Assembly (NCBI GenBank): GCA_016286365.1
Contig: JAEESN010000003.1
Location: 1-64,000, forward strand
Source of the DNA: Treponema sp.
GTDB taxonomy: Bacteria > Spirochaetota > Spirochaetia > Treponematales > Treponemataceae
Direction of reading: 5' to 3'
DNA: 64,000 nt
Every line of letters starts with the position of its first letter. Positions within the stretch are counted from its first letter, which is position 1. Both the position numbers and the translations under genes were made by a program. Under the pieces are notes generated by a model that had not been told where the DNA came from, made no database searches, and saw nothing but the letters and a program-made list of their open reading frames with translations. Below are positions 1 through 64,000 of this stretch, one piece after another.

Positions 1-82
1 AAGCTCTATCTTGCCATTCGACTTGCATGCTTAAGACGCGCCGCCAGCGTTCGTTCTGAGCCAGGATCAAACTCTCCATGAT
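1..82 (-). rRNA. rrs: 16S ribosomal RNA, 5' end (partial)
   Basis: Read on the minus strand, this is the conserved start of bacterial 16S rRNA, with the universal 27F region (AGAGTTTGATCCTGGCTCAG) followed by the usual GAACGCTGGCGGCGCGTC stretch. The gene continues beyond base 1. The exact mature 5' end is approximate to a few bases. A strong promoter lies about 230 nt upstream, as expected for an rRNA operon leader. Confidence 0.97.
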
Positions 83-304
83 TATTTCAAAACCCCGAAG
101 GGTTATGATTTCATAAAGTAATTTAATCCAGCTTTATTTTTTGCTGAATTGATAGACTCAATTTTCTAAAAAATTGATAAAACAATGTAGTCAAAATACA
201 GAACAAAAACTAACGTTTTTGTCTAGAACCTTACTTGTTCTTTATTTCTTTCCTTCCCTGTTATGTCAAAAAACTGATTTCCGCCGTTTTCTGAAGCGAC
301 GGTG
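83..304 (-). other. rRNA operon leader region
   Basis: This gene-free stretch lies between the rRNA promoter and the 16S start and is likely transcribed as the processed pre-rRNA leader. I see no ORF and could not identify a convincing boxA on the correct strand. The AT tracts at about 340-426, upstream of the promoter, could act as an UP-like element. Confidence 0.6.
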
Positions 305-310
305 AATAAG

Positions 311-339
311 AATATACTCCCTTATTCAAAAAGTGTCAA
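311..339 (-). promoter_or_regulatory. rRNA operon promoter
   Basis: On the minus strand a perfect -35 TTGACA (334-339) is followed after exactly 17 nt by a -10 TATATT (311-316). A/T tracts immediately upstream resemble an UP element. Position and strength fit the promoter of the 16S gene at the window edge. Confidence 0.85.
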
Positions 340-426
340 CATAAATTTTGAATTTTTTTGCAAATTTTTACAAATTTTTTTACGAATTTTATGCTTTTTT
401 TATGCCTTTTTCAGGGGTTTTAATCA

Positions 427-1743
427 CTATAAAACACCACCCCTTCTAAGGATTTCCATACAGGTTCTGCCGTTGTGATAGCTTGTTTTCCAGTTACCGC
501 CCTTAGCTTCTTCCATCACAGGATTTCCGTCTGCATCAAGAGCATTCCACCAGTCGCCGCCTTTTAAATCGCGCTGATGTTTTAAAATCCAGTCCCACTG
601 CTTTTTACAGATTTCCTTATATTTTTCGTCGCCGGTCATTTCCCATGCATTATAAAAGCCGTTCATGCTTTCTGCCTGATTCCACCAGACTCTTGTCCTG
701 TCGCGAACTTTTTTATTGTCGCGTGTGAAATTTTCAAGACAGCCGTTTTGTTTATCAAAGCCTTCGTCGTAAGTAACTTCTGCCATTTTGATTACGCTTT
801 CTTTTATCTCTGATTTTAATTCATCATCATCAAGCTCGGTTGCTGCTTCCCACAAAAGCCAGCTTGCTTCGATGTCGTGACCAAAAGAGATTTCATCCGA
901 AAGAAGCTTCCATTTTTTATTAAAGAACATTCCAAGGTGATATCCCGGCTGAAGGATTTTTTCAACTGTTGTGCGGACTAAATCTGAAAGGCTTTTTCCA
1001 ACTTCGCCGCGAACGGTTTTTGCCGTTGGATAGACAACGCTCAAAGTCCTGTAGAGATTTGTATAAGCTTCCATTACGTGAAGATTTGTATTCATCGATT
1101 TTGGGCAGTTCATGTCTTTTGGAGAAAGAATCATATCGCGGGTCTTTTTCCAGTTTTTGGCACGGGCTTCTACGTATCCGCCGAATTTCTGATCCAGTGC
1201 ATAATTTTCTATTAAATAGTAGAGATCGAGCGCTTTGTTCATTGCTTCTTCTGACGGGAGCGTTACGAGGTCCTCCTCGTTAGAAGGGGTAGCGGAAGAC
1301 TGCTCTGCTGGCTGGAGCGAGGGGAAAGCTTTCCCCTTCTCTCTTAATTCTTTTATTGCTGCTGCATATTCACAAAGGCCATAACAGCAGAAGGCTTCTC
1401 CGTAAATCTGTTTTTTTACAACCTTTGGAGTGCCGTCGGGGAGAACAGACCAGTAAACGCCGCCATTTTTTTTATCGAAAAATTTATTGATGATAACGTC
1501 GTAGGCAAAATCGGCCATCTTAAGATAATCAGCTTTTTTAAAAAGTCTTGCTGCGGCACTATAAGTCCAGAGGAAACGAGAGGTCATTACGATTGAACGC
1601 TCCATCTGTGTATCCGGACGATTGTCGTTATCTATATTGCCGTAAAATCCTTTCTGCTTTTCGTCGCGGGCATATTTTTCCCAATAAGGAAGTATATTGT
1701 AAACAAGTTCATCTTTTACAGATTTATAAAATTTTGGATCCAT
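427..1743 (-). CDS. AGE-family epimerase, probably cellobiose 2-epimerase
   Basis: An (alpha/alpha)6-barrel sugar epimerase of about 438 residues. The motifs GHDIEASWLL (around residue 289), TRVWWNQAE and the C-terminal YHNGRTCMEILRR are those of cellobiose 2-epimerases, which convert cellobiose or mannobiose to the 2-epimer in mannan and cellulose use; the catalytic His residues appear present. The start at 1743 is preferred over an upstream ATG at 1803 because GAGG lies 8 nt before it and the family N-terminus (a DPKFYKSVKDEL-like helix) begins here. Residues about 134-162 are an unusual insertion, with GKAFP encoded by a perfect DNA palindrome. The family is clear; substrate specificity (cellobiose versus N-acylglucosamine) is inferred. 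Confidence 0.85.
   Translation of the reverse strand: MDPKFYKSVKDELVYNILPYWEKYARDEKQKGFYGNIDNDNRPDTQMERSIVMTSRFLWTYSAAARLFKKADYLKMADFAYDVIINKFFDKKNGGVYWSVLPDGTPKVVKKQIYGEAFCCYGLCEYAAAIKELREKGKAFPSLQPAEQSSATPSNEEDLVTLPSEEAMNKALDLYYLIENYALDQKFGGYVEARAKNWKKTRDMILSPKDMNCPKSMNTNLHVMEAYTNLYRTLSVVYPTAKTVRGEVGKSLSDLVRTTVEKILQPGYHLGMFFNKKWKLLSDEISFGHDIEASWLLWEAATELDDDELKSEIKESVIKMAEVTYDEGFDKQNGCLENFTRDNKKVRDRTRVWWNQAESMNGFYNAWEMTGDEKYKEICKKQWDWILKHQRDLKGGDWWNALDADGNPVMEEAKGGNWKTSYHNGRTCMEILRRGGVL
1278..1342 (+). repeat. Palindromic mini-element inside the epimerase gene
   Basis: A GC-rich block in an otherwise AT-rich gene. Its left part (1278-1294, CGTTAGAAGGGGTAGCG) and right part (1317-1342, containing the 16-bp palindrome GGGGAAAGCTTTCCCC) match 12228-12244 and 12260-12285 inside metH at 15/17 and 23/26 bases. 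Here the element lies antisense to the gene and still leaves the frame open, encoding GKAFPS and a Ser/Glu-rich linker. Confidence 0.75.
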
Positions 1744-1877
1744 CTTTGGCCTCGTTTGTGTGCTGCCTGTTTTTTTTGCAGTACCCGTGCATTCTGAGTG
1801 CATTATACTGACAGCTTTCGTGCATTTCCAGGCGGCGTTTTTTTTAAGTTAAAAAAAATATTTTTTAAGTAAAAAAG

Positions 1878-1906
1878 ATTATAACAGTGATTGTGCGGGT
1901 GCGCAA
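1878..1906 (-). promoter_or_regulatory. Promoter of the epimerase gene
   Basis: On the minus strand TTGCGC (1901-1906), a 17-nt spacer, then TATAAT (1878-1883). It lies between the end of the ABC exporter operon and the epimerase start. A second TATAAT at 1803-1808 is closer to the start, with a weak TGGAAA as -35, so two start sites are possible. Confidence 0.55.
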
Positions 1907-1935
1907 GTATTGGGGGAATTCTATGATGAAAAATT

Positions 1936-3648
1936 CTATCCTTGTAACATTTTTCTGAAAATACCATTTTTTCTTTTTAATTCTAAGAAACTACCCTGTT
2001 CAATTATTTTACCTTTATCTAATACACAGATATTATCGCAGTTCTCTATGGTTGAAAGTCTATGAGCTATGGATATTATTGTTTTATGTTCTTTTTTTAA
2101 TTTTTTTATTATTTCTACTACCACTTTTTCTGATTCTACATCAAGATTGCTTGTTGCTTCATCAAATATTATGATTGATGGATTTTTTAATAACGCTCGA
2201 CAGATTACTATTATCTGTTTTTCTCCTCCCGATAAAGAAAATCCCCTTTCTCCCACGACAGTATCAAACCCTGATTCCAAACTCATTATTTTTTCATAAA
2301 TACCAACTGTTTTACAAATCTCAATAATCTTATCTTTTTTTATTGATTCATCAAACATTGTAATATTCTGAATTATTGTTCCTGAAAACAAGACTACCTC
2401 TTGTGGAATATACGCAATTTTTAAACGAAGATCTTCTGTATCTATCTTAGATAAATCAATCCCATTCCATGATATTTGCCCTCTCAGAGGTTTATAAAGT
2501 TTTAAAAGAAGTTTAGCTATCGTTGTTTTTCCAGAACCAGTCTTCCCTGCAAAGCTAATCCATTCACCAGGTTTTATTATTAGATTAAAATCATTAAATA
2601 ATTCATTTTCTTTTGAATAACTAAAACTCATATTCTTAAATGTTATTTCTGGAATATCATCTGCCAAACGAAGTCCTGTAAATTCATCCTCTGTATCTTC
2701 ATCCAAAACTTCAAAGAGACGTTTTATAGCTGCGAAAGCTTCCTGAACGCCAGCCTGTAAATCAAGTAAAGCTCCAACAGAATTTGTAAAAAATCCGCTT
2801 AGAGAAATAAAACCGGCAACCTGCCCTAAAGTCATTTTTTCATTCATTACAAATAAAGAACTAAAAACTAATATAAATACGGATGATAATTTTTCTATTA
2901 TGGAGCAATAAGAATTCTGCATAATCCATTTTTCTCCAATATTCCATCCGGTTTGAATATTTTCCTTTTGTTTTCTGTCATATTGATTTTTAAATGTTCT
3001 GAATGAAGGATAAGTTTTTATTGACTCTATTCCTGAAAAACTTTCATTGATAAAGGCTTGTAAATCTGCATACTTTTCCATAGAAACCGGATATTCTTTT
3101 GCAAAAAAACGGCCAAAAAACAATACCACCACAGACAGAATAATTACTGATATTAAAAGAATAAGAAAAAGAATTTTATTAATACATATCAAAGCGGTTC
3201 CAACGACAAGAAACATAATTAGATTTGCAATTATTGATATAAACCCATCTGACAAAGCATTCCGAACCATACGTGTATCATTTAAACGGGAAAGCAGTTC
3301 TCCGGTTTTATGTTTTTCAAAAAAAAGATATTTAATCCTCAATACTTTTTCATAAAACCTCTTCATCAAATCTATGTCCATCTTATAGGAAATCTCTTGA
3401 ATTAAAAGATTTTTTATTCCTCTTAATGCCATTTGGAAAATAGCAACTAGAAGCATTATTATAGCTATTGTAAGAAGAGTTATCTTTGCATTTGAATACA
3501 AGACATTATCAATCAAATAATTCAAGAGTAAAGAATCGGTAACTCCAACCAGCGAAATCATCATCGTAGAGATTAATGTAATTATCATCTCTTTTTTATA
3601 TGAACTAAGAAGCAATATTATCTTTTTCAGAGTAGGCTTATTTATCAT
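1936..3648 (-). CDS. ABC exporter (TMD-NBD) of the peptide operon, no C39 peptidase
   Basis: Half-size ABC exporter of about 570 residues. The N-terminal half has some six hydrophobic segments; the C-terminal half is a nucleotide-binding domain with Walker A GKTGSGKTT (about residue 370), signature LSGGEKQ (about 471), Walker B IIIFDEATSNLD and the H-loop SIAHRLS. It resembles peptide exporters of bacteriocin systems but begins directly with the membrane domain, so the N-terminal C39 leader peptidase of peptidase-containing transporters is missing. The ATG at 3648 overlaps the end of the HlyD gene by 11 nt; an upstream in-frame TTG at 3666 is possible. Last gene of the operon. Likely exports the modified peptide together with the adaptor protein. 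Confidence 0.88.
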   Translation of the reverse strand: MINKPTLKKIILLLSSYKKEMIITLISTMMISLVGVTDSLLLNYLIDNVLYSNAKITLLTIAIIMLLVAIFQMALRGIKNLLIQEISYKMDIDLMKRFYEKVLRIKYLFFEKHKTGELLSRLNDTRMVRNALSDGFISIIANLIMFLVVGTALICINKILFLILLISVIILSVVVLFFGRFFAKEYPVSMEKYADLQAFINESFSGIESIKTYPSFRTFKNQYDRKQKENIQTGWNIGEKWIMQNSYCSIIEKLSSVFILVFSSLFVMNEKMTLGQVAGFISLSGFFTNSVGALLDLQAGVQEAFAAIKRLFEVLDEDTEDEFTGLRLADDIPEITFKNMSFSYSKENELFNDFNLIIKPGEWISFAGKTGSGKTTIAKLLLKLYKPLRGQISWNGIDLSKIDTEDLRLKIAYIPQEVVLFSGTIIQNITMFDESIKKDKIIEICKTVGIYEKIMSLESGFDTVVGERGFSLSGGEKQIIVICRALLKNPSIIIFDEATSNLDVESEKVVVEIIKKLKKEHKTIISIAHRLSTIENCDNICVLDKGKIIEQGSFLELKRKNGIFRKMLQG

Positions 3649-4741
3649 AACTAACCAATTTTCCAATCATTTTTTGAAATATTGTATTTGAATCTGTTAT
3701 TATTTTTGCGTTTACCTTTGTTCCGACTTTTAATTTTATAGTTTCTTTTTTATATGTCAGACTTCCCTTATCAAGCTTTACTTCTACAGAAAAATATGGA
3801 TTGTCAGATTCAATAGCATCAGCCGGTATTAATATTATTTTGCCTTCGAGCTTTCCATATTTTGTATAAGGAAGATCTGATATCTGAAATATTACATTCT
3901 GCCCAATCTTAATTTTTGAAATACTTGAATTTGATATATTTATTACAGCCAGCAAATCCAATGAATCGGGAACTATAGTTGCTATCTGAATTCCAGCATT
4001 AAGACTTTCACCAGCAGAAATTTTTTGTTTTTCATTTATAAAACCAGTTTCTCTAGCCCTTACAGATGCATCTGCAACTATTTTTTGTAATCGCATAATT
4101 TCAAGTTCTGTATTTTTTAATTTTTGTGAAAAATCTGAATAGTTTTCTAAAACCTGAGTTTTCTGTTCTTCCAGCCAATATTTAAAATTGAGCTCAACCT
4201 GAAAATAATCATTTTCTGCATTTTCCAATTCCTGCTTAGAAATAACAGACGGGTACAGAGCTTTCTGGCGTTCATAATAATTCTTCTTTATTTTTACTTC
4301 GCTCTGATATTTCTTATATTGATTTACAAAAGAAGAATACTCTGCATTTTCTTTTACGTATATTTCGTCGTATGGACATTTTTTTTCTGTCGTTTCTAAC
4401 AACAATTCTTGAAGTCTTTTTAAAGAATCTACATGCTGTTCATATAAAGCTTTTAGATTTAGACAGTTTTGCAATCCTTCTTTTTCATAACTACAATCCT
4501 GCTCAAACAGCAAATCACCTTTATTTACAAACTGTGTATTTTTATAATATACGTTTGTTACTTTTCCCGAATATAATGAAATTACATCTGATGATTCCTG
4601 GACAGGACGAATAGTTCCCTCGCATAAAACAACTTCGTCCAGATGACAGAAAAAGAGGGAAAGAAGGAAAAAAAGAAAAGTTATTATTAGTAATCTTATA
4701 TAAGACTTTTTTAATCTGCCATTTATAAATGAATACTGCAT
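3638..4741 (-). CDS. HlyD-type membrane fusion / secretion adaptor protein
   Basis: A 367-residue periplasmic adaptor. A single membrane anchor near residues 15-35 is followed by a split biotinyl-lipoyl-like region (EGTIRPVQ..DVISLYSGKVTNVYYKNTQFVNKGDLLFEQD), a long coiled-coil hairpin (about residues 75-215) and the returning lipoyl and beta-barrel parts (TGFINEKQKISAGESLNAGIQIATIVP). This is the architecture of HlyD-family adaptors that link an ABC exporter to an outer-membrane channel or span the periplasm. It starts 2 nt after the upstream lipoprotein gene and overlaps the ABC gene, so the three are translationally linked. No TolC-like channel gene is present nearby. The coiled coil is shorter than in HlyD itself. 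Confidence 0.88.
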   Translation of the reverse strand: MQYSFINGRLKKSYIRLLIITFLFFLLSLFFCHLDEVVLCEGTIRPVQESSDVISLYSGKVTNVYYKNTQFVNKGDLLFEQDCSYEKEGLQNCLNLKALYEQHVDSLKRLQELLLETTEKKCPYDEIYVKENAEYSSFVNQYKKYQSEVKIKKNYYERQKALYPSVISKQELENAENDYFQVELNFKYWLEEQKTQVLENYSDFSQKLKNTELEIMRLQKIVADASVRARETGFINEKQKISAGESLNAGIQIATIVPDSLDLLAVINISNSSISKIKIGQNVIFQISDLPYTKYGKLEGKIILIPADAIESDNPYFSVEVKLDKGSLTYKKETIKLKVGTKVNAKIITDSNTIFQKMIGKLVSYDK

Positions 4742-4743
4742 TT

Positions 4744-6246
4744 TTACCAGCCAAAATATACATATTCCTTATAATCAAATTCAAACGGGAATTTAACCTG
4801 TATTTCTTTTTGCCTGTAATAATCAGCCTTTTCTATGTTACCAGTTTTTTCTTCACATAATGCAGCTTTCTCATAAGCTAATTTTAAAACAGGACTTACA
4901 TATAATAATTCATTCTGAAATAATTCTTCCCATTCTTTTAATGCTTTTTTATAATCTGATTTTTTTTCTGAATACATTGCCTGGTCTGTTTTAAAATATG
5001 CAATCCAATACTGTGGCCAAATATCATTGTTTGGAGCTATCTCTTTGGCGTGTTGCATTGAATTAATTATATAACTTATTACTTCAATATTAGGTTTTGT
5101 TAAATACTCATCAATTAAACCATAACAATACATATACTTTGAATATTCTTCTAATAAAGTTATATCCCAATCTTTTTTCCAAAAATTTGAATAACCATTA
5201 TCTGTAACTAATTCGAAAAGATTATTTATACATTTTTCAAGGTCATTATAATTGTCAAAATAATTATAAATAAATAAATCATCAAAATAATATTTTAAAT
5301 AATATATTGAGAGTAAGAATTGAAATGATTCTGAACCCGGCACAACACTTGTTAGTCGTGAAAAATCTCCTATCTTTTTTTCACCATCAATTATTTTTTC
5401 TAAGAGACAATTAGCATGATTTCTAATTGGAATATAACTATATGAAACTCCATATTTCTCCTGCTTAGTAATGCATAAATTATTATATGCTGCCAAAAAT
5501 TCTTCTCCGTATAGTTCACTTTTAATATTTTCTGGTACTATAAAACAATTCTCATCTGCTGCTAATAATAAATCACATTCTCTGGATGGAAAAAAACAAT
5601 CAATTTTATAATTTGTAAAATTATCATCATAATAATCAGATAAATAAACACCCAATGCTTTCCAATTATAATCATAAAAAAGCTGGTTTATCTTATAACC
5701 ATGATTCGCTCCAAAAAAAACAATAGCTTTGTCATTTTTTTGTGAACTAGATAAACTATTAATGATATTTTGTTGACTATAATAATCCCGATTATTTATC
5801 AAATTAGATTGACCTTTAATATCATATGTATAATCTTTTTCTTCAAATCCTTCTTCTGGGAAACATATTCGTATTGGATCGTTCAAATATTTCTTATTAA
5901 TTTCATTTATTTTCTCGAAAAAGAGTTTCTCTTCATATTTCCAGCCTGCATTAATCCACATTGGCATAATTAAAAATTTATAGTTTTTAGTTGCATCCAT
6001 AGGAGGTGTTTGAATTGCTTCTAAAAAAAGATATCTTAAGCCAGCATTATAAAATTCTTCCAGATGTTCTGTCATAAAAATAATTGGATAAATGTCTGCG
6101 TGGTTTTCACCAATAAAAATGATTTTTTTATTATATAAATCTTCAACAATCTGTTCGCTTGCAGGTTTCGCATTACGTAAATTATATGTTTTTTTACAAG
6201 AAATAAATAAAACAAAGATAACAAAAAAAAGAATAATCTTTTTCAT
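4744..6246 (-). CDS. Lipoprotein with two GxxH motifs (Tiki/TraB/ChaN-like), candidate peptidase
   Basis: A 500-residue predicted lipoprotein. The signal MKKIILFFVIFVLFISC ends in a lipobox with Cys17. The start at 6246 shares one base with the stop of the preceding radical SAM gene (TAATG), which supports it over an upstream ATG at 6345. Residues about 40-185 resemble the ChaN/EreA/TraB/Tiki fold: GENH (46-49) after a hydrophobic strand, an acidic FLEA strand, and GANH (179-182) after IVFFGANHG. Paired GxxH motifs are the metal-binding signature of Tiki/TraB-type metallopeptidases, while ChaN binds haem. The C-terminal half is helical and TPR-like. It could be the operon's leader peptidase, since the exporter lacks one, or it could handle metal, haem or immunity. 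Function is inferred. Confidence 0.6.
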   Translation of the reverse strand: MKKIILFFVIFVLFISCKKTYNLRNAKPASEQIVEDLYNKKIIFIGENHADIYPIIFMTEHLEEFYNAGLRYLFLEAIQTPPMDATKNYKFLIMPMWINAGWKYEEKLFFEKINEINKKYLNDPIRICFPEEGFEEKDYTYDIKGQSNLINNRDYYSQQNIINSLSSSQKNDKAIVFFGANHGYKINQLFYDYNWKALGVYLSDYYDDNFTNYKIDCFFPSRECDLLLAADENCFIVPENIKSELYGEEFLAAYNNLCITKQEKYGVSYSYIPIRNHANCLLEKIIDGEKKIGDFSRLTSVVPGSESFQFLLSIYYLKYYFDDLFIYNYFDNYNDLEKCINNLFELVTDNGYSNFWKKDWDITLLEEYSKYMYCYGLIDEYLTKPNIEVISYIINSMQHAKEIAPNNDIWPQYWIAYFKTDQAMYSEKKSDYKKALKEWEELFQNELLYVSPVLKLAYEKAALCEEKTGNIEKADYYRQKEIQVKFPFEFDYKEYVYFGW

Positions 6247-7355
6247 TAATTTATATACCTCGTAATTATAAAATCTTTTCCAAGAATACTTATCTTGTTT
6301 AAAATGTAATCTGCAATTTGAATTAGCTTTTGACTTATTATACATTCTTGAGTTGATATTTCAAATAACTTCCCACATGAATGGTAATTTCTCGAAGGAC
6401 AATAATTTGAACACTTATTTCTAAAAACACACTCAGAACATTTTGAAAACATGTTTTGAGTGGAAACTTGTTTCTGAAACAATTCAATTCTTTTCAAATC
6501 TAACCCTTCTATTAGATTCCCAATTATTACATCATTACAATTAAGACCCGAAAAATCTCCACACGAGAGTATATTTCCATCTGGCAAAATTGTACATGTC
6601 GTTTTCCCTGCAGAGCATAATTGAGTTTCTTCATTATTGTTCAATAAATTTAATTTTATTTGTTTATCAAAAAAATCAAAACCGATTTCTTTTGTCTCTA
6701 TTACTCTTTTAGAATAAATATCTCCTAGAATATATAATTCTTTTTCTAATAATGAAATTTCCTGTTCCTTCCAATTTTGATTAAATGCGATATTCATCGA
6801 TATTTTTACATTAAAATTCTTTGTAAGGAACAAATAATTTTCAGACAAATACTTCACATTATTAGGGGTAATAACTGAATTAATTATAATCTTCTTATGA
6901 TTACTAAGGTTTTTATATATATAATTAATTCTACTAAAAACTTTGTCAAAGCTTCCTTTCCCATTCTTAAATATTCTATTTAAATTATGAGACTCTTTTA
7001 TACCATCAAGACTCAAAAAAAAATCAAAATTATGCCTTTTAAAAAACTCAAAACTTTGTTTGGTTATTAAAACAGTATTCGTTGATATTTCCCATATAAA
7101 ATCTCTCTTTTCATTTATTAATACTAGTTCTATTCTTTCCACTAACTTTTTTATAATTGGAAAATTCAATAAACATTCACCCCCAGATATATTTATTGAA
7201 ATAATCTCATTTGGATGTCTTTCAATATCCCCTTTAATAAAACTTAGATAATCTGAAATCATTCCGTCTGTAATTTTTTTGTATTCTTTGCTTTTTTCAA
7301 AACAATATTTACATTCTAAATTACAATTCATATTTGTAATGATTTGATAATGCAT
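6246..7355 (-). CDS. Radical SAM/SPASM peptide maturase 2
   Basis: A 369-residue radical SAM enzyme. The cluster motif is CNLECKYC at residues 11-18 (Cx3Cx2C), followed by the SGGECLLNF motif (SAM binding) and the LDGIKESHNLNR segment. The C-terminal SPASM region has CSAGKTTC, ILSCGDFSG and CSECVFRNKCSNYC (Cx2Cx5Cx3C, near residue 305), giving ligands for auxiliary clusters. It is close in layout to the preceding radical SAM protein (same Cys positions 11/15/18), so the two are probably paralogues. An SD of GAGGGAG precedes the start. In this operon it should install thioether, C-C or epimer modifications on the Cys-rich peptide. No RiPP-recognition domain is obvious in it. Confidence 0.88.
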   Translation of the reverse strand: MHYQIITNMNCNLECKYCFEKSKEYKKITDGMISDYLSFIKGDIERHPNEIISINISGGECLLNFPIIKKLVERIELVLINEKRDFIWEISTNTVLITKQSFEFFKRHNFDFFLSLDGIKESHNLNRIFKNGKGSFDKVFSRINYIYKNLSNHKKIIINSVITPNNVKYLSENYLFLTKNFNVKISMNIAFNQNWKEQEISLLEKELYILGDIYSKRVIETKEIGFDFFDKQIKLNLLNNNEETQLCSAGKTTCTILPDGNILSCGDFSGLNCNDVIIGNLIEGLDLKRIELFQKQVSTQNMFSKCSECVFRNKCSNYCPSRNYHSCGKLFEISTQECIISQKLIQIADYILNKISILGKDFIITRYIN

Positions 7356-7370
7356 TTATTATGTCTCCCT

Positions 7371-8471
7371 CTATTTCTTAATATATGTACCAAATTGTTT
7401 TAAAAATGTTTCATTATTCTCTTTTAATAAAAACTCAATTATTTGATCTGATATTCCTATGATTGTTTTTTGCATTTCACACGTTATTACTGGTGGAGAA
7501 ATTAAATCATTCGTTACTCTGTTATTAATTGCATAACAGTTATGGTGACACCTAAAGTTCAAACTACATTGTGAACAATCTTCATTTTCTTTATCTATAA
7601 GAAATAATAATTCTTTTATTTTATGACTATCAATTCCTGTATGTATATTTCCAATCAGATAATTACTTTCGTTCTTACATTTAAAAAATGTTCCACAAAA
7701 AAGTATATCGCCATTTGTTTTTATTCCAATTTGATCTGTTATACCACCGCAATTATATTTTCCAAAACCTTTAAAAAAACTTTCGATACAATCAGAAAAT
7801 AAAGAAAAAACAAACATATCATTTTCTATATACTTCTGAATATATAATTGTTTGATTTTATCAAGTTCATTTTTAAAAAATAATATACTATTTTCATCCC
7901 ATTCATAATCCGCACAATAACAAGCAACAAGTCTTTTACACCCATTATTAACTAAAAAAAATACATTTTCATACAAAGCTGCGACTGTTGATGGAGTTAT
8001 AAGCATACTATACGAAGTCTTTATTAATGGATACTTATTATGAATTAAATTAATTTTTTCCATGACTGCATCAAAAGTTCCCTCGTTCATAAAATCAACT
8101 CGATTCATATCATGACTTTCTTTTTTACCATCTATACTAATTTGTACTGAAAACTTCTTCGTATTCAAAAAATCTAGTATTTCATCATTCGCCAATATGA
8201 GATTTGTAGATAATGAGAAATTATTAATCCCATCCTTTTCAAAATAACTAACTAACTCTTTCATTAAAGGGAACTCAAGAAGAGCTTCTCCTCCATTGAA
8301 ATTCACAGTAATTTCTTTATTCAAAACAAAACTTTGTGATACGTACGTATGAAAAAAGTTAATCAATTCTGAAACATCTTTTACATAAAATGATCTATTT
8401 TTTTTTACTCCTTCAAAACAATAACGACAATTAATATTACAATTTTCTGTAAGTAACAATTCAAAAATCAT
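7371..8471 (-). CDS. Radical SAM/SPASM peptide maturase 1
   Basis: A 366-residue radical SAM enzyme beginning MIFELLLTENCNINCRYC (Cx3Cx2C, residues 11-18). It has the SAM-binding FNGGEALLEFP segment and a SPASM tail with ILFCGTFFKC and CSQCSLNFRCHHNC (Cx2Cx5Cx3C, about residue 297). SPASM enzymes of this size modify ribosomal peptides or sulfatases; no sulfatase is nearby and a Cys-rich 70-residue peptide lies directly upstream, so a peptide substrate is inferred. An SD of AAAGAGG precedes the start, immediately next to one arm of the inverted repeat enclosing the precursor gene. The gap to the next maturase is 15 nt. Having two maturases for one peptide suggests two modification steps or a heterodimer. 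Confidence 0.88.
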   Translation of the reverse strand: MIFELLLTENCNINCRYCFEGVKKNRSFYVKDVSELINFFHTYVSQSFVLNKEITVNFNGGEALLEFPLMKELVSYFEKDGINNFSLSTNLILANDEILDFLNTKKFSVQISIDGKKESHDMNRVDFMNEGTFDAVMEKINLIHNKYPLIKTSYSMLITPSTVAALYENVFFLVNNGCKRLVACYCADYEWDENSILFFKNELDKIKQLYIQKYIENDMFVFSLFSDCIESFFKGFGKYNCGGITDQIGIKTNGDILFCGTFFKCKNESNYLIGNIHTGIDSHKIKELLFLIDKENEDCSQCSLNFRCHHNCYAINNRVTNDLISPPVITCEMQKTIIGISDQIIEFLLKENNETFLKQFGTYIKK

Positions 8472-8483
8472 AGCAAACCTCTT

Positions 8484-8502
8484 TAAAAGAACTACATATA
8501 TA
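8484..8502 (+). repeat. Inverted repeat arm, downstream of the precursor gene
   Basis: TAAAAGAACTACATATATA on the plus strand is the perfect 19-nt reverse complement of 8757-8775. The two arms enclose exactly the precursor peptide gene with its SD. This arm lies between the peptide stop codon and the SD of the first radical SAM gene. Confidence 0.85.
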
Positions 8503-8518
8503 TTTTTTTAATTATCTG

Positions 8519-8731
8519 TTATTGACAGAATGTTGAGCTACTGCCACAGCCTTTACAGTTAGTTCCTGTGTTTCCATTAGAACCACAATTACATGGTCCT
8601 GATCCCGTATTTGTTAACCCGTTACATGATGGTCCATGAGGAGTTCCGCCTCCTCCCTTTTCATAAATCAAAATTCTTAAATCTGAAATAAAATTCGATT
8701 CAGAATATTCCTTAACTGGTTTTAAACTCAT
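8519..8731 (-). CDS. RiPP precursor peptide, Cys/Gly-rich, 70 aa
   Basis: A 70-residue peptide with a charged N-terminal leader-like part (residues 1-25, ending LRILIYEK), a run of four glycines (26-29) and a 41-residue tail made almost only of Gly, Ser, Thr, Asn and six Cys (36, 47, 49, 59, 62, 69). This two-part layout next to two SPASM radical SAM enzymes and an exporter is that of a sactipeptide- or ranthipeptide-like precursor; the six Cys within 34 residues recall the six-Cys ranthipeptides, but I do not recognise the leader. AAGGAGGT, 6 nt before the ATG, is the strongest SD in the operon and fits a highly expressed precursor. Cleavage after the Gly run is plausible but not shown. Confidence 0.82.
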   Translation of the reverse strand: MSLKPVKEYSESNFISDLRILIYEKGGGGTPHGPSCNGLTNTGSGPCNCGSNGNTGTNCKGCGSSSTFCQ

Positions 8732-8756
8732 ATCAATACCTCCTTAAAATACTTTT

Positions 8757-8775
8757 TATATATGTAGTTCTTTTA
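8757..8775 (+). repeat. Inverted repeat arm, upstream of the precursor gene
   Basis: TATATATGTAGTTCTTTTA is the perfect reverse complement of 8484-8502. It lies in the 60-nt gap between the GNAT-like gene and the precursor gene, upstream of the precursor SD. The arms are 254 nt apart. Confidence 0.85.
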
Positions 8776-8791
8776 TCTTTTTTTACCGATA

Positions 8792-9304
8792 TCAAAGTTT
8801 TTTGAAAGCAAGATAATCTTCTTTAAAAATCTCAAACAGCACATTGTTATAATATTTCCCGTCTGTAAGTTTCACTGAGTTTCTTGAAATACCTACTTCA
8901 TTTCCATTTAATTTTTTAACAAGCCGGCGATACATATTCAAAACAGGATTTTGTTCGATACATGAAAATTCAATCTTACGGAGATTTTTATAAATAAATA
9001 CTTCATCAAAATAAGCTTCAATATCTTTTGAAAAAATAATATTTGGTTTTCCGGTAAAATTAATAACCTCAAACTTTTCTAAAAGTTCATAACCTCTGTT
9101 AATATATCCTGTAAAAAATCCAAGTAGATTACCTTTACTGTCCTTGCTTACAAATTGTAAAAATTCAGAATCATTATTTGATATGTAGGGATAAAAATCT
9201 TTTTGTGGGTAATAAATATACAGATACAAATCATTGTTTTCTGTATAAATCTTTTTATATGCTTCATAAAGCTTATCTTGATTAAAATAAGCAGGTTCTA
9301 ACAT
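8792..9304 (-). CDS. GNAT-like protein, first gene of the peptide operon
   Basis: A 170-residue protein with a mixed alpha/beta pattern and a C-terminal part (NPVLNMYRRLVKKLNGNEVGIS, then a strand ending in VLFEIFKEDYLAFKK) that looks like the last helix and strands of GNAT acetyltransferases; the acetyl-CoA loop is not clearly canonical. First gene after the divergent promoter, with SD GGAGATAG before the ATG. Possible roles are N-acetylation of the peptide or self-protection; both are inference. It is 60 nt upstream of the precursor gene. It could also be a degenerate GNAT fold with a binding role. Confidence 0.55.
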   Translation of the reverse strand: MLEPAYFNQDKLYEAYKKIYTENNDLYLYIYYPQKDFYPYISNNDSEFLQFVSKDSKGNLLGFFTGYINRGYELLEKFEVINFTGKPNIIFSKDIEAYFDEVFIYKNLRKIEFSCIEQNPVLNMYRRLVKKLNGNEVGISRNSVKLTDGKYYNNVLFEIFKEDYLAFKKL

Positions 9305-9353
9305 TTATCTATCTCCGAATACTTTTCTAATAAGATATTTTTTAATTCAAAAA

Positions 9354-9370
9354 ATATACTAACAGTATAT
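9354..9370. promoter_or_regulatory. Palindrome at the start site of the peptide operon
   Basis: ATATACT-AAC-AGTATAT is a perfect 7-bp inverted repeat with a 3-nt centre. It lies just downstream of the -10 of the minus-strand operon promoter, where a repressor site would block initiation. A likely ligand is the divergently encoded XRE protein (inference). Confidence 0.45.
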
Positions 9371-9376
9371 AATTAT

Positions 9377-9405
9377 ATTAAAATATGCTTTTAGTAAATT
9401 GTCAA
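9377..9405 (-). promoter_or_regulatory. Promoter of the peptide operon
   Basis: On the minus strand a perfect TTGACA (9400-9405), a 17-nt spacer and TTTAAT (9377-9382). It would drive the seven-gene operon down to 1936, since no terminator is visible between genes and spacings are short. The -35 overlaps a plus-strand TTGTCA (9399-9404), so the two divergent promoters share this element. Confidence 0.65.
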
Positions 9406-9427
9406 ATTTATTTTTAACAAAAATAAT
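9399..9427 (+). promoter_or_regulatory. Probable promoter of the XRE regulator
   Basis: TTGTCA (9399-9404), a 17-nt spacer and AATAAT (9422-9427). The -10 is only moderate. It overlaps the start of the perfect palindrome at 9423-9445, which would allow autoregulation. Confidence 0.4.
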
Positions 9428-9445
9428 ATCCTTAAAGGATATTAT
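9423..9445. promoter_or_regulatory. Perfect palindrome containing the regulator's Shine-Dalgarno
   Basis: Two perfect 11-bp arms (left ATAATATCCTT, right AAGGATATTAT) around a single A. The right arm holds AAGGA, the SD for the ATG at 9448. It can act as a DNA operator overlapping the -10, or as an RNA hairpin hiding the SD; both would give feedback on the regulator. Confidence 0.55.
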
Positions 9446-9447
9446 CA

Positions 9448-9753
9448 ATGACAATACAGGAATGTCTGGCAAAAAATATAAAATATTACAGAAACAAAAA
9501 TAATCTTACACAAAGCCAGCTTGCAGAAGCGTGTAGAACCTCAACAAATTATATTGCGACAATTGAAACAGGAAAAAAATATCCTTCGCCTACAACTCTC
9601 GAAAAAATTGCAAAGGTTTTTAATATTGAAGCTCTGGATTTGTTTCAAATTCATAAAGAGTTACACGCTACTAATGACAGGCCATCCATAGAAAAAATCC
9701 GTAACACCTTGCAAACAGAAATTTCAAAGCTAATTGACTCTATTGTTAAATAA
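9448..9753 (+). CDS. XRE-family helix-turn-helix regulator
   Basis: A 101-residue protein. Residues 1-65 form a Cro/C1-type HTH (NLTQSQLAEACRTSTNYIATIETGKKYPSPTTLEKIAKVF), followed by a short Lys-rich helical tail. It is divergent from the radical SAM peptide operon, separated by 143 bp with overlapping promoters and two palindromes, so it is the obvious candidate controller of the operon and itself. No sensor domain is visible, so the signal is unknown; the tail may mediate dimerisation. Confidence 0.85.
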   Translation: MTIQECLAKNIKYYRNKNNLTQSQLAEACRTSTNYIATIETGKKYPSPTTLEKIAKVFNIEALDLFQIHKELHATNDRPSIEKIRNTLQTEISKLIDSIVK

Positions 9754-9825
9754 GTTTTAAATCCTATTCCTTTTTATTCTGCATTCTCTCTTCAATCATT
9801 CCAGAAAATAAGCTAAAATCACCTT

Positions 9826-10308
9826 ATGAAAAAAACAAATGCTATGCGTATTCTGGACGGGATGAATATTCCTTACGAGACAAAAGAATACGAGGATGAC
9901 GGTGAACACGAGCTTGCAAAAGGGGCGGCACAAAGGATTGCAGAAAAGCTTGGGATTGATCCTATGGCGGTTTTTAAGACGATTGTAATGCGGACGGAAA
10001 CCAAAGAAATCTGTGTTTTTTGCGAATGTGCACTTTCGGAAATCAATCTTAAAAAGGCAAGAACGGCTGCGGGCTGTAAGGAAATTAATCCTGTAAAACC
10101 GGAAGAGCTTTTAGCATTGACCGGATATATCCGCGGGGGTTGTACTCCTCTTGGCATGAAGAAAAAATTCCGCACGTTTATTGATGAACAGATTCTTCTG
10201 CACGAAAAAGTTTATATAAGCGGCGGGCAGCGTGGTGTTCAGATTGTGATTAAGCCTGATGATTTAATTAAGGCGTGTGAAGCAACCGTAGTTGATTTAG
10301 AATTATAG
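9826..10308 (+). CDS. ybaK: YbaK/EbsC-type aminoacyl-tRNA deacylase
   Basis: A 160-residue protein matching the YbaK (Cys-tRNA(Pro)/Cys-tRNA(Cys) deacylase) family over its whole length: ELAKGAAQRIAEKLG, VFKTIVMRTETKEICVFCECALSEINLKKA, the family glycine loop GYIRGGCTPLGMKKKF and GGQRGVQIVIKPDDL. It hydrolyses mischarged Cys-tRNA(Pro) in the cytoplasm. No SD precedes the ATG; instead TAAAAT (9814-9819) ends 6 nt before it, suggesting a leaderless transcript. The -35 is weak. Monocistronic by position. Confidence 0.9.
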   Translation: MKKTNAMRILDGMNIPYETKEYEDDGEHELAKGAAQRIAEKLGIDPMAVFKTIVMRTETKEICVFCECALSEINLKKARTAAGCKEINPVKPEELLALTGYIRGGCTPLGMKKKFRTFIDEQILLHEKVYISGGQRGVQIVIKPDDLIKACEATVVDLEL

Positions 10309-10413
10309 AAGATTTTAGCGCCGGATGATTCTGGGCTTTATGATTATATTTTGGCATATGGCCGGATAACTCTGGCTTTTGTGATAGTGTAATATATTTT
10401 CCCTGGGGAAGCT

Positions 10414-12930
10414 ATGAATAAAATTATTGATTTATTAAAAAAACAGATTCTCTTTTTTGACGGAGGAACGGGGACAGTCCTTCAGAGCATGGGTTTAAAA
10501 CCCGGCGAGCTTCCCGAAACCTGGAACCTTAAATATCCCGAGCGGATTACGGAGCTCCACTACAGGTATTTCCAGGCGGGTGCAAACATCATAAAGACGA
10601 ATACCTTTGGTGCATTCATAACAAAATTTCCCCTGGAGCTTGAACGAATAATAAAAGCGGCTATAGAAAATGCAGAAAACGCGCGGACAAAAAGCGGAAA
10701 GAAAAATCTTTTTATTGCGTTTGATATTTCTTCTACCGGTAAACTTTTAAAACCGATGGGAGATCTTGATTTTGAAGACTGTATTACCCTTTATAAAAAA
10801 ACTTTTAACATCGCACTTAAATGCAATATTGACTGCATCCTTATAGAAACTATGAACGACGGTTACGAAACAAAGGCTGCTGTTATTGCTGCAAAAGAAG
10901 TGATGGAAGATTTACATGTTGACTTCCCGATTTTTGTAACAAATGTATACGACAAGGAATGCAGAACTTTAAGCGGTTCTACTCCTGAATCTATGGTTTG
11001 TATGCTCGAAGGTCTTGGAGTAAGTGCAATCGGTGTAAACTGCAGCCTTGGTCCAAAAGAAATGATTCCTGCTGTTGAACGACTTTGTAATGCAGCAAGT
11101 ATTCCTGTAATTGTAAATCCTAATGCGGGGCTTCCTAAGGTGATTGAAGGAAAAACTGTTTTTGACGTAAACGAAAAAGATTTTGTTGAATCGATGAAAA
11201 CTGTTTACCAAAAGGGAGCGGGAATTTTAGGCGGATGCTGCGGTACAACTCCTGATTACATCAAACTGCTTTCGGAAACTATTACGAAAATTTCCGGCGG
11301 TAAAATAATAGAAAAAAATAATACTCCAAAATGCATGATTTCTTCGAACACAAGGGTTGTTTATTTTGGTGATGATTATAAACCTGTTTTAATCGGAGAG
11401 CGAATTAATCCAACCGGCAAAAAAAAGTTTAAGGAAGCTTTAAGAAATAATGATATTCCTTACATCATAAAACAGGGAATGGAACAGGAAGCGGCAGGAG
11501 CAGATGTTCTTGATGTGAACGTAGGACTTCCGGAAATTGATGAAAAAGAGATGATGGTAAAGGTGATGACAGAACTTCAGTCGGTTACTGAATTACCTTT
11601 ACAGATTGATACGACTTCTCGTGATGTTATGGAAGCTGCCCTACGCCGATACAACGGAAAACCTCTTGTAAACTCTGTAAACGGTAAAAAAGAAATCATG
11701 GAGCAGATTTTCCCTCTTGTAAAAAAATACGGTGGAGTTGTAATCGGACTCACGATTGATGAAGAAGGAATTCCTGAAAAATCTCCAAAGCGAATTGAAA
11801 TTGCAAAAAACATTTATGAACAGGCTAAAAAATACGGAATAGAAAAACACAATATCATCATTGACCCGCTTGCTATGGCTGTAAGTTCTGATTCAAAGGC
11901 GGGAATTGCAACACTCGAAACCGTAAAGGCCGTTCACGAGATGGGCGGTAACACAAGCCTTGGTATTTCGAATGTTTCTTTTGGTCTTCCAAACCGTGAA
12001 TTTGTTACTTCATCATTTTTTACAATGGCTTTAACAAACGGATTGAGTGCGGCAATCATGAATCCGCTCCAGTTCGAAATGATGAAGGCTTATAAAACTT
12101 TCTGCCTCCTTTGTGGAAAAGATGACCAGTGCATGGATTATCTTTCGTGGTGTACTTCTGTTCAGGGGATTATTGATGCACAGAATGCAGGCGCGCAGGG
12201 GGGCGGGGGCGCTACGGGGGTGTCCCCCGTTGGAAGGGGTAGTGAGCAACGAAGTGCGAACGAGGGGAAGGCTTTCCCCTCCTCTGACCTCTCTACTGCC
12301 ACGGGCACGCTTGAATATGCGGTAATTCACGGGCTTAAGGATGAGGCGGCAAAAATCACGGGCGAACTTTTGCAGAATACGGATTCGCTTACGATTATCA
12401 ACGAGCATCTGATTCCCGGCCTTGATTATGTTGGCAAACGCTTTGAAAAAAAGACGATGTATCTTCCTCAGCTTTTGATGGCGGCAGAAGCGGCTAAATC
12501 GGCGTTCGGGGAAATTCGCAATTATATGGAAAAAACCGGTAAAAAAGGTAAGTCCAAGGGAAAAATTATCATTGCGACGGTAAAGGGCGACATCCACGAC
12601 ATCGGTAAAAATATTGTTAAGGTTCTTCTCGAAAATTATGATTTTGATGTTATCGATCTTGGAAAAGATGTGCCGCCGGAAACTGTTGTAGAAGCCTGCA
12701 AAAAAGATAAGGTTTTACTGGTAGGGCTTTCTGCTTTGATGACTACGACGGTAGCTGCCATGGAAGATACGATTAGGCTTTTGCGGAAGGAATGCCCCTG
12801 GGCTAAAGTCTGCGTTGGCGGTGCAGTTATGACTCAGGAATACGCGGATCAGATTGGCGCTGACTTTTACGGTAAGGATGCGATGGATACGGTAAGGTAT
12901 GCGAACGAATTGTTTGGCGCGGGGAAATGA
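10414..12930 (+). CDS. metH: Cobalamin-dependent methionine synthase, short form
   Basis: An 838-residue MetH. Order: homocysteine S-methyltransferase domain (FFDGGTGTVLQ at the start; Zn ligands Cys210 and Cys275/Cys276), methyltetrahydrofolate-binding domain (VLIGERINPTGKKKF, DVNVGLP), cap domain, and cobalamin-binding domain with the GDIHDIGKNIV motif (Asp726-x-His728-x-x-Gly731, His as axial ligand). The C-terminal AdoMet reactivation domain is absent, as in many bacteria, so reactivation must come from another protein. Residues about 593-629, in the linker before the cap domain, are a Gly/Ser-rich insertion encoded by a GC-rich palindromic element shared with the epimerase gene. SD GGGGAA precedes the ATG. 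It transfers methyl from methyl-THF to homocysteine. Confidence 0.95.
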   Translation: MNKIIDLLKKQILFFDGGTGTVLQSMGLKPGELPETWNLKYPERITELHYRYFQAGANIIKTNTFGAFITKFPLELERIIKAAIENAENARTKSGKKNLFIAFDISSTGKLLKPMGDLDFEDCITLYKKTFNIALKCNIDCILIETMNDGYETKAAVIAAKEVMEDLHVDFPIFVTNVYDKECRTLSGSTPESMVCMLEGLGVSAIGVNCSLGPKEMIPAVERLCNAASIPVIVNPNAGLPKVIEGKTVFDVNEKDFVESMKTVYQKGAGILGGCCGTTPDYIKLLSETITKISGGKIIEKNNTPKCMISSNTRVVYFGDDYKPVLIGERINPTGKKKFKEALRNNDIPYIIKQGMEQEAAGADVLDVNVGLPEIDEKEMMVKVMTELQSVTELPLQIDTTSRDVMEAALRRYNGKPLVNSVNGKKEIMEQIFPLVKKYGGVVIGLTIDEEGIPEKSPKRIEIAKNIYEQAKKYGIEKHNIIIDPLAMAVSSDSKAGIATLETVKAVHEMGGNTSLGISNVSFGLPNREFVTSSFFTMALTNGLSAAIMNPLQFEMMKAYKTFCLLCGKDDQCMDYLSWCTSVQGIIDAQNAGAQGGGGATGVSPVGRGSEQRSANEGKAFPSSDLSTATGTLEYAVIHGLKDEAAKITGELLQNTDSLTIINEHLIPGLDYVGKRFEKKTMYLPQLLMAAEAAKSAFGEIRNYMEKTGKKGKSKGKIIIATVKGDIHDIGKNIVKVLLENYDFDVIDLGKDVPPETVVEACKKDKVLLVGLSALMTTTVAAMEDTIRLLRKECPWAKVCVGGAVMTQEYADQIGADFYGKDAMDTVRYANELFGAGK
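12214..12285 (+). repeat. Palindromic mini-element inside metH
   Basis: GC-rich insert of two hairpin units: ACGGGGG-TGT-CCCCCGT (12214-12230) and GGGGAAGGCTTTCCCC (12264-12279). The parts 12228-12244 and 12260-12285 match the insert in the epimerase gene at 15/17 and 23/26 bases, with different spacer lengths (15 versus 22 nt). Here the element lies in the sense direction and encodes GRGSEQRSANEGKAFPSS in frame. Confidence 0.75.
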
Positions 12931-13065
12931 TTTTTAATTAAATATGAGCGAACTGCGCGGGGGATGCATTTTCTGTGCGTAAAGGGCATGCATTTGGAGG
13001 GCGCCTGGATGAGTTTTCTTTTCGTAATAAATATGTATTCTGCGGGGCGCCCGGTTACAATAAAT

Positions 13066-14970
13066 CTATTCTCCACGGACAATCCGCAATATCGCACGGC
13101 CGAAATTTTCTACCTTGGTGTTTCCCATTCCGTATACATTTAAAAGCTCCGTTTTATCCTGCGGTTTTTTTGCCGCTATATCGAGCATGGTCTTGTCGCC
13201 AAAAATTATATATGGTGGAACATTCATATCATCAGCCTTACGCTTTCTCCACGCCTTTAATTCCTGAATGATTTTTTCTGCCTCTTCGTCGGTGGCTGCC
13301 GGTTTTTCTGCAACAATCTTTTCTGACTTTTTATGAACGATGTAATCAGGCATTTTCTTCGATGGTTTTGGAAAGGCTGTAAATCCGCTTGTATCTTCTT
13401 TCTTTTTATGGAAAATGATTGGAAGAAGAACTTTTTCGCGTGTGACAATCAGGTCTCGTCCTTTTGCCGTCATCGTAAGGATGTGATAATCCCCCGCTTT
13501 AAAAAGATAGCCTTCCTGGATCAATAAATCTGTAAGAGAAAGCCAGTCCATTTTAGAAAGCTCGTTTCCGATGCCCCAGGTGGAAATCATGTTGTGGCCG
13601 TTTTCGAGTATGCGCTTGTTTCTGGAGCCCAAAAGGATATCGATGATGTAATTTGTGCCAAAGCGCTCGCCTGTACGGATTATGCACGAGATTAATTTCT
13701 GAACCGGGATTGTTACGTCGTTCAGAGGGATTTCTCCTCCGGCACAGATATCGCAGCAGCAGTTTTTTTCTTCGGGTGATTTATTTTCTGAATCGTATCG
13801 CTCGCCAAAATATCCCAAAAGTGATTCGCGGCGGCATTTTCTTGAAACTGCAAAATTGAGCATGCCTTGTAAAAGCGCTTCTGATTTAGCGGGATCGGCT
13901 GCTTCGTCAAAAAAATATCTGATTTTATTTACATCACTCGGGCTGTAGATTAAGAGTGCCGAAGAAGGAAGTCCGTCCCTGCCCGCTCGCCCTATTTCCT
14001 GATAGTAAACTTCCAGCGATTTTGGAAGTCCGTAGTTTATGACAAAGCGTACATTGGGTTTATTTATTCCCATTCCGAATGCGACGGTTGCAACCATAAT
14101 CTGAACTTCATCCTTTATAAAAAGCTCCTGATGTTTTGCCCTTACTTCGTCTGTAAGTCCCGCGTGATAGCTCATTGCAGAATAGCCAAGGTTATCGAGG
14201 ACGGATGTGAGTTCATCAACCTGCTTTCTTGAAAAACAATAGATGATTCCGCTTTCGCCAAGATGCTTTTTTATGCAGGCGATTATCTGGTCCAGCGCAT
14301 TCTGTTTCTGCTGAACTTCCAGGAAAATATTGCTTCGGTTAAAGCTCGAGATGAAGACCTTTGGCTTTTTTAAGTTAAGATTTTTTTCGATGTCCTTACG
14401 GACCTGCTCTGTGGCTGTTGCAGTAAGAGCGAGCATGACTGCGTCCGGGAAGAGTCGTCTGATGGAACGGATTTCGAGGTAGTCTGGGCGAAAGTCGTGT
14501 CCCCATTCAGAAACACAATGTGCTTCGTCCACGGTGATGCAGTCAACTTTTATACCGTCTTCGCTCAAAAAGTCACGGATTTTTCCGGTTGCAAGGCCTT
14601 CGGGCGAAACGTAAATGATTTTGGCATTTTTGGAACGGATGTCGTCCATCGCTTCTTTATAATTTTTCCAGTCGAGTGTGCTGTTCAAAAAAACTGCATG
14701 AATGCCCGAAGTTTCGAGCGAAGAAACCTGGTCCTGCATGAGGGAAATAAGAGGTGTAACGACGACTGTGATTCCATCCATAATCAGGGCGGGAATCTGG
14801 TAGCAGATTGATTTTCCGCCGCCGGTGGGCATGATGGCAAGAACATCGTGTCCTTTCAAAACCTCTGTGATTATCTCTTTCTGGAAAGGCCTGAAGGAAT
14901 CATAACCGAAAACAGTTTTTAATACGAACTCCGGTTTTGTCCCGATAAAAGTTTTTGCATTAATCTTCAC
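13066..14970 (-). CDS. recQ: ATP-dependent DNA helicase RecQ
   Basis: About 634 residues. It has Walker A IMPTGGGKSICYQIP, the DEAH box DEAHCVSEWGHDFRPDYL with the RecQ aromatic loop, motif VI QEIGRAGRDG, the zinc-binding RQC part (CRRES and CCCDICAGG) and a C-terminal HRDC-type helical domain (GDKTMLDIAAKKP..LLNVYGMGNTK). It unwinds recombination intermediates. A GTG at 14970 is chosen because TATAAT (14977-14982) ends 6 nt before it and there is no SD; an upstream in-frame GTG at 14994 would place the promoter inside the gene. Expressed alone, convergent with metH. Confidence 0.92.
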   Translation of the reverse strand: MKINAKTFIGTKPEFVLKTVFGYDSFRPFQKEIITEVLKGHDVLAIMPTGGGKSICYQIPALIMDGITVVVTPLISLMQDQVSSLETSGIHAVFLNSTLDWKNYKEAMDDIRSKNAKIIYVSPEGLATGKIRDFLSEDGIKVDCITVDEAHCVSEWGHDFRPDYLEIRSIRRLFPDAVMLALTATATEQVRKDIEKNLNLKKPKVFISSFNRSNIFLEVQQKQNALDQIIACIKKHLGESGIIYCFSRKQVDELTSVLDNLGYSAMSYHAGLTDEVRAKHQELFIKDEVQIMVATVAFGMGINKPNVRFVINYGLPKSLEVYYQEIGRAGRDGLPSSALLIYSPSDVNKIRYFFDEAADPAKSEALLQGMLNFAVSRKCRRESLLGYFGERYDSENKSPEEKNCCCDICAGGEIPLNDVTIPVQKLISCIIRTGERFGTNYIIDILLGSRNKRILENGHNMISTWGIGNELSKMDWLSLTDLLIQEGYLFKAGDYHILTMTAKGRDLIVTREKVLLPIIFHKKKEDTSGFTAFPKPSKKMPDYIVHKKSEKIVAEKPAATDEEAEKIIQELKAWRKRKADDMNVPPYIIFGDKTMLDIAAKKPQDKTELLNVYGMGNTKVENFGRAILRIVRGE

Positions 14971-14994
14971 ATAATTATTATAACATACAGACAC

Positions 14995-15023
14995 TTGAAA
15001 AACCCCATTTTTTCTGTTATATT
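14995..15023 (+). promoter_or_regulatory. tRNA-Leu promoter
   Basis: TTGAAA (14995-15000), exactly 17 nt, then TATATT (15018-15023), ending 12 nt before the tRNA. Confidence 0.75.
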
Positions 15024-15035
15024 TTGTTCACATTT

Positions 15036-15118
15036 GCCGGAGTGGTGGAATGGTAGACACGACAGACTCAAAATCTGTTGCGAGCAATCGTGTAAGAGTT
15101 CAAGTCTCTTCTCCGGTA
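15036..15118 (+). tRNA. tRNA-Leu (anticodon CAA)
   Basis: Acceptor GCCGGAG pairs with CTCCGGT; the anticodon arm ACAGA-CTCAAAA-TCTGT gives anticodon CAA. A long variable arm (TGCGAGCAATCGTGTA region) marks a type II tRNA. D-loop GGTAGACAC and T-arm GAGTTCAAGTCTC are typical. CCA is not encoded. A perfect 23-nt copy of its 3' end occurs at 15286-15308. Confidence 0.95.
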
Positions 15119-15123
15119 TCCAT

Positions 15124-15157
15124 GAACTTCCTCTGTAAGGGGAAGTTCTTTTTATTT
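15124..15157 (+). terminator. Terminator of tRNA-Leu
   Basis: Stem GAACTTCC (15124-15131) with GGAAGTTC (15141-15148), then TTTTTATTT. It lies directly after the tRNA gene. Confidence 0.75.
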
Positions 15158-15237
15158 AACATAGCGTTTTGTATAGGTTCGCCTGAACTCCGCTCGAGAA
15201 CCAGCTCGAGCGCTCAGCCATAACGATGGATAAACCT

Positions 15238-15263
15238 AAAACAATGCTGGCGCATTGTTTTTT
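15238..15263 (+). terminator. Second hairpin after tRNA-Leu
   Basis: Perfect 10-bp stem AAAACAATGC / GCATTGTTTT with loop TGGC and a T run. It lies inside the segment bounded by the two copies of the tRNA 3' end. Terminator-like, but which transcript it would end is unclear. Confidence 0.5.
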
Positions 15264-15285
15264 AACGGTTTTCCAATTATAGGCT

Positions 15286-15308
15286 AGTTCAAGTCTCTTC
15301 TCCGGTAT
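15286..15308 (+). repeat. Copy of the tRNA-Leu 3' end
   Basis: The 23 nt AGTTCAAGTCTCTTCTCCGGTAT (shown here only by its first and last bases, AGTTCAAG...CCGGTAT) are identical to 15097-15119, the T-arm and acceptor end of tRNA-Leu, 189 bp downstream. The 166 bp between hold hairpins but no ORF. It resembles an attachment-site duplication or a tRNA-derived repeat. Confidence 0.75.
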
Positions 15309-15323
15309 ACTCTGCTCCGGGGG

Positions 15324-16886
15324 CTAAAGCTCGGGGACAAGGGAGTTGCAGAGTTTACGGTAATTGATGGCTTCCTGCATGTGAGGGGGTTTTATCTGGA
15401 CTTCGCCACTGATGTCGGCTATGGTGCGGCTCACTTTAAGGCAGGATGTTACACCACGGGCAGAAAAACCGTATCTTGTTACGGCGGAATCTAAAAGCTT
15501 CTGGGCTTCCTTATCGAGTGTACAGTATTTCAGGATATCCTCTGGTAAAAGCCTGCTGTTTTTTACCCCCTGTCTTTTTCGCTGTGTATCAACCGCTCTT
15601 GCTATTCCTTCCCTTATTTCCGCTGTGGTTCTAAGACCTTCCCTGTCATCATTCGCCTGGTCATCGTCCATTTTATTTTCTACAAAGATTCGTAAATCAA
15701 TTCTGTCCAGTAAAGGAGCCGAAAACTTTTTCCAGTACTGCTCAACCGATTTAGAACTGCAAAGACAGATCTTCGAAGAAGAACCGTAGTTTCCGCACGG
15801 ACATGGATTTACCGCCATCATAAGCTGGAACATCGCAGGATAATTTGTTGTACGCCCCGCACGACTCAAGGTTATGCTTCCGCTTTCAAGAGGGACTCTG
15901 AGCATCTGTAAAACAGAGGAACGAAATTCTGCCGCCTCGTCCAGAAACAATACTCCGTTATGAGCAAGAGATATTTCTCCCGGCCTGCACGAAACTCCTC
16001 CTCCACACATCCCTTCTACACTCGCAGTCTGATGCGGAATCCTGAACGGAGGAATTCTTACAAGAGGCTCATTCGGTTTTATAAGCCCTGCTAAAGACCA
16101 GATTCTTGTAACAGACTGTGCCTCCTCTAAAGTCAAAAGTGGATTAATAGCCGGAAACTTCTGAATAGCCATTGTTTTTCCACAACCGGGCGAACCAAGA
16201 GCCATAAGATTGTGCCCTCCTGCAGCCGCAATCTGTAACGCCCTTATAAGTTCTCTTTGTCCCCTTATATCAGCATATTCAAAACCGGGCATCACTTTTG
16301 TAAACCATACTCCGTTAATCTCTTCACAAAAAGGCGGAAGATAGTTTTCCTTAGCAGCATCCTGTCTGGAAGAATAAAACGACAAATCCTTCAACGCTCT
16401 GAACGCATTTTCCAGCGTATCAGCGCCATAAACTTTTACACCATCAATTTCTTTCGCTTCTTCAACATTCTGCACAGGAACTATACATTTCATAATCCCA
16501 CAAGACGCAGCAGTCGCCACAGCAGCATGCACTCCCTTCACAGACCGAATCTTACCCGAGAGCTCCAATTCACCCATAACCAAAACCGACTCGTCAATAA
16601 AATCGTCCTGTTCAAATTCAGCTTTCAACACACCAAGCGCAATCGGTAAATCAAAACCAGCACCTTCTTTCTTCAAGTCAGCAGGAGACAAGCTTATCAA
16701 AACACGTTCACTCGGAAAATCAAAACCAGAATTCCGAATCGCCGCGTGCATACGATCTCTGGCTTCCTTCACCGCCCCATCGGCCAGACCCACAAGATCC
16801 ACGGCAGGAATACCGCGGCGTAAATCGACCTCAACGGTAACTAAAGCACCCTCGTACCCAAACGGAGAAAAAGAATAAATCTGCAT
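15324..16886 (-). CDS. comM: YifB/ComM-family Mg-chelatase-like AAA+ ATPase
   Basis: A 520-residue protein. An N-terminal Lon-like S5 domain (MQIYSFSPFGYEGALVTVEVDLRRGIPAVDLVGL) is followed by the AAA+ core (Walker A GSPGCGKTM, sensor regions, VNPCPCGNYGSSSKICLCS) and the C-terminal helical domain (RGVTSCLKVSRTIADISG). ComM is a hexameric helicase that drives branch migration in natural transformation and recombination; the family is found in most bacteria, competent or not. SD GAGG precedes the ATG. It has no operon partners here. Confidence 0.92.
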   Translation of the reverse strand: MQIYSFSPFGYEGALVTVEVDLRRGIPAVDLVGLADGAVKEARDRMHAAIRNSGFDFPSERVLISLSPADLKKEGAGFDLPIALGVLKAEFEQDDFIDESVLVMGELELSGKIRSVKGVHAAVATAASCGIMKCIVPVQNVEEAKEIDGVKVYGADTLENAFRALKDLSFYSSRQDAAKENYLPPFCEEINGVWFTKVMPGFEYADIRGQRELIRALQIAAAGGHNLMALGSPGCGKTMAIQKFPAINPLLTLEEAQSVTRIWSLAGLIKPNEPLVRIPPFRIPHQTASVEGMCGGGVSCRPGEISLAHNGVLFLDEAAEFRSSVLQMLRVPLESGSITLSRAGRTTNYPAMFQLMMAVNPCPCGNYGSSSKICLCSSKSVEQYWKKFSAPLLDRIDLRIFVENKMDDDQANDDREGLRTTAEIREGIARAVDTQRKRQGVKNSRLLPEDILKYCTLDKEAQKLLDSAVTRYGFSARGVTSCLKVSRTIADISGEVQIKPPHMQEAINYRKLCNSLVPEL

Positions 16887-17081
16887 AATAACAACCTCAC
16901 TAAGGAAAAATCTTCCTGCTAGTAATATTGTTTTTTTACGCGATTTCGGACCATTTTTTTAAAAAAAAGTGAAAAAAATTTCAAAAAAAATGAAAAATTC
17001 AGGGGAAATCCGGGGGTTTTAACAAGGCTGATTAAAATTTAAATATCCAAAGCAAATTTTTTTATTTCTGGTGATTATTTT

Positions 17082-17927
17082 TTAAATGTGATAGACAAGA
17101 TTTTCGATGTTCTGCCAGATGGAATCTTCGAGTTTTTTACCGCCGCATGTGTGACCGATTTTTCTGTCGGCACGGATTTTTTCACCATGAAAATCACTGC
17201 CGCCGGTAACAACAAAACCGATTTTATGAGCCAGCTCTTCAAGACGGAGGCATTCAGAAACACGGGCGCCGGGATGAAAAGCTTCTATTCCGACAACACC
17301 ACGGTCATAATAATTCTGAAGGGTTTCGGGCAATTTTCCCCACGAAAGATAAAGCGACATGGGATGAGCAACAACAGGAATCCCGCCTGAATCTTTAATC
17401 CCCTGAATCGCTTCGTCCAGATTTGAGCCGACTCTTTCTACAAACCATTTTCTTCCGCGCGCAAGATAGATATCAAAAGCCTGCTGCCTTGTTTTTACAA
17501 TTCCTTTTTTTACAAGCTCAAACGCAAAATGAGGACGACCAATCACCGTGTCGGGAAAATCAGAAAGCATTTCTTCGTAGGTTAAATCAACACCTTCATC
17601 ATTCATCTTTTTTATGATTTGTTGATTACGTATATCACGATTTTTTACCAGATTGCTTAAAATTTCGTTCAAAGATGCCGAAATTTTATTAAGGCCTAAA
17701 CCAAGAAGATGAAATTCTCCTGTTGAATTATTGATATTCAATTCAACTCCGGGAACAAAAGTTACTCCAAGCTTTTTTGCAGCAGCTTTTCCTTCTTCAA
17801 GTCCGTCGACTGTATCATGATCTGTGATTGCAACTGCCTTAAGTTTTTTTTCAAAGGCTTTCTGTATGATTTCGGATGGTGTGTATTGTCCGTCGGAGGC
17901 TGTAGTATGAATATGTAAATCAATCAT
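17082..17927 (-). CDS. PHP-domain phosphoesterase (YciV/RNase AM-like)
   Basis: A 281-residue PHP protein. The metal-binding motifs are DLHIHTTASDGQYTP at the N-terminus, ITDHDTVDGLEEG, PGVELNI, a VAHPMSLY His and GSDFHGEK near the C-terminus, the full set for a trinuclear site. This layout is that of the 3',5'-nucleoside bisphosphate phosphatase / 5'-3' exonuclease (YciV, RNase AM) group. No SD precedes the ATG; TATTCT lies 5 nt upstream, so a leaderless start is possible. Divergent from the cNMP-binding regulator. Confidence 0.85.
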   Translation of the reverse strand: MIDLHIHTTASDGQYTPSEIIQKAFEKKLKAVAITDHDTVDGLEEGKAAAKKLGVTFVPGVELNINNSTGEFHLLGLGLNKISASLNEILSNLVKNRDIRNQQIIKKMNDEGVDLTYEEMLSDFPDTVIGRPHFAFELVKKGIVKTRQQAFDIYLARGRKWFVERVGSNLDEAIQGIKDSGGIPVVAHPMSLYLSWGKLPETLQNYYDRGVVGIEAFHPGARVSECLRLEELAHKIGFVVTGGSDFHGEKIRADRKIGHTCGGKKLEDSIWQNIENLVYHI

Positions 17928-18013
17928 AATTTAGAATAGCATATTTTTTATTGTTATGATATAATTTACTATATTAATTTGCTTTAGAAGAAACGTTAGG
18001 AGAAATAAATTCT

Positions 18014-19252
18014 ATGCCAAAAGCAATGCAATACACAAAAGGTTCCATCATCTACTTTGAGGGCGATCATGATGAACGTATTTTCATCATGCAGAATGGT
18101 TCTGTCCTCCTCACGAGTACTGATATTGAAACTGAACAGCCTGTTGCCGAACAGGTTAAAAGTGGTGAATTTTTTGGTGTAAAATCTGCATTCGGACATT
18201 TTGCCCGCGAAGAAACAGCTACAGCGCTCGTCCCAACAGTTGCAGTTGCATTGACTGTACAGGAATTTGAAGGTCTTATTGGCAAGAATAAAGCACTCAT
18301 CATGAAGATGCTCCGTGTTTTCTCTAATCAGTTACGTCAAATCCACAAAAAAACAGAATCAATTTTAAATAATATCACAGAAGATAATCAGTCTGGTATG
18401 CTCGTTGTTGCAAAAAGTTTTGCTGATGATGAAAGATACCGTTCTGCCTGTGATGTTTATGTTAAATATTTAAAAAGATATCCAAACGCAAGCAATAAAG
18501 AAGAAGTTGCAAAACTCTACGCAGAAGCAAAAATGAGGGCCGAAAGAGCCGATGCACATTCAAGAGGAAAAGAAACTGTTGAAAGTACAGATACCGATGA
18601 AGCATCATTAAAACTCTTCTCTCTTCCTGCTTTTGAACGCTTTGCAAAACAGTATGAACCGGGCGAAGTAATCATCTCTGAATATGAACCTGGAGATTCT
18701 TTCTACTTAATTCAGAGCGGAAAGGTTCAGCTTGTAAAATGTGTAAACGGAAATTCTAAAAACCTTGATATATTAAAACCTGGCGAATTCTTTGGAGAAA
18801 TGGCCATCCTCGATAACTCACCACGTTCTGCAACATGTATGGCAATCGGACACGTAAAATGTCTTGAATTCAACAAAGAAAACTTTGAACTTCTGATTAC
18901 AGGAAACCCACAGATTGCACTCGTTCTTCTTAAGCTTTTCTGTAAACGTATTTACGACCAGAAGAGAAGATTCAGGATCCTTTGTATCAAAGATTTACAG
19001 GCAAGAGTTGCAGATGTATTCCTCATGCTTGATGAAATGAATCCTCCATCAAATCCGGTAGAAAAGGCTAGAAAATTCTATGTTTCTATCCCTGATATAG
19101 CACACTGGGCAGGACTTTCGCTCGAAGTTACAAAAGATGAAGTCAACAAGCTCGTAGAAAAACGCAAGATCGAAATCTACGACGGCTACATCATCGTAAC
19201 AAACATCCTCGACATGAAGCGCATGTACGAAACAAGGTCCCAGAACCGCTAG
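18014..19252 (+). CDS. Regulator with two cyclic-nucleotide-binding domains and a C-terminal winged helix
   Basis: A 412-residue protein. An N-terminal cNMP-binding fold (about 5-115) is followed by a helical, TPR-like linker (about 130-190), a second cNMP-binding fold (about 205-325) and a Crp-type C-terminal region (about 330-405, LQARVADVFLMLDE..IAHWAGLSLEVTKDEVNKLVEKRKIEIYDGYIIV). The second domain keeps the ligand cassette GEFFGEMAILDNSPRSAT; the first has GEFFGVKSAFGHFAREETAT, with the key Glu and the Pro-Arg pair changed, so it is probably not a cAMP site. SD TTAGGAG precedes the ATG and TATAAT is at 17960-17965. Likely a transcription factor; ligand and targets unknown. Confidence 0.82.
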   Translation: MPKAMQYTKGSIIYFEGDHDERIFIMQNGSVLLTSTDIETEQPVAEQVKSGEFFGVKSAFGHFAREETATALVPTVAVALTVQEFEGLIGKNKALIMKMLRVFSNQLRQIHKKTESILNNITEDNQSGMLVVAKSFADDERYRSACDVYVKYLKRYPNASNKEEVAKLYAEAKMRAERADAHSRGKETVESTDTDEASLKLFSLPAFERFAKQYEPGEVIISEYEPGDSFYLIQSGKVQLVKCVNGNSKNLDILKPGEFFGEMAILDNSPRSATCMAIGHVKCLEFNKENFELLITGNPQIALVLLKLFCKRIYDQKRRFRILCIKDLQARVADVFLMLDEMNPPSNPVEKARKFYVSIPDIAHWAGLSLEVTKDEVNKLVEKRKIEIYDGYIIVTNILDMKRMYETRSQNR

Positions 19253-19294
19253 CCAAAACCCCAAATCATTTATAAAATATTCACAATTAATTTT

Positions 19295-19367
19295 GCCGAT
19301 TTAGCTCACCTGGTAGAGCAGCACCCTCGTAACGTGCAGGTACTCGGTTCAAGTCCGGGAATCGGCT
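19295..19367 (+). tRNA. tRNA-Thr (anticodon CGT)
   Basis: Acceptor GCCGATT / AATCGGC, D-arm GCTC..GAGC, anticodon loop CTCGTAA (anticodon CGT), T-arm CTCGG-TTCAAGT-CCGGG, discriminator T. CCA is not encoded. The lowest anticodon-stem pair is C-C, otherwise regular. Followed by several sense and antisense copies of its T-arm. Confidence 0.93.
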
Positions 19368-19396
19368 GTAATTTCTAGTCGAATGCACAAATACTT

Positions 19397-19755
19397 CGGA
19401 CTTGAACCGAGTAACGTAGTGAACGACCAGAAAATTGCGAGCAGTGCGCAGTAATTTTCTGGTAAATTGCCAGGGATGGCAATTTAGTGAACGAAGGCGC
19501 CGTGGAAGGAGCAGACACGACGTCTGCGACTGTAACGGGTTGGTTCAAGTCCGACAATCGGCTGTTAACTTTGAAAATTCAAGTGCAAACCGGACTTGAA
19601 CCAACTAACGGAGTGAACGCCGACCGAATAGGGAGGAAGAGCGAGCACGGATGCGAGCGGAAGTGAACGGAGGCGCCCGGAAGGAGCAGACACGACGTCT
19701 GCGACTGGAGGGGGAAGGTTCAAGTCCGGGAATCATATCGGCTTGAACCGAGTAA
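19397..19755 (+). repeat. Cluster of tRNA-Thr-derived and GC-rich repeats
   Basis: Gene-free 400 bp between tRNA-Thr and the methyltransferase. It holds T-arm copies of the tRNA in alternating directions: antisense 19397-19413 (17/17), sense 19542-19564, antisense 19591-19602, sense 19717-19734 and antisense 19742-19755. Between them a perfect 29-nt direct repeat occurs twice (19504-19532 and 19679-19707), containing the hairpin GCAGAC-ACGAC-GTCTGC. A TAACG.AGTGAACG motif follows the antisense copies. The whole looks like two imperfect units of about 175-195 bp. Confidence 0.8.
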
Positions 19756-19769
19756 TATTGTGAACGCTT

Positions 19770-20942
19770 ATGACTTTTACGTGGACTGATTTCCCGGAAA
19801 AATGGGATGATGAAAAGGCTGTTTCTTCTCTTTCGCTAAAGGTGCCAGATCAGGTGCCGGAAAATCATCTTCTTATTCAGGGGGATAATTACCCTGTTTT
19901 ACAAAAGCTTTCGGGGACTCTTGCAGAAAAAATCGACATCATATACATCGATCCGCCGTACAACACCGGGAACGCTTTTACTTACAACGACAGTTTTGCT
20001 TCTAGAAACGACAATCATTCTGCCTGGCTTAGTTTTATGAGCCGACGCCTGGGCCTTGCAAAAAATCTTCTTTGTAAATCAGGTTGCATCTTCATCGCAA
20101 TAGACCAGAGCGAACTTTATGTTTTAAAGCTTTTATGCGACCAGATTTTTGGCGAAGAAAATTTTGTAAACGATTTTATGTGGCTCCACGGAAAAGGAAA
20201 AAAAGACACATGGTCAAGAACGCTCCAGGAACACACGCTCTGCTATGCAAAAGATAAATCATCATTAAAGCCATTTACAGAAACTCAAATCACAACATGG
20301 GCAAAAAGAAACATGGATGATGACCCACGCGGAAACTGGTTCAACGGAAGCATTTCTTTTTCGGAAAAACGAAGCAATCCTTCACACAAAAATTATTTTA
20401 CAATCACCTCGCCTTCTGGCATAAAATGGACAAGACAGTGGCTCTGCTCAAAAGAAGAGATGGATGAACTTTTAAAAGATAACCGCATTTATTTTGGAAG
20501 AGCCCCGGACTACAACAAGGTTCCACGAGTAAAGATTTTTAATGACGAAAACAAAGAAATCATCCCAAAAAACATAATCGACAAAGTTTCTTCCACAAGG
20601 CACGCAAAAGAACATCTTGAAAATCTCTTAGGAATAAAAAATATTTTTGATAATCCAAAACCCGTGGACCTCATTTCGCACCTTATAGAAATCACACAGA
20701 TGAAAGACGATGCTGTAATCATGGATTTTTTTGCGGGAAGCGGTACAACTTTCGAAGCAGTGCTTGAATTAAATAAAAAAGACGGTGGAAAAAGAAAATG
20801 CATCCTTGTTCAAAAAGCAGAAAAAACCAGAACCGATAATCCTCTTGGAACGATTGCAGACATCACCTGGGAAAGGATGAAAAAAAATGCGGCTGATTAT
20901 AAAATCCCTGAGCCTGAAAAAATTGTTTTATCCGAAGAGTGA
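19770..20942 (+). CDS. Orphan N6-adenine DNA methyltransferase (type III Mod-like)
   Basis: A 390-residue beta-class methyltransferase. The catalytic DPPYNTGNAFTYNDSF is at about 70 and the AdoMet-binding DFFAGSGTTFEAVLEL at about 320, the order seen in type III Mod and M.EcoP15I-like enzymes. Mod proteins are usually longer (about 550-650), and no Res or other endonuclease gene is present, so this is a short, solitary enzyme. It starts directly after the tRNA-derived repeat cluster with no SD. It may be a remnant of a horizontally acquired system or a regulatory methyltransferase. Target site unknown. Confidence 0.82.
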   Translation: MTFTWTDFPEKWDDEKAVSSLSLKVPDQVPENHLLIQGDNYPVLQKLSGTLAEKIDIIYIDPPYNTGNAFTYNDSFASRNDNHSAWLSFMSRRLGLAKNLLCKSGCIFIAIDQSELYVLKLLCDQIFGEENFVNDFMWLHGKGKKDTWSRTLQEHTLCYAKDKSSLKPFTETQITTWAKRNMDDDPRGNWFNGSISFSEKRSNPSHKNYFTITSPSGIKWTRQWLCSKEEMDELLKDNRIYFGRAPDYNKVPRVKIFNDENKEIIPKNIIDKVSSTRHAKEHLENLLGIKNIFDNPKPVDLISHLIEITQMKDDAVIMDFFAGSGTTFEAVLELNKKDGGKRKCILVQKAEKTRTDNPLGTIADITWERMKKNAADYKIPEPEKIVLSEE

Positions 20943-20973
20943 TTAATTTTCCGGTGAATATTTTTTATTCTGA

Positions 20974-21348
20974 TTATTTTTCCGCGGTGTGATTATTTTT
21001 CTTTTTGTATTTATCTTCCGGCTTTTGTGCAACATCCATATTACCGTATCCGCCGAGTTTTTCTGTAAAGCTGATTGTATTTTTCTTAGTATGATTTACT
21101 TCTTCCGTCTCTAAGAGCGCATCGGTTGAAACATTAAAAAACATGGCAAAAATTTTAACTTCGATATCGGTAACAAAGCTTTTTCCGCTTTCTATATCAG
21201 AAATCCGGTTTTTGCCAACGTCCATCCCATAGCTCTGGAGCTTTTCTGCAAACTGACGCTGACTCATCCCGGGAAACAAGGTTTTTCGAAGTTTATAGAT
21301 ATTTTTTCCGATTATATTCTTTTTGCCGTCATACGAAATTTTGAACAT
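20974..21348 (-). CDS. XRE-family transcriptional regulator
   Basis: About 124 residues. An HTH_3-type DNA-binding part (IGKNIYKLRKTLFPGMSQRQFAEKLQSYGMDVGKNRISDIESGKSF) is followed by a short tail ending in charged residues. The start is uncertain: an ATG at 21348 begins MFKISYDGKK, while one at 21402 would add 18 residues that overlap a palindrome (TTGACA-N9-TGTCAA, 21382-21402), so the shorter form is preferred. Convergent with the methyltransferase and divergent from uppP; it could control either. Confidence 0.72.
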   Translation of the reverse strand: MFKISYDGKKNIIGKNIYKLRKTLFPGMSQRQFAEKLQSYGMDVGKNRISDIESGKSFVTDIEVKIFAMFFNVSTDALLETEEVNHTKKNTISFTEKLGGYGNMDVAQKPEDKYKKKNNHTAEK

Positions 21349-21381
21349 CTTTATGTAAGAGTAACGCACTTTTGATTTTTC

Positions 21382-21402
21382 TTGACACGCAGTGAATGTC
21401 AA
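21382..21402. promoter_or_regulatory. Inverted repeat between the XRE gene and uppP
   Basis: TTGACA-N9-TGTCAA, perfect 6-bp arms, each arm also a consensus -35 in one direction. A possible operator for the XRE protein. Confidence 0.35.
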
Positions 21403-21422
21403 TCATATTTTTTTTAAACTGA

Positions 21423-21451
21423 TTGAAACCCTTTATATAAAATAATAAAAT
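21423..21451 (+). promoter_or_regulatory. uppP promoter
   Basis: TTGAAA (21423-21428), a 17-nt spacer, TAAAAT (21446-21451), about 20 nt before the uppP start, with the SD AGAGGAAA between. Confidence 0.65.
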
Positions 21452-21471
21452 ATCATAAAGAGGAAACAAAA

Positions 21472-22332
21472 ATGTCTATTTTACACAGTATTTATTTAGG
21501 AATAATTCAGGGAATCGCAGAATTCCTTCCAATTTCATCATCCGGACACCTTCAGATTGCACAACAGCTTTTCGGACTCGAAGAAGTACCGCTTTTATTC
21601 GATATTTTCTTACACCTTGCAACCCTTCTGGCTGTATGTATTGTTTTCTGGAAAAAAATCTGGGAGCTTTTAAAATGCTTTGGCCGCTGGATTACAAAAA
21701 AACCGGCACCAGAAAAAACTGATTTTGCAAGCGACGAAATCCTTGTTGGAACAGAAAAAGCAGGCAGACGCACAATCATCGCAATCATAATTTCTACTAT
21801 AATAACTGGAGTAATCGGAGTATTTACATCAAAACTCATTCCGGAACTTTCTGCAAAATATGTTTACATTGGATTTTTAATAACTTCTGCTCTCCTCATA
21901 ATCTCTACTCTTATAGAAAAAAAGCGTTCTTCCGGCGAAAAAGCAGTTTCAGAAAAACAGGAAGGCGTATCTGTAAAACAGAGTATTTTTATAGGATTCA
22001 TGCAGGGAATCGGAACTCTTCCTGGAATAAGCAGAAGCGGTTCTACAATTTCCGGTGCATTGTTTTCTAAACTCGACAGAAAAGCTGCGGGAGATTATTC
22101 ATTCATCATCTCTATTCCGGCAATACTTGGCGCCTTTGTTTTAGACTTAAAGGATCTTGGAGAAATGACTTCGTCTGTTGGAGCAGTTCAGATTCTTGTT
22201 GGATGTCTTACTGCTTTTGTAACAGGATTTATCTCGCTCAAGCTTCTTATGAAAATAATCAGTAAGGGAAAGCTTGCGTGGTTTGCAGCATATCTGATTC
22301 CTGCAGGCATTCTTGGAATAATTTTTCTTTAA
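21472..22332 (+). CDS. uppP: Undecaprenyl-diphosphatase
   Basis: A 286-residue integral membrane protein of the UppP/BacA family. It has the two family motifs: QGIAEFLPISSSGHLQIA near the N-terminus (Glu and Ser/His of the active site) and the mirrored QGIGTLPGISRSGSTISGALF in the second half, inside an inverted-repeat membrane topology. It dephosphorylates undecaprenyl-PP to recycle the lipid carrier for peptidoglycan; excess gives bacitracin resistance. SD AGAGGAAA precedes the ATG, with its own promoter. Confidence 0.96.
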   Translation: MSILHSIYLGIIQGIAEFLPISSSGHLQIAQQLFGLEEVPLLFDIFLHLATLLAVCIVFWKKIWELLKCFGRWITKKPAPEKTDFASDEILVGTEKAGRRTIIAIIISTIITGVIGVFTSKLIPELSAKYVYIGFLITSALLIISTLIEKKRSSGEKAVSEKQEGVSVKQSIFIGFMQGIGTLPGISRSGSTISGALFSKLDRKAAGDYSFIISIPAILGAFVLDLKDLGEMTSSVGAVQILVGCLTAFVTGFISLKLLMKIISKGKLAWFAAYLIPAGILGIIFL

Positions 22333-22393
22333 TCGATAGGAATCACAGATTAAATTTTAAAAACTAATCCGGCGGAGGGGAAAAAGAGGCACA

Positions 22394-23938
22394 ATGAAAA
22401 AGATATTTTCTAATCCGGCACAGATAGAAAAAGAAGCAAAAGAGCGTCTTGGTATTCCAGATTTTTTGATGATGGAGCATGCGGCCCAAAGTATGGCAAA
22501 TTTTATCATCAATAATTATCCGGAAAATCCTGATGTTCTTATTCTTGCCGGAAAGGGAAATAACGGTGCCGACGGCTATGCACTTTCACGCCTTCTTTTA
22601 GAAAAAAATTATCCTTCTTCCATATACATCTATTCTTTTGAACCGCCAAAAGGACTTGAAGCAGAAACCCAGTATAAGCAGTGTTCTTCCTTAAAGAGTG
22701 ATTATCAACTAGAATTTATTTCTGCAGAAAAACTTTCTTCACTTTTAGAGATAAAAAATCCACACCGCCTTTTGATTGTTGACTGCATCTACGGAACAGG
22801 ATTTCGCGGAGAGCTTTTAGAAAATGTTTCTAAAGTACTTAAGGCAATAAACAAAACTGACTTTCCAAAAATAGCATGCGACGTTCCTTCGGGATTAAGA
22901 ACAGATGGCAGCATAAGCGCCGATGCTTTTTGTGCCGACTTTACAATCTCTATGGGAGGAGAAAAGCTTTCTTTTTATTCTGATGGAGCAAAGAATATAA
23001 CCGGAAAAGTAATCAGTGTAACACTCGGAATCCCGGAAGATGCATTTTACGGAAACAACGAAGCCGCTGCATATTTAATAGAAAAAGATGATGCAAAACT
23101 GCCTTTCAGGAAAAAACGCTCGGTTCACAAGGGAAAATTCGGACATACTGTTGTGTTCCCTGGTGATAAGGGTGGCGCATGTATTTTGGCAGCAGAAGCG
23201 TCACTCAGTTTTGGAAGCGGATTAACTTCTATTATAGAAAGAACTCCTTCCGACGAATTACATAAATTTAAAATATCGCCCCAGGTTATGCTTACACAAA
23301 AGCTTCCCTCTAAAACAAGCTGCATAATACTTGGGCCAGGTCTTATCTGTCACAATCTTTCGGATGACCAGATGATAGGCGACTATTTTAATAACGGAGC
23401 GAGTCATCACGCGGGAGTTTTTGATGCAGGTGTTTTTGACATGCTCGGTTTTGTTCAGGAAATTGAACGCTATTCAAACACGGACGGAAACGAAATTGTT
23501 CTTACCCCACACCTTTATGAGCTTTCAAGATTCTGTAAAATCGTAAAAGAGATGCACCCTGATGTAAACTTTACCGAAGAAGAAACCACTGTAGAAAATC
23601 TTTCATCTCTTCCCGAAATAAAAATCCGTGTTGGAAAAGAAATAAACAGACTTTTTCCGAATGCAGCCTTGGTTATGAAAAGTGCAAATACTTTTATTGC
23701 CTACAAAGGAAAGATTTATATTGTAAAAGACGGATGCCAGAGCCTTTCTAAAGGTGGAAGCGGGGATATTCTCTGCGGTATGACAGGCGCCCTTCTTTCA
23801 CAAGGGTATGATGCGGGTACTGCGGCAATAACAGCATGCGAAGCACACGCGCTTACGGCAAAAGAAATTGGAGAAGAAGCATTCAATCTGACGCCGGAAA
23901 AACTTATAGACAAAATCGCAGAGCTTTACAAAGACTAA
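22394..23938 (+). CDS. nnr: Bifunctional NAD(P)H-hydrate epimerase/dehydratase
   Basis: 514 residues. An N-terminal YjeF_N epimerase domain (LILAGKGNNGADGYALSRLLLEK, DCIYGTGFRGEL, DVPSGLRTDG) is fused to a C-terminal YjeF-type ADP-dependent dehydratase (HKGKFGHTVVFPGDKGG, LGPGL, LTPHLYELSRF, KSANTFIAYKGKIYIV, GGSGDILCGMTGALLSQG). It repairs hydrated NADH and NADPH in the cytoplasm. The dehydratase part looks compact, with one somewhat diverged central segment (NGASHHAGVFDAGVFDML). SD GGAGGGG upstream. Possibly co-transcribed with uppP (61-nt gap). Confidence 0.93.
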   Translation: MKKIFSNPAQIEKEAKERLGIPDFLMMEHAAQSMANFIINNYPENPDVLILAGKGNNGADGYALSRLLLEKNYPSSIYIYSFEPPKGLEAETQYKQCSSLKSDYQLEFISAEKLSSLLEIKNPHRLLIVDCIYGTGFRGELLENVSKVLKAINKTDFPKIACDVPSGLRTDGSISADAFCADFTISMGGEKLSFYSDGAKNITGKVISVTLGIPEDAFYGNNEAAAYLIEKDDAKLPFRKKRSVHKGKFGHTVVFPGDKGGACILAAEASLSFGSGLTSIIERTPSDELHKFKISPQVMLTQKLPSKTSCIILGPGLICHNLSDDQMIGDYFNNGASHHAGVFDAGVFDMLGFVQEIERYSNTDGNEIVLTPHLYELSRFCKIVKEMHPDVNFTEEETTVENLSSLPEIKIRVGKEINRLFPNAALVMKSANTFIAYKGKIYIVKDGCQSLSKGGSGDILCGMTGALLSQGYDAGTAAITACEAHALTAKEIGEEAFNLTPEKLIDKIAELYKD

Positions 23939-23979
23939 AATCCTCAAAAATACGCGTTTTAAAATAACAAAATATTATA

Positions 23980-23997
23980 TTTAACTCGCTAGTTAAA
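23980..23997. promoter_or_regulatory. Short hairpin between nnr and the beta-helix genes
   Basis: TTTAACT-CGCT-AGTTAAA, a perfect 7-bp stem with a 4-nt loop, followed by GGTTTAAC. There is no T run, so it is more likely an operator than a terminator. Confidence 0.3.
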
Positions 23998-24091
23998 GGT
24001 TTAACATGCCCCTTTATAAGGTTTTTTCCGTATGTAAACATCATTTTTAATCATCTAACATTGCCTGTAACTTTAAAAATGGTGAAGAAAT

Positions 24092-25759
24092 ATGAAAAAA
24101 ATTGTTAGTTTATTAGTTTTATCGCTTTTATTATTCTGTTCGTGCGACACTCTTTTAGAAGCAAGCCCGATCGGAAACAGCAACTACGAGCCAGGCGAAA
24201 ACGAAGTTCTTTTAGATTCTTCTAAAACGTTTGCGTCACAGGTGGGAGACTCAGAAAAGATATACGTCATAAGAGATACATTTGACTTAGGCAAAGCTGA
24301 AGTAAGCATCGGAAAGAATTCTATCTTAAAATTTGCAGGTGGCAGCGTAAAAAACGGAACTGTAGTCTTTAACAACACAAAGATTACAGGTTATCCGAAT
24401 TTTACGGCCTGCAATTACAAGGGAAACCTTACAAACGACGAAGTAGACCTTGACTGGTTCAACTTTGACACGGACAAAACCCACAAATACAGTTCTATAG
24501 AAGTTCCAACCCAGGACCCTGCCGTATTCCAGCAGATTCTGGACTGTTTAAAATCTGGCACACAGCTCAATATAAATAAAATCTATGCAATCAATAAGCC
24601 TGTAAAAATCAGAAAAAAAATCAGCCTTAAGGGCGCAGACAGAAGCGAAGGTATTTATGCGGATCGAATCGTCCAGAACATGGAATACGGATTTTTTAAC
24701 TGCAATACATTCAATTCTTTATTCGAAGTAGAAAACGGCGGAGAAATATCTGTTCACGGTCTTTCTCTTGTAGGATATCCAAGCCTTTATATGGGCGGTT
24801 CTCTCTGGGAAAAATGTTATCCGAACGGAAATCTTCTTTCTTCCCCTATAAGCTGCAGCGGAATTGATGTAAAAAAAGGTGGTAAAATCGGCGAGATTCA
24901 CGATTCAAGCTTTGTTGCGTTCACATACGGAATCAGAAGTAACGGCGGAACAATAGGCTATATAAGAAATTCATACTTCAGTATCTGCCGTTTCGGCTTC
25001 TGGGCAAAGGATACAGACAACTTTGAGCTTCGCGGCTGCCGCCTTAATTCAAACGAGCTTAATTTCCACTTCTACGAAAAAAATCTTAATTATATTGGTA
25101 ACTCTTCGAACAATGTTCCCCTTAAAGAAACAGATGCAGATCAGATTGTAAAAATGGGTGGCGGCTTATACCTCAATAACTGTAAAAACGTACAGGTAAC
25201 AAACTGCCGCTTTGAATTCAATTACATCCAGGTGCTGATTGATGATTCTGCAGAAAACGTAACGATACACAACTGCATTATGGACTGTGCGACCCTCTGC
25301 CACATCGCAATCAATAATCAGGGAGCGTCTACTTCTTCTACAACACGCGCAATCAATAATCTTACATTCAGCGCATGTACTCTGGCCCGCGGAGCAAGGT
25401 GCGATATTGCAAATGCAACCAGTGTTCCGGGTTTTGGAATCTTCTATTTCTGTGATATAGGAAACCGGGGTGCTTTAATCAACTTTAAGAACATCATCGT
25501 TTCGGATGACATGGAAGTTGATAAGACAATAGATGTACGCTACGAAGCTGTTGTTTTTGACATTTACAATAAATCCAATACGAATGGAACCGTCTTAAAT
25601 CTTGAAGGAAACTCTTTTTACAGTTCCGAAGCAACAAAAATCTTTAATGTAGTTTCGGGAAGCTCGGGCAGTTTTAAAATCAATGCTTCGGGTAATGACT
25701 ACGGAGATAAAACATTAAAATCAGGTGTTACTTCTGTCCTGAATATTACGGAGAACTAA
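24092..25759 (+). CDS. Beta-helix surface lipoprotein A
   Basis: A 555-residue predicted lipoprotein. The signal ends in a spirochaete-style lipobox (LLLFCSCD). An N-terminal beta domain (SEKIYVIRDTFDLGKAEVSIGKNSILKFAGGSVKNGTV) precedes a long right-handed parallel beta-helix of the pectate-lyase-like class, with repeated N-rich turns (NCKNVQVTNCRFEFN, NVTIHNCIMDC). It is a close paralogue of the next gene: same length, same order of parts, but with low identity. Start set by GGTGAAGAAAT before the ATG. No catalytic residues can be assigned; binding or cleaving a polysaccharide, or an adhesin-like role, are possible. Confidence 0.75.
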   Translation: MKKIVSLLVLSLLLFCSCDTLLEASPIGNSNYEPGENEVLLDSSKTFASQVGDSEKIYVIRDTFDLGKAEVSIGKNSILKFAGGSVKNGTVVFNNTKITGYPNFTACNYKGNLTNDEVDLDWFNFDTDKTHKYSSIEVPTQDPAVFQQILDCLKSGTQLNINKIYAINKPVKIRKKISLKGADRSEGIYADRIVQNMEYGFFNCNTFNSLFEVENGGEISVHGLSLVGYPSLYMGGSLWEKCYPNGNLLSSPISCSGIDVKKGGKIGEIHDSSFVAFTYGIRSNGGTIGYIRNSYFSICRFGFWAKDTDNFELRGCRLNSNELNFHFYEKNLNYIGNSSNNVPLKETDADQIVKMGGGLYLNNCKNVQVTNCRFEFNYIQVLIDDSAENVTIHNCIMDCATLCHIAINNQGASTSSTTRAINNLTFSACTLARGARCDIANATSVPGFGIFYFCDIGNRGALINFKNIIVSDDMEVDKTIDVRYEAVVFDIYNKSNTNGTVLNLEGNSFYSSEATKIFNVVSGSSGSFKINASGNDYGDKTLKSGVTSVLNITEN

Positions 25760-25762
25760 AAA

Positions 25763-27445
25763 ATGAATTATAGAAAAATCGTAACAATAATCACAATCAG
25801 TTTATGTCTTTCGGGCTTTTTAAGCTGCAAAGTCGGAGTCGAAGATGACGGTAACACAATTTATACAGACCACTCACCAGCAAACTCATCCATGGGATAT
25901 AAAATTCTTTCTGAAGGCTCAGGTCTTGCTGCTCAGGTTTCTGCGGCAAACTATATCTATATTGTTGATTCTGAATTTGATTTACACAACTCAAGTGTAA
26001 GTGTAGGCTCGGGCTCTGTATTAAAATTTACGGAAAACGGAAGCATCAAAAACGGAACAATCAGCTTTAACTCTACATATTTAGACGGTTCAGTAAGCTT
26101 TAAAAACATGCGTTTTACCGGAACTTTATTAAACAGAACTGTAAAACTTTCGTGGTTTGGGGCAAACAGAGACACTGCATCGGAAAAAGCAGCCTCCTTA
26201 AAAAATAAAGATATCATCGAAGATGTATTTAAATGTATGGGCGACACACTGATTGTAGACGGATTTTATCCTGTAAGCTCTTTAATCACGATTGACCGCT
26301 CAATCAACTTAAGAAGCCCTGACTGGAACGAAAAACTCTGCTCACGGACTCACGAAAACTCTTACGAACCATCAAACGGTTTTTACACAACAGACGGCAA
26401 TGGTTCTTTGTTCACTTTCTATCAGTATGAGGAAGGCGGAAAAACCAGAGTTAAGGGAAGCGTAAACATGTTTGGAATCTATCTTAAAGGAAATCCCCAA
26501 AAGTTTTTGAACGCAGAAAACTATGATTCAGATAATATTACCTGGGGAATTCTTTTACCATGGGGTGGCTCTGTTGCAGCTGTTTACAACTGTAAGTTCG
26601 AAGGATTTTCTCAGGGAATCCGAGCTTTAGGCGGCTTTATAGAAAAATTTCAGAATGTTACTTTTAATGCCTGCGAAATAGGACTTTATGCACTTTATGC
26701 TTCTGATTTTGAAGTATTCAGCTGTAAATTCACAAACTGTCTTCCGAACTATAAGCTTGCAAACGTCAACATGAGTGCAAGTCAATCTGCCATAGACAAC
26801 GGATTAAGACAGATAGGCTGCGGATTTTTGATGGAAGGCTGCGGTATGGTAAACTGTGCAAATAACCTTTTTGAAAATAACTTTATAAACCTCATAATCA
26901 ACGAGGCTGCCATAATCATAAATGTTTCTAATAACGATTTTATTGATCCACTTTATACCGATATTTATGTCTACAATGACTATCAGGGTACACGAAGCGG
27001 AATTTTAACACTTGGAAGGGACGACCTCCAGAAATACTGTATAGATAATGTTGTAATTTCGGACAATCTTTTTAAACGCACTAAAAATGCTTACGGAAAA
27101 TGCGTTGTAAGATTTGCAAACGGCTTTCATGCTCTCTATAATCATGCTTCTGTAGAATGGTCGCGTGTAACAAACCTCATCATTTCGAATAACACTGTTT
27201 CAGATTCAAGAGGTACAGCTGCTTCCGACGAAGCAATTTTTGAAGTTTCGAATATAAAAGAAACTAAGAGTAAGATTGTCTGCTACGATAATACATTTTC
27301 TTCTTCCAAAGCAAAATATTACATAAACCTCTGGCAGGGAAGCACCGGAAAGTACACATTCATAAACAAGCGAAACACTTTCCCTTCGGGAGTGAATGAA
27401 TCGAAAATCAAAAATAACACTTCGGGCGTAATCGTCTGCGAATAA
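25763..27445 (+). CDS. Beta-helix surface lipoprotein B
   Basis: A 560-residue predicted lipoprotein with a lipobox at GFLSCK (Cys about 23). It follows lipoprotein A after 3 nt, so they are co-translated. It repeats A's design: an N-terminal strand-rich part (YIYIVDSEFDLHNSSVSVGSGSVLKFTENGSIKNGTISF) then a beta-helix with alternating EFSQGIRALGG, FNACEIGLYALYASDFEVFSCKF and NCANNLFENNF turns. The shared pattern (IYxVDxxFDL..SVxxxSxLKF..SIKNGTxxF) shows an old duplication. Likely anchored at the outer membrane or in the periplasm. Function unknown. Confidence 0.75.
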   Translation: MNYRKIVTIITISLCLSGFLSCKVGVEDDGNTIYTDHSPANSSMGYKILSEGSGLAAQVSAANYIYIVDSEFDLHNSSVSVGSGSVLKFTENGSIKNGTISFNSTYLDGSVSFKNMRFTGTLLNRTVKLSWFGANRDTASEKAASLKNKDIIEDVFKCMGDTLIVDGFYPVSSLITIDRSINLRSPDWNEKLCSRTHENSYEPSNGFYTTDGNGSLFTFYQYEEGGKTRVKGSVNMFGIYLKGNPQKFLNAENYDSDNITWGILLPWGGSVAAVYNCKFEGFSQGIRALGGFIEKFQNVTFNACEIGLYALYASDFEVFSCKFTNCLPNYKLANVNMSASQSAIDNGLRQIGCGFLMEGCGMVNCANNLFENNFINLIINEAAIIINVSNNDFIDPLYTDIYVYNDYQGTRSGILTLGRDDLQKYCIDNVVISDNLFKRTKNAYGKCVVRFANGFHALYNHASVEWSRVTNLIISNNTVSDSRGTAASDEAIFEVSNIKETKSKIVCYDNTFSSSKAKYYINLWQGSTGKYTFINKRNTFPSGVNESKIKNNTSGVIVCE

Positions 27446-27470
27446 AATATTCCACGGGCTTGAAAATAAA

Positions 27471-28541
27471 ATGAAAAAAAGTATTAAAAAAGTAATCATC
27501 GGCTCAATCATTCTTTTTTCTGTAGGCTTTAATCTTACGGCGCTCGATTCTGCCTCGTACGAAGCAACTGCATTTACTATTCAGGATGATGCATCAAGCT
27601 TAATGAATGTAATCGGCTGGAAAAACCTAAAATTCAATAAAATCTTTGGCTTTACAAATGCAGATTCAAGCGGCTCTGGAAATCTTGCGCTTTTCTGTCA
27701 TACAAAAAAGAAAAATGTAGCGGGGCTTTCGTGGGAAGGAAACCTCTGGGCGGAATCTTCATACAATACAATTTCTGCTTTTTATGGATGGAAGGATTTT
27801 GCCGTAAAATTTGATTTTATGGAAAGAATAAGCCCCACCTGGTATCTTGATAATTTTTACTGCTCGGATTACAAAGAGTTTGCAGGAAATGCCTCGTTCG
27901 GCTACAACATAAACAAAAAATATGCTTTCAGCGTGGATTTTGGCTGTTCATACCTTAAGGGAAATATAACTCAAAATAACACAAAAACAAATTATATAAC
28001 TTATTCACCGGCAGCTTTTTTTATATACACTTTTAAAGATGATAAAAAAGAAAACGGAAAACTTTATGTTAATTATTCAGGAGATTTTTTAACAAGAACT
28101 TCTGTAAAAGGGAAAAAAGAAACCGTAACAAATTATAGTCAGAACTCGCTAGCCCTTGGAGTAAGATATTTAAATACATCTTCAAAACGCTTTATTTATG
28201 CTTTTAGCGCTGAACTACCTGCAGATTTAATTCTTGGTGATGATATTCCTCGCGAAATTGATTTGAATTGTTATATTTCGAACGGATTAAGCTTTATTAT
28301 AAAACCTGATTCTGTCTTTTTTAATACGGGAATCAAAATAAGTCTTCCACAGGTAAGTTTTATTGAAGACCAGGAAATTAAAACAGATAATTTTTACTGC
28401 GATATATACGCCGGATTTTCATTTTTAACCGCATCTTCTATAAAGATTGATTTATGTACCGGGATTATTGCCGGAAGCGGAATTACAGCGCCAGATATCT
28501 GGAATCAGGATTTTAAAATCAGTATTTCAGCAAGATTCTAA
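27471..28541 (+). CDS. Outer-membrane beta-barrel-like protein
   Basis: A 356-residue protein with a signal peptide (MKKSIKKVIIGSIILFSVGFNLTALDS) and then regular alternating amphipathic strands ending in a C-terminal aromatic (ISISARF), as in outer-membrane barrels. I do not recognise a family. It follows the two beta-helix lipoproteins by 25 nt and probably belongs to their operon, so the three may form one surface system, perhaps with the barrel as an anchor or export route for the lipoproteins. The gene starts with ATG at 27471, weak SD GAAAAT region. Confidence 0.6.
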   Translation: MKKSIKKVIIGSIILFSVGFNLTALDSASYEATAFTIQDDASSLMNVIGWKNLKFNKIFGFTNADSSGSGNLALFCHTKKKNVAGLSWEGNLWAESSYNTISAFYGWKDFAVKFDFMERISPTWYLDNFYCSDYKEFAGNASFGYNINKKYAFSVDFGCSYLKGNITQNNTKTNYITYSPAAFFIYTFKDDKKENGKLYVNYSGDFLTRTSVKGKKETVTNYSQNSLALGVRYLNTSSKRFIYAFSAELPADLILGDDIPREIDLNCYISNGLSFIIKPDSVFFNTGIKISLPQVSFIEDQEIKTDNFYCDIYAGFSFLTASSIKIDLCTGIIAGSGITAPDIWNQDFKISISARF

Positions 28542-28617
28542 GGTAACCAGGGATTTAAACATGCATTCTGCACTCCCCGGGGATTACAATCATCACACTG
28601 ATTAAAGACTTTCTTTA

Positions 28618-28646
28618 TTGCCCGTTATTTTGTAATCCATTATAAT
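28618..28646 (+). promoter_or_regulatory. glnN promoter placing the start at the ATG
   Basis: TTGCCC (28618-28623), exactly 17 nt, TATAAT (28641-28646). The -10 ends 6 nt before the glnN ATG at 28653, so the transcript would begin at or very near the start codon. Confidence 0.7.
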
Positions 28647-28652
28647 AGACTC

Positions 28653-30737
28653 ATGACAAACTTACCTGAATTATTCGGAAGCCTTGTGTTCAATCAGTCT
28701 GTTATGAAACAGATGCTTCCTGCAAAGATTTACAAAGCGCTTAAACTCACTATGGAGAACGGCACTCCTCTGGACCTTGATTCTGCAAATCAGATTGCAG
28801 ATGCAATGAAAAACTGGGCAATTTCTAAGGGAGCAACACACTATTCTCACTGGTTCCAGCCGCTTTCAGGTATAACTGCCGAAAAACATGATTCATTTTT
28901 AACTCCGGCCGAAGAAGGCAAAATCATTATGTCGTTCAGCGGAAAAGAATTGATTAAGGGTGAACCTGATGCATCTTCTTTCCCAAGTGGCGGAAAACGC
29001 TCTACTTTCGAAGCACGCGGATACACTGTATGGGACCCGACATCTTATCCTTTTATAAAAGATCACACTCTGTGTATTCCTACAGCCTTCTGTTCTTATA
29101 ACGGAGAAGCATTAGACAAAAAAACTCCTCTCTTACGCTCAATGGAAGCTTTGAACGAACAGTCTTTAAGAATCTTAAAGCTCTTTGGAAACAATGCTAA
29201 ACACGTAACAACAACCATGGGCCCTGAGCAGGAATATTTCTTAGTTGACGAAAAACTCTATCAAAAACGCAAAGACCTTAAGATGTGCGGAAGAACTCTT
29301 TTTGGAGCAAAGCCGGTAAAGGGTCAGGAAATGGATGACCAGTATTTTGCCGCAATCAAACCGCGCGTAATTAAATATATGGAAGAACTGAATACCGAGT
29401 TGTGGAAGCTTGGTATTTATGCAAAAACAGAGCACAACGAAGCGGCTCCGGCACAGCACGAAATGGCTCCGATTTTTACAACTTCGAACCTTGCAGCAGA
29501 TCAGAACCAGCTCACAATGGAAATCATGAAAAAGGTGGCACGCCGTCACGGATTAATCTGCCTCTTACACGAAAAACCATTCGAAGGAGTAAACGGAAGC
29601 GGTAAGCACAACAACTGGTCTGTGGCAACAGATTCAGGCGAAAACCTCTTTTCTCCGGGAAAGACTCCCCGCGACAATGCACAGTTCCTCCTCTTTTTGA
29701 CTGCAGTAATCAAAGCGGTAGACGATAATCAGGATTTACTGCGTTATTCTGTTGCTTCTGCCGGTAACGATCACCGACTTGGAGCAAACGAAGCGCCACC
29801 TGCAATCATGTCGATTTATGTAGGCGACGAACTCGAAGCAATCCTGGAAGCAATTAAAAACGGAACTTCTTATGATGCGGCAAAGAGCGGAAAAATGTCC
29901 ATTGGAGCCGATGTACTTCCACCAATTCCAAAGGATTCAACAGACAGAAACAGAACTTCTCCATTCGCATTCACAGGAAACCGTTTTGAATTCCGTTCTG
30001 TAGGAAGCGCACTTTCAATCAGTGGACCAAATACAATCTTAAACGCAATTCTTGCAGACAGCCTTAAAAAGTTTGCAGACGAGCTCGAAAAATCAAAGGA
30101 TTTTACAAACGATTTACAGAGCCTCATAAAACGCGAAATCACAGAACACTGGCGCATTCTGTTCAACGGAAACGGTTACGGCCAGGAATGGATAGAAGAA
30201 GCTGAAAAGCGCGGACTTAAAAATTACAGAACTACTCCAAAAGCAATCGAACACTACATGGATCAGAAAAACATCGAACTGTTCGAAGGCCTTGGTATTT
30301 ACACCCGCGACGAAATGAAAAGCCACAGCGACATCAAGCTCGAAAAATACTGCCAGGTTTTAAACATCGAAGTAAACACAATGAAGGAAATGGTTTACAG
30401 AGACCTTATCCCTTCGGCTTTTAAATACATGAACATGCTCGCAGACACAGAATTCAAAATGCAGAGAGTATTCAACCTTTGTGATGCAGGCTTAAACATG
30501 ATGAAAAAACTCAACGACCTTGTAAACGATCTTTCCAAGAACACAGAACTCCTGGAAAAAATCCACGAAGAAGTTAATGCTATCCCAAGCCTTATGGAAA
30601 AAGCACACGGATACGCAAAGAAAATTCTTCCTCAGATGGAAAAAGTTCGTTCTATCGGCGATCAGATTGAACCTCTTCTTGGCCAGGAATTCAAACCATA
30701 CCCAAGCTACGAAGATTTATTGTATAGCGTTCAGTAA
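28653..30737 (+). CDS. glnN: Glutamine synthetase type III
   Basis: A 694-residue GSIII, much longer than GSI. Family hallmarks are the N-terminal [15 protein letters not shown], the catalytic [65 protein letters not shown] and a Met/Lys-rich helical C-terminus. It makes glutamine from glutamate and ammonia with ATP, as a dodecamer. There is no SD before the ATG; the promoter ends 6 nt upstream, so it appears leaderless. The SH3 protein starts 14 nt after its stop and may be co-transcribed. No GlnB-type regulator is adjacent. Confidence 0.96.
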
Positions 30738-30751
30738 TAAGTGAGGAAACA

Positions 30752-31705
30752 ATGAAAAAATTTGCAATTATTTTAACAATGCTCTTAACAACTCTTTCTC
30801 TCTTTGCAGAAAAAGGCAAGTGGGATTTATACGACGAAGGTGATTTTGTAATCACAGAAGACAAACTCAAGCTCAGAAAGGGAGAAGGAACAAAGGCAGA
30901 AGTAATTACCGTTTTACCGGTTGGAACTGTTTTACAGGTTTTAGAAGAAGGTAAAGAAGAAGAAATCGATGAAATTGATGACTGCTGGGTAAGAGTAAAA
31001 ACTCTTTTACCGGAAGGCGATAAGGGAAAATCTTACGAAGGCTGGGTTTATGGCGGATATATTAATCTCTTTTCAGATACAAAAACTCAAGGATATAAAA
31101 ACAAAGATATTTATATTGGCTATGAAGAATATGCTTTAGACGAAGATGATGATCGCTCTCCAGTTATGAACACCTTTTATTTTATTAACAGGAAAACACT
31201 TACTTACAAAAAGAGCTTTAGTTTTATTGATCACTACTATGGAGAAAAAAGGTATTCTCTGAAGAAAGGTGTAATTTTAGATGATGCAAGAAATCTTCTT
31301 TACATTGGATTATCTTATTCAATCGATTCAGAAACTGCCCAGGTGATTTACAGAATAGATATTTCAAACCCGGAAGCAACCGATGTTGTTATTTCTTTTG
31401 ATAAAGTTGAAGGTAACAAAAATTTTATCAAAAAGAATATTTCTCTTGTACTTAAGAACAAAAATTATTCAAACGGAAAAAGAGAATGTAACCTCCCTAA
31501 ATCTCAAGCCCTTTATCAAAAATGTAGTTTTGATTCAAAATTAAAACAGAGCTTACCAAAAGATCAAAAAGTTGATTTCTTATTTTATTCAACAAATGCA
31601 GTAATTGCAGAGCTCTTCTTTGACGAAAAGAAAGCCGGCTTCTGGATTCTTATTGATGTATACGAAAGTGATGGTAAATCGCGATATGCAACCTGGATTG
31701 AATAA
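30752..31705 (+). CDS. Secreted SH3-domain protein
   Basis: A 317-residue protein with a cleavable signal peptide (MKKFAIILTMLLTTLSLFAE) and an N-terminal bacterial SH3 domain (about 25-105: LKLRKGEGTKAEVITVLPVGTVLQVLEE..CWVRVKT..GWVYGGYINLF). The rest, about 105-317, has no family I recognise and is rich in Lys, Asp and aromatic strands. Such proteins sit in the periplasm or at the surface and bind peptidoglycan or protein partners. It ends just before a bidirectional terminator. Confidence 0.75.
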   Translation: MKKFAIILTMLLTTLSLFAEKGKWDLYDEGDFVITEDKLKLRKGEGTKAEVITVLPVGTVLQVLEEGKEEEIDEIDDCWVRVKTLLPEGDKGKSYEGWVYGGYINLFSDTKTQGYKNKDIYIGYEEYALDEDDDRSPVMNTFYFINRKTLTYKKSFSFIDHYYGEKRYSLKKGVILDDARNLLYIGLSYSIDSETAQVIYRIDISNPEATDVVISFDKVEGNKNFIKKNISLVLKNKNYSNGKRECNLPKSQALYQKCSFDSKLKQSLPKDQKVDFLFYSTNAVIAELFFDEKKAGFWILIDVYESDGKSRYATWIE

Positions 31706-31732
31706 TTAAATCATCCATAAATAAACGCAAAC

Positions 31733-31767
31733 AAAAAGCCGTAAAAGTAAAACTTTTACGGCTTTTT
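31733..31767. terminator. Bidirectional terminator between the SH3 gene and purD
   Basis: Perfect 15-bp stem (AAAAAGCCGTAAAAG / CTTTTACGGCTTTTT) with loop TAAAA and a T run on both strands. It separates convergent genes. Confidence 0.9.
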
Positions 31768-31793
31768 ATATAAATCTGATTTTTTGGCTTAAA

Positions 31794-33134
31794 TTAAAGT
31801 TTTCCGCTTTCTGCAGCTCCCGGAAGACCGATGTCTTTTCTGTAGAAGGAATTTTCAAACTTAACGCTTGTAATTCCCTGGTATGCTTTTTCCCATGCTT
31901 CCTTAAATGAATCGCCATAAGCACTGCAGGCAAGAACGCGTCCACCACTTGTAAGCATGTCTTTTTCGTCTCTTCTGCCAGGAACTGCTCCCGCAACAAA
32001 GATTTTTGCACCGCTTGCCTTAAGCAATTTTTCGTTTATAGAGATTTCGCAGCCTTTCTTGTATTTTTCAGGATATCCGCCGCTTACAACAACCGGTGCA
32101 ACCTGATAGCCCGGCTTCCATTCAAAACTGAATTTGTTAAGATTTCCGTTTAAGATAGAAGTACACATAGAAGTAAAATCAAAATTCATAAGAGGAAGAA
32201 CTGCCTGAGTTTCAGGGTCTCCAAGACGAACATTGTATTCCAAAAGCTTTGGACCTGTTTTTGTAAGCATTACACCAAAGAAGATAAATCCACGGTAGTC
32301 GTAGCGTTCTTTTATAAGTCCTTCGAGAGTTGGTTTTAAAATATCCTTATCAAACTGGGCCATTGTATCGTCTGTTACATCATCAAGCGGACATACGGCA
32401 CCCATTCCACCGGTGTTTGGACCTTTTGCTCCGTCTAAAAGACGCTTATGATCACGGGCTGGAAGGAAAGGAACGATCGTTGCACTTCCCTGTACTGCAT
32501 ATTCAGGAGTTACAGAAACTGCAGCTAAAACAGAGATTTCTACACCTTCGAGGTATTCTTCGATTACGAGCTTTTTACCCGCATCTCCGACCTTTCCGTT
32601 ACCCATCATGTCTTCTACTGCATTAAGAGCCTGTTCTACAGTTGCGGCAACAACTACACCCTTTCCTGCAGCAAGACCATCAGCTTTTACAACGATTGGT
32701 GCTCCCTGTTTTTTAATATATTCGCAGGCTGCTTCCTTATTCACGAAAGTCTCGCTGAACGGACATGCAACCCCGTATTTTTTCATAAACTGTTTAGAAA
32801 AGTCTTTACTTGCTTCGAGCTGTGCGGCAGCTTTCTTTGGTCCAATGCAAGGGATATCGGCATCCCAGAAAATATCAGATAAACCTTCTGCTAAAGGATC
32901 TTCGGGACCAATTACAGCCATGCGGCAATTTTCGTGCTTTGCAATTGCAACGTATGGATTTTCGCCGTCTTTTATATAATCACATTCTTTAGGATTAACA
33001 TTCTGGCATTTTTCTTCATAAGCAGTTCCACCGTTTCCAGGAACTACAATAACCTTATCTACAAGTGAACTCTGTGCTAATTTCCAGCAGATGGTGTGTT
33101 CACGACCACCACTACCAACAACGATTATATTCAT
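31794..33134 (-). CDS. purD: Phosphoribosylamine-glycine ligase
   Basis: A 446-residue GAR synthetase. It has the N-terminal VVGSGGREHTICWKL, the ATP-grasp KADGLAAGKGVVVA, the VKADG loop and the GGMGAVCP and RLGDPETQAVLPLM motifs in family order. It makes glycinamide ribonucleotide in purine synthesis. There is no SD; TTGTAA (33165-33170), 17 nt and TAAAAT (33142-33147) end 7 nt before the ATG, so it is probably leaderless. Its last residues are in the usual place and no truncation is seen. Confidence 0.96.
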   Translation of the reverse strand: MNIIVVGSGGREHTICWKLAQSSLVDKVIVVPGNGGTAYEEKCQNVNPKECDYIKDGENPYVAIAKHENCRMAVIGPEDPLAEGLSDIFWDADIPCIGPKKAAAQLEASKDFSKQFMKKYGVACPFSETFVNKEAACEYIKKQGAPIVVKADGLAAGKGVVVAATVEQALNAVEDMMGNGKVGDAGKKLVIEEYLEGVEISVLAAVSVTPEYAVQGSATIVPFLPARDHKRLLDGAKGPNTGGMGAVCPLDDVTDDTMAQFDKDILKPTLEGLIKERYDYRGFIFFGVMLTKTGPKLLEYNVRLGDPETQAVLPLMNFDFTSMCTSILNGNLNKFSFEWKPGYQVAPVVVSGGYPEKYKKGCEISINEKLLKASGAKIFVAGAVPGRRDEKDMLTSGGRVLACSAYGDSFKEAWEKAYQGITSVKFENSFYRKDIGLPGAAESGKL

Positions 33135-33141
33135 AGAATTT

Positions 33142-33170
33142 ATTTTAATGGAATTCCTCTATTCTTACAA
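33142..33170 (-). promoter_or_regulatory. purD promoter, adjacent to the start codon
   Basis: On the minus strand TTGTAA, 17-nt spacer, TAAAAT, then AAATTCT and ATG. It lies in the 45-nt gap after the DUF4956 gene. Confidence 0.6.
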
Positions 33171-33179
33171 CACAATTAA

Positions 33180-33848
33180 TTAAAGCACTGCGAACAAATC
33201 CGGATCAATCTGTAAAACTACATTAAGATTTCCGTTCTTAGTCCTGATTTCATCAATCATCTTTTTTGTTTCACTCTTGTCTTTAAGCTGAACCTGATAC
33301 TCAAGCACAAAAAGAGTTCCCATATTCGAAGTCTTGATGTTTGCAAGCTCACATTTAGTAAGATATTTTTCGAAAATACCGTCAAAAATACCATCGTAAT
33401 CCATATCTTCCGGAATAGTGATTTTTAAAAGCTGATTACGTTCAAGGCTCACAAACCTCTGCATGATTATAAATACCACTGTCACAAGAATTAAAAGAAC
33501 AAAAGCAACAATGTAATAGAAAAGCGCAATTGCTACACCCACAGTAAGCGTAAAGAAAATATAAAAAATGTCTTTTGCATCACCGGGGATGGAACGGAAA
33601 CGAACAAGGGCAAAAATACCTGCAAGAGATAAAGCCTTTTTCAAATCCGTTGCGATGAGCGGAATAACAACAACTACAACAACAGGAAGAAGCAAAAGTG
33701 TGATTAAAAAACTTTTAGAAAAACCCTTTTTCTTCTGTGCAAAAAGATATCCAAGCGCAATAATAATTCCTGCCGCAAAACTGATTGCAATATTGATTAA
33801 AATTCCAGTGTCTGTTTCGTCCATTACAAAATGCTGTGCAAAATTCAT
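33180..33848 (-). CDS. DUF4956-family membrane protein
   Basis: A 222-residue protein with about four N-terminal membrane helices (ISFAAGIIIALGYLFAQ, FLITLLLLPVVVVVVIPLIA, YIFFTLTVGVAIALFYYIVAFVLLIL), an arginine-rich FALVRFRSIPGDAKDIFYIF stretch and a C-terminal cytosolic domain with a regulatory-like fold (LANIKTSNMGTLFVLEYQVQL). DUF4956 proteins regularly accompany VTC-domain polyphosphate polymerase proteins, as here (24-nt gap). Likely its membrane partner in making or translocating polyphosphate; the pairing is known, the mechanism is not. Confidence 0.75.
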   Translation of the reverse strand: MNFAQHFVMDETDTGILINIAISFAAGIIIALGYLFAQKKKGFSKSFLITLLLLPVVVVVVIPLIATDLKKALSLAGIFALVRFRSIPGDAKDIFYIFFTLTVGVAIALFYYIVAFVLLILVTVVFIIMQRFVSLERNQLLKITIPEDMDYDGIFDGIFEKYLTKCELANIKTSNMGTLFVLEYQVQLKDKSETKKMIDEIRTKNGNLNVVLQIDPDLFAVL

Positions 33849-33872
33849 AAAAAAAAACTCCTTTTTTCCTGA

Positions 33873-34577
33873 TTATTTATTATATTTTAAAAACTCATTT
33901 CCATATTTCGAAAACGAATTCTGATTTATTTTATTTTGGGACAAAAAGTGCACAAACCAGAGCGGAAAAGAATTTGTCCCCTTTGCTTCCATAAGCCATT
34001 CACCCTCGTTCAAAAGACTTTTACCATGCGGAGCCGAATCAAAATCAAGCTCTTCGCGGCGTGTAAAAATATTTTTATCAAGCGTAAGACGAAAATCCGA
34101 ATCATTTTTACCGAAAAATGCAAATCTGTCGTAAGAAATCATCACCTTTGGCTTTAATTCGTAGCGTTCCATTAAATCTTTTATCTCATTAAAAACCTGT
34201 CTGTTTAATTCTGTGTTTACAGGTTCTGTACGGGCGTTCATAAAAGCTTCTGCTTCGCGGTAAGTCATTGAAGTTCGCCTCTTATAGACAATTCCATCAA
34301 ACTTCTTTTTAATTTCAAAATAAACTGTGTCTTCTCGGCCCGCTTTTCCATAGCTTCTGAGCCTGAGTTTTTCTTTGTAAACAGGCTTCTCCAGAGATCT
34401 GATTATAAGCTCGTTCGAAGGGGTATCAAAATAAATATTAAAAATAAGATAAGTCTGGCCGTCTTTGTTATAGATATCTGCATCCATATATTGTTCCAAA
34501 AGAGGTTTTAGAGCTTTAAAATGATTTTCGGTAATGAGGTATTTTTGTTCTACCCTGCTGAATACTTCTATTGCCAT
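33873..34577 (-). CDS. VTC-domain protein, probable polyphosphate polymerase
   Basis: A 234-residue protein with the CYTH/VTC triphosphate-tunnel fold: basic RVEQKYLITENHF at the start, LRLRSYG, YFEIKKKFDGIVYKRRTS, SYDRFAFF, RLTLDKNIFTR and the acidic MEAKGTNSFP. These lysine and arginine-lined strands bind polyphosphate and ATP in eukaryotic Vtc4 and in bacterial homologues. Together with the DUF4956 neighbour it forms a small membrane polyphosphate module. The SD AAAAGGATAAAA fits the ATG at 34577. Confidence 0.78.
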   Translation of the reverse strand: MAIEVFSRVEQKYLITENHFKALKPLLEQYMDADIYNKDGQTYLIFNIYFDTPSNELIIRSLEKPVYKEKLRLRSYGKAGREDTVYFEIKKKFDGIVYKRRTSMTYREAEAFMNARTEPVNTELNRQVFNEIKDLMERYELKPKVMISYDRFAFFGKNDSDFRLTLDKNIFTRREELDFDSAPHGKSLLNEGEWLMEAKGTNSFPLWFVHFLSQNKINQNSFSKYGNEFLKYNK

Positions 34578-34759
34578 TTTTATCCTTTTAAAAAAAGTAT
34601 ATCATAAAACAAAAATATAATCTTAAGAATTCTTGATTTTTCTACCTCTTACGGTTTTTCCTTGATGACATTTTACTTTTAATTTTCTAAAATTGATTAT
34701 GGTTCTACGGGACGTAAAATGATTTTCCTACTTTCTGATTGAACCTTCGAGGAGTATTT

Positions 34760-35641
34760 ATGGACGAAACAAAACCTTTACCACCATGGGCCGATCAGAT
34801 TCCGGAAGGAAGCTTTATTTCTAATGCGCCGACTTATAAAGTTGGAGAATATTTTAATCTTTTTAAAAGCGGGAATGCGTGCGGAATGAAATATTATTTT
34901 TATGACCCGACCGAACACGGCTATCCTGCAGGAAAAAAATATCCTCTTTTAACTTTTTTACATGGCCGTTCAAATGCACTCGAAGGCGATATCTGCATCA
35001 ATTATACAGGTGCTGAATTTTACGCAACAGAAAAATATCAGTCTATGCTTGGCGGTGCATATATTTTAATTCCTATTGCAAACGAAAAACGAAATAAAAA
35101 AGGTTATATAAAAGGAACCTGGGATAAACCTTATACAAAACCGCTTTATACACTTATTAATTCTTTTGTAGATGATTACACTGCTCCAAGAGGCGGAGTA
35201 AATAAAAAATTTGTTTTTGGAAATTCTGCCGGAGCCAGGATGACTTATATTCTGGGAACAAAATATCCTTCGTTTTTTGATGCCCTTATTCCGATTGGAG
35301 GCGGAGAAATTCCTTCCGATAAAACCCTTGATGATTTTGACAGATACAATGTTCATCTTTTTTTAGCAAATGCAAAGCGTGACGAATTAAATGATTACAA
35401 TAAACTGATTGTTCCACGCCTTCCGCGCCTTAATAAGATGAAGCACTGTTTTATTTTCACACCGGAATGGGTTTACAACGGAGACAAGGGAATTGCCTCC
35501 ATTTACGTCGGTATAGAAATGGGCCAGCACTGTTTAGTAAACCCCATGCACTGTAATCTCACCTTTGATGACGGAACACCAATGGAAAAAACTCTTCCGG
35601 ATGGGATTCTCGGCTGGCTCAAAACTGTTTTAGACGAATAA
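34760..35641 (+). CDS. Alpha/beta-hydrolase, probable esterase
   Basis: About 293 residues. It has an oxyanion FLHGRSNA loop, nucleophile elbow GNSAGAR and a C-terminal GQHCLVN His segment, the Ser-His-(Asp) layout of the esterase and depolymerase-like groups. There is no signal peptide, so it is cytoplasmic. The ATG at 34760 is chosen for its CGAGGAG SD; an upstream TTG at 34739 is unlikely. Not linked to the neighbouring genes. Substrate unknown. Confidence 0.78.
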   Translation: MDETKPLPPWADQIPEGSFISNAPTYKVGEYFNLFKSGNACGMKYYFYDPTEHGYPAGKKYPLLTFLHGRSNALEGDICINYTGAEFYATEKYQSMLGGAYILIPIANEKRNKKGYIKGTWDKPYTKPLYTLINSFVDDYTAPRGGVNKKFVFGNSAGARMTYILGTKYPSFFDALIPIGGGEIPSDKTLDDFDRYNVHLFLANAKRDELNDYNKLIVPRLPRLNKMKHCFIFTPEWVYNGDKGIASIYVGIEMGQHCLVNPMHCNLTFDDGTPMEKTLPDGILGWLKTVLDE

Positions 35642-35660
35642 ACCTCTGCTTCTTCTGGCT

Positions 35661-37457
35661 CTAAGCCTTATATTTTCCAGCCTGGAGCTTCCACATCTGT
35701 GCATACTTTCCGTCGGCCTTTAAAAGACTTTCGTGAGTTCCTTCCTCAATAATTCGTCCTTTTTCGAGCATAAGGATTCTGTCTGCATCCCTGATTGTAG
35801 AAAGCCTGTGCGAAATGTAGAACACGGTTTTTCCCTTGGCAGCCTTTTTCATTGCCTTGTTAAGTTCGTATTCTGCAATAGGGTCTAAGGCGCTAGAAGG
35901 TTCATCCATGATCAGGATGTCTGCCTTTTTGTAAAACGCCCTGGAAATAGCAATCTTCTGACTTTCACCACCGGAAAAATCTACACCGTTTTTGTCGAAC
36001 TCTGTAGTAACCTGTGTTTTAAGCCCGAGCGGAAGCTTCTTTAATCTTGATTCAAAGCCGGCGCTCTCAAGTGCAGTTGTAATTTCGAATTTTTCCTTTT
36101 CAAAATCTTTGTCAGAAAGCTTATCCAATATTACGTTTTCTGCAAGGCTTGCCCCGTACATCTGGAAATCCTGGAATACAACCCCGAATCTCTTTCTGTA
36201 TTCACGAGGCTTATAGTTTTTTACATCCTCGCCATGCCAGCTTATCTTTCCTTTAGAAGGATCATAAAGACGCATCAAAAGTTTTACGAGGGTTGTTTTA
36301 CCAGCCCCGTTGTATCCTACGATTGCAATGTGTTCACCAGGCTTTACGCGAAGATTGATGTCGTGCAAAGTTTCTTTTGCCTTGTCGTTGTACTTAAAGC
36401 TTACGTGCTCTAAAACAAGTTCACCAGGTTCAGCCGGAACATCCTTTCCTTCGTTCTTTTCGAGTTTTGGCTCATATGCAAGGAACGAACGGATCTTATC
36501 GATATAAAGACTGTTTTCGTGAGCCTTTGGAGCAATATCCGCAATATTCGACATACCACGCCTCATGCTTCCCGTTCTGTTAAAGAGGATTACCGCATCG
36601 CTGTAAGTAATCGTGTGTAAAACTGCAGCTTCGTAAACAAGGTATGCAATATAAAGTCCGTCGGTTAAAAAATCACTGAATACATAACCTCGCAGGAAGT
36701 TGAGCCAGGTCCTTTTTGGACCAACCTTTTTGTTTTCTTTAAAAATCTCGTCATCAGCTTCCTGGAATTCTTTTTCGAGTTGATCACGTGCATTCGGATG
36801 AAGCCTTAATTCCTTTGCAAAATCACGAAGGTAGAACACACGGCTTACATAATTTCTTTTTCGTTCAAGAGGGTTTACCTTAAGTCTTACGCCATAGTTA
36901 ATCTTGTTTACGCCCTTTGCAAGAACAAAGCGCATGACAAATGAAACAAAGATAAATATGATTCCAGCAGGGTCTGTCATGAGGTAGAAAACACCGGTTG
37001 TAAAAAGAACAGTAAGCCCCTGCACCGTCTGATTACAAAGTGCCAGAAAGCGGTCGATTGAGGATTCAGATTCTGCAACCGAAAGAACAAAATCATTGTA
37101 GTATTTTGGATCGTCGTAGCAGTCTAAATCAAGTTCTGCGGCCTTCTGGAACATCTTTTCTTTAAGCGCCTTATAAATCTTTGGCTTATTCTTAAAGCTC
37201 CAGCTATGAATAAAAAATCCATCCGGAATAATCTGAATCATATTCAAAAGAAGGATTGCACCAATAGCGATAAGAGCCTTCCAGAAAGGTTCATTAAATT
37301 CCGCACAGCGAAGTACGTAACGGATTCCAAGAACGTGCTCTAAAAAGATAATAATCTGATAGCGGAAAGCATCGTAAAGAAAATAAATCATATAACCCGG
37401 GCAGGTTTTAAAACACAGCTTCCAGAGAAATGCGTGATTCTTCAATTCCTGTTTCAT
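35661..37457 (-). CDS. ABC exporter half-transporter, partner 2
   Basis: A 598-residue ABC exporter (TMD then NBD). The NBD has Walker A VGYNGAGKTTLVKLL, Q-loop FQDFQMYG, signature FSGGESQK, Walker B ILIMDEPSSALDP and H-loop YISHRLS, all canonical. The start overlaps the last bases of the partner gene at 37457 (ATGA-type overlap), so the two make a heterodimer. Such tandem exporters in gut bacteria carry lipids, peptides or drugs; the substrate here is unknown and no precursor peptide is nearby. Confidence 0.88.
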   Translation of the reverse strand: MKQELKNHAFLWKLCFKTCPGYMIYFLYDAFRYQIIIFLEHVLGIRYVLRCAEFNEPFWKALIAIGAILLLNMIQIIPDGFFIHSWSFKNKPKIYKALKEKMFQKAAELDLDCYDDPKYYNDFVLSVAESESSIDRFLALCNQTVQGLTVLFTTGVFYLMTDPAGIIFIFVSFVMRFVLAKGVNKINYGVRLKVNPLERKRNYVSRVFYLRDFAKELRLHPNARDQLEKEFQEADDEIFKENKKVGPKRTWLNFLRGYVFSDFLTDGLYIAYLVYEAAVLHTITYSDAVILFNRTGSMRRGMSNIADIAPKAHENSLYIDKIRSFLAYEPKLEKNEGKDVPAEPGELVLEHVSFKYNDKAKETLHDINLRVKPGEHIAIVGYNGAGKTTLVKLLMRLYDPSKGKISWHGEDVKNYKPREYRKRFGVVFQDFQMYGASLAENVILDKLSDKDFEKEKFEITTALESAGFESRLKKLPLGLKTQVTTEFDKNGVDFSGGESQKIAISRAFYKKADILIMDEPSSALDPIAEYELNKAMKKAAKGKTVFYISHRLSTIRDADRILMLEKGRIIEEGTHESLLKADGKYAQMWKLQAGKYKA

Positions 37458-39298
37458 TACTTTGCCTCCTTTTTAGAAGATTTCTTTTTTACATCATCCT
37501 CTTTCCATAAGTAATTTTTGGCCTGTTTGTTGTACATATCTGCATAAGTGCCGTTCATAGCCATCAGCTTTTTGTGATTACCTTCTTCTTTTACAGTTCC
37601 GTTTTCCAAAAGGTATACCCAGTCGGCATTCTGTACCGAAGAAAGCCTGTGCGAAATAAATAAAAGCGTATGGTTTTTACATGAAGTAAGGATGTTATCA
37701 AAAAGCTCGTATTCTGCAATCGGGTCAAGCGCGCTCGAAGGTTCATCAAAAATCTTAACCGGGCTTTCACGTATAAACGCTCTTGCAACAACAACCTTCT
37801 GAAACTCACCACCGGAAAGTACAACACCCTTATCATCGAACTCGCGTGTTAATGTTGTTTCAAGCCCCTGGGGAAGAGTCATAATCTTATCGTAAACTCC
37901 CGAAAGCTTTAACGCCTTACTTACAAGTTCATTCTTTTTGCTTTCTGAAACCTCTTCTCCCATCAAAACATTGTCTTTTACCGACATAGAAAGAAGCTTG
38001 TTATCCTGGAAAGCCGTTGCAAAAAGTTTTCTGTACTGCTGAAGGTTGTAATCTTTAATATTCCGTCCGTTCAACAAAATCTGACCATCTGTAGGATCAT
38101 AAAATCTTAAGAGAAGCTTTGTGATTGTTGTTTTTCCGGCCCCGTTATGTCCTACAAGAGCATAAGTTTTATCTTTCCTGAATTCCATATTCAGATTTTT
38201 TAAAACCATCTCGTCTTTATAGGCAAAAGAAACGTTACGGAATTCTATGCTTTCGATTTCTTTAGGACATTCAAGACCCTTGTAATCCTCCGGGATTTTT
38301 TCTTTGTATTCCAGAAAAGATTTTAAGTAATCTATAAAAAGTCCGTTTTTAAAACACTTGTTCAAAGAATCTGTAAAACCGATTAAAATCCAGGTTGTAG
38401 AAACCATCATACTTGTAATAACCGAAAGCTGGGCAAGAGACATCGAATGACCGACCAAAGTCCTGTAAGCCCCGTAAATTAAAAGTCCTTCGAAAATAAA
38501 GGTGAACGTAAATTCTACATAAAACCAATGGAGAGCCGCAGCCTTCTTTGCATATTTTCCGGTTACATCGCTCACCCCTTTAATTGATTCCTGATACTGC
38601 TTTCGCATAAGATTAAAAACATTTGTAATCCTCATCTCTTTTGCGTATTCAGCAAGATACATAACACGATTTATATAGGAAATCTTACGATTATAAGGAG
38701 TCATGTCCTTGTTGCGTTTATAATCAATCTTGCTTATAAAACGGTTGAAAACAAAGTTACCGATGATTGGAAAAAGTATGAATAAAACAGAAAGCCTGTC
38801 TACCTGATACATAAAAACAAAGGCAAGTACGCTCGCTATTCCGCCAAAAAAAGTTCCCAGCAGATCCGAAACCGTGTTGTTCAGTCTGTCGTCTGCCTTT
38901 TCCATTGCGAGAGTATATTTATCGTAAAAATCGCTGTTTTCAAAACATTCAAGTTCGACGTTGCGGGCCTTTTTAAAAAGAATTGTGTATAAACCCTTGT
39001 TGATTTTTGCATGAGCCTTAGGATAAAAAGAGCTTTCGAGGTAAACCTGATAAAATCCAACAGATGCAAAAACGATTACCGTTATCCCAAGAAACTTCAT
39101 GATTTCCCAGAAACCGCTTCCATTCTGAAGAGCGTTGATTACATAACGCATAAAAAACGCACTGTAAAAAAGCCATCCAAAATAATTTAAAAGCTGGGAA
39201 AATCCATTATTAAAGACTGCAGAAGGACAAATTTTTCCCAGCAGCTTTAATGCGTAAACATTGTTTTTTAATGCTTTTGTTTTTTTAATTTTATCCAT
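37457..39298 (-). CDS. ABC exporter half-transporter, partner 1
   Basis: A 613-residue ABC exporter. NBD motifs are VGHNGAGKTTITKLL, FQDNKLLSMS, LSGGEFQKVVVARAF, FDEPSSALDP and FISHRLS. Both partners have an intact catalytic Glu after Walker B, so neither site is degenerate. A short Lys-rich C-terminal tail (DDVKKKSSKKEAK) is unusual. TATAAT (39306-39311) ends 7 nt before the ATG and there is no SD, so a leaderless transcript is likely. It is the first gene of a two-gene operon. Confidence 0.88.
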   Translation of the reverse strand: MDKIKKTKALKNNVYALKLLGKICPSAVFNNGFSQLLNYFGWLFYSAFFMRYVINALQNGSGFWEIMKFLGITVIVFASVGFYQVYLESSFYPKAHAKINKGLYTILFKKARNVELECFENSDFYDKYTLAMEKADDRLNNTVSDLLGTFFGGIASVLAFVFMYQVDRLSVLFILFPIIGNFVFNRFISKIDYKRNKDMTPYNRKISYINRVMYLAEYAKEMRITNVFNLMRKQYQESIKGVSDVTGKYAKKAAALHWFYVEFTFTFIFEGLLIYGAYRTLVGHSMSLAQLSVITSMMVSTTWILIGFTDSLNKCFKNGLFIDYLKSFLEYKEKIPEDYKGLECPKEIESIEFRNVSFAYKDEMVLKNLNMEFRKDKTYALVGHNGAGKTTITKLLLRFYDPTDGQILLNGRNIKDYNLQQYRKLFATAFQDNKLLSMSVKDNVLMGEEVSESKKNELVSKALKLSGVYDKIMTLPQGLETTLTREFDDKGVVLSGGEFQKVVVARAFIRESPVKIFDEPSSALDPIAEYELFDNILTSCKNHTLLFISHRLSSVQNADWVYLLENGTVKEEGNHKKLMAMNGTYADMYNKQAKNYLWKEDDVKKKSSKKEAK

Positions 39299-39440
39299 AC
39301 TAAGAATTATATGGATTTTTCATTTTTTGAATAGTAAAGTATATCTTTAAAAATCTCTGATGAACTGATTATTCAGAGGATGTTCCCCTTTGCTTTCACG
39401 AATATAAACGTCGTCTTTCCTGTAAGTTTCCCCTCTGCTC

Positions 39441-40940
39441 CTAAAATCTTAAATATAAATCTTCGAGCCTGTCGCGGCAAAGTAGGAATTTTTGTGCAAG
39501 GGATGGATCAAAATGTGTGCCCGACGATTCTTTTATGATTTCAAATGCCTTATCAAAACTAAAGCTTTCTTTATAACATCTTTTACTTACAAGGGCATCA
39601 AAAACATCTGCCAGCGCCATTATGCGTGCTTCGAAAGGAATCTCTTCACCAGAAAGTTTTTCGGGGTATCCTGTACCATTCCATTTTTCGTGATGATAGT
39701 GAGCAACGTTTATGGCAATCTTTTTAAAGTCCTCATCATCAGCTTCTTTTAATACTTCGCCTACGATTCTGGCTCCTTCTGCAGAATGCTGCTTCATCTT
39801 TTCGTATTCTTCGTCGGTAAATTTCCCGGGCTTTTGTAAAATCGCATCTGGAACTGCTATTTTTCCAAGGTCGTGCATTGGAGCGGCTTTTATAACATTT
39901 GTACAGAACGCATCCGAGAGATTTTCATATCCTTTCTGATTTCTTAAAAACTCAACAAAAATACGCACACAGTCGCTCGTCCTTTTGATGTGTCCGCCTG
40001 TAGAGTTATCGCGGCTTTCTACCATGGTTGCCATACCGGTTAAAATTGAGTTTTGAACCGCAATCAGTTTTTTGTTATTTAAATCGATAGAAGAAATCAT
40101 GTCGTTGAAGGTATCTGCAAGTTCGCCAAAGGAATCATTACTTACAATACTTACGTGTCCTGTATAATCCCCTTTTTTTACACGCTCTGTTCCTTCCTGT
40201 AATTTTTGCAGTGGAGTCGAATAGTAATGAGTAAAAATAATAAGGATTACGATATCAAGAATCAGGATGATTATAAAATATAAAAGAACGGTTTTGTCTG
40301 CAAATTCGCTGTGCTTATGAAGAAGATTGATATACGCAAACCAGATAAAACAGATCGGGAAAACGCTTACAGAAATATAAAAAACCGTAAACAAAAATCT
40401 GTTCGAAGGTTTTATAAGCCCTGGAGTTTCCGAAATCTTTCCTTCGGGGAAAAATTTTGGAAGGAACACACGCCTGTGAAGGGTTTCCATAATAAAAAAA
40501 CCGAGTGTAAAGCTAAAAAGACATTCAAGAGTAACATACATCAGCGAAGTCATAAGGATATATTTAACGGGAACATTAAAATGCTTTCCGGCAATTATCA
40601 GTGTTACAACTTCGGCAAGAAAATAATAAATCCATCCGCTCATACTCAAAGAAGCATATGCGATAGGCATATTGATGAACCGCTTCTTCAAGTTTTTACG
40701 TATACTTACACTGTAATACAAAAAACATAAGAGCATAGGAATGATGTAACAAAAGGAAGAGACAATGATGATTATTGTTGTGTTGCTTTCGATGTATTCA
40801 GTCCACCCCGACATTGCAAGAGTCTGAAGTTCGGGAGTCGTAAAGCTCGAAGGAATAACAGAACCTATAAGATTTGATAAACCTACAATAAAGCCGTAAA
40901 GCCAGGCAACCTTAGTTGTATTCTTCTGGTTAAATTCCAT
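39441..40940 (-). CDS. Membrane HD-GYP protein, probable c-di-GMP phosphodiesterase
   Basis: A 499-residue protein. About six N-terminal membrane helices (to about 245) with no recognisable periplasmic sensor, then a HAMP-like segment (LQEGTERVKKGDYTGHV), and an HD-GYP domain: HDLGK near 350, HHEKWNGTGYPEKLSGEEIPFEARI near 410, and DALVSKRCYK. These carry the metal ligands and the GYP motif of active c-di-GMP phosphodiesterases. It probably senses a membrane signal and lowers c-di-GMP, which in treponemes affects motility. It follows purA-purB by 52 nt on the same strand. Confidence 0.88.
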   Translation of the reverse strand: MEFNQKNTTKVAWLYGFIVGLSNLIGSVIPSSFTTPELQTLAMSGWTEYIESNTTIIIIVSSFCYIIPMLLCFLYYSVSIRKNLKKRFINMPIAYASLSMSGWIYYFLAEVVTLIIAGKHFNVPVKYILMTSLMYVTLECLFSFTLGFFIMETLHRRVFLPKFFPEGKISETPGLIKPSNRFLFTVFYISVSVFPICFIWFAYINLLHKHSEFADKTVLLYFIIILILDIVILIIFTHYYSTPLQKLQEGTERVKKGDYTGHVSIVSNDSFGELADTFNDMISSIDLNNKKLIAVQNSILTGMATMVESRDNSTGGHIKRTSDCVRIFVEFLRNQKGYENLSDAFCTNVIKAAPMHDLGKIAVPDAILQKPGKFTDEEYEKMKQHSAEGARIVGEVLKEADDEDFKKIAINVAHYHHEKWNGTGYPEKLSGEEIPFEARIMALADVFDALVSKRCYKESFSFDKAFEIIKESSGTHFDPSLAQKFLLCRDRLEDLYLRF

Positions 40941-40992
40941 CCAAAATCCTTATAAATTAATTATATAATTAATTATACACCAGATGGGAAAA

Positions 40993-42408
40993 TTATAAAT
41001 TTATTTCTGCAGATTCCTTTGCTACATTTTTAAGAAGAGGCTTTACCTTTTTGAGCATTGCAGTAACCTGATCAGGACAGCGGCCGATGTAAAGCGATGG
41101 TGTTAAAAGCTTTTTCATTTCTTCTTCTGTAAGACCGAATGATTTTTCTGCTGCAAGGCGGCTAAGGAGGTCACATTCTTCGCCGTTTTTCATCTTTGCA
41201 GTTGCTTCCATAGAACAGCGGCGGATGATTTCATGAAGCTCCTGTCTGTTTCCTCCGCGTTTTACTGCTTCCATCATGAGGTTTTCTGTTGCAATGAACG
41301 GAAGATAATCGTTACATGTTTTTTCTACGATTTTTTCGTTTACGTGAAGACCATCTGTTACATTCTGTGCAAGGCGTAAGATTGCATCGCAGCAGAGGAA
41401 GCCTTCCGGTAAAGAGATGCGGCGGTTAGCAGAATCGTCGAGGGTTCTTTCGAGCCACTGAGTACATGCTGTCATTGGTGCGTTTAATGCATCTGCCATA
41501 AGATAGCGTGCAAGAGAACAGATTCTTTCTGAACGCATTGGATTTCGTTTATATGCCATAGCCGAAGATCCAATCTGATTTTTTTCGAATGGTTCTTCTA
41601 CCTGGCGGTCGTGCTGTAAAAGACGGATATCGTTTGCCATGCGGTAACAGCTCTGTGCAACAGAAGAAAGTGCATTCAAAATACGGCTGTCTACCTTTCT
41701 TGGATATGTTTGTCCCTGAACATCAAAGATCTCTGTAAATCCAAAATCCTTTGCAATCATTTCGTTTAATTTTTCGCATTTTTTACCATCGCCTTCAAAA
41801 AGGTCCATAAAACTTGCTTCGGTTCCTGTTGTACCACGGCAGCCAAGGAATTTAACGTTTTTGATTGCAAAGTCGATTTCTTCCAAGTCAGAAAGGAAAT
41901 CCTGCATCCAGAGGCACGCTCTTTTTCCAACAGTTACAAGTTGAGCAGGCTGATAGTGAGTATAACCAAGTGTTGGAAGAGCCTTATATTTATCTGCAAA
42001 GTCGCAGAGGTTAGAAATTACTTTTAAAAGTTCACCGCGAAGATAAAGTAAACCATCGCGGTAGATTACTAAATCGGCATTGTCTGTTACGTAACAGCTT
42101 GTAGCACCAAGATGAATAATTCCTGCAGCAGAAGGAGCAACCTTTCCGTAAGCATAAACGTGAGCCATTACATCGTGGCGTACTTCCTTTTCGCGTGCGG
42201 CAACAACATCGTAATCAATATCTGTAATATGCTGTGAAAGTTCCTTTACCTGGTCTTTAGAAACAGGAAGTCCGAGTGCGTTTTCTGCCTTTGCAAGAGC
42301 AACCCAGAGTTTACGCCATGTCTGATATCGAGTATCAGAAGAAAAAAGCTTGAGCATATAATCAGACGCATAGCGTGAAGATAATGGTGTTTCGTAAGTA
42401 TCTTTCAT
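40993..42408 (-). CDS. purB: Adenylosuccinate lyase
   Basis: A 471-residue fumarase/aspartase-superfamily lyase. It begins ETPLSSRYASDYMLKLFSSDTRYQTWRKLW and has the signature GSSAMAYKRNPMRSERI loop (catalytic Ser) and the conserved HLGATSCYVTDNAD. It acts twice in purine synthesis, releasing fumarate from SAICAR and from adenylosuccinate. SD GAGG precedes the ATG. It follows purA with a 69-nt gap, consistent with one operon for AMP formation. Confidence 0.95.
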   Translation of the reverse strand: MKDTYETPLSSRYASDYMLKLFSSDTRYQTWRKLWVALAKAENALGLPVSKDQVKELSQHITDIDYDVVAAREKEVRHDVMAHVYAYGKVAPSAAGIIHLGATSCYVTDNADLVIYRDGLLYLRGELLKVISNLCDFADKYKALPTLGYTHYQPAQLVTVGKRACLWMQDFLSDLEEIDFAIKNVKFLGCRGTTGTEASFMDLFEGDGKKCEKLNEMIAKDFGFTEIFDVQGQTYPRKVDSRILNALSSVAQSCYRMANDIRLLQHDRQVEEPFEKNQIGSSAMAYKRNPMRSERICSLARYLMADALNAPMTACTQWLERTLDDSANRRISLPEGFLCCDAILRLAQNVTDGLHVNEKIVEKTCNDYLPFIATENLMMEAVKRGGNRQELHEIIRRCSMEATAKMKNGEECDLLSRLAAEKSFGLTEEEMKKLLTPSLYIGRCPDQVTAMLKKVKPLLKNVAKESAEINL

Positions 42409-42477
42409 TTAAAAATCCTCTATATTACAGTTTTTGTTACAATTATTTTGCCTTATGCAGCTTTCTGAATTCCAAAA

Positions 42478-43752
42478 CTATCTGATGATGATGGCTTCGC
42501 GTTCCGGTCCAACAGAAATATATTTAATAGGACATCCGATTTCTTTTTCTACGTAAAGAACATAGTCCTGTGCAGCCTTTGGTAAATCATTCCAGCTTCT
42601 GGCCTTAGAAATGTCGCACTTCCAGCCGTCTACATATTCAATTACAGGTTTACATGATTTTAATGCAACCGGGAATGGGAATCTGTCGATTTTTTTGCCG
42701 TTGAGTTCGTAGTGTGTAGTAACAGGAATCTTATCCATATAACTTAAAACATCGAGTTTTGTAAGAGCAATTGCAGTAGCAGCCTGAACTTCGATTCCGT
42801 AGCGTGTTGCAACAAGGTCAAGAGAACCAACTCGGCGTGGACGACCAGTTTTTGCACCGTATTCGTTTCCAGCCTTTCTTAATTCTTCTGCTTCGTCACC
42901 GAACATTTCGCATACAAATGGACCTTCACCAACGCAGGTAGCATAAGCTTTTACTACACCGATGATGTCTGAAATTTTAGCAGAAGGAAGTCCGGAACCG
43001 ATTGGTGCAAAAGCAGCACATGTATTTGATGAAGTTGTATAAGGAACAATACCGTAATCAAGGTCGCGGAGAGAACCAAGCTGTGCTTCAAAAAGAATGC
43101 TCTTTCCTTTTGACTGAGCGTCCTTTAAGAAAAGCATTGTGTCGCATACATAAGGTTTGATTTTTTCGCATGCATTGTTAATCCATGCATCGAGTTTAGC
43201 TTCTGTATAAGGTTCAGCACCATAAACCTTTGTTAAAGTAAGGTTTTTCCATTCCATGATGTCCAGTAAGTGCTGTTTTAATTCTTCAGGATAAAATAAT
43301 TCACCTGCTAAAACTGTTTTTTTCTGGTATTTATCTGAATAAAAAGGAGCGATTCCCTGTTTTGTAGAACCGTATTTTTTATCTGCAAGACGCTGCTCTT
43401 CAAGGCAGTCTAAGTCTCTGTGCCATGGAAGTAAAAGTGAAGCACGGTCACTGATTTTAAGATTATCAGGAGTAAGAGGTACACCCTTGTTGATTACTTC
43501 CTGCATTTCTGACCATAAATTTTCCGGATCGAGTGCAACTCCGTTACCAAGAATATTAACAACACCGTCTCTGAATATTCCTGATGGAAGAAGGTGAAGG
43601 GCAAACTTACCTTTGTCGTTGATTACAGTATGGCCGGCATTTCCACCGCCCTGAAAACGACATACTATATCGTAGCTTTCTGTCAAAAGGTCAACCATAC
43701 GACCTTTTCCTTCATCACCCCAGTTAATTCCAACAATTGCACCGCATTTCAT
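42478..43752 (-). CDS. purA: Adenylosuccinate synthetase
   Basis: A 424-residue PurA: N-terminal GINWGDEGKGRMVDLL (GTP P-loop), QGGGNAGHTV (IMP/GTP site), a central Lys/Arg-rich region and TGRPRRVGSLDLVATRYG. It couples IMP and aspartate with GTP to make adenylosuccinate. The gene lies just upstream of purB. SD TGAGGATG near the ATG. The upstream hairpin with a T run at 43785-43835 could double as an attenuator for purA, but fits better as the end of the pbpC transcript. Confidence 0.96.
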   Translation of the reverse strand: MKCGAIVGINWGDEGKGRMVDLLTESYDIVCRFQGGGNAGHTVINDKGKFALHLLPSGIFRDGVVNILGNGVALDPENLWSEMQEVINKGVPLTPDNLKISDRASLLLPWHRDLDCLEEQRLADKKYGSTKQGIAPFYSDKYQKKTVLAGELFYPEELKQHLLDIMEWKNLTLTKVYGAEPYTEAKLDAWINNACEKIKPYVCDTMLFLKDAQSKGKSILFEAQLGSLRDLDYGIVPYTTSSNTCAAFAPIGSGLPSAKISDIIGVVKAYATCVGEGPFVCEMFGDEAEELRKAGNEYGAKTGRPRRVGSLDLVATRYGIEVQAATAIALTKLDVLSYMDKIPVTTHYELNGKKIDRFPFPVALKSCKPVIEYVDGWKCDISKARSWNDLPKAAQDYVLYVEKEIGCPIKYISVGPEREAIIIR

Positions 43753-43784
43753 TTGAACATCCTCATCATTTTTATTATTTTTTC

Positions 43785-43835
43785 AAAAAAAAAGACAAAG
43801 ACATTTCGAGCGCAAAACTCAAAGACGCCTTTGTC
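43785..43835 (-). terminator. Terminator of the a2m-pbpC operon
   Basis: On the minus strand, stem GACAAAG / CTTTGTC (43829-43835 and 43794-43800), then nine Ts. It lies downstream of pbpC and upstream of purA. Confidence 0.7.
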
Positions 43836-43871
43836 TATCCTTGATTGTTATACCCAATTTAGCCCCGTTTG

Positions 43872-46238
43872 TCAATGAGCAACAACGCTTATATTCAGAT
43901 TACGGCTGGAACTTCGCCCCTTGTCGTCCAGAACAATGATGTCGTAGGCTCCGGGCTTTGGTCTCCATTCCATTTTTTCGCCAGGCTTACTTTTCCCTAT
44001 AAATGCATCGCCATTAAACCAGAAGAGCTCCTTAGAACTTGCATCCGCATTTGCACTTAAGATGATTACGTTTCTGGAAGGTGTTGTCTGATCAAAAACA
44101 TATTCAACATTTTTTAGCGGAGAAGTAATTTCCGGCGGGAATCCCCTGTCGCTGATTTTAGAATCTTCGGGAGGATAATCAGGAGGAACAATTCTGGGTA
44201 AGCCTGCCTGCTTAAAAAGAGCCATTAAATCGCTTGGCCAGTATTCACGCACAACGGTTTTTACATAAGGTGCATCAGTTTCGTCGGTGCGGTAACCGGT
44301 TCTTGTATCTATATTAATCTTTCTGTGAATCTTACACTTTGTAATGGGTGAAACTCCGGGAATAAAATATGTTTCTTCTTCGTACGGACAGTCATCGTTA
44401 CAGATATCACCTGAAACAGAACAAACTTTTACTTTCTGAACACCTTCGGGCATCTTATTTAAAGTATAATCAACATAACCCCTGGAAGTGATTGCATCTA
44501 CCATATTAAAAAAAAGAGGAGCGGCGGCAGTTCGTCCAAGGAAAGAATTATTTCCAAGCCCGTCAAAATTACCAATCCATACGCAAAGAATATATTTCCC
44601 AAAAAATCCTACAGCCCAGCAATCTTTAAAGCCGACAGAAGTTCCTGTTTTATATCCTACTTCGAATCCTTCTTCGTAATCGGCTTCGGACTTATCGGGA
44701 CGCGGATTTTTAAATAAAATCTGTTTTACAATATATGTAGATTGTGGTGTTAAAAGCTTTTTTCCAAAGCCCGCTTCTTTAGGTTTTAAAGGAAAAGTAT
44801 TATTCAAAGGATACTGAACTCCCCCATTCAAAAAGACAGAATAAAGCGAGCATAATTCAAGGGCACTTACATCGGCACTTCCAAGAACAATCGAAAGTCC
44901 ATATGTGTCGCGATCCTTTAATTCAGTAATTCCGGCGTTTTCCATAAATTCATATAAATCAGGATTTTTAATCTGACCCGCAAGATTAACGGCAGGAATA
45001 TTACGGCTTTGAACAAGGGCATACCAGGCTTTTACCGGCCCCATAAAGGTGTTTCCATAGTTATCCGGAGAATATTCACTAAAGCTCGAAGGAGAATCTT
45101 TAAGCATTGTGTCGTAATGAATTATCCCCTGCTCCATTGCAAGCGCATAAATAAACGGTTTAAGTGTAGACCCGGGAGAACGTTTGGAAATAATACCGTC
45201 AACCTGACCAAGAATTTCATCATTATAAAAGCCTGCAGAACCAACGTAAGCCTGAACAGACATCGTAGAAGAATCTATTAAAACTGCACTGGCATTATTA
45301 ATTCCAATATCCTGATTTTTACGGACATAAGATTCTAAAAGCTCCCTTATAAACTCGTTCATCGTAAAATCTAAAGTCGTCTGAACAGGCCCTGCTTTTC
45401 CATAAAAGGATTTTTCGTCGCGGGAAAGTTCAATTACTCTTGTAAAATGCGGAGAATATTGCGGGAACGAACATTCAAGCGCGGGATTCACTTCCAGAAA
45501 AGATAAAAGCTCCTTATCTTTTGGATGATCTTCGATCCATGTATTAAAAAGACGGACTCTTGCATCCAGGAGCTCTGGCGGAACATATGTAAGGGAAGGA
45601 CACCTCTTGTTCGGATTTTGTGGAAGAACGCAAAGCATTAAAATTTCTGAAAGGCTTAATTCGCCAACAGATTTATGGAAGAAATACTGACTTGCCGTCT
45701 CAAATCCTTCTATATTCTTTCCACAGGGAGCAAGATTTACATAAGCGTCGAGGATATCCTGTTTTGAATAAATAAAATCAAGGCGGAGGGCCAGAAAAAT
45801 CTGCTTAAGCTTTCCCCAGATGTTTTTTGTATAAAGCCCGTATTTTAATTTTGCAACCTGCATGGTGATTGTACTTCCACCAATGCGCCTTCCCCTTTTA
45901 ATATAAGTTTCTGTAAAAGAGCGCATGAGGGAAGCAAAGTTGATTCCGTTATGAACATAAAATCTTTTATCTTCCTGTAAGAGGATTGCTTCTATAAATT
46001 CGGGAGGATATTCTGTAATGCTTTTATAAACCCTGAACGTATCGTCGGGAGTAAGATATACTCCAAGAAGTTTGCCGTTTACATCGGTGTAAGCCCCGGA
46101 AAACCTTGTCCCGTTAAGGATTCCGATTTTCCGGTTTACTCCCACATCGATACTAACGGCAATTACAATGAACGCCAGAATCGAAAGTAAAACAATGAGT
46201 GTTTTTTTACTTGGCCTTTTGAACTTTAATCTTTTCAT
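43872..46238 (-). CDS. pbpC: Penicillin-binding protein 1C
   Basis: A 788-residue class A PBP. A basic tail and membrane anchor (MKRLKFKRPSKKTLIVLLSILAFIVIAVS) are followed by a glycosyltransferase domain (EDKRFYVHNGINFASLMRS, RIGGSTITMQVAKL), a transpeptidase domain (SKRSPGSTLKPFIYALAM with the SxxK Ser, SRN motif, and YKTGTSVGFKDCWAVGF as KTG) and the PbpC C-terminal Cys-rich, Ig-like domain (CSVSGDICNDDCPY..CKIHRK). It polymerises and crosslinks peptidoglycan. The start overlaps the last 32 nt of the alpha-2-macroglobulin gene, the classic partner of pbpC. Confidence 0.93.
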   Translation of the reverse strand: MKRLKFKRPSKKTLIVLLSILAFIVIAVSIDVGVNRKIGILNGTRFSGAYTDVNGKLLGVYLTPDDTFRVYKSITEYPPEFIEAILLQEDKRFYVHNGINFASLMRSFTETYIKRGRRIGGSTITMQVAKLKYGLYTKNIWGKLKQIFLALRLDFIYSKQDILDAYVNLAPCGKNIEGFETASQYFFHKSVGELSLSEILMLCVLPQNPNKRCPSLTYVPPELLDARVRLFNTWIEDHPKDKELLSFLEVNPALECSFPQYSPHFTRVIELSRDEKSFYGKAGPVQTTLDFTMNEFIRELLESYVRKNQDIGINNASAVLIDSSTMSVQAYVGSAGFYNDEILGQVDGIISKRSPGSTLKPFIYALAMEQGIIHYDTMLKDSPSSFSEYSPDNYGNTFMGPVKAWYALVQSRNIPAVNLAGQIKNPDLYEFMENAGITELKDRDTYGLSIVLGSADVSALELCSLYSVFLNGGVQYPLNNTFPLKPKEAGFGKKLLTPQSTYIVKQILFKNPRPDKSEADYEEGFEVGYKTGTSVGFKDCWAVGFFGKYILCVWIGNFDGLGNNSFLGRTAAAPLFFNMVDAITSRGYVDYTLNKMPEGVQKVKVCSVSGDICNDDCPYEEETYFIPGVSPITKCKIHRKINIDTRTGYRTDETDAPYVKTVVREYWPSDLMALFKQAGLPRIVPPDYPPEDSKISDRGFPPEITSPLKNVEYVFDQTTPSRNVIILSANADASSKELFWFNGDAFIGKSKPGEKMEWRPKPGAYDIIVLDDKGRSSSRNLNISVVAH

Positions 46239-49200
46239 AAGGCTTGAGTGCTTTTACCTTGTTATCGTACATTGCCTGTGCAAATACCGGTGGAACAACA
46301 AAGCTTCCGTTTGTAATAACCTTTACCTTGAATGTATAAGATTTAAGGGTACCGGTTACTGTTCCATAGAAGATAACTCTGTCGTCGCGGATGTCTGCAT
46401 AATCAGGTTTCCAGTCTGACTTGTTTTCGCGGCGGATTGAATCATAATCAATTTCAAAACAGCTTGGAAGCATGTCTACAATTGCAACATTGTTTATGGT
46501 TGAACCGTTGAGCGTCCTCATTCTGATTGTTACATAAATTTCGTCGCCAACAGTGAATGAAGTCTGACCCTTTCCATCAGGAGAAGAAGAATAAGAACGT
46601 GTGATTTCGAGTCCGTTATCCTTTGTTTCTGATTCAGGAATATTCTTCATAAATCCAGACTGATTTACCTGATAATAGAGGTTCAAATCCTCCTGGCTTG
46701 TGATGCTGAGCTTCTGCGCATCGCCGTCAAAATCTCCTGTAAAGAGTTTATTTCCCTTAAATGAAAGCTGCTTTTCGCCCTTTTCTTTTCCAAGGTCTTC
46801 TTTTACGACAAATTTTCCTGTTGCGGCATTTGGAGTTGCCTTAAGGTAAGCTTCAATTGCACTCAGAGTCATTGCGCTCGAAATAGAGTTATATTCTCCT
46901 TCGCTCATGCTCTTTTCAATAGAACCAAGAACTGTGTCCCCTATTACTTTAAGCTGTTCAGGGAAGTAAGAAGAGATGATGTAAAGATATGCCGAATCGA
47001 TGTAAAGTCTGCTTGCAAACATATCATTATCATAAACAAAGTTGATTCCCTTCTTAATCTTTCCGGTGTATTTCTTTGCTTCCTTATCCATACGCAACAG
47101 GCGGTAACTTGCTGCCATGTACAATTCTGTAAGGCTTAAACTTGTGTCTGCAAATACAGAATTCTTAGAAAGATTTTCGAGGTAAGAAGTTGTGATTTCT
47201 TCGTTTCTTGTAAGAACATATGTTGCATAAGCCGCATAGAATCCCCTTCCTTCTGATGCATATTCTTTTAATGCTCCAAGGAGTCTTGTGAAGGTTGAAG
47301 AAGGAACATAATATCCTTTTTCTTTAGCGGTTGTAAGGAAGAGCGCACAGTAACAGTCAATCAGAGGGTAATTCTGTGAACCATTTGTCCAGTAACCGAT
47401 TGTTCCATCATCCTTCTGTCTTGCCTGAATTACATCGATTGCATTCTGGATTGCTTCCTTAGCTTCTTTTTCTGCCTTTCCAGTATCCTTTAATAAATCA
47501 GGGTAGAGATATGGATAAGCCGCACTTGTAATCTGTTCTGAACATCCATAAGGATACTTATCAAGATAGAGGACAAGACCGCGTGCAAGACCAAGTGGAA
47601 GATAAGAAAGAGATACTTCCCTTGTTGCAAATTCATCATAAAGCTGTTTATTTACATCTACACTTGCATTTGATTTTCTTACAGTGCCTGAATTAATCCA
47701 TACCTGGTACGGAACAGAAGGTCTTATGCTCAAAGAACTCATATATCTTGAAGAATTCTTTGCACCCTGAACCGTAAACTTAATGTCGGAATTACCAAGG
47801 ACGTCGTTCGTCTTAAACGTGAATGTATAAGTTGCATCCTTTCCTTCCGGAATTGCAAGTTCTGTGCTTGCTGCTCCACTTATGGTTAATCCCTTGTCTG
47901 TAACTGCAGTAAGTTTAACCTTAGCATTTGGTCCGCTTCCTGCATCGTTATTTGTAACTGTTACGGCTACATCAAATTCATCACCAGGAGAAGCAAAGTT
48001 AGGACAATTTGGCATGATGATGTATGTATCTCTTACGTCCGTATAAGCCTGTGCAGAACCAACAGCATCATCAGAAACAGCAACTGCCATTACACGAAGT
48101 TTTCCATTAAAGTAAGATGGAATATGATATTTTACAGAGCGGACGTTTGAATCTGTATTTATTATTCCAGACCAGAATGCAACAGAAGCGTTCTGTCTCT
48201 TTCTGAATGGATTTAAGTTCTGGCTCAAGAATTCATCAAAGCCGGCACCACCACCCATTGCAGTAAGTGTTTTTAAGATATTGTATTCAGGAAGAATCAA
48301 ATCGTTTGTCTGGCCTGTAGAAACTTCGAGCGCTCGCTTTTTAAAGAAGTATGAAAGTGGATTCGGAGTCTTATGTTTTGCAAGCTGAAGAATTCCTTCG
48401 TCTACAGCCATGATTACAATCTTTCCTGACTTAGTAGAAGAGTATTTGATTTCGTAATCTGTATCCGGTTTAACAACATCAGGAACATCAATATTGATTA
48501 CGTTTGTTCTTCGGTCAAGGCTTACAGAGAATGGAACAGCCGAATAACAGAACGGACTCATAAAGATTTCCGGACTGTCATAATCACGGGTGAACATAAC
48601 TGTAACATAACCGTTTCCTTCCAATCCCTGTGGAATTGTAATTGTCTGAATAGAAGAAGATTCCTGTGTGCTGAACCATTTGTATGTATAAACCTTATCG
48701 CGTTCAACACAGATAAGACCTTTTCCGGCATAAGGAGCCTTAATCATAAGTTCTGCAGTTTCGCCCGGTTTATAATCAGTCTTATTCATTACAACTTCGA
48801 GTTCTGCAGTTCTTGAAAGACTTCTCTGAACATTCTTAGCTCCCATTACCGAGAATTCTGTTCTTGAATATTCATGTCCTTCTGCATCTGTAAGGATAAG
48901 GGCATATTCCCCTTCGGCATCTACTGGAAGGGCATAATTTAATCCTTCTTTTGGAATGCTGATTGTTTTTTCGCTCAAAGTATTTTCTTTCTTTACAGAC
49001 TGATATTTATATATACCATTAGGCTGCTTTGCAAGAACAGAAACATAGCGTTTTTCTACAAGAGAAAGCTTGATTCCGTCTACCTTTACTGTCTGGAGGC
49101 TTGGTCCAACGGCAATAAATTTAAGGTTACGGCTACTTTCCTTCTGGATGTATCTTAAATCTCCATCGCTCTTTACACCGATTATATAATCAAGAGGAGA

Positions 49201-52086
49201 AACATAAATTACAGATGATGATTTTACGCTTCTTCCGCTTTCTTTTTCGAATCCCGATGCATTAAAGAGGAGGCGGTAACTTGCAGGTTCAAAGCGTTCC
49301 ATGTCGAGCTTGAATCTTGCAATTCCTTCATCATCAGTTTTTACATCGCTGAATTTCTGAGAGAATTTTTGTTTTGAAACAAATGGATCTGTAAATTTAT
49401 AATCCTTATATTTATTAAAGGTGATATAACCAGGATCAAGCTCAATCTCTGCCTTAACATTATTACCGACGGCATTGTTTCCAAAAAGATTCTTTAATTT
49501 TACAACTGCACTGAGGGAACCCGGATGAATCCATGCATCGTTTGTAAGAGGATCAAAAGATGTAGTAATCTGAAGGGTGTCCGGCATGAATTCTTCTACT
49601 TTTGCACTGGCTTCGCCAACATAAATCTTTTCGTAAGTTTTACCGTTAGGCCTCATCTTTTTAAGATAGAGCGTAAGGTAATATTCACCGGTTGGAGAGT
49701 ATTCTTTTGTTGTATATGTTATTTCTTCAAATCCGCTTGAATTAAGAAGGAATTCTTTTTCTGCGATTACTGTTCCGTTTGGATCTTTAATTTCGTAAAG
49801 AAGAGGAGTTCCCTTAAGCTGATTGCTCCAGTTTCCTGATTTTACGATTGCACCGAATGTGATTTTTTCACCAGGTCTATAGAGTCCTCGGTCAGAGAAA
49901 ATGTAAGCAGAAAGCTTGTTTGGATCCTGAGAGCCGTAAACACCGCCTGTGTCGAAGTTAGAATAATCAAGATAGCGTCCGTTTAAAGAATATGGAACAA
50001 ATGACAAATCTTCGCCGTAAGTCGCAGTGATTGCAACAGGACCGTTATATCTTCTTCTTGCGTTAGGCATGAATGCGTGTCCGTTGGAATCTGTGTAAGT
50101 AGAAGCAATTATGTCTCCGTTCTTTGCAAGAATGTCTACGCGGCTTGATTCAAGTGGAAGTCCTGTAGAAACAGACTGAACAAAGATGTCCATTGAATCA
50201 TCTCTTCCTTCCTTTACGATGATTGTCTGGTCTGTTACCAAAACCATCTTCTTTACGGTGTTGCATTCTTCGTTTTCAAGGCGGAGAAGGAAAAGACCGT
50301 AGCGTAAATCTTTAGAAGGAACAGCCTGAATATAATTAGAAAAATCAAAATCAAGATAGCTGAGCGAATTTGATTTTCTGTTATTTGTCGTAAGTTTTTT
50401 CTCGAGTATGTATTCACTCACATTCTCTTCGTTAAAGTCATAATCCGAGAAGCTGAAGTATTCAATGTTTCCGTTAGACTGAGTGATGATATGATTAAGA
50501 TCATCCGGCTTGAATCTCCAAACCTTTACGGTAACATCGGAAACACCGCGGGCCATAATCGGTAAGCGTCTGCTTCCTTTTAAAGAAACAATGTTTCCTT
50601 CCGAAATGAATTTTACTTCTTTTGGATAAGGAACCTGTTCAACAATTTCGTGCACAGGCTTGGCAAGATAGAATCCACCGTAGAATTCAAGACCTTCGTC
50701 TACAGAAACATAGATGTATGAATTTTCAGGAACATCGATTTCGTATGAATGAACCTTTTCGTATTTTGTTTCTGTTTCGTATGGCTTAAGCTGGAGTCTT
50801 TCCGATTTGCTTTTTACAGTAGAAGAAACTTCATCAGTGCTATACCACTGATAGTCTTCTACAAACTTTGTTCCCTTTTCTTCCGGTCTGTCTTTTGGAA
50901 GAAGATAGAACTTTAATTTAGAATTGAGGTCGCTTATAGAAACCTTTGCCGAAGTTTCGATTGTGATAATCTGCTTGTATTCCTGTTCATCATTTAAAAG
51001 GAAGTTTCCACCGATTCTTGTAATTCTTCCGTATGTGTCTGATCCGTTTACAACAAGAGTCTGACGGGCAGAATCCTTTGTAACAGCATCATCATAAACA
51101 CACTTAACACCTTTTCTTACAAGAAGAGAAACATCAATTGTTTTTGCAGGAACACCGAATACTTCCGACTTAAAGAAAACTCTTTTTCCGTCAGAATCTG
51201 TGTCTGGGAATGCCTGGGCAGTATAAGTTCTGTTTTCTACATTTCCGTTTCTTGCATTAATAACCGGATTGATTTCTACAAGAGAAGCAAAATCCTGTTC
51301 CATCATCGGGAAGTTAGAAACAATACTGAATTCAATATATTTGAGGTTTGGATTTACATCATCAATAACATAATCAGCATCCTTTATTTCAAGAGAAAAT
51401 GGTGTTGTCGTAAACGCAAGTTCTTTTTTGTCGCGTAATTTAACGTGATCGGCTAAAACTGATTTATCTAATTCGATTTTATAATCTGTACCGATTTTCC
51501 AGTTTTCGATTGGTTCAAAAACAATTCTATTAGCTCCATCCCAAACCCAGTTACCTTTAATTTCCGGTTTGATTGTAATTCCGGAAACAATAGGTTTATT
51601 TACCATGTCTATAGGAGCAGCACTGCCGTTTAATTTTATGACGAGCTTATCCTGAATATTTCTCTTAATTTCCGGAGCGGTTATTGTACATGAAACAGAT
51701 AAGTCTACCGGCTGCTTTGATTTTATAAAACGAACGGTAAAGAGTGTTGCAAAAAACAGAACGACTACACCCGCAATGCTTCCAAGGGTAATCATCGTAA
51801 TCTTAAAGCGTTTTTTTGCCTTAGGTTCTGTCTTTACCTTTTTGACTAAATCTTTTGGCCACGAAGGCGGGGTATAACTTCCGAAAACCTTCGAAATACC
51901 TTTTCCAAAAGCTTTAAATCCAGCCTTAATTTTTTCCCAGATTTTTTTGATCGAGAATTTAGATGCTTTTTTAGGCTGTTTTGCTTTTTCCTGAGCTTTT
52001 AATGCTTTCTGTGCTTTTTTTTCTGATTTTTTGTCTGATTTTTTTGCAGTTTCTTTTACAGATTTGTTTGAATCATTCTTTTTCAT
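46207..52086 (-). CDS. Bacterial alpha-2-macroglobulin with intact thioester, membrane-anchored
   Basis: A 1959-residue YfhM-type alpha-2-macroglobulin, a periplasmic protease trap that protects the cell envelope with PbpC. It begins with about 90 Lys-rich residues and then one membrane helix (about 93-116: TMITLGSIAGVVVLFFATLFTVRF), so it is a type II membrane protein and not a lipoprotein like the E. coli homologue. MG-type beta domains follow (e.g. YIFSDRGLYRPGEKITFGAI). The thioester motif YGCSEQ (Cys about 1515) is intact, inside the helical TED domain. SD AGGAGAAAG precedes the ATG. The C-terminal receptor-like domain precedes the stop, which lies inside pbpC. Confidence 0.92.
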   Translation of the reverse strand: MKKNDSNKSVKETAKKSDKKSEKKAQKALKAQEKAKQPKKASKFSIKKIWEKIKAGFKAFGKGISKVFGSYTPPSWPKDLVKKVKTEPKAKKRFKITMITLGSIAGVVVLFFATLFTVRFIKSKQPVDLSVSCTITAPEIKRNIQDKLVIKLNGSAAPIDMVNKPIVSGITIKPEIKGNWVWDGANRIVFEPIENWKIGTDYKIELDKSVLADHVKLRDKKELAFTTTPFSLEIKDADYVIDDVNPNLKYIEFSIVSNFPMMEQDFASLVEINPVINARNGNVENRTYTAQAFPDTDSDGKRVFFKSEVFGVPAKTIDVSLLVRKGVKCVYDDAVTKDSARQTLVVNGSDTYGRITRIGGNFLLNDEQEYKQIITIETSAKVSISDLNSKLKFYLLPKDRPEEKGTKFVEDYQWYSTDEVSSTVKSKSERLQLKPYETETKYEKVHSYEIDVPENSYIYVSVDEGLEFYGGFYLAKPVHEIVEQVPYPKEVKFISEGNIVSLKGSRRLPIMARGVSDVTVKVWRFKPDDLNHIITQSNGNIEYFSFSDYDFNEENVSEYILEKKLTTNNRKSNSLSYLDFDFSNYIQAVPSKDLRYGLFLLRLENEECNTVKKMVLVTDQTIIVKEGRDDSMDIFVQSVSTGLPLESSRVDILAKNGDIIASTYTDSNGHAFMPNARRRYNGPVAITATYGEDLSFVPYSLNGRYLDYSNFDTGGVYGSQDPNKLSAYIFSDRGLYRPGEKITFGAIVKSGNWSNQLKGTPLLYEIKDPNGTVIAEKEFLLNSSGFEEITYTTKEYSPTGEYYLTLYLKKMRPNGKTYEKIYVGEASAKVEEFMPDTLQITTSFDPLTNDAWIHPGSLSAVVKLKNLFGNNAVGNNVKAEIELDPGYITFNKYKDYKFTDPFVSKQKFSQKFSDVKTDDEGIARFKLDMERFEPASYRLLFNASGFEKESGRSVKSSSVIYVSPLDYIIGVKSDGDLRYIQKESSRNLKFIAVGPSLQTVKVDGIKLSLVEKRYVSVLAKQPNGIYKYQSVKKENTLSEKTISIPKEGLNYALPVDAEGEYALILTDAEGHEYSRTEFSVMGAKNVQRSLSRTAELEVVMNKTDYKPGETAELMIKAPYAGKGLICVERDKVYTYKWFSTQESSSIQTITIPQGLEGNGYVTVMFTRDYDSPEIFMSPFCYSAVPFSVSLDRRTNVINIDVPDVVKPDTDYEIKYSSTKSGKIVIMAVDEGILQLAKHKTPNPLSYFFKKRALEVSTGQTNDLILPEYNILKTLTAMGGGAGFDEFLSQNLNPFRKRQNASVAFWSGIINTDSNVRSVKYHIPSYFNGKLRVMAVAVSDDAVGSAQAYTDVRDTYIIMPNCPNFASPGDEFDVAVTVTNNDAGSGPNAKVKLTAVTDKGLTISGAASTELAIPEGKDATYTFTFKTNDVLGNSDIKFTVQGAKNSSRYMSSLSIRPSVPYQVWINSGTVRKSNASVDVNKQLYDEFATREVSLSYLPLGLARGLVLYLDKYPYGCSEQITSAAYPYLYPDLLKDTGKAEKEAKEAIQNAIDVIQARQKDDGTIGYWTNGSQNYPLIDCYCALFLTTAKEKGYYVPSSTFTRLLGALKEYASEGRGFYAAYATYVLTRNEEITTSYLENLSKNSVFADTSLSLTELYMAASYRLLRMDKEAKKYTGKIKKGINFVYDNDMFASRLYIDSAYLYIISSYFPEQLKVIGDTVLGSIEKSMSEGEYNSISSAMTLSAIEAYLKATPNAATGKFVVKEDLGKEKGEKQLSFKGNKLFTGDFDGDAQKLSITSQEDLNLYYQVNQSGFMKNIPESETKDNGLEITRSYSSSPDGKGQTSFTVGDEIYVTIRMRTLNGSTINNVAIVDMLPSCFEIDYDSIRRENKSDWKPDYADIRDDRVIFYGTVTGTLKSYTFKVKVITNGSFVVPPVFAQAMYDNKVKALKPYEKIKVQKAK

Positions 52087-52276
52087 GCACTTTCTCCTAT
52101 ACTTTTTTAATATTGTAATCCCTTTTTATTCAGATTTAAAGTGTATAATATAGAAAAAACAGATAAATATACTATTTTTATAACTTTTTTTTATATCACT
52201 TTTTCAAAATTCCGTATTAAAATATTATTTATAATTCTTGTAAAAAAATGATAATCAGCTGTTTAAGGAGGATAAA

Positions 52277-52684
52277 ATGGCTTGTTTTACAGTTCCTGCT
52301 GCCGAAGCAATCATCACAACGGTCGCAGAAAGAATAATCAAATCTAAAGAAAAAAATCAGACTGTTAAAAATTCGAAAAAAACTGAGGAAGTTAGAATTC
52401 CTTTTTCGACAAAACTCGGATGGTTAAATAAAATGCTCTGGGGTGGTTCGGCTCTTTTAGCTTTTGAACACGTATGGCACGGAGAAGTTGTTCCATTTTT
52501 CCCATTCCTTACTGCAGTAGAAAATGGTGAAACTGCAGAAATGCTTCACGAAATGGCTACGGCCGGTGTTGCTATGGCAGCGCTTGTAACTGCAATCTGG
52601 GGAATCATGGTTGGAGTTACTTCATTCTTCGAAAAGCAGTCTAAAAAAGATAAATCACAAACTTTGGCAGGAGGCATGGCATGA
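52277..52684 (+). CDS. Small membrane protein upstream of the lar genes, A
   Basis: A 135-residue protein. An N-terminal stretch MACFTVPAAEAIITTVAERII precedes two hydrophobic segments (about 50-65 and 95-115) and a His/Glu-rich stretch between them (FEHVWHGE, MLHEMA) that could bind a metal. SD AAGGAGG precedes the ATG. It overlaps the next gene by 4 nt (ATGA), and both lie ahead of larE. I do not recognise the family. Its position in a nickel-cofactor operon suggests nickel handling; this is inference. Confidence 0.7.
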   Translation: MACFTVPAAEAIITTVAERIIKSKEKNQTVKNSKKTEEVRIPFSTKLGWLNKMLWGGSALLAFEHVWHGEVVPFFPFLTAVENGETAEMLHEMATAGVAMAALVTAIWGIMVGVTSFFEKQSKKDKSQTLAGGMA

Positions 52685-52995
52685 CACTTTTAACAACAGT
52701 TTTTGCAGCAATCATCTGTACAATCATCTGGTATAAAAAATTGCCAGACACAACAATGAAGCTTGGAACCCTTTGCCTTATGTACTGGGGTGCTTCTTTA
52801 ATGTGGCTCATTGACGCTTTCTTTGAATATGCAGAACTCCGCGAAGAATATTTTAATCCTGCACCTCTTGATATGCTCAATGATTTTTATCTAGGACTTT
52901 CAGTAGTTGCCCTCGGTCTTATAATCTGGCTTGCAATCCTTATAATTAAAGATCCAAAAAAGGTTGTAAAGACAGCTTTATTCAAGAAGAACTAA
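52681..52995 (+). CDS. Small membrane protein upstream of the lar genes, B
   Basis: A 104-residue protein with three hydrophobic segments (LTTVFAAIICTIIWY; MYWGASLMWLIDAFFEY; LGLSVVALGLIIWLAILII) joined by acidic loops. It overlaps the preceding gene by 4 nt and ends immediately before the TTG start of larE. It looks like the partner of protein A, perhaps forming a small membrane complex. No family recognised. Confidence 0.7.
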   Translation: MTLLTTVFAAIICTIIWYKKLPDTTMKLGTLCLMYWGASLMWLIDAFFEYAELREEYFNPAPLDMLNDFYLGLSVVALGLIIWLAILIIKDPKKVVKTALFKKN

Positions 52996-53763
52996 TTGGA
53001 ACTTAAAGATTTTTTTATAAAATATCCAAAAATTGCACTGGCTTTTTCCGGCGGAGTTGATTCAAGCTACCTTCTATATGCGGCTAAAAAATATGCTAAA
53101 GAATGCATTGCCTATTATGTTAATTCTGATTTTCAGCCAGAGTTTGAACTGGACGATGCCAGAAAGCTTTGTGCACAGCTTGGAATGCCCCTGAAAGAAA
53201 TTAAAGTGGACGTTCTTAGCGATTCAAAAATTATTCAGAATACTTCGGAAAGATGTTATTTCTGTAAAATAAATATTTTTTCTACAATTTTAAAAAATGC
53301 CCGTGATGATGGTTTTTCTGTTGTGATAGACGGAACCAATGCCAGTGATGATGTTTCTGACCGTCCGGGATTTAAAGCATTAAATGAATTAAAAGTTCTT
53401 TCTCCCCTTCGTGAATGCGCCCTTACAAAATCAGAAATAAGAAAGCTTTCTAAAAAGGCAGGACTTTTTACCTGGAATAAACCTTCCTATTCGTGTCTTG
53501 CAACAAGGCAGATGCCCTGCCACCTGATTACAAAAGACGCGCTTACAAGAACAGAAGAATCGGAGAACTTTCTTTTTTCTCTCGGCTTTTCAAACTTCCG
53601 TGTAAGGACCCTGGTTTTAGAAAATATGGAAGAATGTGCGGGAATTGAACTTTCTAAAAAACAGTATAAGCTCTTTTTAAAATACCGCAGTGAAATAAAT
53701 TTGGAATTAAAAAAACATTACAGTAAAATTTTTGTAAACCTGGAGGCGCGAAGTGAACAGTGA
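52996..53763 (+). CDS. larE: ATP-dependent sulfur transferase of the nickel-pincer cofactor
   Basis: A 255-residue LarE with the PP-loop SGGVDSSYLLY at about 18-27, SERCYFCKINIF and YSCLATRQM. In LarE enzymes Cys residues either give up sulfur (sacrificial) or bind a 4Fe-4S cluster with three Cys; the Cys in SERCYFC and SCLATR fit the cluster-type form (inference). It makes the thiocarboxylates of nickel-pincer nucleotide. The start is a TTG directly after the stop of the preceding gene; no ATG is close by. It overlaps larB by 11 nt. Confidence 0.9.
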   Translation: MELKDFFIKYPKIALAFSGGVDSSYLLYAAKKYAKECIAYYVNSDFQPEFELDDARKLCAQLGMPLKEIKVDVLSDSKIIQNTSERCYFCKINIFSTILKNARDDGFSVVIDGTNASDDVSDRPGFKALNELKVLSPLRECALTKSEIRKLSKKAGLFTWNKPSYSCLATRQMPCHLITKDALTRTEESENFLFSLGFSNFRVRTLVLENMEECAGIELSKKQYKLFLKYRSEINLELKKHYSKIFVNLEARSEQ

Positions 53764-54514
53764 TATTCAAAAACTTTTGGAAAACGTAAAAAAAGGAACT
53801 GTCTCTGTGGAAGATGCCCTCCTTGAATTAAAAAAAGAACCTTTTAAAGACATTGGAATTGCAAAATTAGATTTTCACAGAAAAATAAGGCAGGGAACTT
53901 CGGAAGTTATTTACGGCGAAGGAAAAACTGCAGAACAAATTATAAAAATCATGCAGACGATGAAGGATGGCGGAATTAAAACCATTCTGATTACAAGACT
54001 TTCGGAAGAAAAAGCCGGAAAAATTACGCAGGCTGGAATTGAACTGGACTTTCATAAAGATGCGGGTCTTGGAGTTTCGGGAATAATTCCAGAGCCTGAT
54101 GGAATCGGGAAAATTGTGATTGCAACGGGAGGCACAAGCGATATACCTGTTGCAGAAGAAGCAGCACTTACAGCACAGATTCTTGGAAACGAAGTTGTCC
54201 GCCTTTATGATGTTGGAGTTGCAGGTTTACACCGCCTTCTTTCCCACCTTGATGAAATTATGAGTGCTACAGTTATAATCGCAATTGCCGGAATGGAAGG
54301 TGCTCTTGCAAGTGTAATCGGTGGACTTGCTGACTGTCCTGTTATTGCAGTTCCTACGAGCGTTGGTTACGGAGCTTGTTTTGAAGGACTTTCTGCCCTT
54401 CTTTCCATGCTAAACAGCTGCGCATCCGGAGTTACAGTCGTAAATATTGATAACGGTTTTGGAGCCGGTTATTTTGCAAATATGATTAATCATACTAAGG
54501 CAAAAAAGGAGTAA
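53753..54514 (+). CDS. larB: Nickel-pincer cofactor carboxylase/hydrolase
   Basis: A 253-residue LarB, a PurE-related enzyme that carboxylates nicotinic acid adenine dinucleotide and cleaves AMP. It has the AIRC-like GGTSDIPVAEEA, VIGGLADCPVIAVPTSVGYGA and, near the end, NSCASGVTVVNIDNGFGAGY, which holds the Cys that attacks the substrate in the Lactiplantibacillus enzyme. GTG start with GGAGG upstream. It is inside the larE-B-C operon. Confidence 0.93.
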   Translation: MNSDIQKLLENVKKGTVSVEDALLELKKEPFKDIGIAKLDFHRKIRQGTSEVIYGEGKTAEQIIKIMQTMKDGGIKTILITRLSEEKAGKITQAGIELDFHKDAGLGVSGIIPEPDGIGKIVIATGGTSDIPVAEEAALTAQILGNEVVRLYDVGVAGLHRLLSHLDEIMSATVIIAIAGMEGALASVIGGLADCPVIAVPTSVGYGACFEGLSALLSMLNSCASGVTVVNIDNGFGAGYFANMINHTKAKKE

Positions 54515-54518
54515 AAAA

Positions 54519-55865
54519 GTGAAAGCCATTTATTTAGATTTAGGAATGGGTGCCGCAGGCGACATGCTCACAGCCGCACTCTACGAACTTTTAGACGAAA
54601 ACCAGAAAAAAGATTTTATAAATAAAATGAATTCTCTTGGTCTTCCAGGCGTGGAACTTACTCCAAAAGAGTCTATAAAATGCGGAATTAGCGGAACCCA
54701 TATGAAAGTCACAGTTCACGGCGAAGAAGAAGAGTCGGAAGATGTTGATTTGAGCCGGGGTGAACATGATGAACATTCTCACGAGCACGGGGACCACACA
54801 CACCATGTCCATGAACATACTCATGAACACGAAGAACACACATGCGAACACGGCGACCCCGAAATGCATGTTCACAACAACGAAATGCATTCCCACGACC
54901 ACGAACATCATCACCACCACGCATCCATGAAAGAAATCACAGATCTCATCAAAAAGCTCGAGCTTTCAGACAAGGTTAAAACCGACGCAATTTCTATCTA
55001 CGAACTTATCGCCCAGGCAGAAAGTCATGCACACGGAAAACCTGTTACAGAGATTCACTTTCACGAAGTCGGCACAATGGATGCAGTTGCAGATGTAACA
55101 GGAGTCTGTCTTTTAATGGAAATGCTTGGAAACCCGAAAGTTTATGCTTCGGACATTCATGTAGGAAGCGGACATGTCCACTGTGCACACGGGATTCTTC
55201 CTGTTCCGGCCCCTGCAACAGCATTTATCCTGCAGGGAGTGCCTGTTTACGGCGGCTCAATAAAAGGAGAACTTTGTACACCAACAGGAGCAGCAATCTT
55301 AAAGCACTTTGTATGCCAGTTTGGAAGCATGCCTTCGTTCCGCGCAGAAAAATACGGTTATGGAATGGGAAAAAAAGATTTTGAAGCTGTAAACTGCGTT
55401 CGTGCCATGCTCGGAGAAACTGCAGAAAAAGTGGAAAAAATTTATGAATACTCGTGCAACCTGGACGACATCACAGCCGAACAGATTGCCTTTACCATCG
55501 AAGAGCTTTTTAAAGAGGGGGCAGTAGATGCATACACAATTCCATGCGGAATGAAAAAATCACGCCCCGGACTTCTTTTATTTGCAGCTTGCCATGAGTC
55601 AGACAGAGAAAAAATCATCAAAACTATTTTTAAACACACAACAACTCTTGGAATGCGCGAAACAGTCAGTAACAGATATTTTCTGGAACGCACCATCACA
55701 AAACTTAAAACACAATTCGGCGATATAAGAATAAAAAAAGCCGAAGGTTTTGGTGTAAAGCATGAAAAATATGAATACGAAGACCTTGCAAGAGCCGCAA
55801 GAGAAAATTCCATGAGCATTCAAGAGATAAAAGACGCGCTCGACAGAGAATGCTACGATAAGTAG
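54519..55865 (+). CDS. larC: Nickel insertase for the nickel-pincer cofactor, His-rich
   Basis: A 448-residue single-frame LarC (in L. plantarum it is split by a frameshift). Family parts are AIYLDLGMGAAGDMLTAALY at the start, HFHEVGTMDAVADV, CTPTGAAIL and NLDDITAEQIAFTIEELF. Residues about 80-135 are a low-complexity insertion with 23 His among about 55 residues, plus Glu and Asp, probably a nickel store or chaperone. GTG start with AAGGAG. It inserts nickel into the dithiocarboxylate nucleotide. No larA-type racemase is in the window, so the client enzyme is elsewhere. Confidence 0.93.
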   Translation: MKAIYLDLGMGAAGDMLTAALYELLDENQKKDFINKMNSLGLPGVELTPKESIKCGISGTHMKVTVHGEEEESEDVDLSRGEHDEHSHEHGDHTHHVHEHTHEHEEHTCEHGDPEMHVHNNEMHSHDHEHHHHHASMKEITDLIKKLELSDKVKTDAISIYELIAQAESHAHGKPVTEIHFHEVGTMDAVADVTGVCLLMEMLGNPKVYASDIHVGSGHVHCAHGILPVPAPATAFILQGVPVYGGSIKGELCTPTGAAILKHFVCQFGSMPSFRAEKYGYGMGKKDFEAVNCVRAMLGETAEKVEKIYEYSCNLDDITAEQIAFTIEELFKEGAVDAYTIPCGMKKSRPGLLLFAACHESDREKIIKTIFKHTTTLGMRETVSNRYFLERTITKLKTQFGDIRIKKAEGFGVKHEKYEYEDLARAARENSMSIQEIKDALDRECYDK

Positions 55866-55918
55866 CAGAAATTTTCTCTTTTGTAATCTCTGATTTCTGT
55901 TAAAATAGATACCAGGGC

Positions 55919-55990
55919 CTTATGATTTGAAGTGTAAAGACCGGAAAGAAAGGTCACAGTTTGTGAGTGCCGGTTTTGAAAAATCATAAG
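55919..55990 (+). promoter_or_regulatory. Structured leader before the XRE/DUF4097-like gene
   Basis: Three stacked helices can form: an outer perfect 10-bp stem CTTATGATTT / AAATCATAAG (55919-55928 and 55981-55990), an inner 8-bp stem AAGACCGG / CCGGTTTT (one G-U), and a central TCAC-AGTTT-GTGA hairpin. The 3' side ends directly before the SD AGAGG (55991-55995) and the ATG at 56005. A TAAAAT at 55901-55906 would start transcription just upstream. No T run, so not a terminator. Riboswitch-like or protein-bound RNA, or a DNA operator; no known class recognised. Confidence 0.5.
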
Positions 55991-56004
55991 AGAGGTATGA
56001 CATT

Positions 56005-56886
56005 ATGAATTTTGCAGAAAAACTTAAAACTCTTAGAAAACAGAAAGGTATTTCGCAGGAACAGCTTGCAGAAAAAATATATGTAAGCCGCCAGGCAATC
56101 ACCAAGTGGGAAAGCGGAAACGGAATTCCTGATATAGAAAACCTTATTGCAATTTCTGCGCTTTTTAATGAATCCCTTGATTCCCTTTTAAGCGAAGAAA
56201 AAAGCCTGATTTCTAAAAATGAATTTCTTTATAACAGCCGTACAGAATACGACCTAGACAGCCCTAAAAAGATTGACTTGAAGCTGGGACTTGCCCACGA
56301 AGTAATCATCGAAAAGACAAAGGATGAAAAAATCCAGGTGATTGCAGCTTCGAACAAGCTTTCGTTTCTTTCACAGCAGGTAAAGGTAAAGATTGTAGAA
56401 GATAAAAGAAGGATGGATGTGATTGTAAAACGCACATCGGATCTTTCGGATATAGCATGTCTTGAAAACCTTTTTATTCTTGTAAAAATCCCCGAAAAAT
56501 TTGTAGCCGACATTGAACTTTCTTCCGAGCTCGAAAACTTAAAAATCCGCGACATCACATTCGATGCAGTTGAATTCGACGGAAAGGCAAAAAATGTTTT
56601 TGTAACAAACGCTACCGGTCACGTAGAATTAAACACATCATCTAACCTGAATGTAGAAGCATCCGGAGTAAAGGGAAAAATCGACTTAAATCATTTCCAC
56701 GCAGTTTCAAAAATTAAATTTGCAGAAGGCCAGAACTACTATCTTAAAAATGCCGGAAGATTTACCCGCTTTGTAGATTCTTCTTCTAAGGTAATCGCCG
56801 GAAAAAGAAGTAAAGACGATCCTTCAGAAAGCGTAGATTTAATCGTCGAATTGAACGGCTGGAAGTCGGAAGCGCAGATTATCTAA
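56005..56886 (+). CDS. XRE regulator with C-terminal DUF4097-like beta domain
   Basis: A 293-residue protein. An N-terminal HTH (FAEKLKTLRKQKGISQEQLAEKIYVSRQAITKWESGNGIPDIENLIAISALFNESLDSLL) is followed by a beta-solenoid-like domain of the DUF4097 kind (IDLKLGLAHEVIIEKTKDEKIQVIAAS, VFVTNATGHVELNTSSNLNVEASGVKGKIDLNH). No membrane segment is obvious, so it is cytoplasmic. This fusion of an XRE DNA-binding part with a DUF4097-like repeat is common in gut bacteria, with unknown signal. SD AGAGG and a structured leader precede it. It lies upstream of the CPBP protease gene and may control it. Confidence 0.75.
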   Translation: MNFAEKLKTLRKQKGISQEQLAEKIYVSRQAITKWESGNGIPDIENLIAISALFNESLDSLLSEEKSLISKNEFLYNSRTEYDLDSPKKIDLKLGLAHEVIIEKTKDEKIQVIAASNKLSFLSQQVKVKIVEDKRRMDVIVKRTSDLSDIACLENLFILVKIPEKFVADIELSSELENLKIRDITFDAVEFDGKAKNVFVTNATGHVELNTSSNLNVEASGVKGKIDLNHFHAVSKIKFAEGQNYYLKNAGRFTRFVDSSSKVIAGKRSKDDPSESVDLIVELNGWKSEAQII

Positions 56887-56980
56887 CGTCCGTGCGAATA
56901 AACGTACTTACACACAATTAATCGCATTTACACACACAATCAAGCATGCATACACGCATGTTAATTAAAGGAGATTTCAC

Positions 56981-57796
56981 ATGTATACATATAAACCTAA
57001 AAAATTTTATGGAGTTGTTTTTGCTACAACCTGGTTTTTCTGGCTTTTTGCCATTATGTTTAACGAAGGACTTACCTGCACACTCGGAATGGTGCTCGGA
57101 GGTTTATGTCCTGCCGTAACTGCAATCATCTTTGTATTTAGTTCTAAGAGCGACGCATTAAAAAAAGACTTTAAGCGTAAGATTTTTAATTTCTGGAAGC
57201 TTAAACCGCTTTACATCCTTGCTGCAGTAGTTTTATTTTCTGCCATAGTTGCAGGATCAATTCTTCTTTCTACAGCTTTTGGAGAATCGCTTGATCAGTT
57301 CTCGTTTACTAAGGATTTTTCTTTTACGGGTGTAGGTCTTTTATCTGCCTTTGCAACTATTTTCCTTGCAGCAGTTTTGGAGGAAGTAGGATGGCGTGGT
57401 TATGGTGAAGATTCTATTGCACAGTATCATTCATGGTTTAAAGAGTCTATAATTTTTGGATTTGTATGGGCGCTCTGGCATCTTCCTCTTTTCTGGATTC
57501 CTGGAACCTATCACATGGAAATACGACAGATGAATGTTTTATACATGATAAACTTTCTTGTTTCTGTAGTGCCGATGGGATTCATTACAACCTGGGTTTA
57601 TGTAAAGAACGGACGAAGCATGCTTGCAAGCATCATCTTCCATCTTTTTATAAACTTTATGCAGGAAAAGATTGCGATGACCCAGAACACAAAATGTGTA
57701 GAAACAATTGTCGTAGTGATTGCAGCAACAATAATCGTTCTTACAAACCGCGACATGTTCTTCGAAAAGCGTCACGTGGGTCATATTCTGGAATAG
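56981..57796 (+). CDS. CPBP-family intramembrane metalloprotease
   Basis: A 271-residue protein with about eight hydrophobic segments and the CPBP/Abi motifs EEVGWRGYGED (EExxxR) and FVWALWHLPLFW (FxxxH, second metal ligand), the signature of CAAX-protease/bacteriocin-processing homologues. These are found with self-immunity to bacteriocins and prenyl-like protein processing. It follows the XRE regulator gene by 94 nt, with the SD AAAGGAGAT. There is no bacteriocin precursor next to it, so its substrate is unknown. Confidence 0.85.
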   Translation: MYTYKPKKFYGVVFATTWFFWLFAIMFNEGLTCTLGMVLGGLCPAVTAIIFVFSSKSDALKKDFKRKIFNFWKLKPLYILAAVVLFSAIVAGSILLSTAFGESLDQFSFTKDFSFTGVGLLSAFATIFLAAVLEEVGWRGYGEDSIAQYHSWFKESIIFGFVWALWHLPLFWIPGTYHMEIRQMNVLYMINFLVSVVPMGFITTWVYVKNGRSMLASIIFHLFINFMQEKIAMTQNTKCVETIVVVIAATIIVLTNRDMFFEKRHVGHILE

Positions 57797-57820
57797 TAGT
57801 ATCTTATGAAAAATGTTTTT

Positions 57821-57853
57821 CTGTGATATTATATACGTAGTTTTATATCACAG
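57821..57853 (+). promoter_or_regulatory. Hairpin overlapping the SD of the GNAT gene
   Basis: CTGTGATAT (57821-57829) and ATATCACAG (57845-57853) form a perfect 9-bp stem over a 15-nt loop. The last two bases of the stem begin the SD AGGAG (57852-57856), so pairing would partly hide it. It could also be an operator. Confidence 0.35.
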
Positions 57854-57862
57854 GAGAACATT

Positions 57863-58345
57863 ATGATACTTACTGATTATTATTCATACGACGACAAAGC
57901 TTCCATTCTTTCACAGCTCGATTTACTCCGTTCAAAATGGGAAGCAATTCCTCTTTTATACTCTCTCCTTAAAGAAGATAAATTCCACGAAACTCTTGGC
58001 AACGGAACCCTGATGCTTCTTTTAGATGATGAAAAACTCACAGACGGAAAACCTACAATCGCCGCATTCTCTACTTTTGCCGATATAGACGAAGTTGATT
58101 CTCCTTTAAAACCCTGGATTGGTTTTGTTTTTACAGACCCTGATTACCGTGGCCGCCACCTGATGGGTCAGATTATAGAAAGCTGCATGAAAAAGGCGGC
58201 CACAGACTACCCGGAATCTGACTATGTATACATTTCTACTGCAGAAACGGGCCTCTACGAAAAATACGGATTTGAATTCTTCCAGGATATGACAAGCCGC
58301 TGGAACGGACAGACACGCGGTTACCGTAGAAAAATCGAAAGATAA
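57863..58345 (+). CDS. GNAT-family N-acetyltransferase
   Basis: A 160-residue GNAT with the central WIGFVFTDPDYRGRHLMGQIIE (acetyl-CoA binding, R-G-x-G/H loop) and C-terminal YVYISTAETGLYEKYGFEFF. The acceptor is unknown. SD CAGGAGAA precedes the ATG, and its own small hairpin sits there. It ends right at the end of the phosphatase gene on the other strand (stop codons at adjacent bases). Confidence 0.85.
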   Translation: MILTDYYSYDDKASILSQLDLLRSKWEAIPLLYSLLKEDKFHETLGNGTLMLLLDDEKLTDGKPTIAAFSTFADIDEVDSPLKPWIGFVFTDPDYRGRHLMGQIIESCMKKAATDYPESDYVYISTAETGLYEKYGFEFFQDMTSRWNGQTRGYRRKIER

Positions 58346-59023
58346 TTATTCTGATTTATGCTCTTTTATATGAAGAATGTCTCCGGCAAGTTCAACAAGT
58401 GGAATTGAACGGATTCCAGGCGTTGTGTCAAACCGGAGGATTACGATTCCCGTGTGTTTTAAATGGAAACTTGCACAAAGATGCGGGAAAGGGATATTTA
58501 ATACGCGCGAAAGAAAAGCTGTAGTAGATCCACCGTGACAGAAAATCGCATATGTATCGTTATTTTCTTCTGTATTTTTATTCAGATAATAAAGGCCATC
58601 CTTTTCGTAACCAAACGAAGAAAGCCATTTATCGCTTTGGGCTGCAATTAAATCTACATCGACTGTTGCAGTGTTATTCTTAAAAAGCGGAAACTCTCTC
58701 CACTCAGGATCCTGAAGATTTATTCCCTGTTCAATAAGTTTATTTACACCAGTCCATGGATTAAACCTTTCGTCGTACAAAACCTCTTCTGTTCCGAATC
58801 TGATTTCCTTCATAAAATCTAGAATATGAACATCGGTTCTGCCACATGCATCAAGGTATGCCTGCGCTGTCTGTCTTGCCCTACCAAGCGGTGAAGAATA
58901 AATTGTCTTTATATCTTCCTGCAATAATCTCTGTGCTACAAGCTTTGCCTGTATATGACCAAGTTCTGTAAGGCAATCCTTTTCGTAATTCGGTTCTCCA
59001 TGTCGTATAAAAATCAGTCTCAT
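58346..59023 (-). CDS. Histidine phosphatase (phosphoglycerate-mutase-like)
   Basis: A 225-residue protein beginning MRLIFIRHGEPNYEKDCLTELG, with the catalytic RHG His, ARQTAQAYLDACG, and a second His in IFCHGGSTTAFLS. It belongs to the histidine phosphatase branch 1; the exact substrate is unknown. It lies 25 nt after the DUF2812 gene on the same strand and may be its operon partner. SD GAGGATTTT precedes the ATG. Confidence 0.85.
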   Translation of the reverse strand: MRLIFIRHGEPNYEKDCLTELGHIQAKLVAQRLLQEDIKTIYSSPLGRARQTAQAYLDACGRTDVHILDFMKEIRFGTEEVLYDERFNPWTGVNKLIEQGINLQDPEWREFPLFKNNTATVDVDLIAAQSDKWLSSFGYEKDGLYYLNKNTEENNDTYAIFCHGGSTTAFLSRVLNIPFPHLCASFHLKHTGIVILRFDTTPGIRSIPLVELAGDILHIKEHKSE

Positions 59024-59048
59024 TAAAAATCCTCAGAATCCGAAAGAT

Positions 59049-59978
59049 TTACATAACATCAATATTAATTTCGAGCTTTCCGCCTTCAAAATTACTTAAT
59101 ACCCAATCGTAATTTCCTCTTTTTAACCAAACCTTCTGATTAAGTTCAAAACTTTCGTCGGCACCTGGCGTAATTTTTCTGTACCAAATCTCTTCTTTGG
59201 TTTCTGAATCAACCAGAGCAATTGTTGCATAAGAAGCAATTTCGCCTTTAATCGTAAAGTGATAGAAATCTCGATAAGTTACCTTCATGTTGTAAAGGCC
59301 TACTTTATCTAATCCTGTTACACTTCCATAAGATTCTGCCTTACTGGAAAAACCTTCCGGGCGACAGAAAAGGGAAACTACGCAAAGTATAAATCCAATA
59401 AAGATAACATAAAGCATTTTAGAAAAACCAAAGCCCTTTTGATTTTTCTTATTCTCTTTTTCTGCCCTCTTCATTCTGATTATACCGTGTAAAATCATTA
59501 CGAATTCTATAAACAGAGTAGCACAAAGTATTGTTGTTGGGAATCTTACAGCGCGGATATTTGCAATAATTTCTAAGATTAATGCAAGTCCAAGTAAAAT
59601 CAATAATCTTACGGCAAGTTTTCCCCAGCGGCTATGCATTTCTTTGAGTGCTTCGCTGCCGCAGTAAATCTCGTATTCTTCTGCAGGAAGTGATGAATCA
59701 TAAACTTTTCTGAAGTAATGCCAGCCGTTGAATGTAGAACTGATGTATTCCCATCCCTGCTCGCGGAAAGTATCGATATAACGCGCAAGACTGTCAATCT
59801 TATTGTTATAATCGACCTGATAGATATAGCGCACGCTTGTATCTTTTTTATACTTATTTGCAAACAAACTGCCTCTAATAAGATGCCAGCCCTTTTCGCT
59901 CATTTTATTTATATCAGCTAATTCCTTCTGATAATCCCATGCCGTATACATTCCAAAAACTGTTTTAGTATCTTTCAT
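59049..59978 (-). CDS. DUF2812 membrane protein
   Basis: A 309-residue protein. A DUF2812 part (YTAWDYQKELADINKMSEKGWHLIRG..YIYQVDYNN..YIDTFREQGWEYISSTFNGWHYFRK) is followed by about three to four membrane helices (LLILLGLALILEII; TTILCATLFIEFVMILHGI; MLYVIFIGFILCVVSLF) and a C-terminal extracytoplasmic beta-domain. DUF2812 genes typically stand next to PadR regulators, as here (50-nt gap to padR). Likely a membrane stress or sensor partner. SD GAGGTGAAAAA. Confidence 0.8.
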   Translation of the reverse strand: MKDTKTVFGMYTAWDYQKELADINKMSEKGWHLIRGSLFANKYKKDTSVRYIYQVDYNNKIDSLARYIDTFREQGWEYISSTFNGWHYFRKVYDSSLPAEEYEIYCGSEALKEMHSRWGKLAVRLLILLGLALILEIIANIRAVRFPTTILCATLFIEFVMILHGIIRMKRAEKENKKNQKGFGFSKMLYVIFIGFILCVVSLFCRPEGFSSKAESYGSVTGLDKVGLYNMKVTYRDFYHFTIKGEIASYATIALVDSETKEEIWYRKITPGADESFELNQKVWLKRGNYDWVLSNFEGGKLEINIDVM

Positions 59979-60028
59979 TTTTTCACCTCGATAATAGTTT
60001 TAATCTGATTTTATGAGTTGTAATAAAA

Positions 60029-60328
60029 TCAGATAGCAGAAAGCATCCTCTTTAATCTTTCTACTTCATCTTCAAAAGCTTTTTTACCATCATCTGTAAG
60101 ACAGTAAAGTCTCTTTCTTTCCATTCCGGCTTCCTGCGAGACAATTTCTTTAATCCAGCCTTTTTTAATCATATTGCTTGTTGCCCCGTACATTGTCCCC
60201 GAACCGATTTTTACATCTCCTCCAGATAAGGTTTGAGTCATCTGCATGATTCCATAACCGTGATTAGGTCCTTTGGAAAGACATAAAAGTATATAGTAAT
60301 AGCTTTCTGAAAGTGGTTCTGATTTCAT
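60029..60328 (-). CDS. PadR-family transcriptional regulator
   Basis: A 99-residue PadR winged-helix protein (SYYYILLCLSKGPNHGYGIMQMTQTLSGGDVKIGSGTMYGATSNMIKKGWIKEI, then ERKRLYCLTDDGKKAFEDEVERLKRM as wing and dimer helix). It precedes DUF2812. Its promoter carries two ATATATCG-N5-CGATATA sites, one over the -10 and one over the start, which strongly suggests repression of its own operon. Confidence 0.92.
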   Translation of the reverse strand: MKSEPLSESYYYILLCLSKGPNHGYGIMQMTQTLSGGDVKIGSGTMYGATSNMIKKGWIKEIVSQEAGMERKRLYCLTDDGKKAFEDEVERLKRMLSAI

Positions 60329-60370
60329 ATATCCTCCATACCGAGAGAGGAAAACATTGTCGACTTACGT

Positions 60371-60421
60371 TATATCGCCTCTCGATATATATATCGTAGC
60401 ACGATATATGTCGTCTGTCAA
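60371..60421 (-). promoter_or_regulatory. padR promoter with two PadR-type operators
   Basis: -35 TTGACA (60416-60421), a 17-nt spacer, -10 TACGAT (60393-60398). Operator 1 is ATATATCG-TAGCA-CGATATAT (60389-60409), a perfect 8-bp inverted repeat around the -10; operator 2 is TATATCG-CCTCT-CGATATA (60371-60389) around the start. Both have a 5-nt centre and share the arm TATATCG. Confidence 0.7.
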
Positions 60422-60447
60422 CATAGTTTTGAAAAATTTTTTAAGAT

Positions 60448-61665
60448 TTAAATAAAATAAACAATAACTCCAAGCAGAATTAAAAGAACAAAATTATACA
60501 GCGTGAAAACTCCAAAATATTTTTTGCCGGCTGGGGTCTGGGCTTCGCTTGAGTTTTTATAGAGTTTAAACGAGATGACGCTGGCCATGGATGCAATCAA
60601 TGTGCCAAGACCTCCAACGTTTACTCCGAGTAAGAGCATGGCGCCGTTGTGAGTAAATCCGCTCAATAAAAGTGCTGCAGGAACATTGCTTATAAACTGG
60701 CTCGAAATAATTCCTGTAAGATAAGTCTTAAGAGGAGTTGAAAGCATGGAAATTAAATATTCTTTAAACTCTGTCACCGTGGAAAGTGATTTTGTAAAGA
60801 TAAAAAGAGCTGCAAATGTAAGAAGAAGACTGTAATCAACTTTTTTAAAAAGCCTGAAGTTACACAAAAGCATTCCGGACACTGTTACTCCAAGCATAAT
60901 CCTGTAATCAAGCACATGAAAAACCGTAAGAAGACAGATAATAAAATCAACGGCATAAAAAATAGTTCTGAAATCAAAAATAACCTTTAAATTATTTGAG
61001 GGTTGTCCCCCCTGTCCGATTTCCCCCTGTCCACCTTCAGACGCCGTAGGAGTAGTTAAAACATCGGCCCCCGCACTTTCTTCAAGCATCATCTTTTCGT
61101 CACGCTTTTTCTTTCGTGTTATAAAAAGAATCATAAGTGCCAGAATCACCATGGAAGGCAGGGCAATTTTAGATGTAAGAAGAAAAAAATCAGCTGCAGA
61201 AAAATTATAATAAGAAAAAAGATAAAGATTCTGTGGATTACCCATTGGCGTGATGCACGAGCCAAGATTTGCCGCAAGTGTTTCGAGTACAATCAGCTTA
61301 AAAGATAAAAGTCCGGCTCGCGAAAAAATCAGAAGGGAAACAGGAACAAAAGTTAAAAGCGCAACATCGTTTGTTACAAGCATTGAGCCAAAAAAAATAA
61401 GATAAGTTAAAAGAAAATAAAGCGAACGCTCGGTCTTACAAAAGCGAAGAAAACCTGTTGCAATAAAATCAAGATAATTCTGGCTCTGGAAAGCCTTAAT
61501 CACAATCATGAGCGAAAATAAAATTGCGATTGTAGAAAAATCGATTGATTCAAGACAGAATTTAAACGAAAGCCGGAAGATGATTATGCTCAACAATGCA
61601 AGCACAATCGAAATTACAAGGACCGGCTCATTTTTTATAAAACCTGCAATCCGCTTTGATTTCAT
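60448..61665 (-). CDS. Anion permease of the SLC13/ArsB/CitMHS group
   Basis: A 405-residue membrane protein with about eleven hydrophobic helices. FGSMLVTNDVALLTFVPVSLLIF and ETLAANLGSCITPMGNPQNLYLFSYYNFS match the ion-transporter superfamily core loops, with a second related half (TGIISSQFISNVPAALLLSGFTHNGAMLLLGVNVGGLGTLIASMASVISFKLY). A cytosolic loop (about 196-222) carries a GC-rich coding insert. Start overlaps the preceding flavin reductase gene (ATGA). Substrate (arsenite, citrate or other anion) unknown. Confidence 0.8.
   Translation of the reverse strand: MKSKRIAGFIKNEPVLVISIVLALLSIIIFRLSFKFCLESIDFSTIAILFSLMIVIKAFQSQNYLDFIATGFLRFCKTERSLYFLLTYLIFFGSMLVTNDVALLTFVPVSLLIFSRAGLLSFKLIVLETLAANLGSCITPMGNPQNLYLFSYYNFSAADFFLLTSKIALPSMVILALMILFITRKKKRDEKMMLEESAGADVLTTPTASEGGQGEIGQGGQPSNNLKVIFDFRTIFYAVDFIICLLTVFHVLDYRIMLGVTVSGMLLCNFRLFKKVDYSLLLTFAALFIFTKSLSTVTEFKEYLISMLSTPLKTYLTGIISSQFISNVPAALLLSGFTHNGAMLLLGVNVGGLGTLIASMASVISFKLYKNSSEAQTPAGKKYFGVFTLYNFVLLILLGVIVYFI
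60998..61076 (+). repeat. GC-rich coding insert in the permease loop
   Basis: A G/C-rich block in an AT-rich gene, antisense to it, encoding a Gly/Gln/Ser-rich loop (ASEGGQGEIGQGGQPS). It contains a tandem GGACAGGGGG unit (minus strand) and the run GGGGGACAACCC. It resembles the palindromic inserts of the epimerase and metH in base composition, but is not the same sequence. Confidence 0.45.
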
Positions 61666-62216
61666 AAAGATTTACCGTCGCTGAATGCTTTTCCTACCGC
61701 CTGACCAAGCACATTATAATTATGGCTCACAGGATCATAGCAGATTGGTTTAAGTTTTGTTGCATCAATTTTTCCGTCTGTTAAAACTGATTCATCTGCA
61801 GAAACATTGATTATATTTCCCACAATGTAATCAGAATCATCACTCATGGAAGCAAGCTCGCATTCCAAAACCATCGGAAGTTCATTTATGACAGGGGCAT
61901 CCACAAACTCAGATTTTGTAACTGTAAATCCCGCTTTTTTGATTTTGTCGGGCTCTGTATTTCCACTCACAATTCCAACATAATCACATTCTTTTACATA
62001 ATCTGCAGTTGCCATGCTTACGGTAAACGCACGTTTAAGGGCAATATTTTTTGTTGTTTTGTGACTCTTATCAAGGCAGATTCCAATCTGATTAGTATCG
62101 TGGATTCCACCCCAGGCCGCATTCATCGCATCCGGATTTCCGTTTTCGTCATAAGTTGCAATAATCAAGACCGGCATTGGATACATATATGTCTGTTTTC
62201 CAAAATTCTTTTTCAT
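61662..62216 (-). CDS. Flavin reductase-like (flavoredoxin) protein
   Basis: A 184-residue FMN-binding split-barrel protein: MYPMPVLIIATYDENGNPDAMNAAWGG, SHKTTKNIALKRAFTVSMATADYVKECDYVGIVSG and the C-terminal YNVLGQAVGKAF are typical of flavoredoxin-type reductases. The start at 62216 is chosen over an upstream ATG at 62342 because GAGGGG lies before it; the longer form would overlap the TMEM43-like gene. It is in an operon: TMEM43-like gene, this, permease (4-nt overlap with the permease). Confidence 0.85.
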   Translation of the reverse strand: MKKNFGKQTYMYPMPVLIIATYDENGNPDAMNAAWGGIHDTNQIGICLDKSHKTTKNIALKRAFTVSMATADYVKECDYVGIVSGNTEPDKIKKAGFTVTKSEFVDAPVINELPMVLECELASMSDDSDYIVGNIINVSADESVLTDGKIDATKLKPICYDPVSHNYNVLGQAVGKAFSDGKSL

Positions 62217-62259
62217 AATCCCCTCAAAAAAATAAAAATGGCTTTCCTGCAAAATCAGC

Positions 62260-63102
62260 TTATTCAGCTTTGCTTTCTGATGATTCTTTTTTACCTTCCG
62301 AAGCCTGCTTTTTGCTGTTATAAAAAAGAACTCCGGCAACAACTAAAATCAAAACAATAAATGCAATCTTTCCGCGCTTACCCCTCTGAACCTGTTCATC
62401 AAGCTCCTGAGTAAGTTTTTCCATTGTATCAACCTTTCCGTTATAAACCCTGTAAACCTCTTCTTTTCCAAGAGTATATGGGCTGAAGGTTGTTCCTGTC
62501 TGTTTTGCAAGAATGCTAAGGCTGTCGTATTTAGAGCAATCAAAATAAGTATAAGAAAGACTTACATCTCCTGGTTCAGGATCATCGTGTCCTTTGTTTG
62601 TATATTCAAGGCCGTTATATTCAAGCCCCGCAATTTCTTTTGTAACATAAGATTCAGAAGCATTTACAAGCTGCATTCCCTTATCGTCAAGATTGAAGTC
62701 ACCAACTTTTACAGGAAGAGTCTGTGTTGTCGAAAAAAGATAACTTGATGAAGAATCCGAAACGTTTGCCCTGTCTTCTTCCTTTCTTTCCTTCCATTCG
62801 TAATGAGTTTTTCCATCATCAGATTTATAAGAAACAAAATCCTGCACAGTTCTTACAACCTTGAACGATTCTATAGGCTGTTCAAGTTCAAGAAAACCAA
62901 TATTTCCTTCAAAACTGATTTTTCCCGAAACAAGAACAAGCTTTCCATCGTTGTCCGGATTAACTTTTCCGTCGGCAACAAGAGTAACTTCTTTTAAGAT
63001 TGACTGATTAAGTGATTTTTCATTTTTAAGATTTTTAATACCCATGATTACAAGAAAAACGAGTATAACAATAAGTACGATATTTCCTTTAGAAACTTTC
63101 AT
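62260..63102 (-). CDS. TMEM43-family membrane protein
   Basis: A 280-residue protein with an N-terminal membrane helix (VLIVILVFLVIMGI), a long extracytoplasmic beta-rich part with the TMEM43/DUF1625 pattern (LVLVSGKISFEGNIGFLELEQPIESFKVVRTVQDF, YEWKERKEEDRA) and a C-terminal membrane helix (AFIVLILVVAGVLFYN) with a Ser/Glu/Lys tail. SD GAGAGG before the ATG. Function unknown. First gene of a three-gene operon. Confidence 0.78.
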   Translation of the reverse strand: MKVSKGNIVLIVILVFLVIMGIKNLKNEKSLNQSILKEVTLVADGKVNPDNDGKLVLVSGKISFEGNIGFLELEQPIESFKVVRTVQDFVSYKSDDGKTHYEWKERKEEDRANVSDSSSSYLFSTTQTLPVKVGDFNLDDKGMQLVNASESYVTKEIAGLEYNGLEYTNKGHDDPEPGDVSLSYTYFDCSKYDSLSILAKQTGTTFSPYTLGKEEVYRVYNGKVDTMEKLTQELDEQVQRGKRGKIAFIVLILVVAGVLFYNSKKQASEGKKESSESKAE

Positions 63103-63150
63103 TTTAACCTCTCAAAATAAAATATTATAAGGAATTATAGTTTAAGTCCA

Positions 63151-63195
63151 AAAAAATAAAAACCCCAGAGATTAAAAAACTTAACCTTTGGGGTT
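63151..63195 (-). terminator. rny terminator
   Basis: Minus-strand stem AACCCCA / TGGGGTT (63161-63167 and 63189-63195) with a mismatch-containing extension, followed by a T-rich run (63151-63160). It sits just after the rny stop. Confidence 0.8.
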
Positions 63196-63224
63196 CATTA
63201 AAAACCTTAATTTAACTTTAGATG

Positions 63225-64000
63225 TTATCTTGCGTATTCAACAATTCGTGTTTCACGAATCATTGTAAGACGGATACGTCCAGGATATCGCAAATCTGTT
63301 TCAATCTGTTTTGCAATATTTCTTGCAAGATCTTTTACATCTGTATCTGCAATCTTTTCGTTATTAACAAGGATACGAAGTTCGCGTCCTGCCTGGATTG
63401 CATATGCCTTTTCTACACCTTCGAATCCTTCTGCAATTGCTTCAAGATTTTCAAGACGTTTAACATAATTGTCGATTGTCTCGCGGCGTGCACCAGGACG
63501 TGCTGCAGAAATAGCATCGGCAATCTGTACGATTGTTGCTTCGATTGTTTCTGCAGGGATGTCGTTGTGGTGAGCACCGATTGCATTTACAATTCTTGCA
63601 TCTTCGCCCATCTTACGCGCCATCTCTGCACCAACTTCTGCGTGGTTCTGGTCGCTGTCTGTTTCTGCACCCTTACCAATATCGTGTAAGATTGCAGCTC
63701 GTTTTGCGAGTTCTCTGTCCGCACCAATTTCTGCTGCAATCATGCTTGCGGCCATTGCAACTTCTTTTGAGTGTGTAAGAACGTTCTGTCCATAACTTGT
63801 ACGGAAATAAAGACGTCCAAGAGCACGGATTCCATCTGTATTCATGTTGTGAATACCAAGGTCGAACAAAGCCTTTTCGCCTTCTTCGTAAATCTTGTTC
63901 TGGATTTCGTGTGTAACCTTCTGAACAATTTCTTCGATTCTTGCCGGATGAATACGTCCGTCCGAAATAAGTCTTTCGAGCGATTCTTTGGCAATTTCTT
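63225..64000 (-). CDS. rny: Ribonuclease Y, C-terminal part (partial)
   Basis: The visible end of an rny gene that runs off the window. It has the HD domain (LTHSKEVAMAASMIAAEIGADRELAKRAAILHDIGKGAETD..NAIGAHHNDIPAETIEATIVQIADAISAARPGARRE) and the typical C-terminus (ELRILVNNEKIADTDVKDLARNIAKQIETDLRYPGRIRLTMIRETRIVEYAR). The open frame continues upstream past the first internal start codon to base 64000 (SLERLISDGRIHPARIEE), so the true start is outside. Endoribonuclease of mRNA turnover, membrane-anchored in full length. Confidence 0.95.
   Translation of the reverse strand, partial: EIAKESLERLISDGRIHPARIEEIVQKVTHEIQNKIYEEGEKALFDLGIHNMNTDGIRALGRLYFRTSYGQNVLTHSKEVAMAASMIAAEIGADRELAKRAAILHDIGKGAETDSDQNHAEVGAEMARKMGEDARIVNAIGAHHNDIPAETIEATIVQIADAISAARPGARRETIDNYVKRLENLEAIAEGFEGVEKAYAIQAGRELRILVNNEKIADTDVKDLARNIAKQIETDLRYPGRIRLTMIRETRIVEYAR

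Follow-up and report, generated by a model that had tools for sequence, protein, structure and literature searches.

What does a divergently transcribed operon of a Treponema make from a small Cys-rich peptide, two radical SAM enzymes and an exporter, and what does the lipoprotein encoded among them contribute? The window, a 64,000-nucleotide stretch of Treponema sp. DNA (GCA_016286365.1 JAEESN010000003.1:1-64000), carries a minus-strand operon at positions 1936-9304 that faces a plus-strand XRE gene. All eight ORFs of the originally predicted gene set were found. In the order of transcription, the operon encodes a GNAT-like protein, the precursor peptide, the radical SAM enzymes rSAM1 and rSAM2, the lipoprotein, a HlyD-type periplasmic adaptor (3638..4741, minus strand; HlyD_3, 4.8e-16) and an ABC exporter (1936..3666, minus strand; ABC_membrane, 2.3e-35; ABC_tran, 6.3e-30). 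The ABC gene starts either at the TTG at 3666 or at an ATG further downstream; as claimed before, its product has no C39 peptidase domain, since the peptidase-exporter profiles align from about position 134 onward only. The XRE-family HTH regulator (9448..9753, plus strand; HTH_3, 1.5e-15) is directly preceded by a perfect 23-bp palindrome, ATAATATCCTT-A-AAGGATATTAT (9423..9445), which is probably its operator. The cassette has a G+C content of 27.3%, compared to 42% in each flank, and was therefore probably acquired horizontally. Read from their sequences, its neighbors are an N-acylglucosamine-epimerase-like gene and a YbaK/metH region.

Related clusters were sought with rSAM1 on the contigs of the genus and, across about 390 spirochaete genomes, with profiles of the lipoprotein, rSAM1 and the GNAT-like protein. 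These searches yielded three further clusters with a shared leader motif: a complete one in Treponema, a broken one and one in a distant spirochaete family. Within the genus, the rSAM1 search gave one clear relative (E 3e-75). The complete cassette (L019) lies in another Treponema, at a chromosomal site different from that of the window, and comprises five genes, for a 58-aa precursor, an rSAM, a GxxH lipoprotein, HlyD and ABC. With its single rSAM and no GNAT-like gene, it shows that two maturases and a GNAT-like gene, both part of the original prediction, are not essential features. The broken cluster (G034) is spread over two contigs; one has the GNAT-like gene, a 65-aa precursor and the very start of rSAM1 in the order of the window and ends in an apparent transposase gene, and the end of the other falls inside the lipoprotein, followed by HlyD and an interrupted ABC gene. 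The cluster of the different spirochaete family (L045 in genome G182) is larger and encodes an 82-aa precursor, rSAM1 and rSAM2. Its precursor is preceded by a QhpE-like subtilase and an extra radical SAM gene nearest to PhpK-type methyltransferases, and rSAM2 is followed by an 816-aa secreted protein that combines carboxypeptidase-regulatory, GxxH and PDZ parts, and then by a GNAT-like gene. Further on, we read from the sequence two FtsX-type permeases, a LolA-like, an outer-membrane-like protein and a LolD-like ATPase; the cluster ends with a second GNAT-like gene, an acyl carrier protein (ACP), a ketosynthase (these last two also read from the sequence) and an ABC exporter. The recurrence of precursor-rSAM-lipoprotein-HlyD-ABC in L019, GNAT-precursor-rSAM1 in G034 and precursor-rSAM1-rSAM2-GxxH protein-GNAT in G182 indicates that the gene order is more than chance. 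Beyond Spirochaetota, the sole test was a search with two peptide patterns of the lipoprotein, which found Treponema alone. Several other rSAM matches were set aside: those in G211, G233 and G238 adjoin arrays of genes for small secreted proteins, that in G493 has a different context, that in G503 (L080) belongs to a CXXX-repeat-like peptide system of another kind, and the remaining Treponema matches (E 1e-11 to 1e-29) look like generic SPASM enzymes.

The 70-aa peptide of the window (8519..8731, minus strand) is preceded by a strong Shine-Dalgarno sequence (AAGGAGG). Reading of the ORF bore out its six Cys residues and the 41-residue tail that follows GGGG. It consists of a leader of approximately residues 1-25 and a core of Gly, Ser, Asn, Thr and Cys, with no Asp or Glu after residue 24. 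The predicted precursors of the four loci share a leader pattern (VKEYSESNFISDL / IKNYELPSSIKEL / VSDYQIPEIINWL / VKNYKPSKYLKEI), whereas their cores are unrelated except for Cys, of which they have six, two, three and four. In a leave-one-out search among 1854 other small ORFs, the left-out precursor ranked first three times and third once (0, 0, 2 and 0 other ORFs scored as well), ranks that are somewhat generous, as the pattern had been picked by eye before the test. Independent support comes from the position of the precursor, which is directly 5' of rSAM1 in 4/4 loci. Two of the four leaders have the YxxP spacing of lasso-peptide leaders, which we take as a lead only. Against NCBIfam the window precursor has no match, and it is not a SCIFF peptide. 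Judged by this leader, shared at four loci while the cores differ except for Cys, the 70-aa peptide is a real RiPP precursor.

The two maturases, rSAM1 (366 aa; 7371..8471, minus strand; Radical_SAM, 7.9e-10) and rSAM2 (369 aa; 6246..7355, minus strand; Radical_SAM, 3e-11), are both over the Pfam cut-off. Motif comparison confirmed the predicted identical spacing of their Cys residues, with CX3CX2C at residue 11, and CX2CX5CX3C with a last Cys 19 residues on. The radical SAM core begins as early as residue 11 and the window gave no RRE-like match, in agreement with the original prediction, which found no RRE evident. Among NCBIfam models, PapB scores highest with each of the five scanned cassette rSAMs, at 151-182 bits (151 for rSAM1 and 164.5 for rSAM2), and none of the five reaches the cut-off of this family (NF047865, 340 bits). 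The next models are those of QhpD, SCIFF, Nif11 and CXXX maturases, and every NCBIfam cut-off is missed by far; for SCIFF (TIGR03974, cut-off 425) the scores are 80-115 bits, with 103-109 in the window. As proposed originally, no catalogued RiPP class fits. The best PDB match of the rSAMs is 5wgg (3.9e-39), which we take to be CteB. Several maturases among these nearest models form thioethers, which makes thioether formation our first guess for the window enzymes. PapB works on CX3D motifs, where it joins Cys with Asp/Glu (PMC9413430), and the acceptor residues of QhpD are likewise Asp/Glu (PMC7876137). Because the window core has neither, PapB-type links are impossible there, and the acceptor would be another residue or the chemistry would differ. 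Both enzymes have their own orthologues in L045, with identities of 31% and 32%, above the cross-pair identity, which indicates that the pair is old; L019 has an rSAM1-type enzyme only.

The GNAT-like protein (170 aa; 8792..9304, minus strand), encoded by the first gene of the operon, is a candidate N-acyltransferase. It has no match against Pfam or NCBIfam, and no classical acetyl-CoA-binding motif is visible in it. Its L045 homologue aligns with Acetyltransf_1 over the full length (E 0.0066, 17.2 bits), below the gathering score of 20.7, and the GNAT-like profile aligns in register with GNATs of the window's own genome with a score of 22.5, compared to a shuffle maximum of 15.7. Modeled alone by AlphaFold, the protein has a pLDDT of 35, too low for a fold to be assigned. 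These similarities point weakly to an acyltransferase. The gene accompanies the precursor in three of the four clusters, and is missing from L019. A more distant branch was found at three other spirochaete loci with aspartic-protease-like genes, two of which also have double-glycine peptides and one of which lies in the window's own genome. As an ACP and a ketosynthase adjoin two GNAT-like copies in G182, acylation of the peptide is a reasonable idea by analogy to selidamides, in which a GNAT enzyme puts a fatty acyl group on a Lys/Orn side chain (PMC9505594), or to the HlyC-type enzymes, which use acyl-ACP (PMC8510554).

The start of the lipoprotein gene (500 aa; 4744..6246, minus strand) was corrected from 6345, as in the mechanical ORF, to 6246, where it overlaps rSAM2 in TAATG and begins with MKKIILFF...ISC; we read the protein as lipid-anchored outside the inner membrane. 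It has no match against Pfam (E up to 10) or NCBIfam, and falls below the Pfam gathering scores of ChaN and Erythro_esteras, the best homologue (one member) reaching E 0.022 for the latter. No PF05139 members were found in 90 spirochaete genomes. The protein has C-terminal TPR repeats; its profile detects TPR proteins in the PDB and, weakly, 5w6l/6a8j over residues 31-188, the GxxH region (E about 0.04). The latter entries are named RTX (cytotoxin) proteins. Profile homology to a member family of the TIKI/EreA/ChaN superfamily was detected by hhalign against an alignment of spirochaete ChaN-family proteins (PF04187), with a score of 46.8 and a probability of 86%, compared to maxima of 23.7 and 2.8% in 100 column shuffles; GENH, RD and GxxH are in register. 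In a 12-sequence alignment, H49, E76, W97, E131, N151, R153-D154, G179 and H182-G183 are invariant. Among TIKI endopeptidases, the MARTX (RTX) effector RRSP depends on a 2His/2Glu set of essential residues (PMC6254334). The window lipoprotein has a corresponding set of E47-x-H49, E76 and H182, with the second Glu 27 residues past H49, compared to 28 in RRSP. An AlphaFold model from seven sequences has a pLDDT of 54, likewise too low to assign a fold; with this model as query, Foldseek/VIA matched the TPR region alone, and EreA and ChaN structures are missing from the lists, an absence to which we attach no weight. Given the hhalign match and the RRSP-like residues, the lipoprotein looks like a remote homologue of TIKI/EreA/ChaN-type hydrolases, a candidate surface or periplasmic peptidase with TPR repeats. 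The original prediction that no peptidase is evident is revised accordingly.

A clue to the role of this candidate peptidase may come from where its gene persists. In several Treponema genomes, intact and solitary lipoprotein genes without precursor or rSAM were found at L022, L023, L027, L040 and L042, and at L020 an intact copy is accompanied by HlyD and an ABC gene with a deletion, also without precursor or rSAM. Being kept after the loss of production is how immunity genes behave, which favors self-protection over leader removal. The TIKI-like membrane peptidase PrgY is thought to degrade the cell's own pheromone once it has been exported (PMC7117660). On balance, protection of the producer or control of the peptide has the edge, not certainty, as the role of the lipoprotein. 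The alternative, that the modified precursor is exported whole and the lipoprotein cuts its leader outside the inner membrane, would explain why the operon has no C39 or other peptidase, and it agrees with the gene's location in the Treponema clusters, after the maturase and before the exporter, and with the endopeptidases known among TIKI proteins (PMC6254334). In the QHNDH system the leader is cut off before export by QhpE, a cytoplasmic peptidase (PMC7876137), and a QhpE-like subtilase was not found in the window's genome. However, L045 keeps its GxxH protein despite a QhpE-nearest subtilase, and the solitary copies have no precursor to cut; we consider leader removal, the main rival, less likely. 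The solitary copies next to housekeeping genes could also point to a broader function in the envelope that has nothing to do with the peptide.

ChaN is a haem/cofactor-binding protein in Pfam (PF04187, Cofac_haem_bdg). The lipoprotein might therefore not hydrolyse at all, and instead bind a cofactor, metal or peptide in a ChaN-like manner, as a receptor, a chaperone or an immunity protein that sequesters. Its best detectable homology is indeed to PF04187 proteins, the TPR repeats fit binding, and Asn replaces the first catalytic Glu in the L022, L023 and L027 copies; but the cassette-encoded copies (window, L019 and L045) retain the four catalytic residues in full, and H49, E76 and H182 do not vary in the 12 sequences, which makes a purely binding function rather improbable. 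As for the maturases, they could modify another protein, such as a sulfatase or a subunit of a QHNDH-like enzyme, beside which the peptide would be a dispensable neighbor. Against the anaerobic sulfatase-maturase model the rSAMs do reach 57-103 bits, and against QhpD (TIGR03906, cut-off 453) 100-122 bits (100-116 in the window), yet these scores are under that of PapB and far under the cut-offs. Moreover, no QHNDH dehydrogenase subunit gene is among the ORFs of the window operon, and the clusters showed neither a sulfatase nor a gene for a QHNDH subunit, whereas a precursor with the shared leader directly precedes rSAM1 at every locus; such a substrate is very improbable.

Altogether, the cassette of these gut spirochaetes (Treponema) very probably makes, cross-links and exports a short Cys-containing peptide; the leader common to four loci and the SPASM maturases nearest to thioether-forming ones support the radical-SAM RiPP system with an exporter that had been predicted. 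We propose, with a probability of roughly 0.6 for the reading as a whole, an acquired RiPP cassette in which rSAM enzymes cross-link a peptide that is exported by HlyD/ABC and hydrolysed by the lipoprotein. The XRE protein would control the cassette from the divergent promoter region, and the 70-aa precursor would be recognized by its conserved leader. Judged by their enzyme relatives, rSAM1 with the accessory rSAM2 would introduce radical cross-links, for which thioethers from Cys to carbons of Thr, Asn, Ser or Gly in the core are the likeliest form, and the GNAT-like protein might attach an acyl group. By family, HlyD and the C39-less ABC exporter would move the peptide out through the inner membrane and the envelope, and the TIKI/ChaN-type lipoprotein, anchored beyond the inner membrane, would hydrolyse it, most likely for protection or control of the producer as with PrgY, and less likely for leader removal. 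A tentative extension, possible rather than probable, is that the clusters represent a RiPP class with an extracytoplasmic TIKI/ChaN-type lipoprotein peptidase as a core component, which would serve in processing or in self-immunity by hydrolysis of the radically cross-linked peptides; in some members the peptides would also be fatty-acylated by the GNAT-like enzyme, supplied by an ACP and a ketosynthase of its own.

To our knowledge, characterised spirochaete RiPPs are rare. A 2014 survey of anaerobes listed four spirochaete RiPP clusters, for azole peptides of Brachyspira (PMC4289311). A radical-SAM RiPP is a known kind of system; its gene set here, which we have not found described, is unmatched to catalogued peptide families, and neither the precursor, the GNAT-like protein nor the lipoprotein reaches any catalogued family. 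The system offers four precursors with a defined leader, along with two to three maturases. The TIKI protease fold serves in the control of Wnt and pheromones; a TIKI-superfamily peptidase as a RiPP partner, if true, would tie this fold to peptide antibiotics or signals, and the intact copies that stand alone suggest an immunity gene accessible to study in rumen Treponema communities.

Among known systems, PapA/PapB (freyrasin) resembles the window in its small Cys-rich precursor with an N-terminal leader and in the best model of the maturases, but differs in the Cys-Xn-Asp/Glu acceptor pairs of its core. We know of no second rSAM, GNAT or TIKI protein in that system. SCIFF/CteB shares the rSAM/SPASM architecture and provides the top PDB sequence match, whereas the window rSAMs lack its N-terminal recognition domain. 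The QhpC/QhpD/QhpE/QhpF system likewise combines a leader peptide, a thioether-forming SPASM rSAM and an ABC exporter (PMC7876137), and L045 has a QhpE-like subtilase in addition; however, neither dehydrogenase subunits nor a QhpG-type monooxygenase were seen in the clusters, the QhpD and QhpE cut-offs are not reached, and the cassette product would be a free peptide. PrgY/TraB, Tiki, EreA, ChaN and RRSP share with the lipoprotein the ExH ... E ... GxxH set and extracytoplasmic anchoring, but the window protein has a lipid anchor as well as TPR repeats and belongs to a RiPP operon, and its hydrolase activity is that of a candidate. Although the window protein matches no family significantly and L019 has no such gene, the selidamide GNATs and HlyC-type enzymes resemble the system in a GNAT-like gene of about 170 aa in an operon with a secreted peptide and a HlyD/ABC exporter, to which L045 adds ACP and ketosynthase-like genes.

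The window's own genome encodes a second exported-peptide system at positions 4962-10592 of locus L066 (G000:C19:115000-128185). This interval contains the genes for a Ser-rich peptide with a leader of the double-glycine type, an aspartic-protease-like protein with a DTGSA motif and a PDZ-like end, a distant GNAT-like protein, an HlyD and a C39-containing ABC exporter that scores above the TIGR01193 cut-off. As in L066, a GNAT-like gene is paired with an aspartic-protease-like lipoprotein gene in two further spirochaete genera (L065, 6267-7784; L064, 7340-9285), and the L065 pair is accompanied by a 76-residue peptide with a double-glycine leader, a C39 ABC exporter and an HlyD.

In locus L063 (6565-6785), only the first residues of the maturase rSAM1 remain before the apparent start of an IS3-type transposase, a break that may reflect an insertion or an assembly chimera. 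The solitary lipoprotein copies of three Treponema loci (L022, L023 and L027) have the first catalytic Glu replaced by Asn (GNNH/GNEH), and are possibly non-hydrolytic derivatives.

Loci L067 and L068 of spirochaete family f51 carry tandem arrays of related secreted-protein genes (~180 residues each) with a SPASM-like radical SAM gene at the array end, possibly a multi-substrate radical SAM system. In another Treponema genome, locus L080 (8281-9792) encodes a CXXX-repeat-like peptide of 110 residues, with a radical SAM gene coming next.

Follow-up and report, generated by a model that had tools for sequence, protein, structure and literature searches.

A predicted long-range mRNA stem around the precursor cistron of a radical SAM peptide operon in Treponema

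Described routes to precursor excess

Ribosomal-peptide operons need precursor in great excess over enzyme, both being encoded on a single transcript. Published systems that bear on this are compared here on the basis of excerpts from the papers cited. In the microcin C operon, a hairpin terminator between mccA and mccB gives a large excess of precursor mRNA over the biosynthetic enzymes (PMC6495379). That hairpin is local and linked to ribosome binding, whereas at the corresponding position of the locus described below neither a strong local hairpin nor a terminator-like site was found. In the epipeptide operon of Bacillus subtilis, the authors link an intergenic structure between epeX and epeE to RNA processing and to translation of the maturase (PMC12871923). 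There, as here, the RNA lies between a precursor gene and a radical SAM maturase gene, and in epeX-epeE it is structured; however, that structure is a local terminator-like stem flanked by sites for the sRNA FsrA, and no enclosing clamp appears in the excerpt. In the SRPS of the cip-cel cellulosome operon, structures near processed 3' ends have free energies that correlate with transcript ratios and set stoichiometry (PMC4423207). The likeness lies in an intercistronic RNA structure within a polycistronic mRNA. The SRPS structures in that excerpt are local 3'-end stem-loops, whereas here one long-range stem would close both sides of a cistron, and processing is only proposed. SRPS operons are marked by a stem-loop between cistrons, at the 3' end of the abundant one; no such strong stem-loop was found at the present locus, where the structure is long-range.

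Two further systems involve pairing over a distance. The aapA and hok toxin mRNAs are made very stable by a long-distance interaction between their 5' and 3' ends (PMC6733600). Pairing between ends that flank a small open reading frame (ORF) is common to those mRNAs and to this locus, but in the excerpt it masks the toxin's own Shine-Dalgarno (SD) sequence, while here the precursor SD lies outside the pairing and the stem is set within an operon. In rRNA stalks cut by RNase III (PMC3386247), distant inverted repeats pair around a segment of a longer transcript, as proposed here; the segment enclosed here is a protein-coding cistron, one of the stems has just 12 bp, and cleavage is only proposed. 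A full-text search of open-licence papers found no description of a long-range clamp enclosing a cistron in an operon. Known regulation of this kind uses local hairpins, and a stem enclosing a whole cistron, as predicted from the sequences below, would be a new form.

An inverted repeat at the precursor gene

The window is a stretch of 64,000 nucleotides from Treponema sp. (assembly GCA_016286365.1, contig JAEESN010000003.1, positions 1 to 64,000). The features that concern us, in the order of transcription, are as follows.

8792..9304, minus strand: GNAT-like protein, so called by appearance (no Pfam match); first co-directional gene, conserved in the cluster
8757..8775, minus strand: 5' arm, mRNA 5'-UAAAAGAACUACAUAUAUA-3'; 16 nt past the GNAT-like stop and 25 nt before the precursor AUG
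8739..8745, minus strand: precursor SD, AAGGAGG (from sequence), within the loop
8519..8731, minus strand: precursor peptide gene, 70 aa, with a leader-like N terminus and a Gly/Cys-rich C terminus; assigned by position and by a similar leader-like N terminus in four loci
8484..8502, minus strand: 3' arm, mRNA 5'-UAUAUAUGUAGUUCUUUUA-3'; 16 nt past the precursor stop and 12 nt before the rSAM1 AUG
8478..8482, minus strand: rSAM1 SD, AGAGG (from sequence), 1 nt outside the stem
7371..8471, minus strand: rSAM1, a radical SAM/SPASM-type peptide maturase, PapB-like below the PapB cut-off (Pfam/NCBIfam)
6246..7355, minus strand: rSAM2, a second radical SAM/SPASM-type maturase (Pfam/NCBIfam)
4744..6246, minus strand: lipoprotein-like protein with a GENH motif, conserved in the cluster; the ORF is listed to 6345, and the likely start is the ATG at 6246
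3638..4741, minus strand: HlyD-family export adaptor (profile match)
1936..3666, minus strand: ABC exporter with membrane and ATPase domains (profile match)

Judged by its gene layout this is a RiPP operon, and it probably makes a modified peptide. Neither the precursor nor the GENH-motif protein had a Pfam or NCBIfam match. The NCBIfam model nearest to both maturases was PapB (NF047865), against which they scored 151 and 164.5 bits with a cut-off of 340, which leaves them outside the PapB-family ranthipeptide maturases. Roughly twelve further genomes of the genus encode relatives of the GENH-motif protein without having such a cluster. An XRE-type regulator gene (9448-9753) is divergent from the operon.

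An earlier note on this DNA, made from the letters alone, described a perfect 19-bp inverted repeat enclosing exactly the precursor gene and its SD, and we confirmed both the coordinates and the complementarity (19/19). The sequence TAAAAGAACTACATATATA at 8484-8502 has its exact reverse complement at 8757-8775, 254 nt away, and nothing but the 70-aa ORF (8519-8731, minus strand) with its SD lies between the two arms. The boundaries of the stem are exact, the next pair on either side being A-A. At up to three mismatches, no third copy of the arm was found in the window (0.07 expected), and the next best match in the 2.68-Mb genome was a single copy with two mismatches on another contig. A search of Rfam with positions 8000-9500 gave no match above the gathering score.

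Recurrence of the complementarity in related loci

Loci with the same cluster were sought with the maturase, the GENH-motif protein, HlyD and the GNAT-like protein as queries across the genus (about 200 species), the order, a second family and the phylum. Three loci beyond the window had a surviving precursor region. L040 (genome G106, same genus) has the same genes except for the GNAT-like one and the second adjacent radical SAM gene. L039 (G034, same genus) retains the GNAT-like gene and the precursor but only the first part of rSAM1; HlyD, ABC and a partial GENH gene are on another contig. L185 (G536, another family of the phylum) has the precursor, rSAM1, rSAM2, the GENH-motif protein and the GNAT-like gene. 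The G034 copy of the cluster is probably broken: its rSAM1 is cut after about 25 codons, at the contig end, by a putative IS3-type transposase ORF (L039:14564-14784). L039 also has an XRE-type ORF (13318-13638) at the same divergent position as in the window. A candidate fifth locus (L103:1-3000, in G318) was set aside as decayed; its precursor region is lost near a transposase-like ORF, which lies upstream, and its rSAM1 fragments are split by unrelated sequence. A scan of genome contigs for relatives gave one distant match only, and the viral contigs searched contained no orthologue of the cluster.

In each of the four examinable loci (the window, L039 and L040 from the same genus, and L185 from a different family), a perfect inverted repeat flanks the precursor, and the letters of the arms differ. 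The arms beyond the window are as follows.

L039: arm AAAATAATCTGTACTTAT, 18 bp, loop 252 nt
L040: arm AAGAAAAGTATCCACTT, 17 bp, loop 254 nt
L185: arm CCATGGGTAGCT, 12 bp, loop 278 nt

The 3' arm ends 12-26 nt before the start of the first maturase gene across the four loci. When each arm was paired with its own partner, the duplex energies were -21.4, -19.7, -22.7 and -21.7 kcal/mol (window, L039, L040 and L185), and the twelve cross-locus pairings gave -0.4 to -4.9 kcal/mol. Thus, complementarity is kept while the sequence changes at equivalent positions in all four loci, the pattern looked for in a selected long-range RNA stem. The earlier note had proposed a search for the same arms in related genomes; complementarity was found at the same place in the three further loci, and the arm sequence proved not to be shared. 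The shortest stem, that of L185, is also the richest in G-C, so it appears that energy rather than length or sequence is kept, which with four loci is a trend and not a law. That related operons build the same clamp from different letters suggests that the pairing itself is useful. The three same-genus arms are weakly alike when aligned. Shared ancestry followed by matching substitutions in the two arms could account for this, and their positional homology is a candidate one.

The earlier note had also called a chance match improbable, and this was borne out. Of 4,000 dinucleotide shuffles, none reached the observed run at any locus; the longest runs were 12 in the window (intergenic regions of 60 nt on the 5' side and 47 nt on the 3' side), 13 in L039, 15 in L040 and 11 in L185. 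AT-rich DNA does yield inverted repeats by accident: in about 0.95 Mb examined, five more were found that are perfect over 15-17 nt and have some 150-400 nt between their arms. Yet a repeat recurs independently at the equivalent position in three more loci, which refutes chance, an explanation that we consider practically dismissed.

Among 99 radical SAM sites (repeats of one locus counted), a stem adjoining the maturase start was seen in these four loci only. In forty same-genus HlyD/ABC clusters no repeat convincingly enclosed a precursor. The one in L155, AT-rich, with arms of 14 nt set 412 nt apart on either side of a small ORF resembling a precursor, was judged to be chance. A repeat upstream of a Cys-rich peptide and a radical SAM gene (L106:279-468, 18-bp terminal inverted repeats) was rejected, since it looks like a MITE with a cacggcttc duplication and not a clamp. 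Radical SAM homologues in another family (L186-L188) have a different substrate type and no such repeat. In two homologous clusters, stretches of 14-16 nt, 165-170 nt apart, are complementary (L135:9031-9228 and L136:3851-4047): one stretch (ATTGTGTATAAT) precedes the SD of a retropepsin-like gene, and the other falls early in the coding sequence of that gene. This may reflect a promoter -10 element and chance.

Related maturases (30-32% identity) are encoded by two clostridial plasmid clusters, in P. sordellii (L189:4772-4885) and C. difficile (L190:4739-4832), which carry two or three radical SAM genes, an S8 peptidase and an ABC transporter. There, a small Cys-containing ORF is followed by a strong local hairpin, the intergenic RNA folding to -40.9 and -17.2 kcal/mol, and 5'-3' complementarity is at chance level (9 and 8 nt). 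Since the gene order differs, with the precursor following the maturases, this comparison is an analogy and not one of strict homologues.

The first of two explanations given in the earlier note was an invertible or mobile cassette. On this reading the arms would be recombination sites or transposon ends by which the precursor could be flipped off or exchanged. The perfection of the repeats, with almost no wobble, would fit this, as would the precursor cores, which diverge fast between loci, and the loop length, which is 252-254 nt in the window, L039 and L040. Sites of this type should be constant in sequence and length, should turn up elsewhere in the genome or should lie close to a gene for their enzyme, and since none of these signs was seen, the cassette is disfavored. 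Arm sequence and length vary between loci, and the arms have no second genomic copy. The precursor points along the operon in 4/4 loci (a weak argument with one genome per species). No target-site duplication was found, nor, by inspection, any direct repeat outside the window arms. The remark in the earlier note that no recombinase is nearby holds as well: the genome has four tyrosine recombinases, none on this contig, and the flanking genes tested with Pfam include none. We regard a DNA-level cassette as very unlikely.

Folding of the transcript and proposed role of the stem

The second explanation in the earlier note, a long-range RNA stem in the operon mRNA, is well supported by the recurrence in 4/4 loci, by the near-equal energies and by the folding predictions. 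In partition function calculations the pair probabilities of the arms were mostly 0.9-1.0, with values of 0.54-0.89 only at the stem ends. Whole-segment folding gave z-scores of -5.1, -3.3, -3.7 and -1.7 (window, L039, L040 and L185), the last being modest, as 5 of 100 shuffles fold as well. The RNA between precursor and rSAM1, taken alone, folds to only -2.4 to -6.3 kcal/mol, and a strong local hairpin is absent there in all four loci. Both arms are probably transcribed with the operon, and gene order, spacing and promoter position are consistent with this: the 5' arm of three loci stands 16 nt after the upstream co-directional gene, overlaps its end or stands 22 nt after it, and in L040 it lies downstream of the best promoter match (TTGACA-17-AATAAT). 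A point against an RNA stem is the scarcity of G-U pairs, of which such stems commonly tolerate more: the perfect runs have none in 66 pairs, and helix extension adds one, in L039. This count is biased by selection of the longest perfect run.

We have moderate confidence that the arms form a long-range mRNA stem that sets the ratio of precursor to maturase. In the proposed model, the two arms pair within the operon mRNA, and the resulting stem would close a loop of about 250-280 nt in which the complete precursor cistron lies together with its SD. Once the polycistronic transcript had been cut upstream and downstream of the clamp, both ends of the cistron would sit in one duplex, resistant to exonucleases, with the precursor SD free in the loop, and the precursor segment would be stable and well translated. 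In the three same-genus loci, the base of the stem would lie against the SD and standby region of rSAM1 and restrain initiation there. Protection and insulation of the precursor cistron, together with restrained translation of the maturase, is thus the likely role, by which precursor would exceed enzyme.

RNase III may also cut the stem, although the model does not need such cutting. A stem mainly for cutting, like the 16S/23S rRNA stalks, would release a separate precursor mRNA and should have a helix of about two turns; the nearly defect-free helices of 17-20 bp in the three same-genus loci speak for it. RNase III genes are present in three of the four genomes, namely, that of the window (G000), G034 and G536 (none was found in G106, a genome that is 80% complete). 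However, the stem of L185 has just 12 bp, short for RNase III, and it appears to be energy, not helix length, that is kept. This argues against cutting as the sole purpose, and because of that short stem, protection and insulation fit at least as well. We think a processing stalk rather unlikely.

The restraint on rSAM1 is the weakest part of the model, because the stem is predicted to lower accessibility around the rSAM1 start in L039 and L040 but hardly at all in the window or L185. The same predictions bear on an attenuator or switch, in which translation of the precursor would form or melt the stem and so control rSAM1 transcription or translation, as a long-loop terminator or a standby-site switch. 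The drop in access upstream of rSAM1 in L039 and L040 would agree with this, as would the stem base, which abuts the rSAM1 SD in the three same-genus loci (in the window, 1 nt before AGAGG and 12 nt before the AUG), and the 3' arm, which is U-rich or followed by U (U7 at the stem end in L039). Against it, no terminator-like site was found at the 3' arm in the window or L040, a 250-280 nt loop with an AU-rich base is unlike intrinsic terminators, and the effect is small in the window and L185. An attenuator or switch is, in our estimation, improbable.

One point is not required by the long-range stem model. Measured from the inner end of the 5' arm, the rSAM1 AUG lies exactly 285 nt away in the window, L039 and L040 (316 nt in L185), even though the ORFs of the first three measure 213, 198 and 177 nt, respectively. 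The agreement may be accidental, may come in part from common ancestry with no net insertion or deletion, or may mark a true constraint. Gapless homology was rejected in part as the source, since unshifted identity was at background for the window against L039 and against L040; between L039 and L040 it was raised (0.39 versus 0.30).

More broadly, the four loci may exemplify a cis-acting mRNA architecture kept by its energy (about -21 kcal/mol) while its sequence turns over, one that encloses the precursor cistron, stands where related clusters have a local hairpin and keeps the substrate in excess, a proposition that to us seems evenly balanced. If true, the long-range clamp would be another solution to the problem of precursor excess, beside local hairpins, and a simple two-arm design for setting stoichiometry. 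Because only complementarity is conserved, it would be invisible to annotation based on sequence or local structure. It would also supply a testable rule, namely, to scan for energy-matched complementarity around small operon genes.
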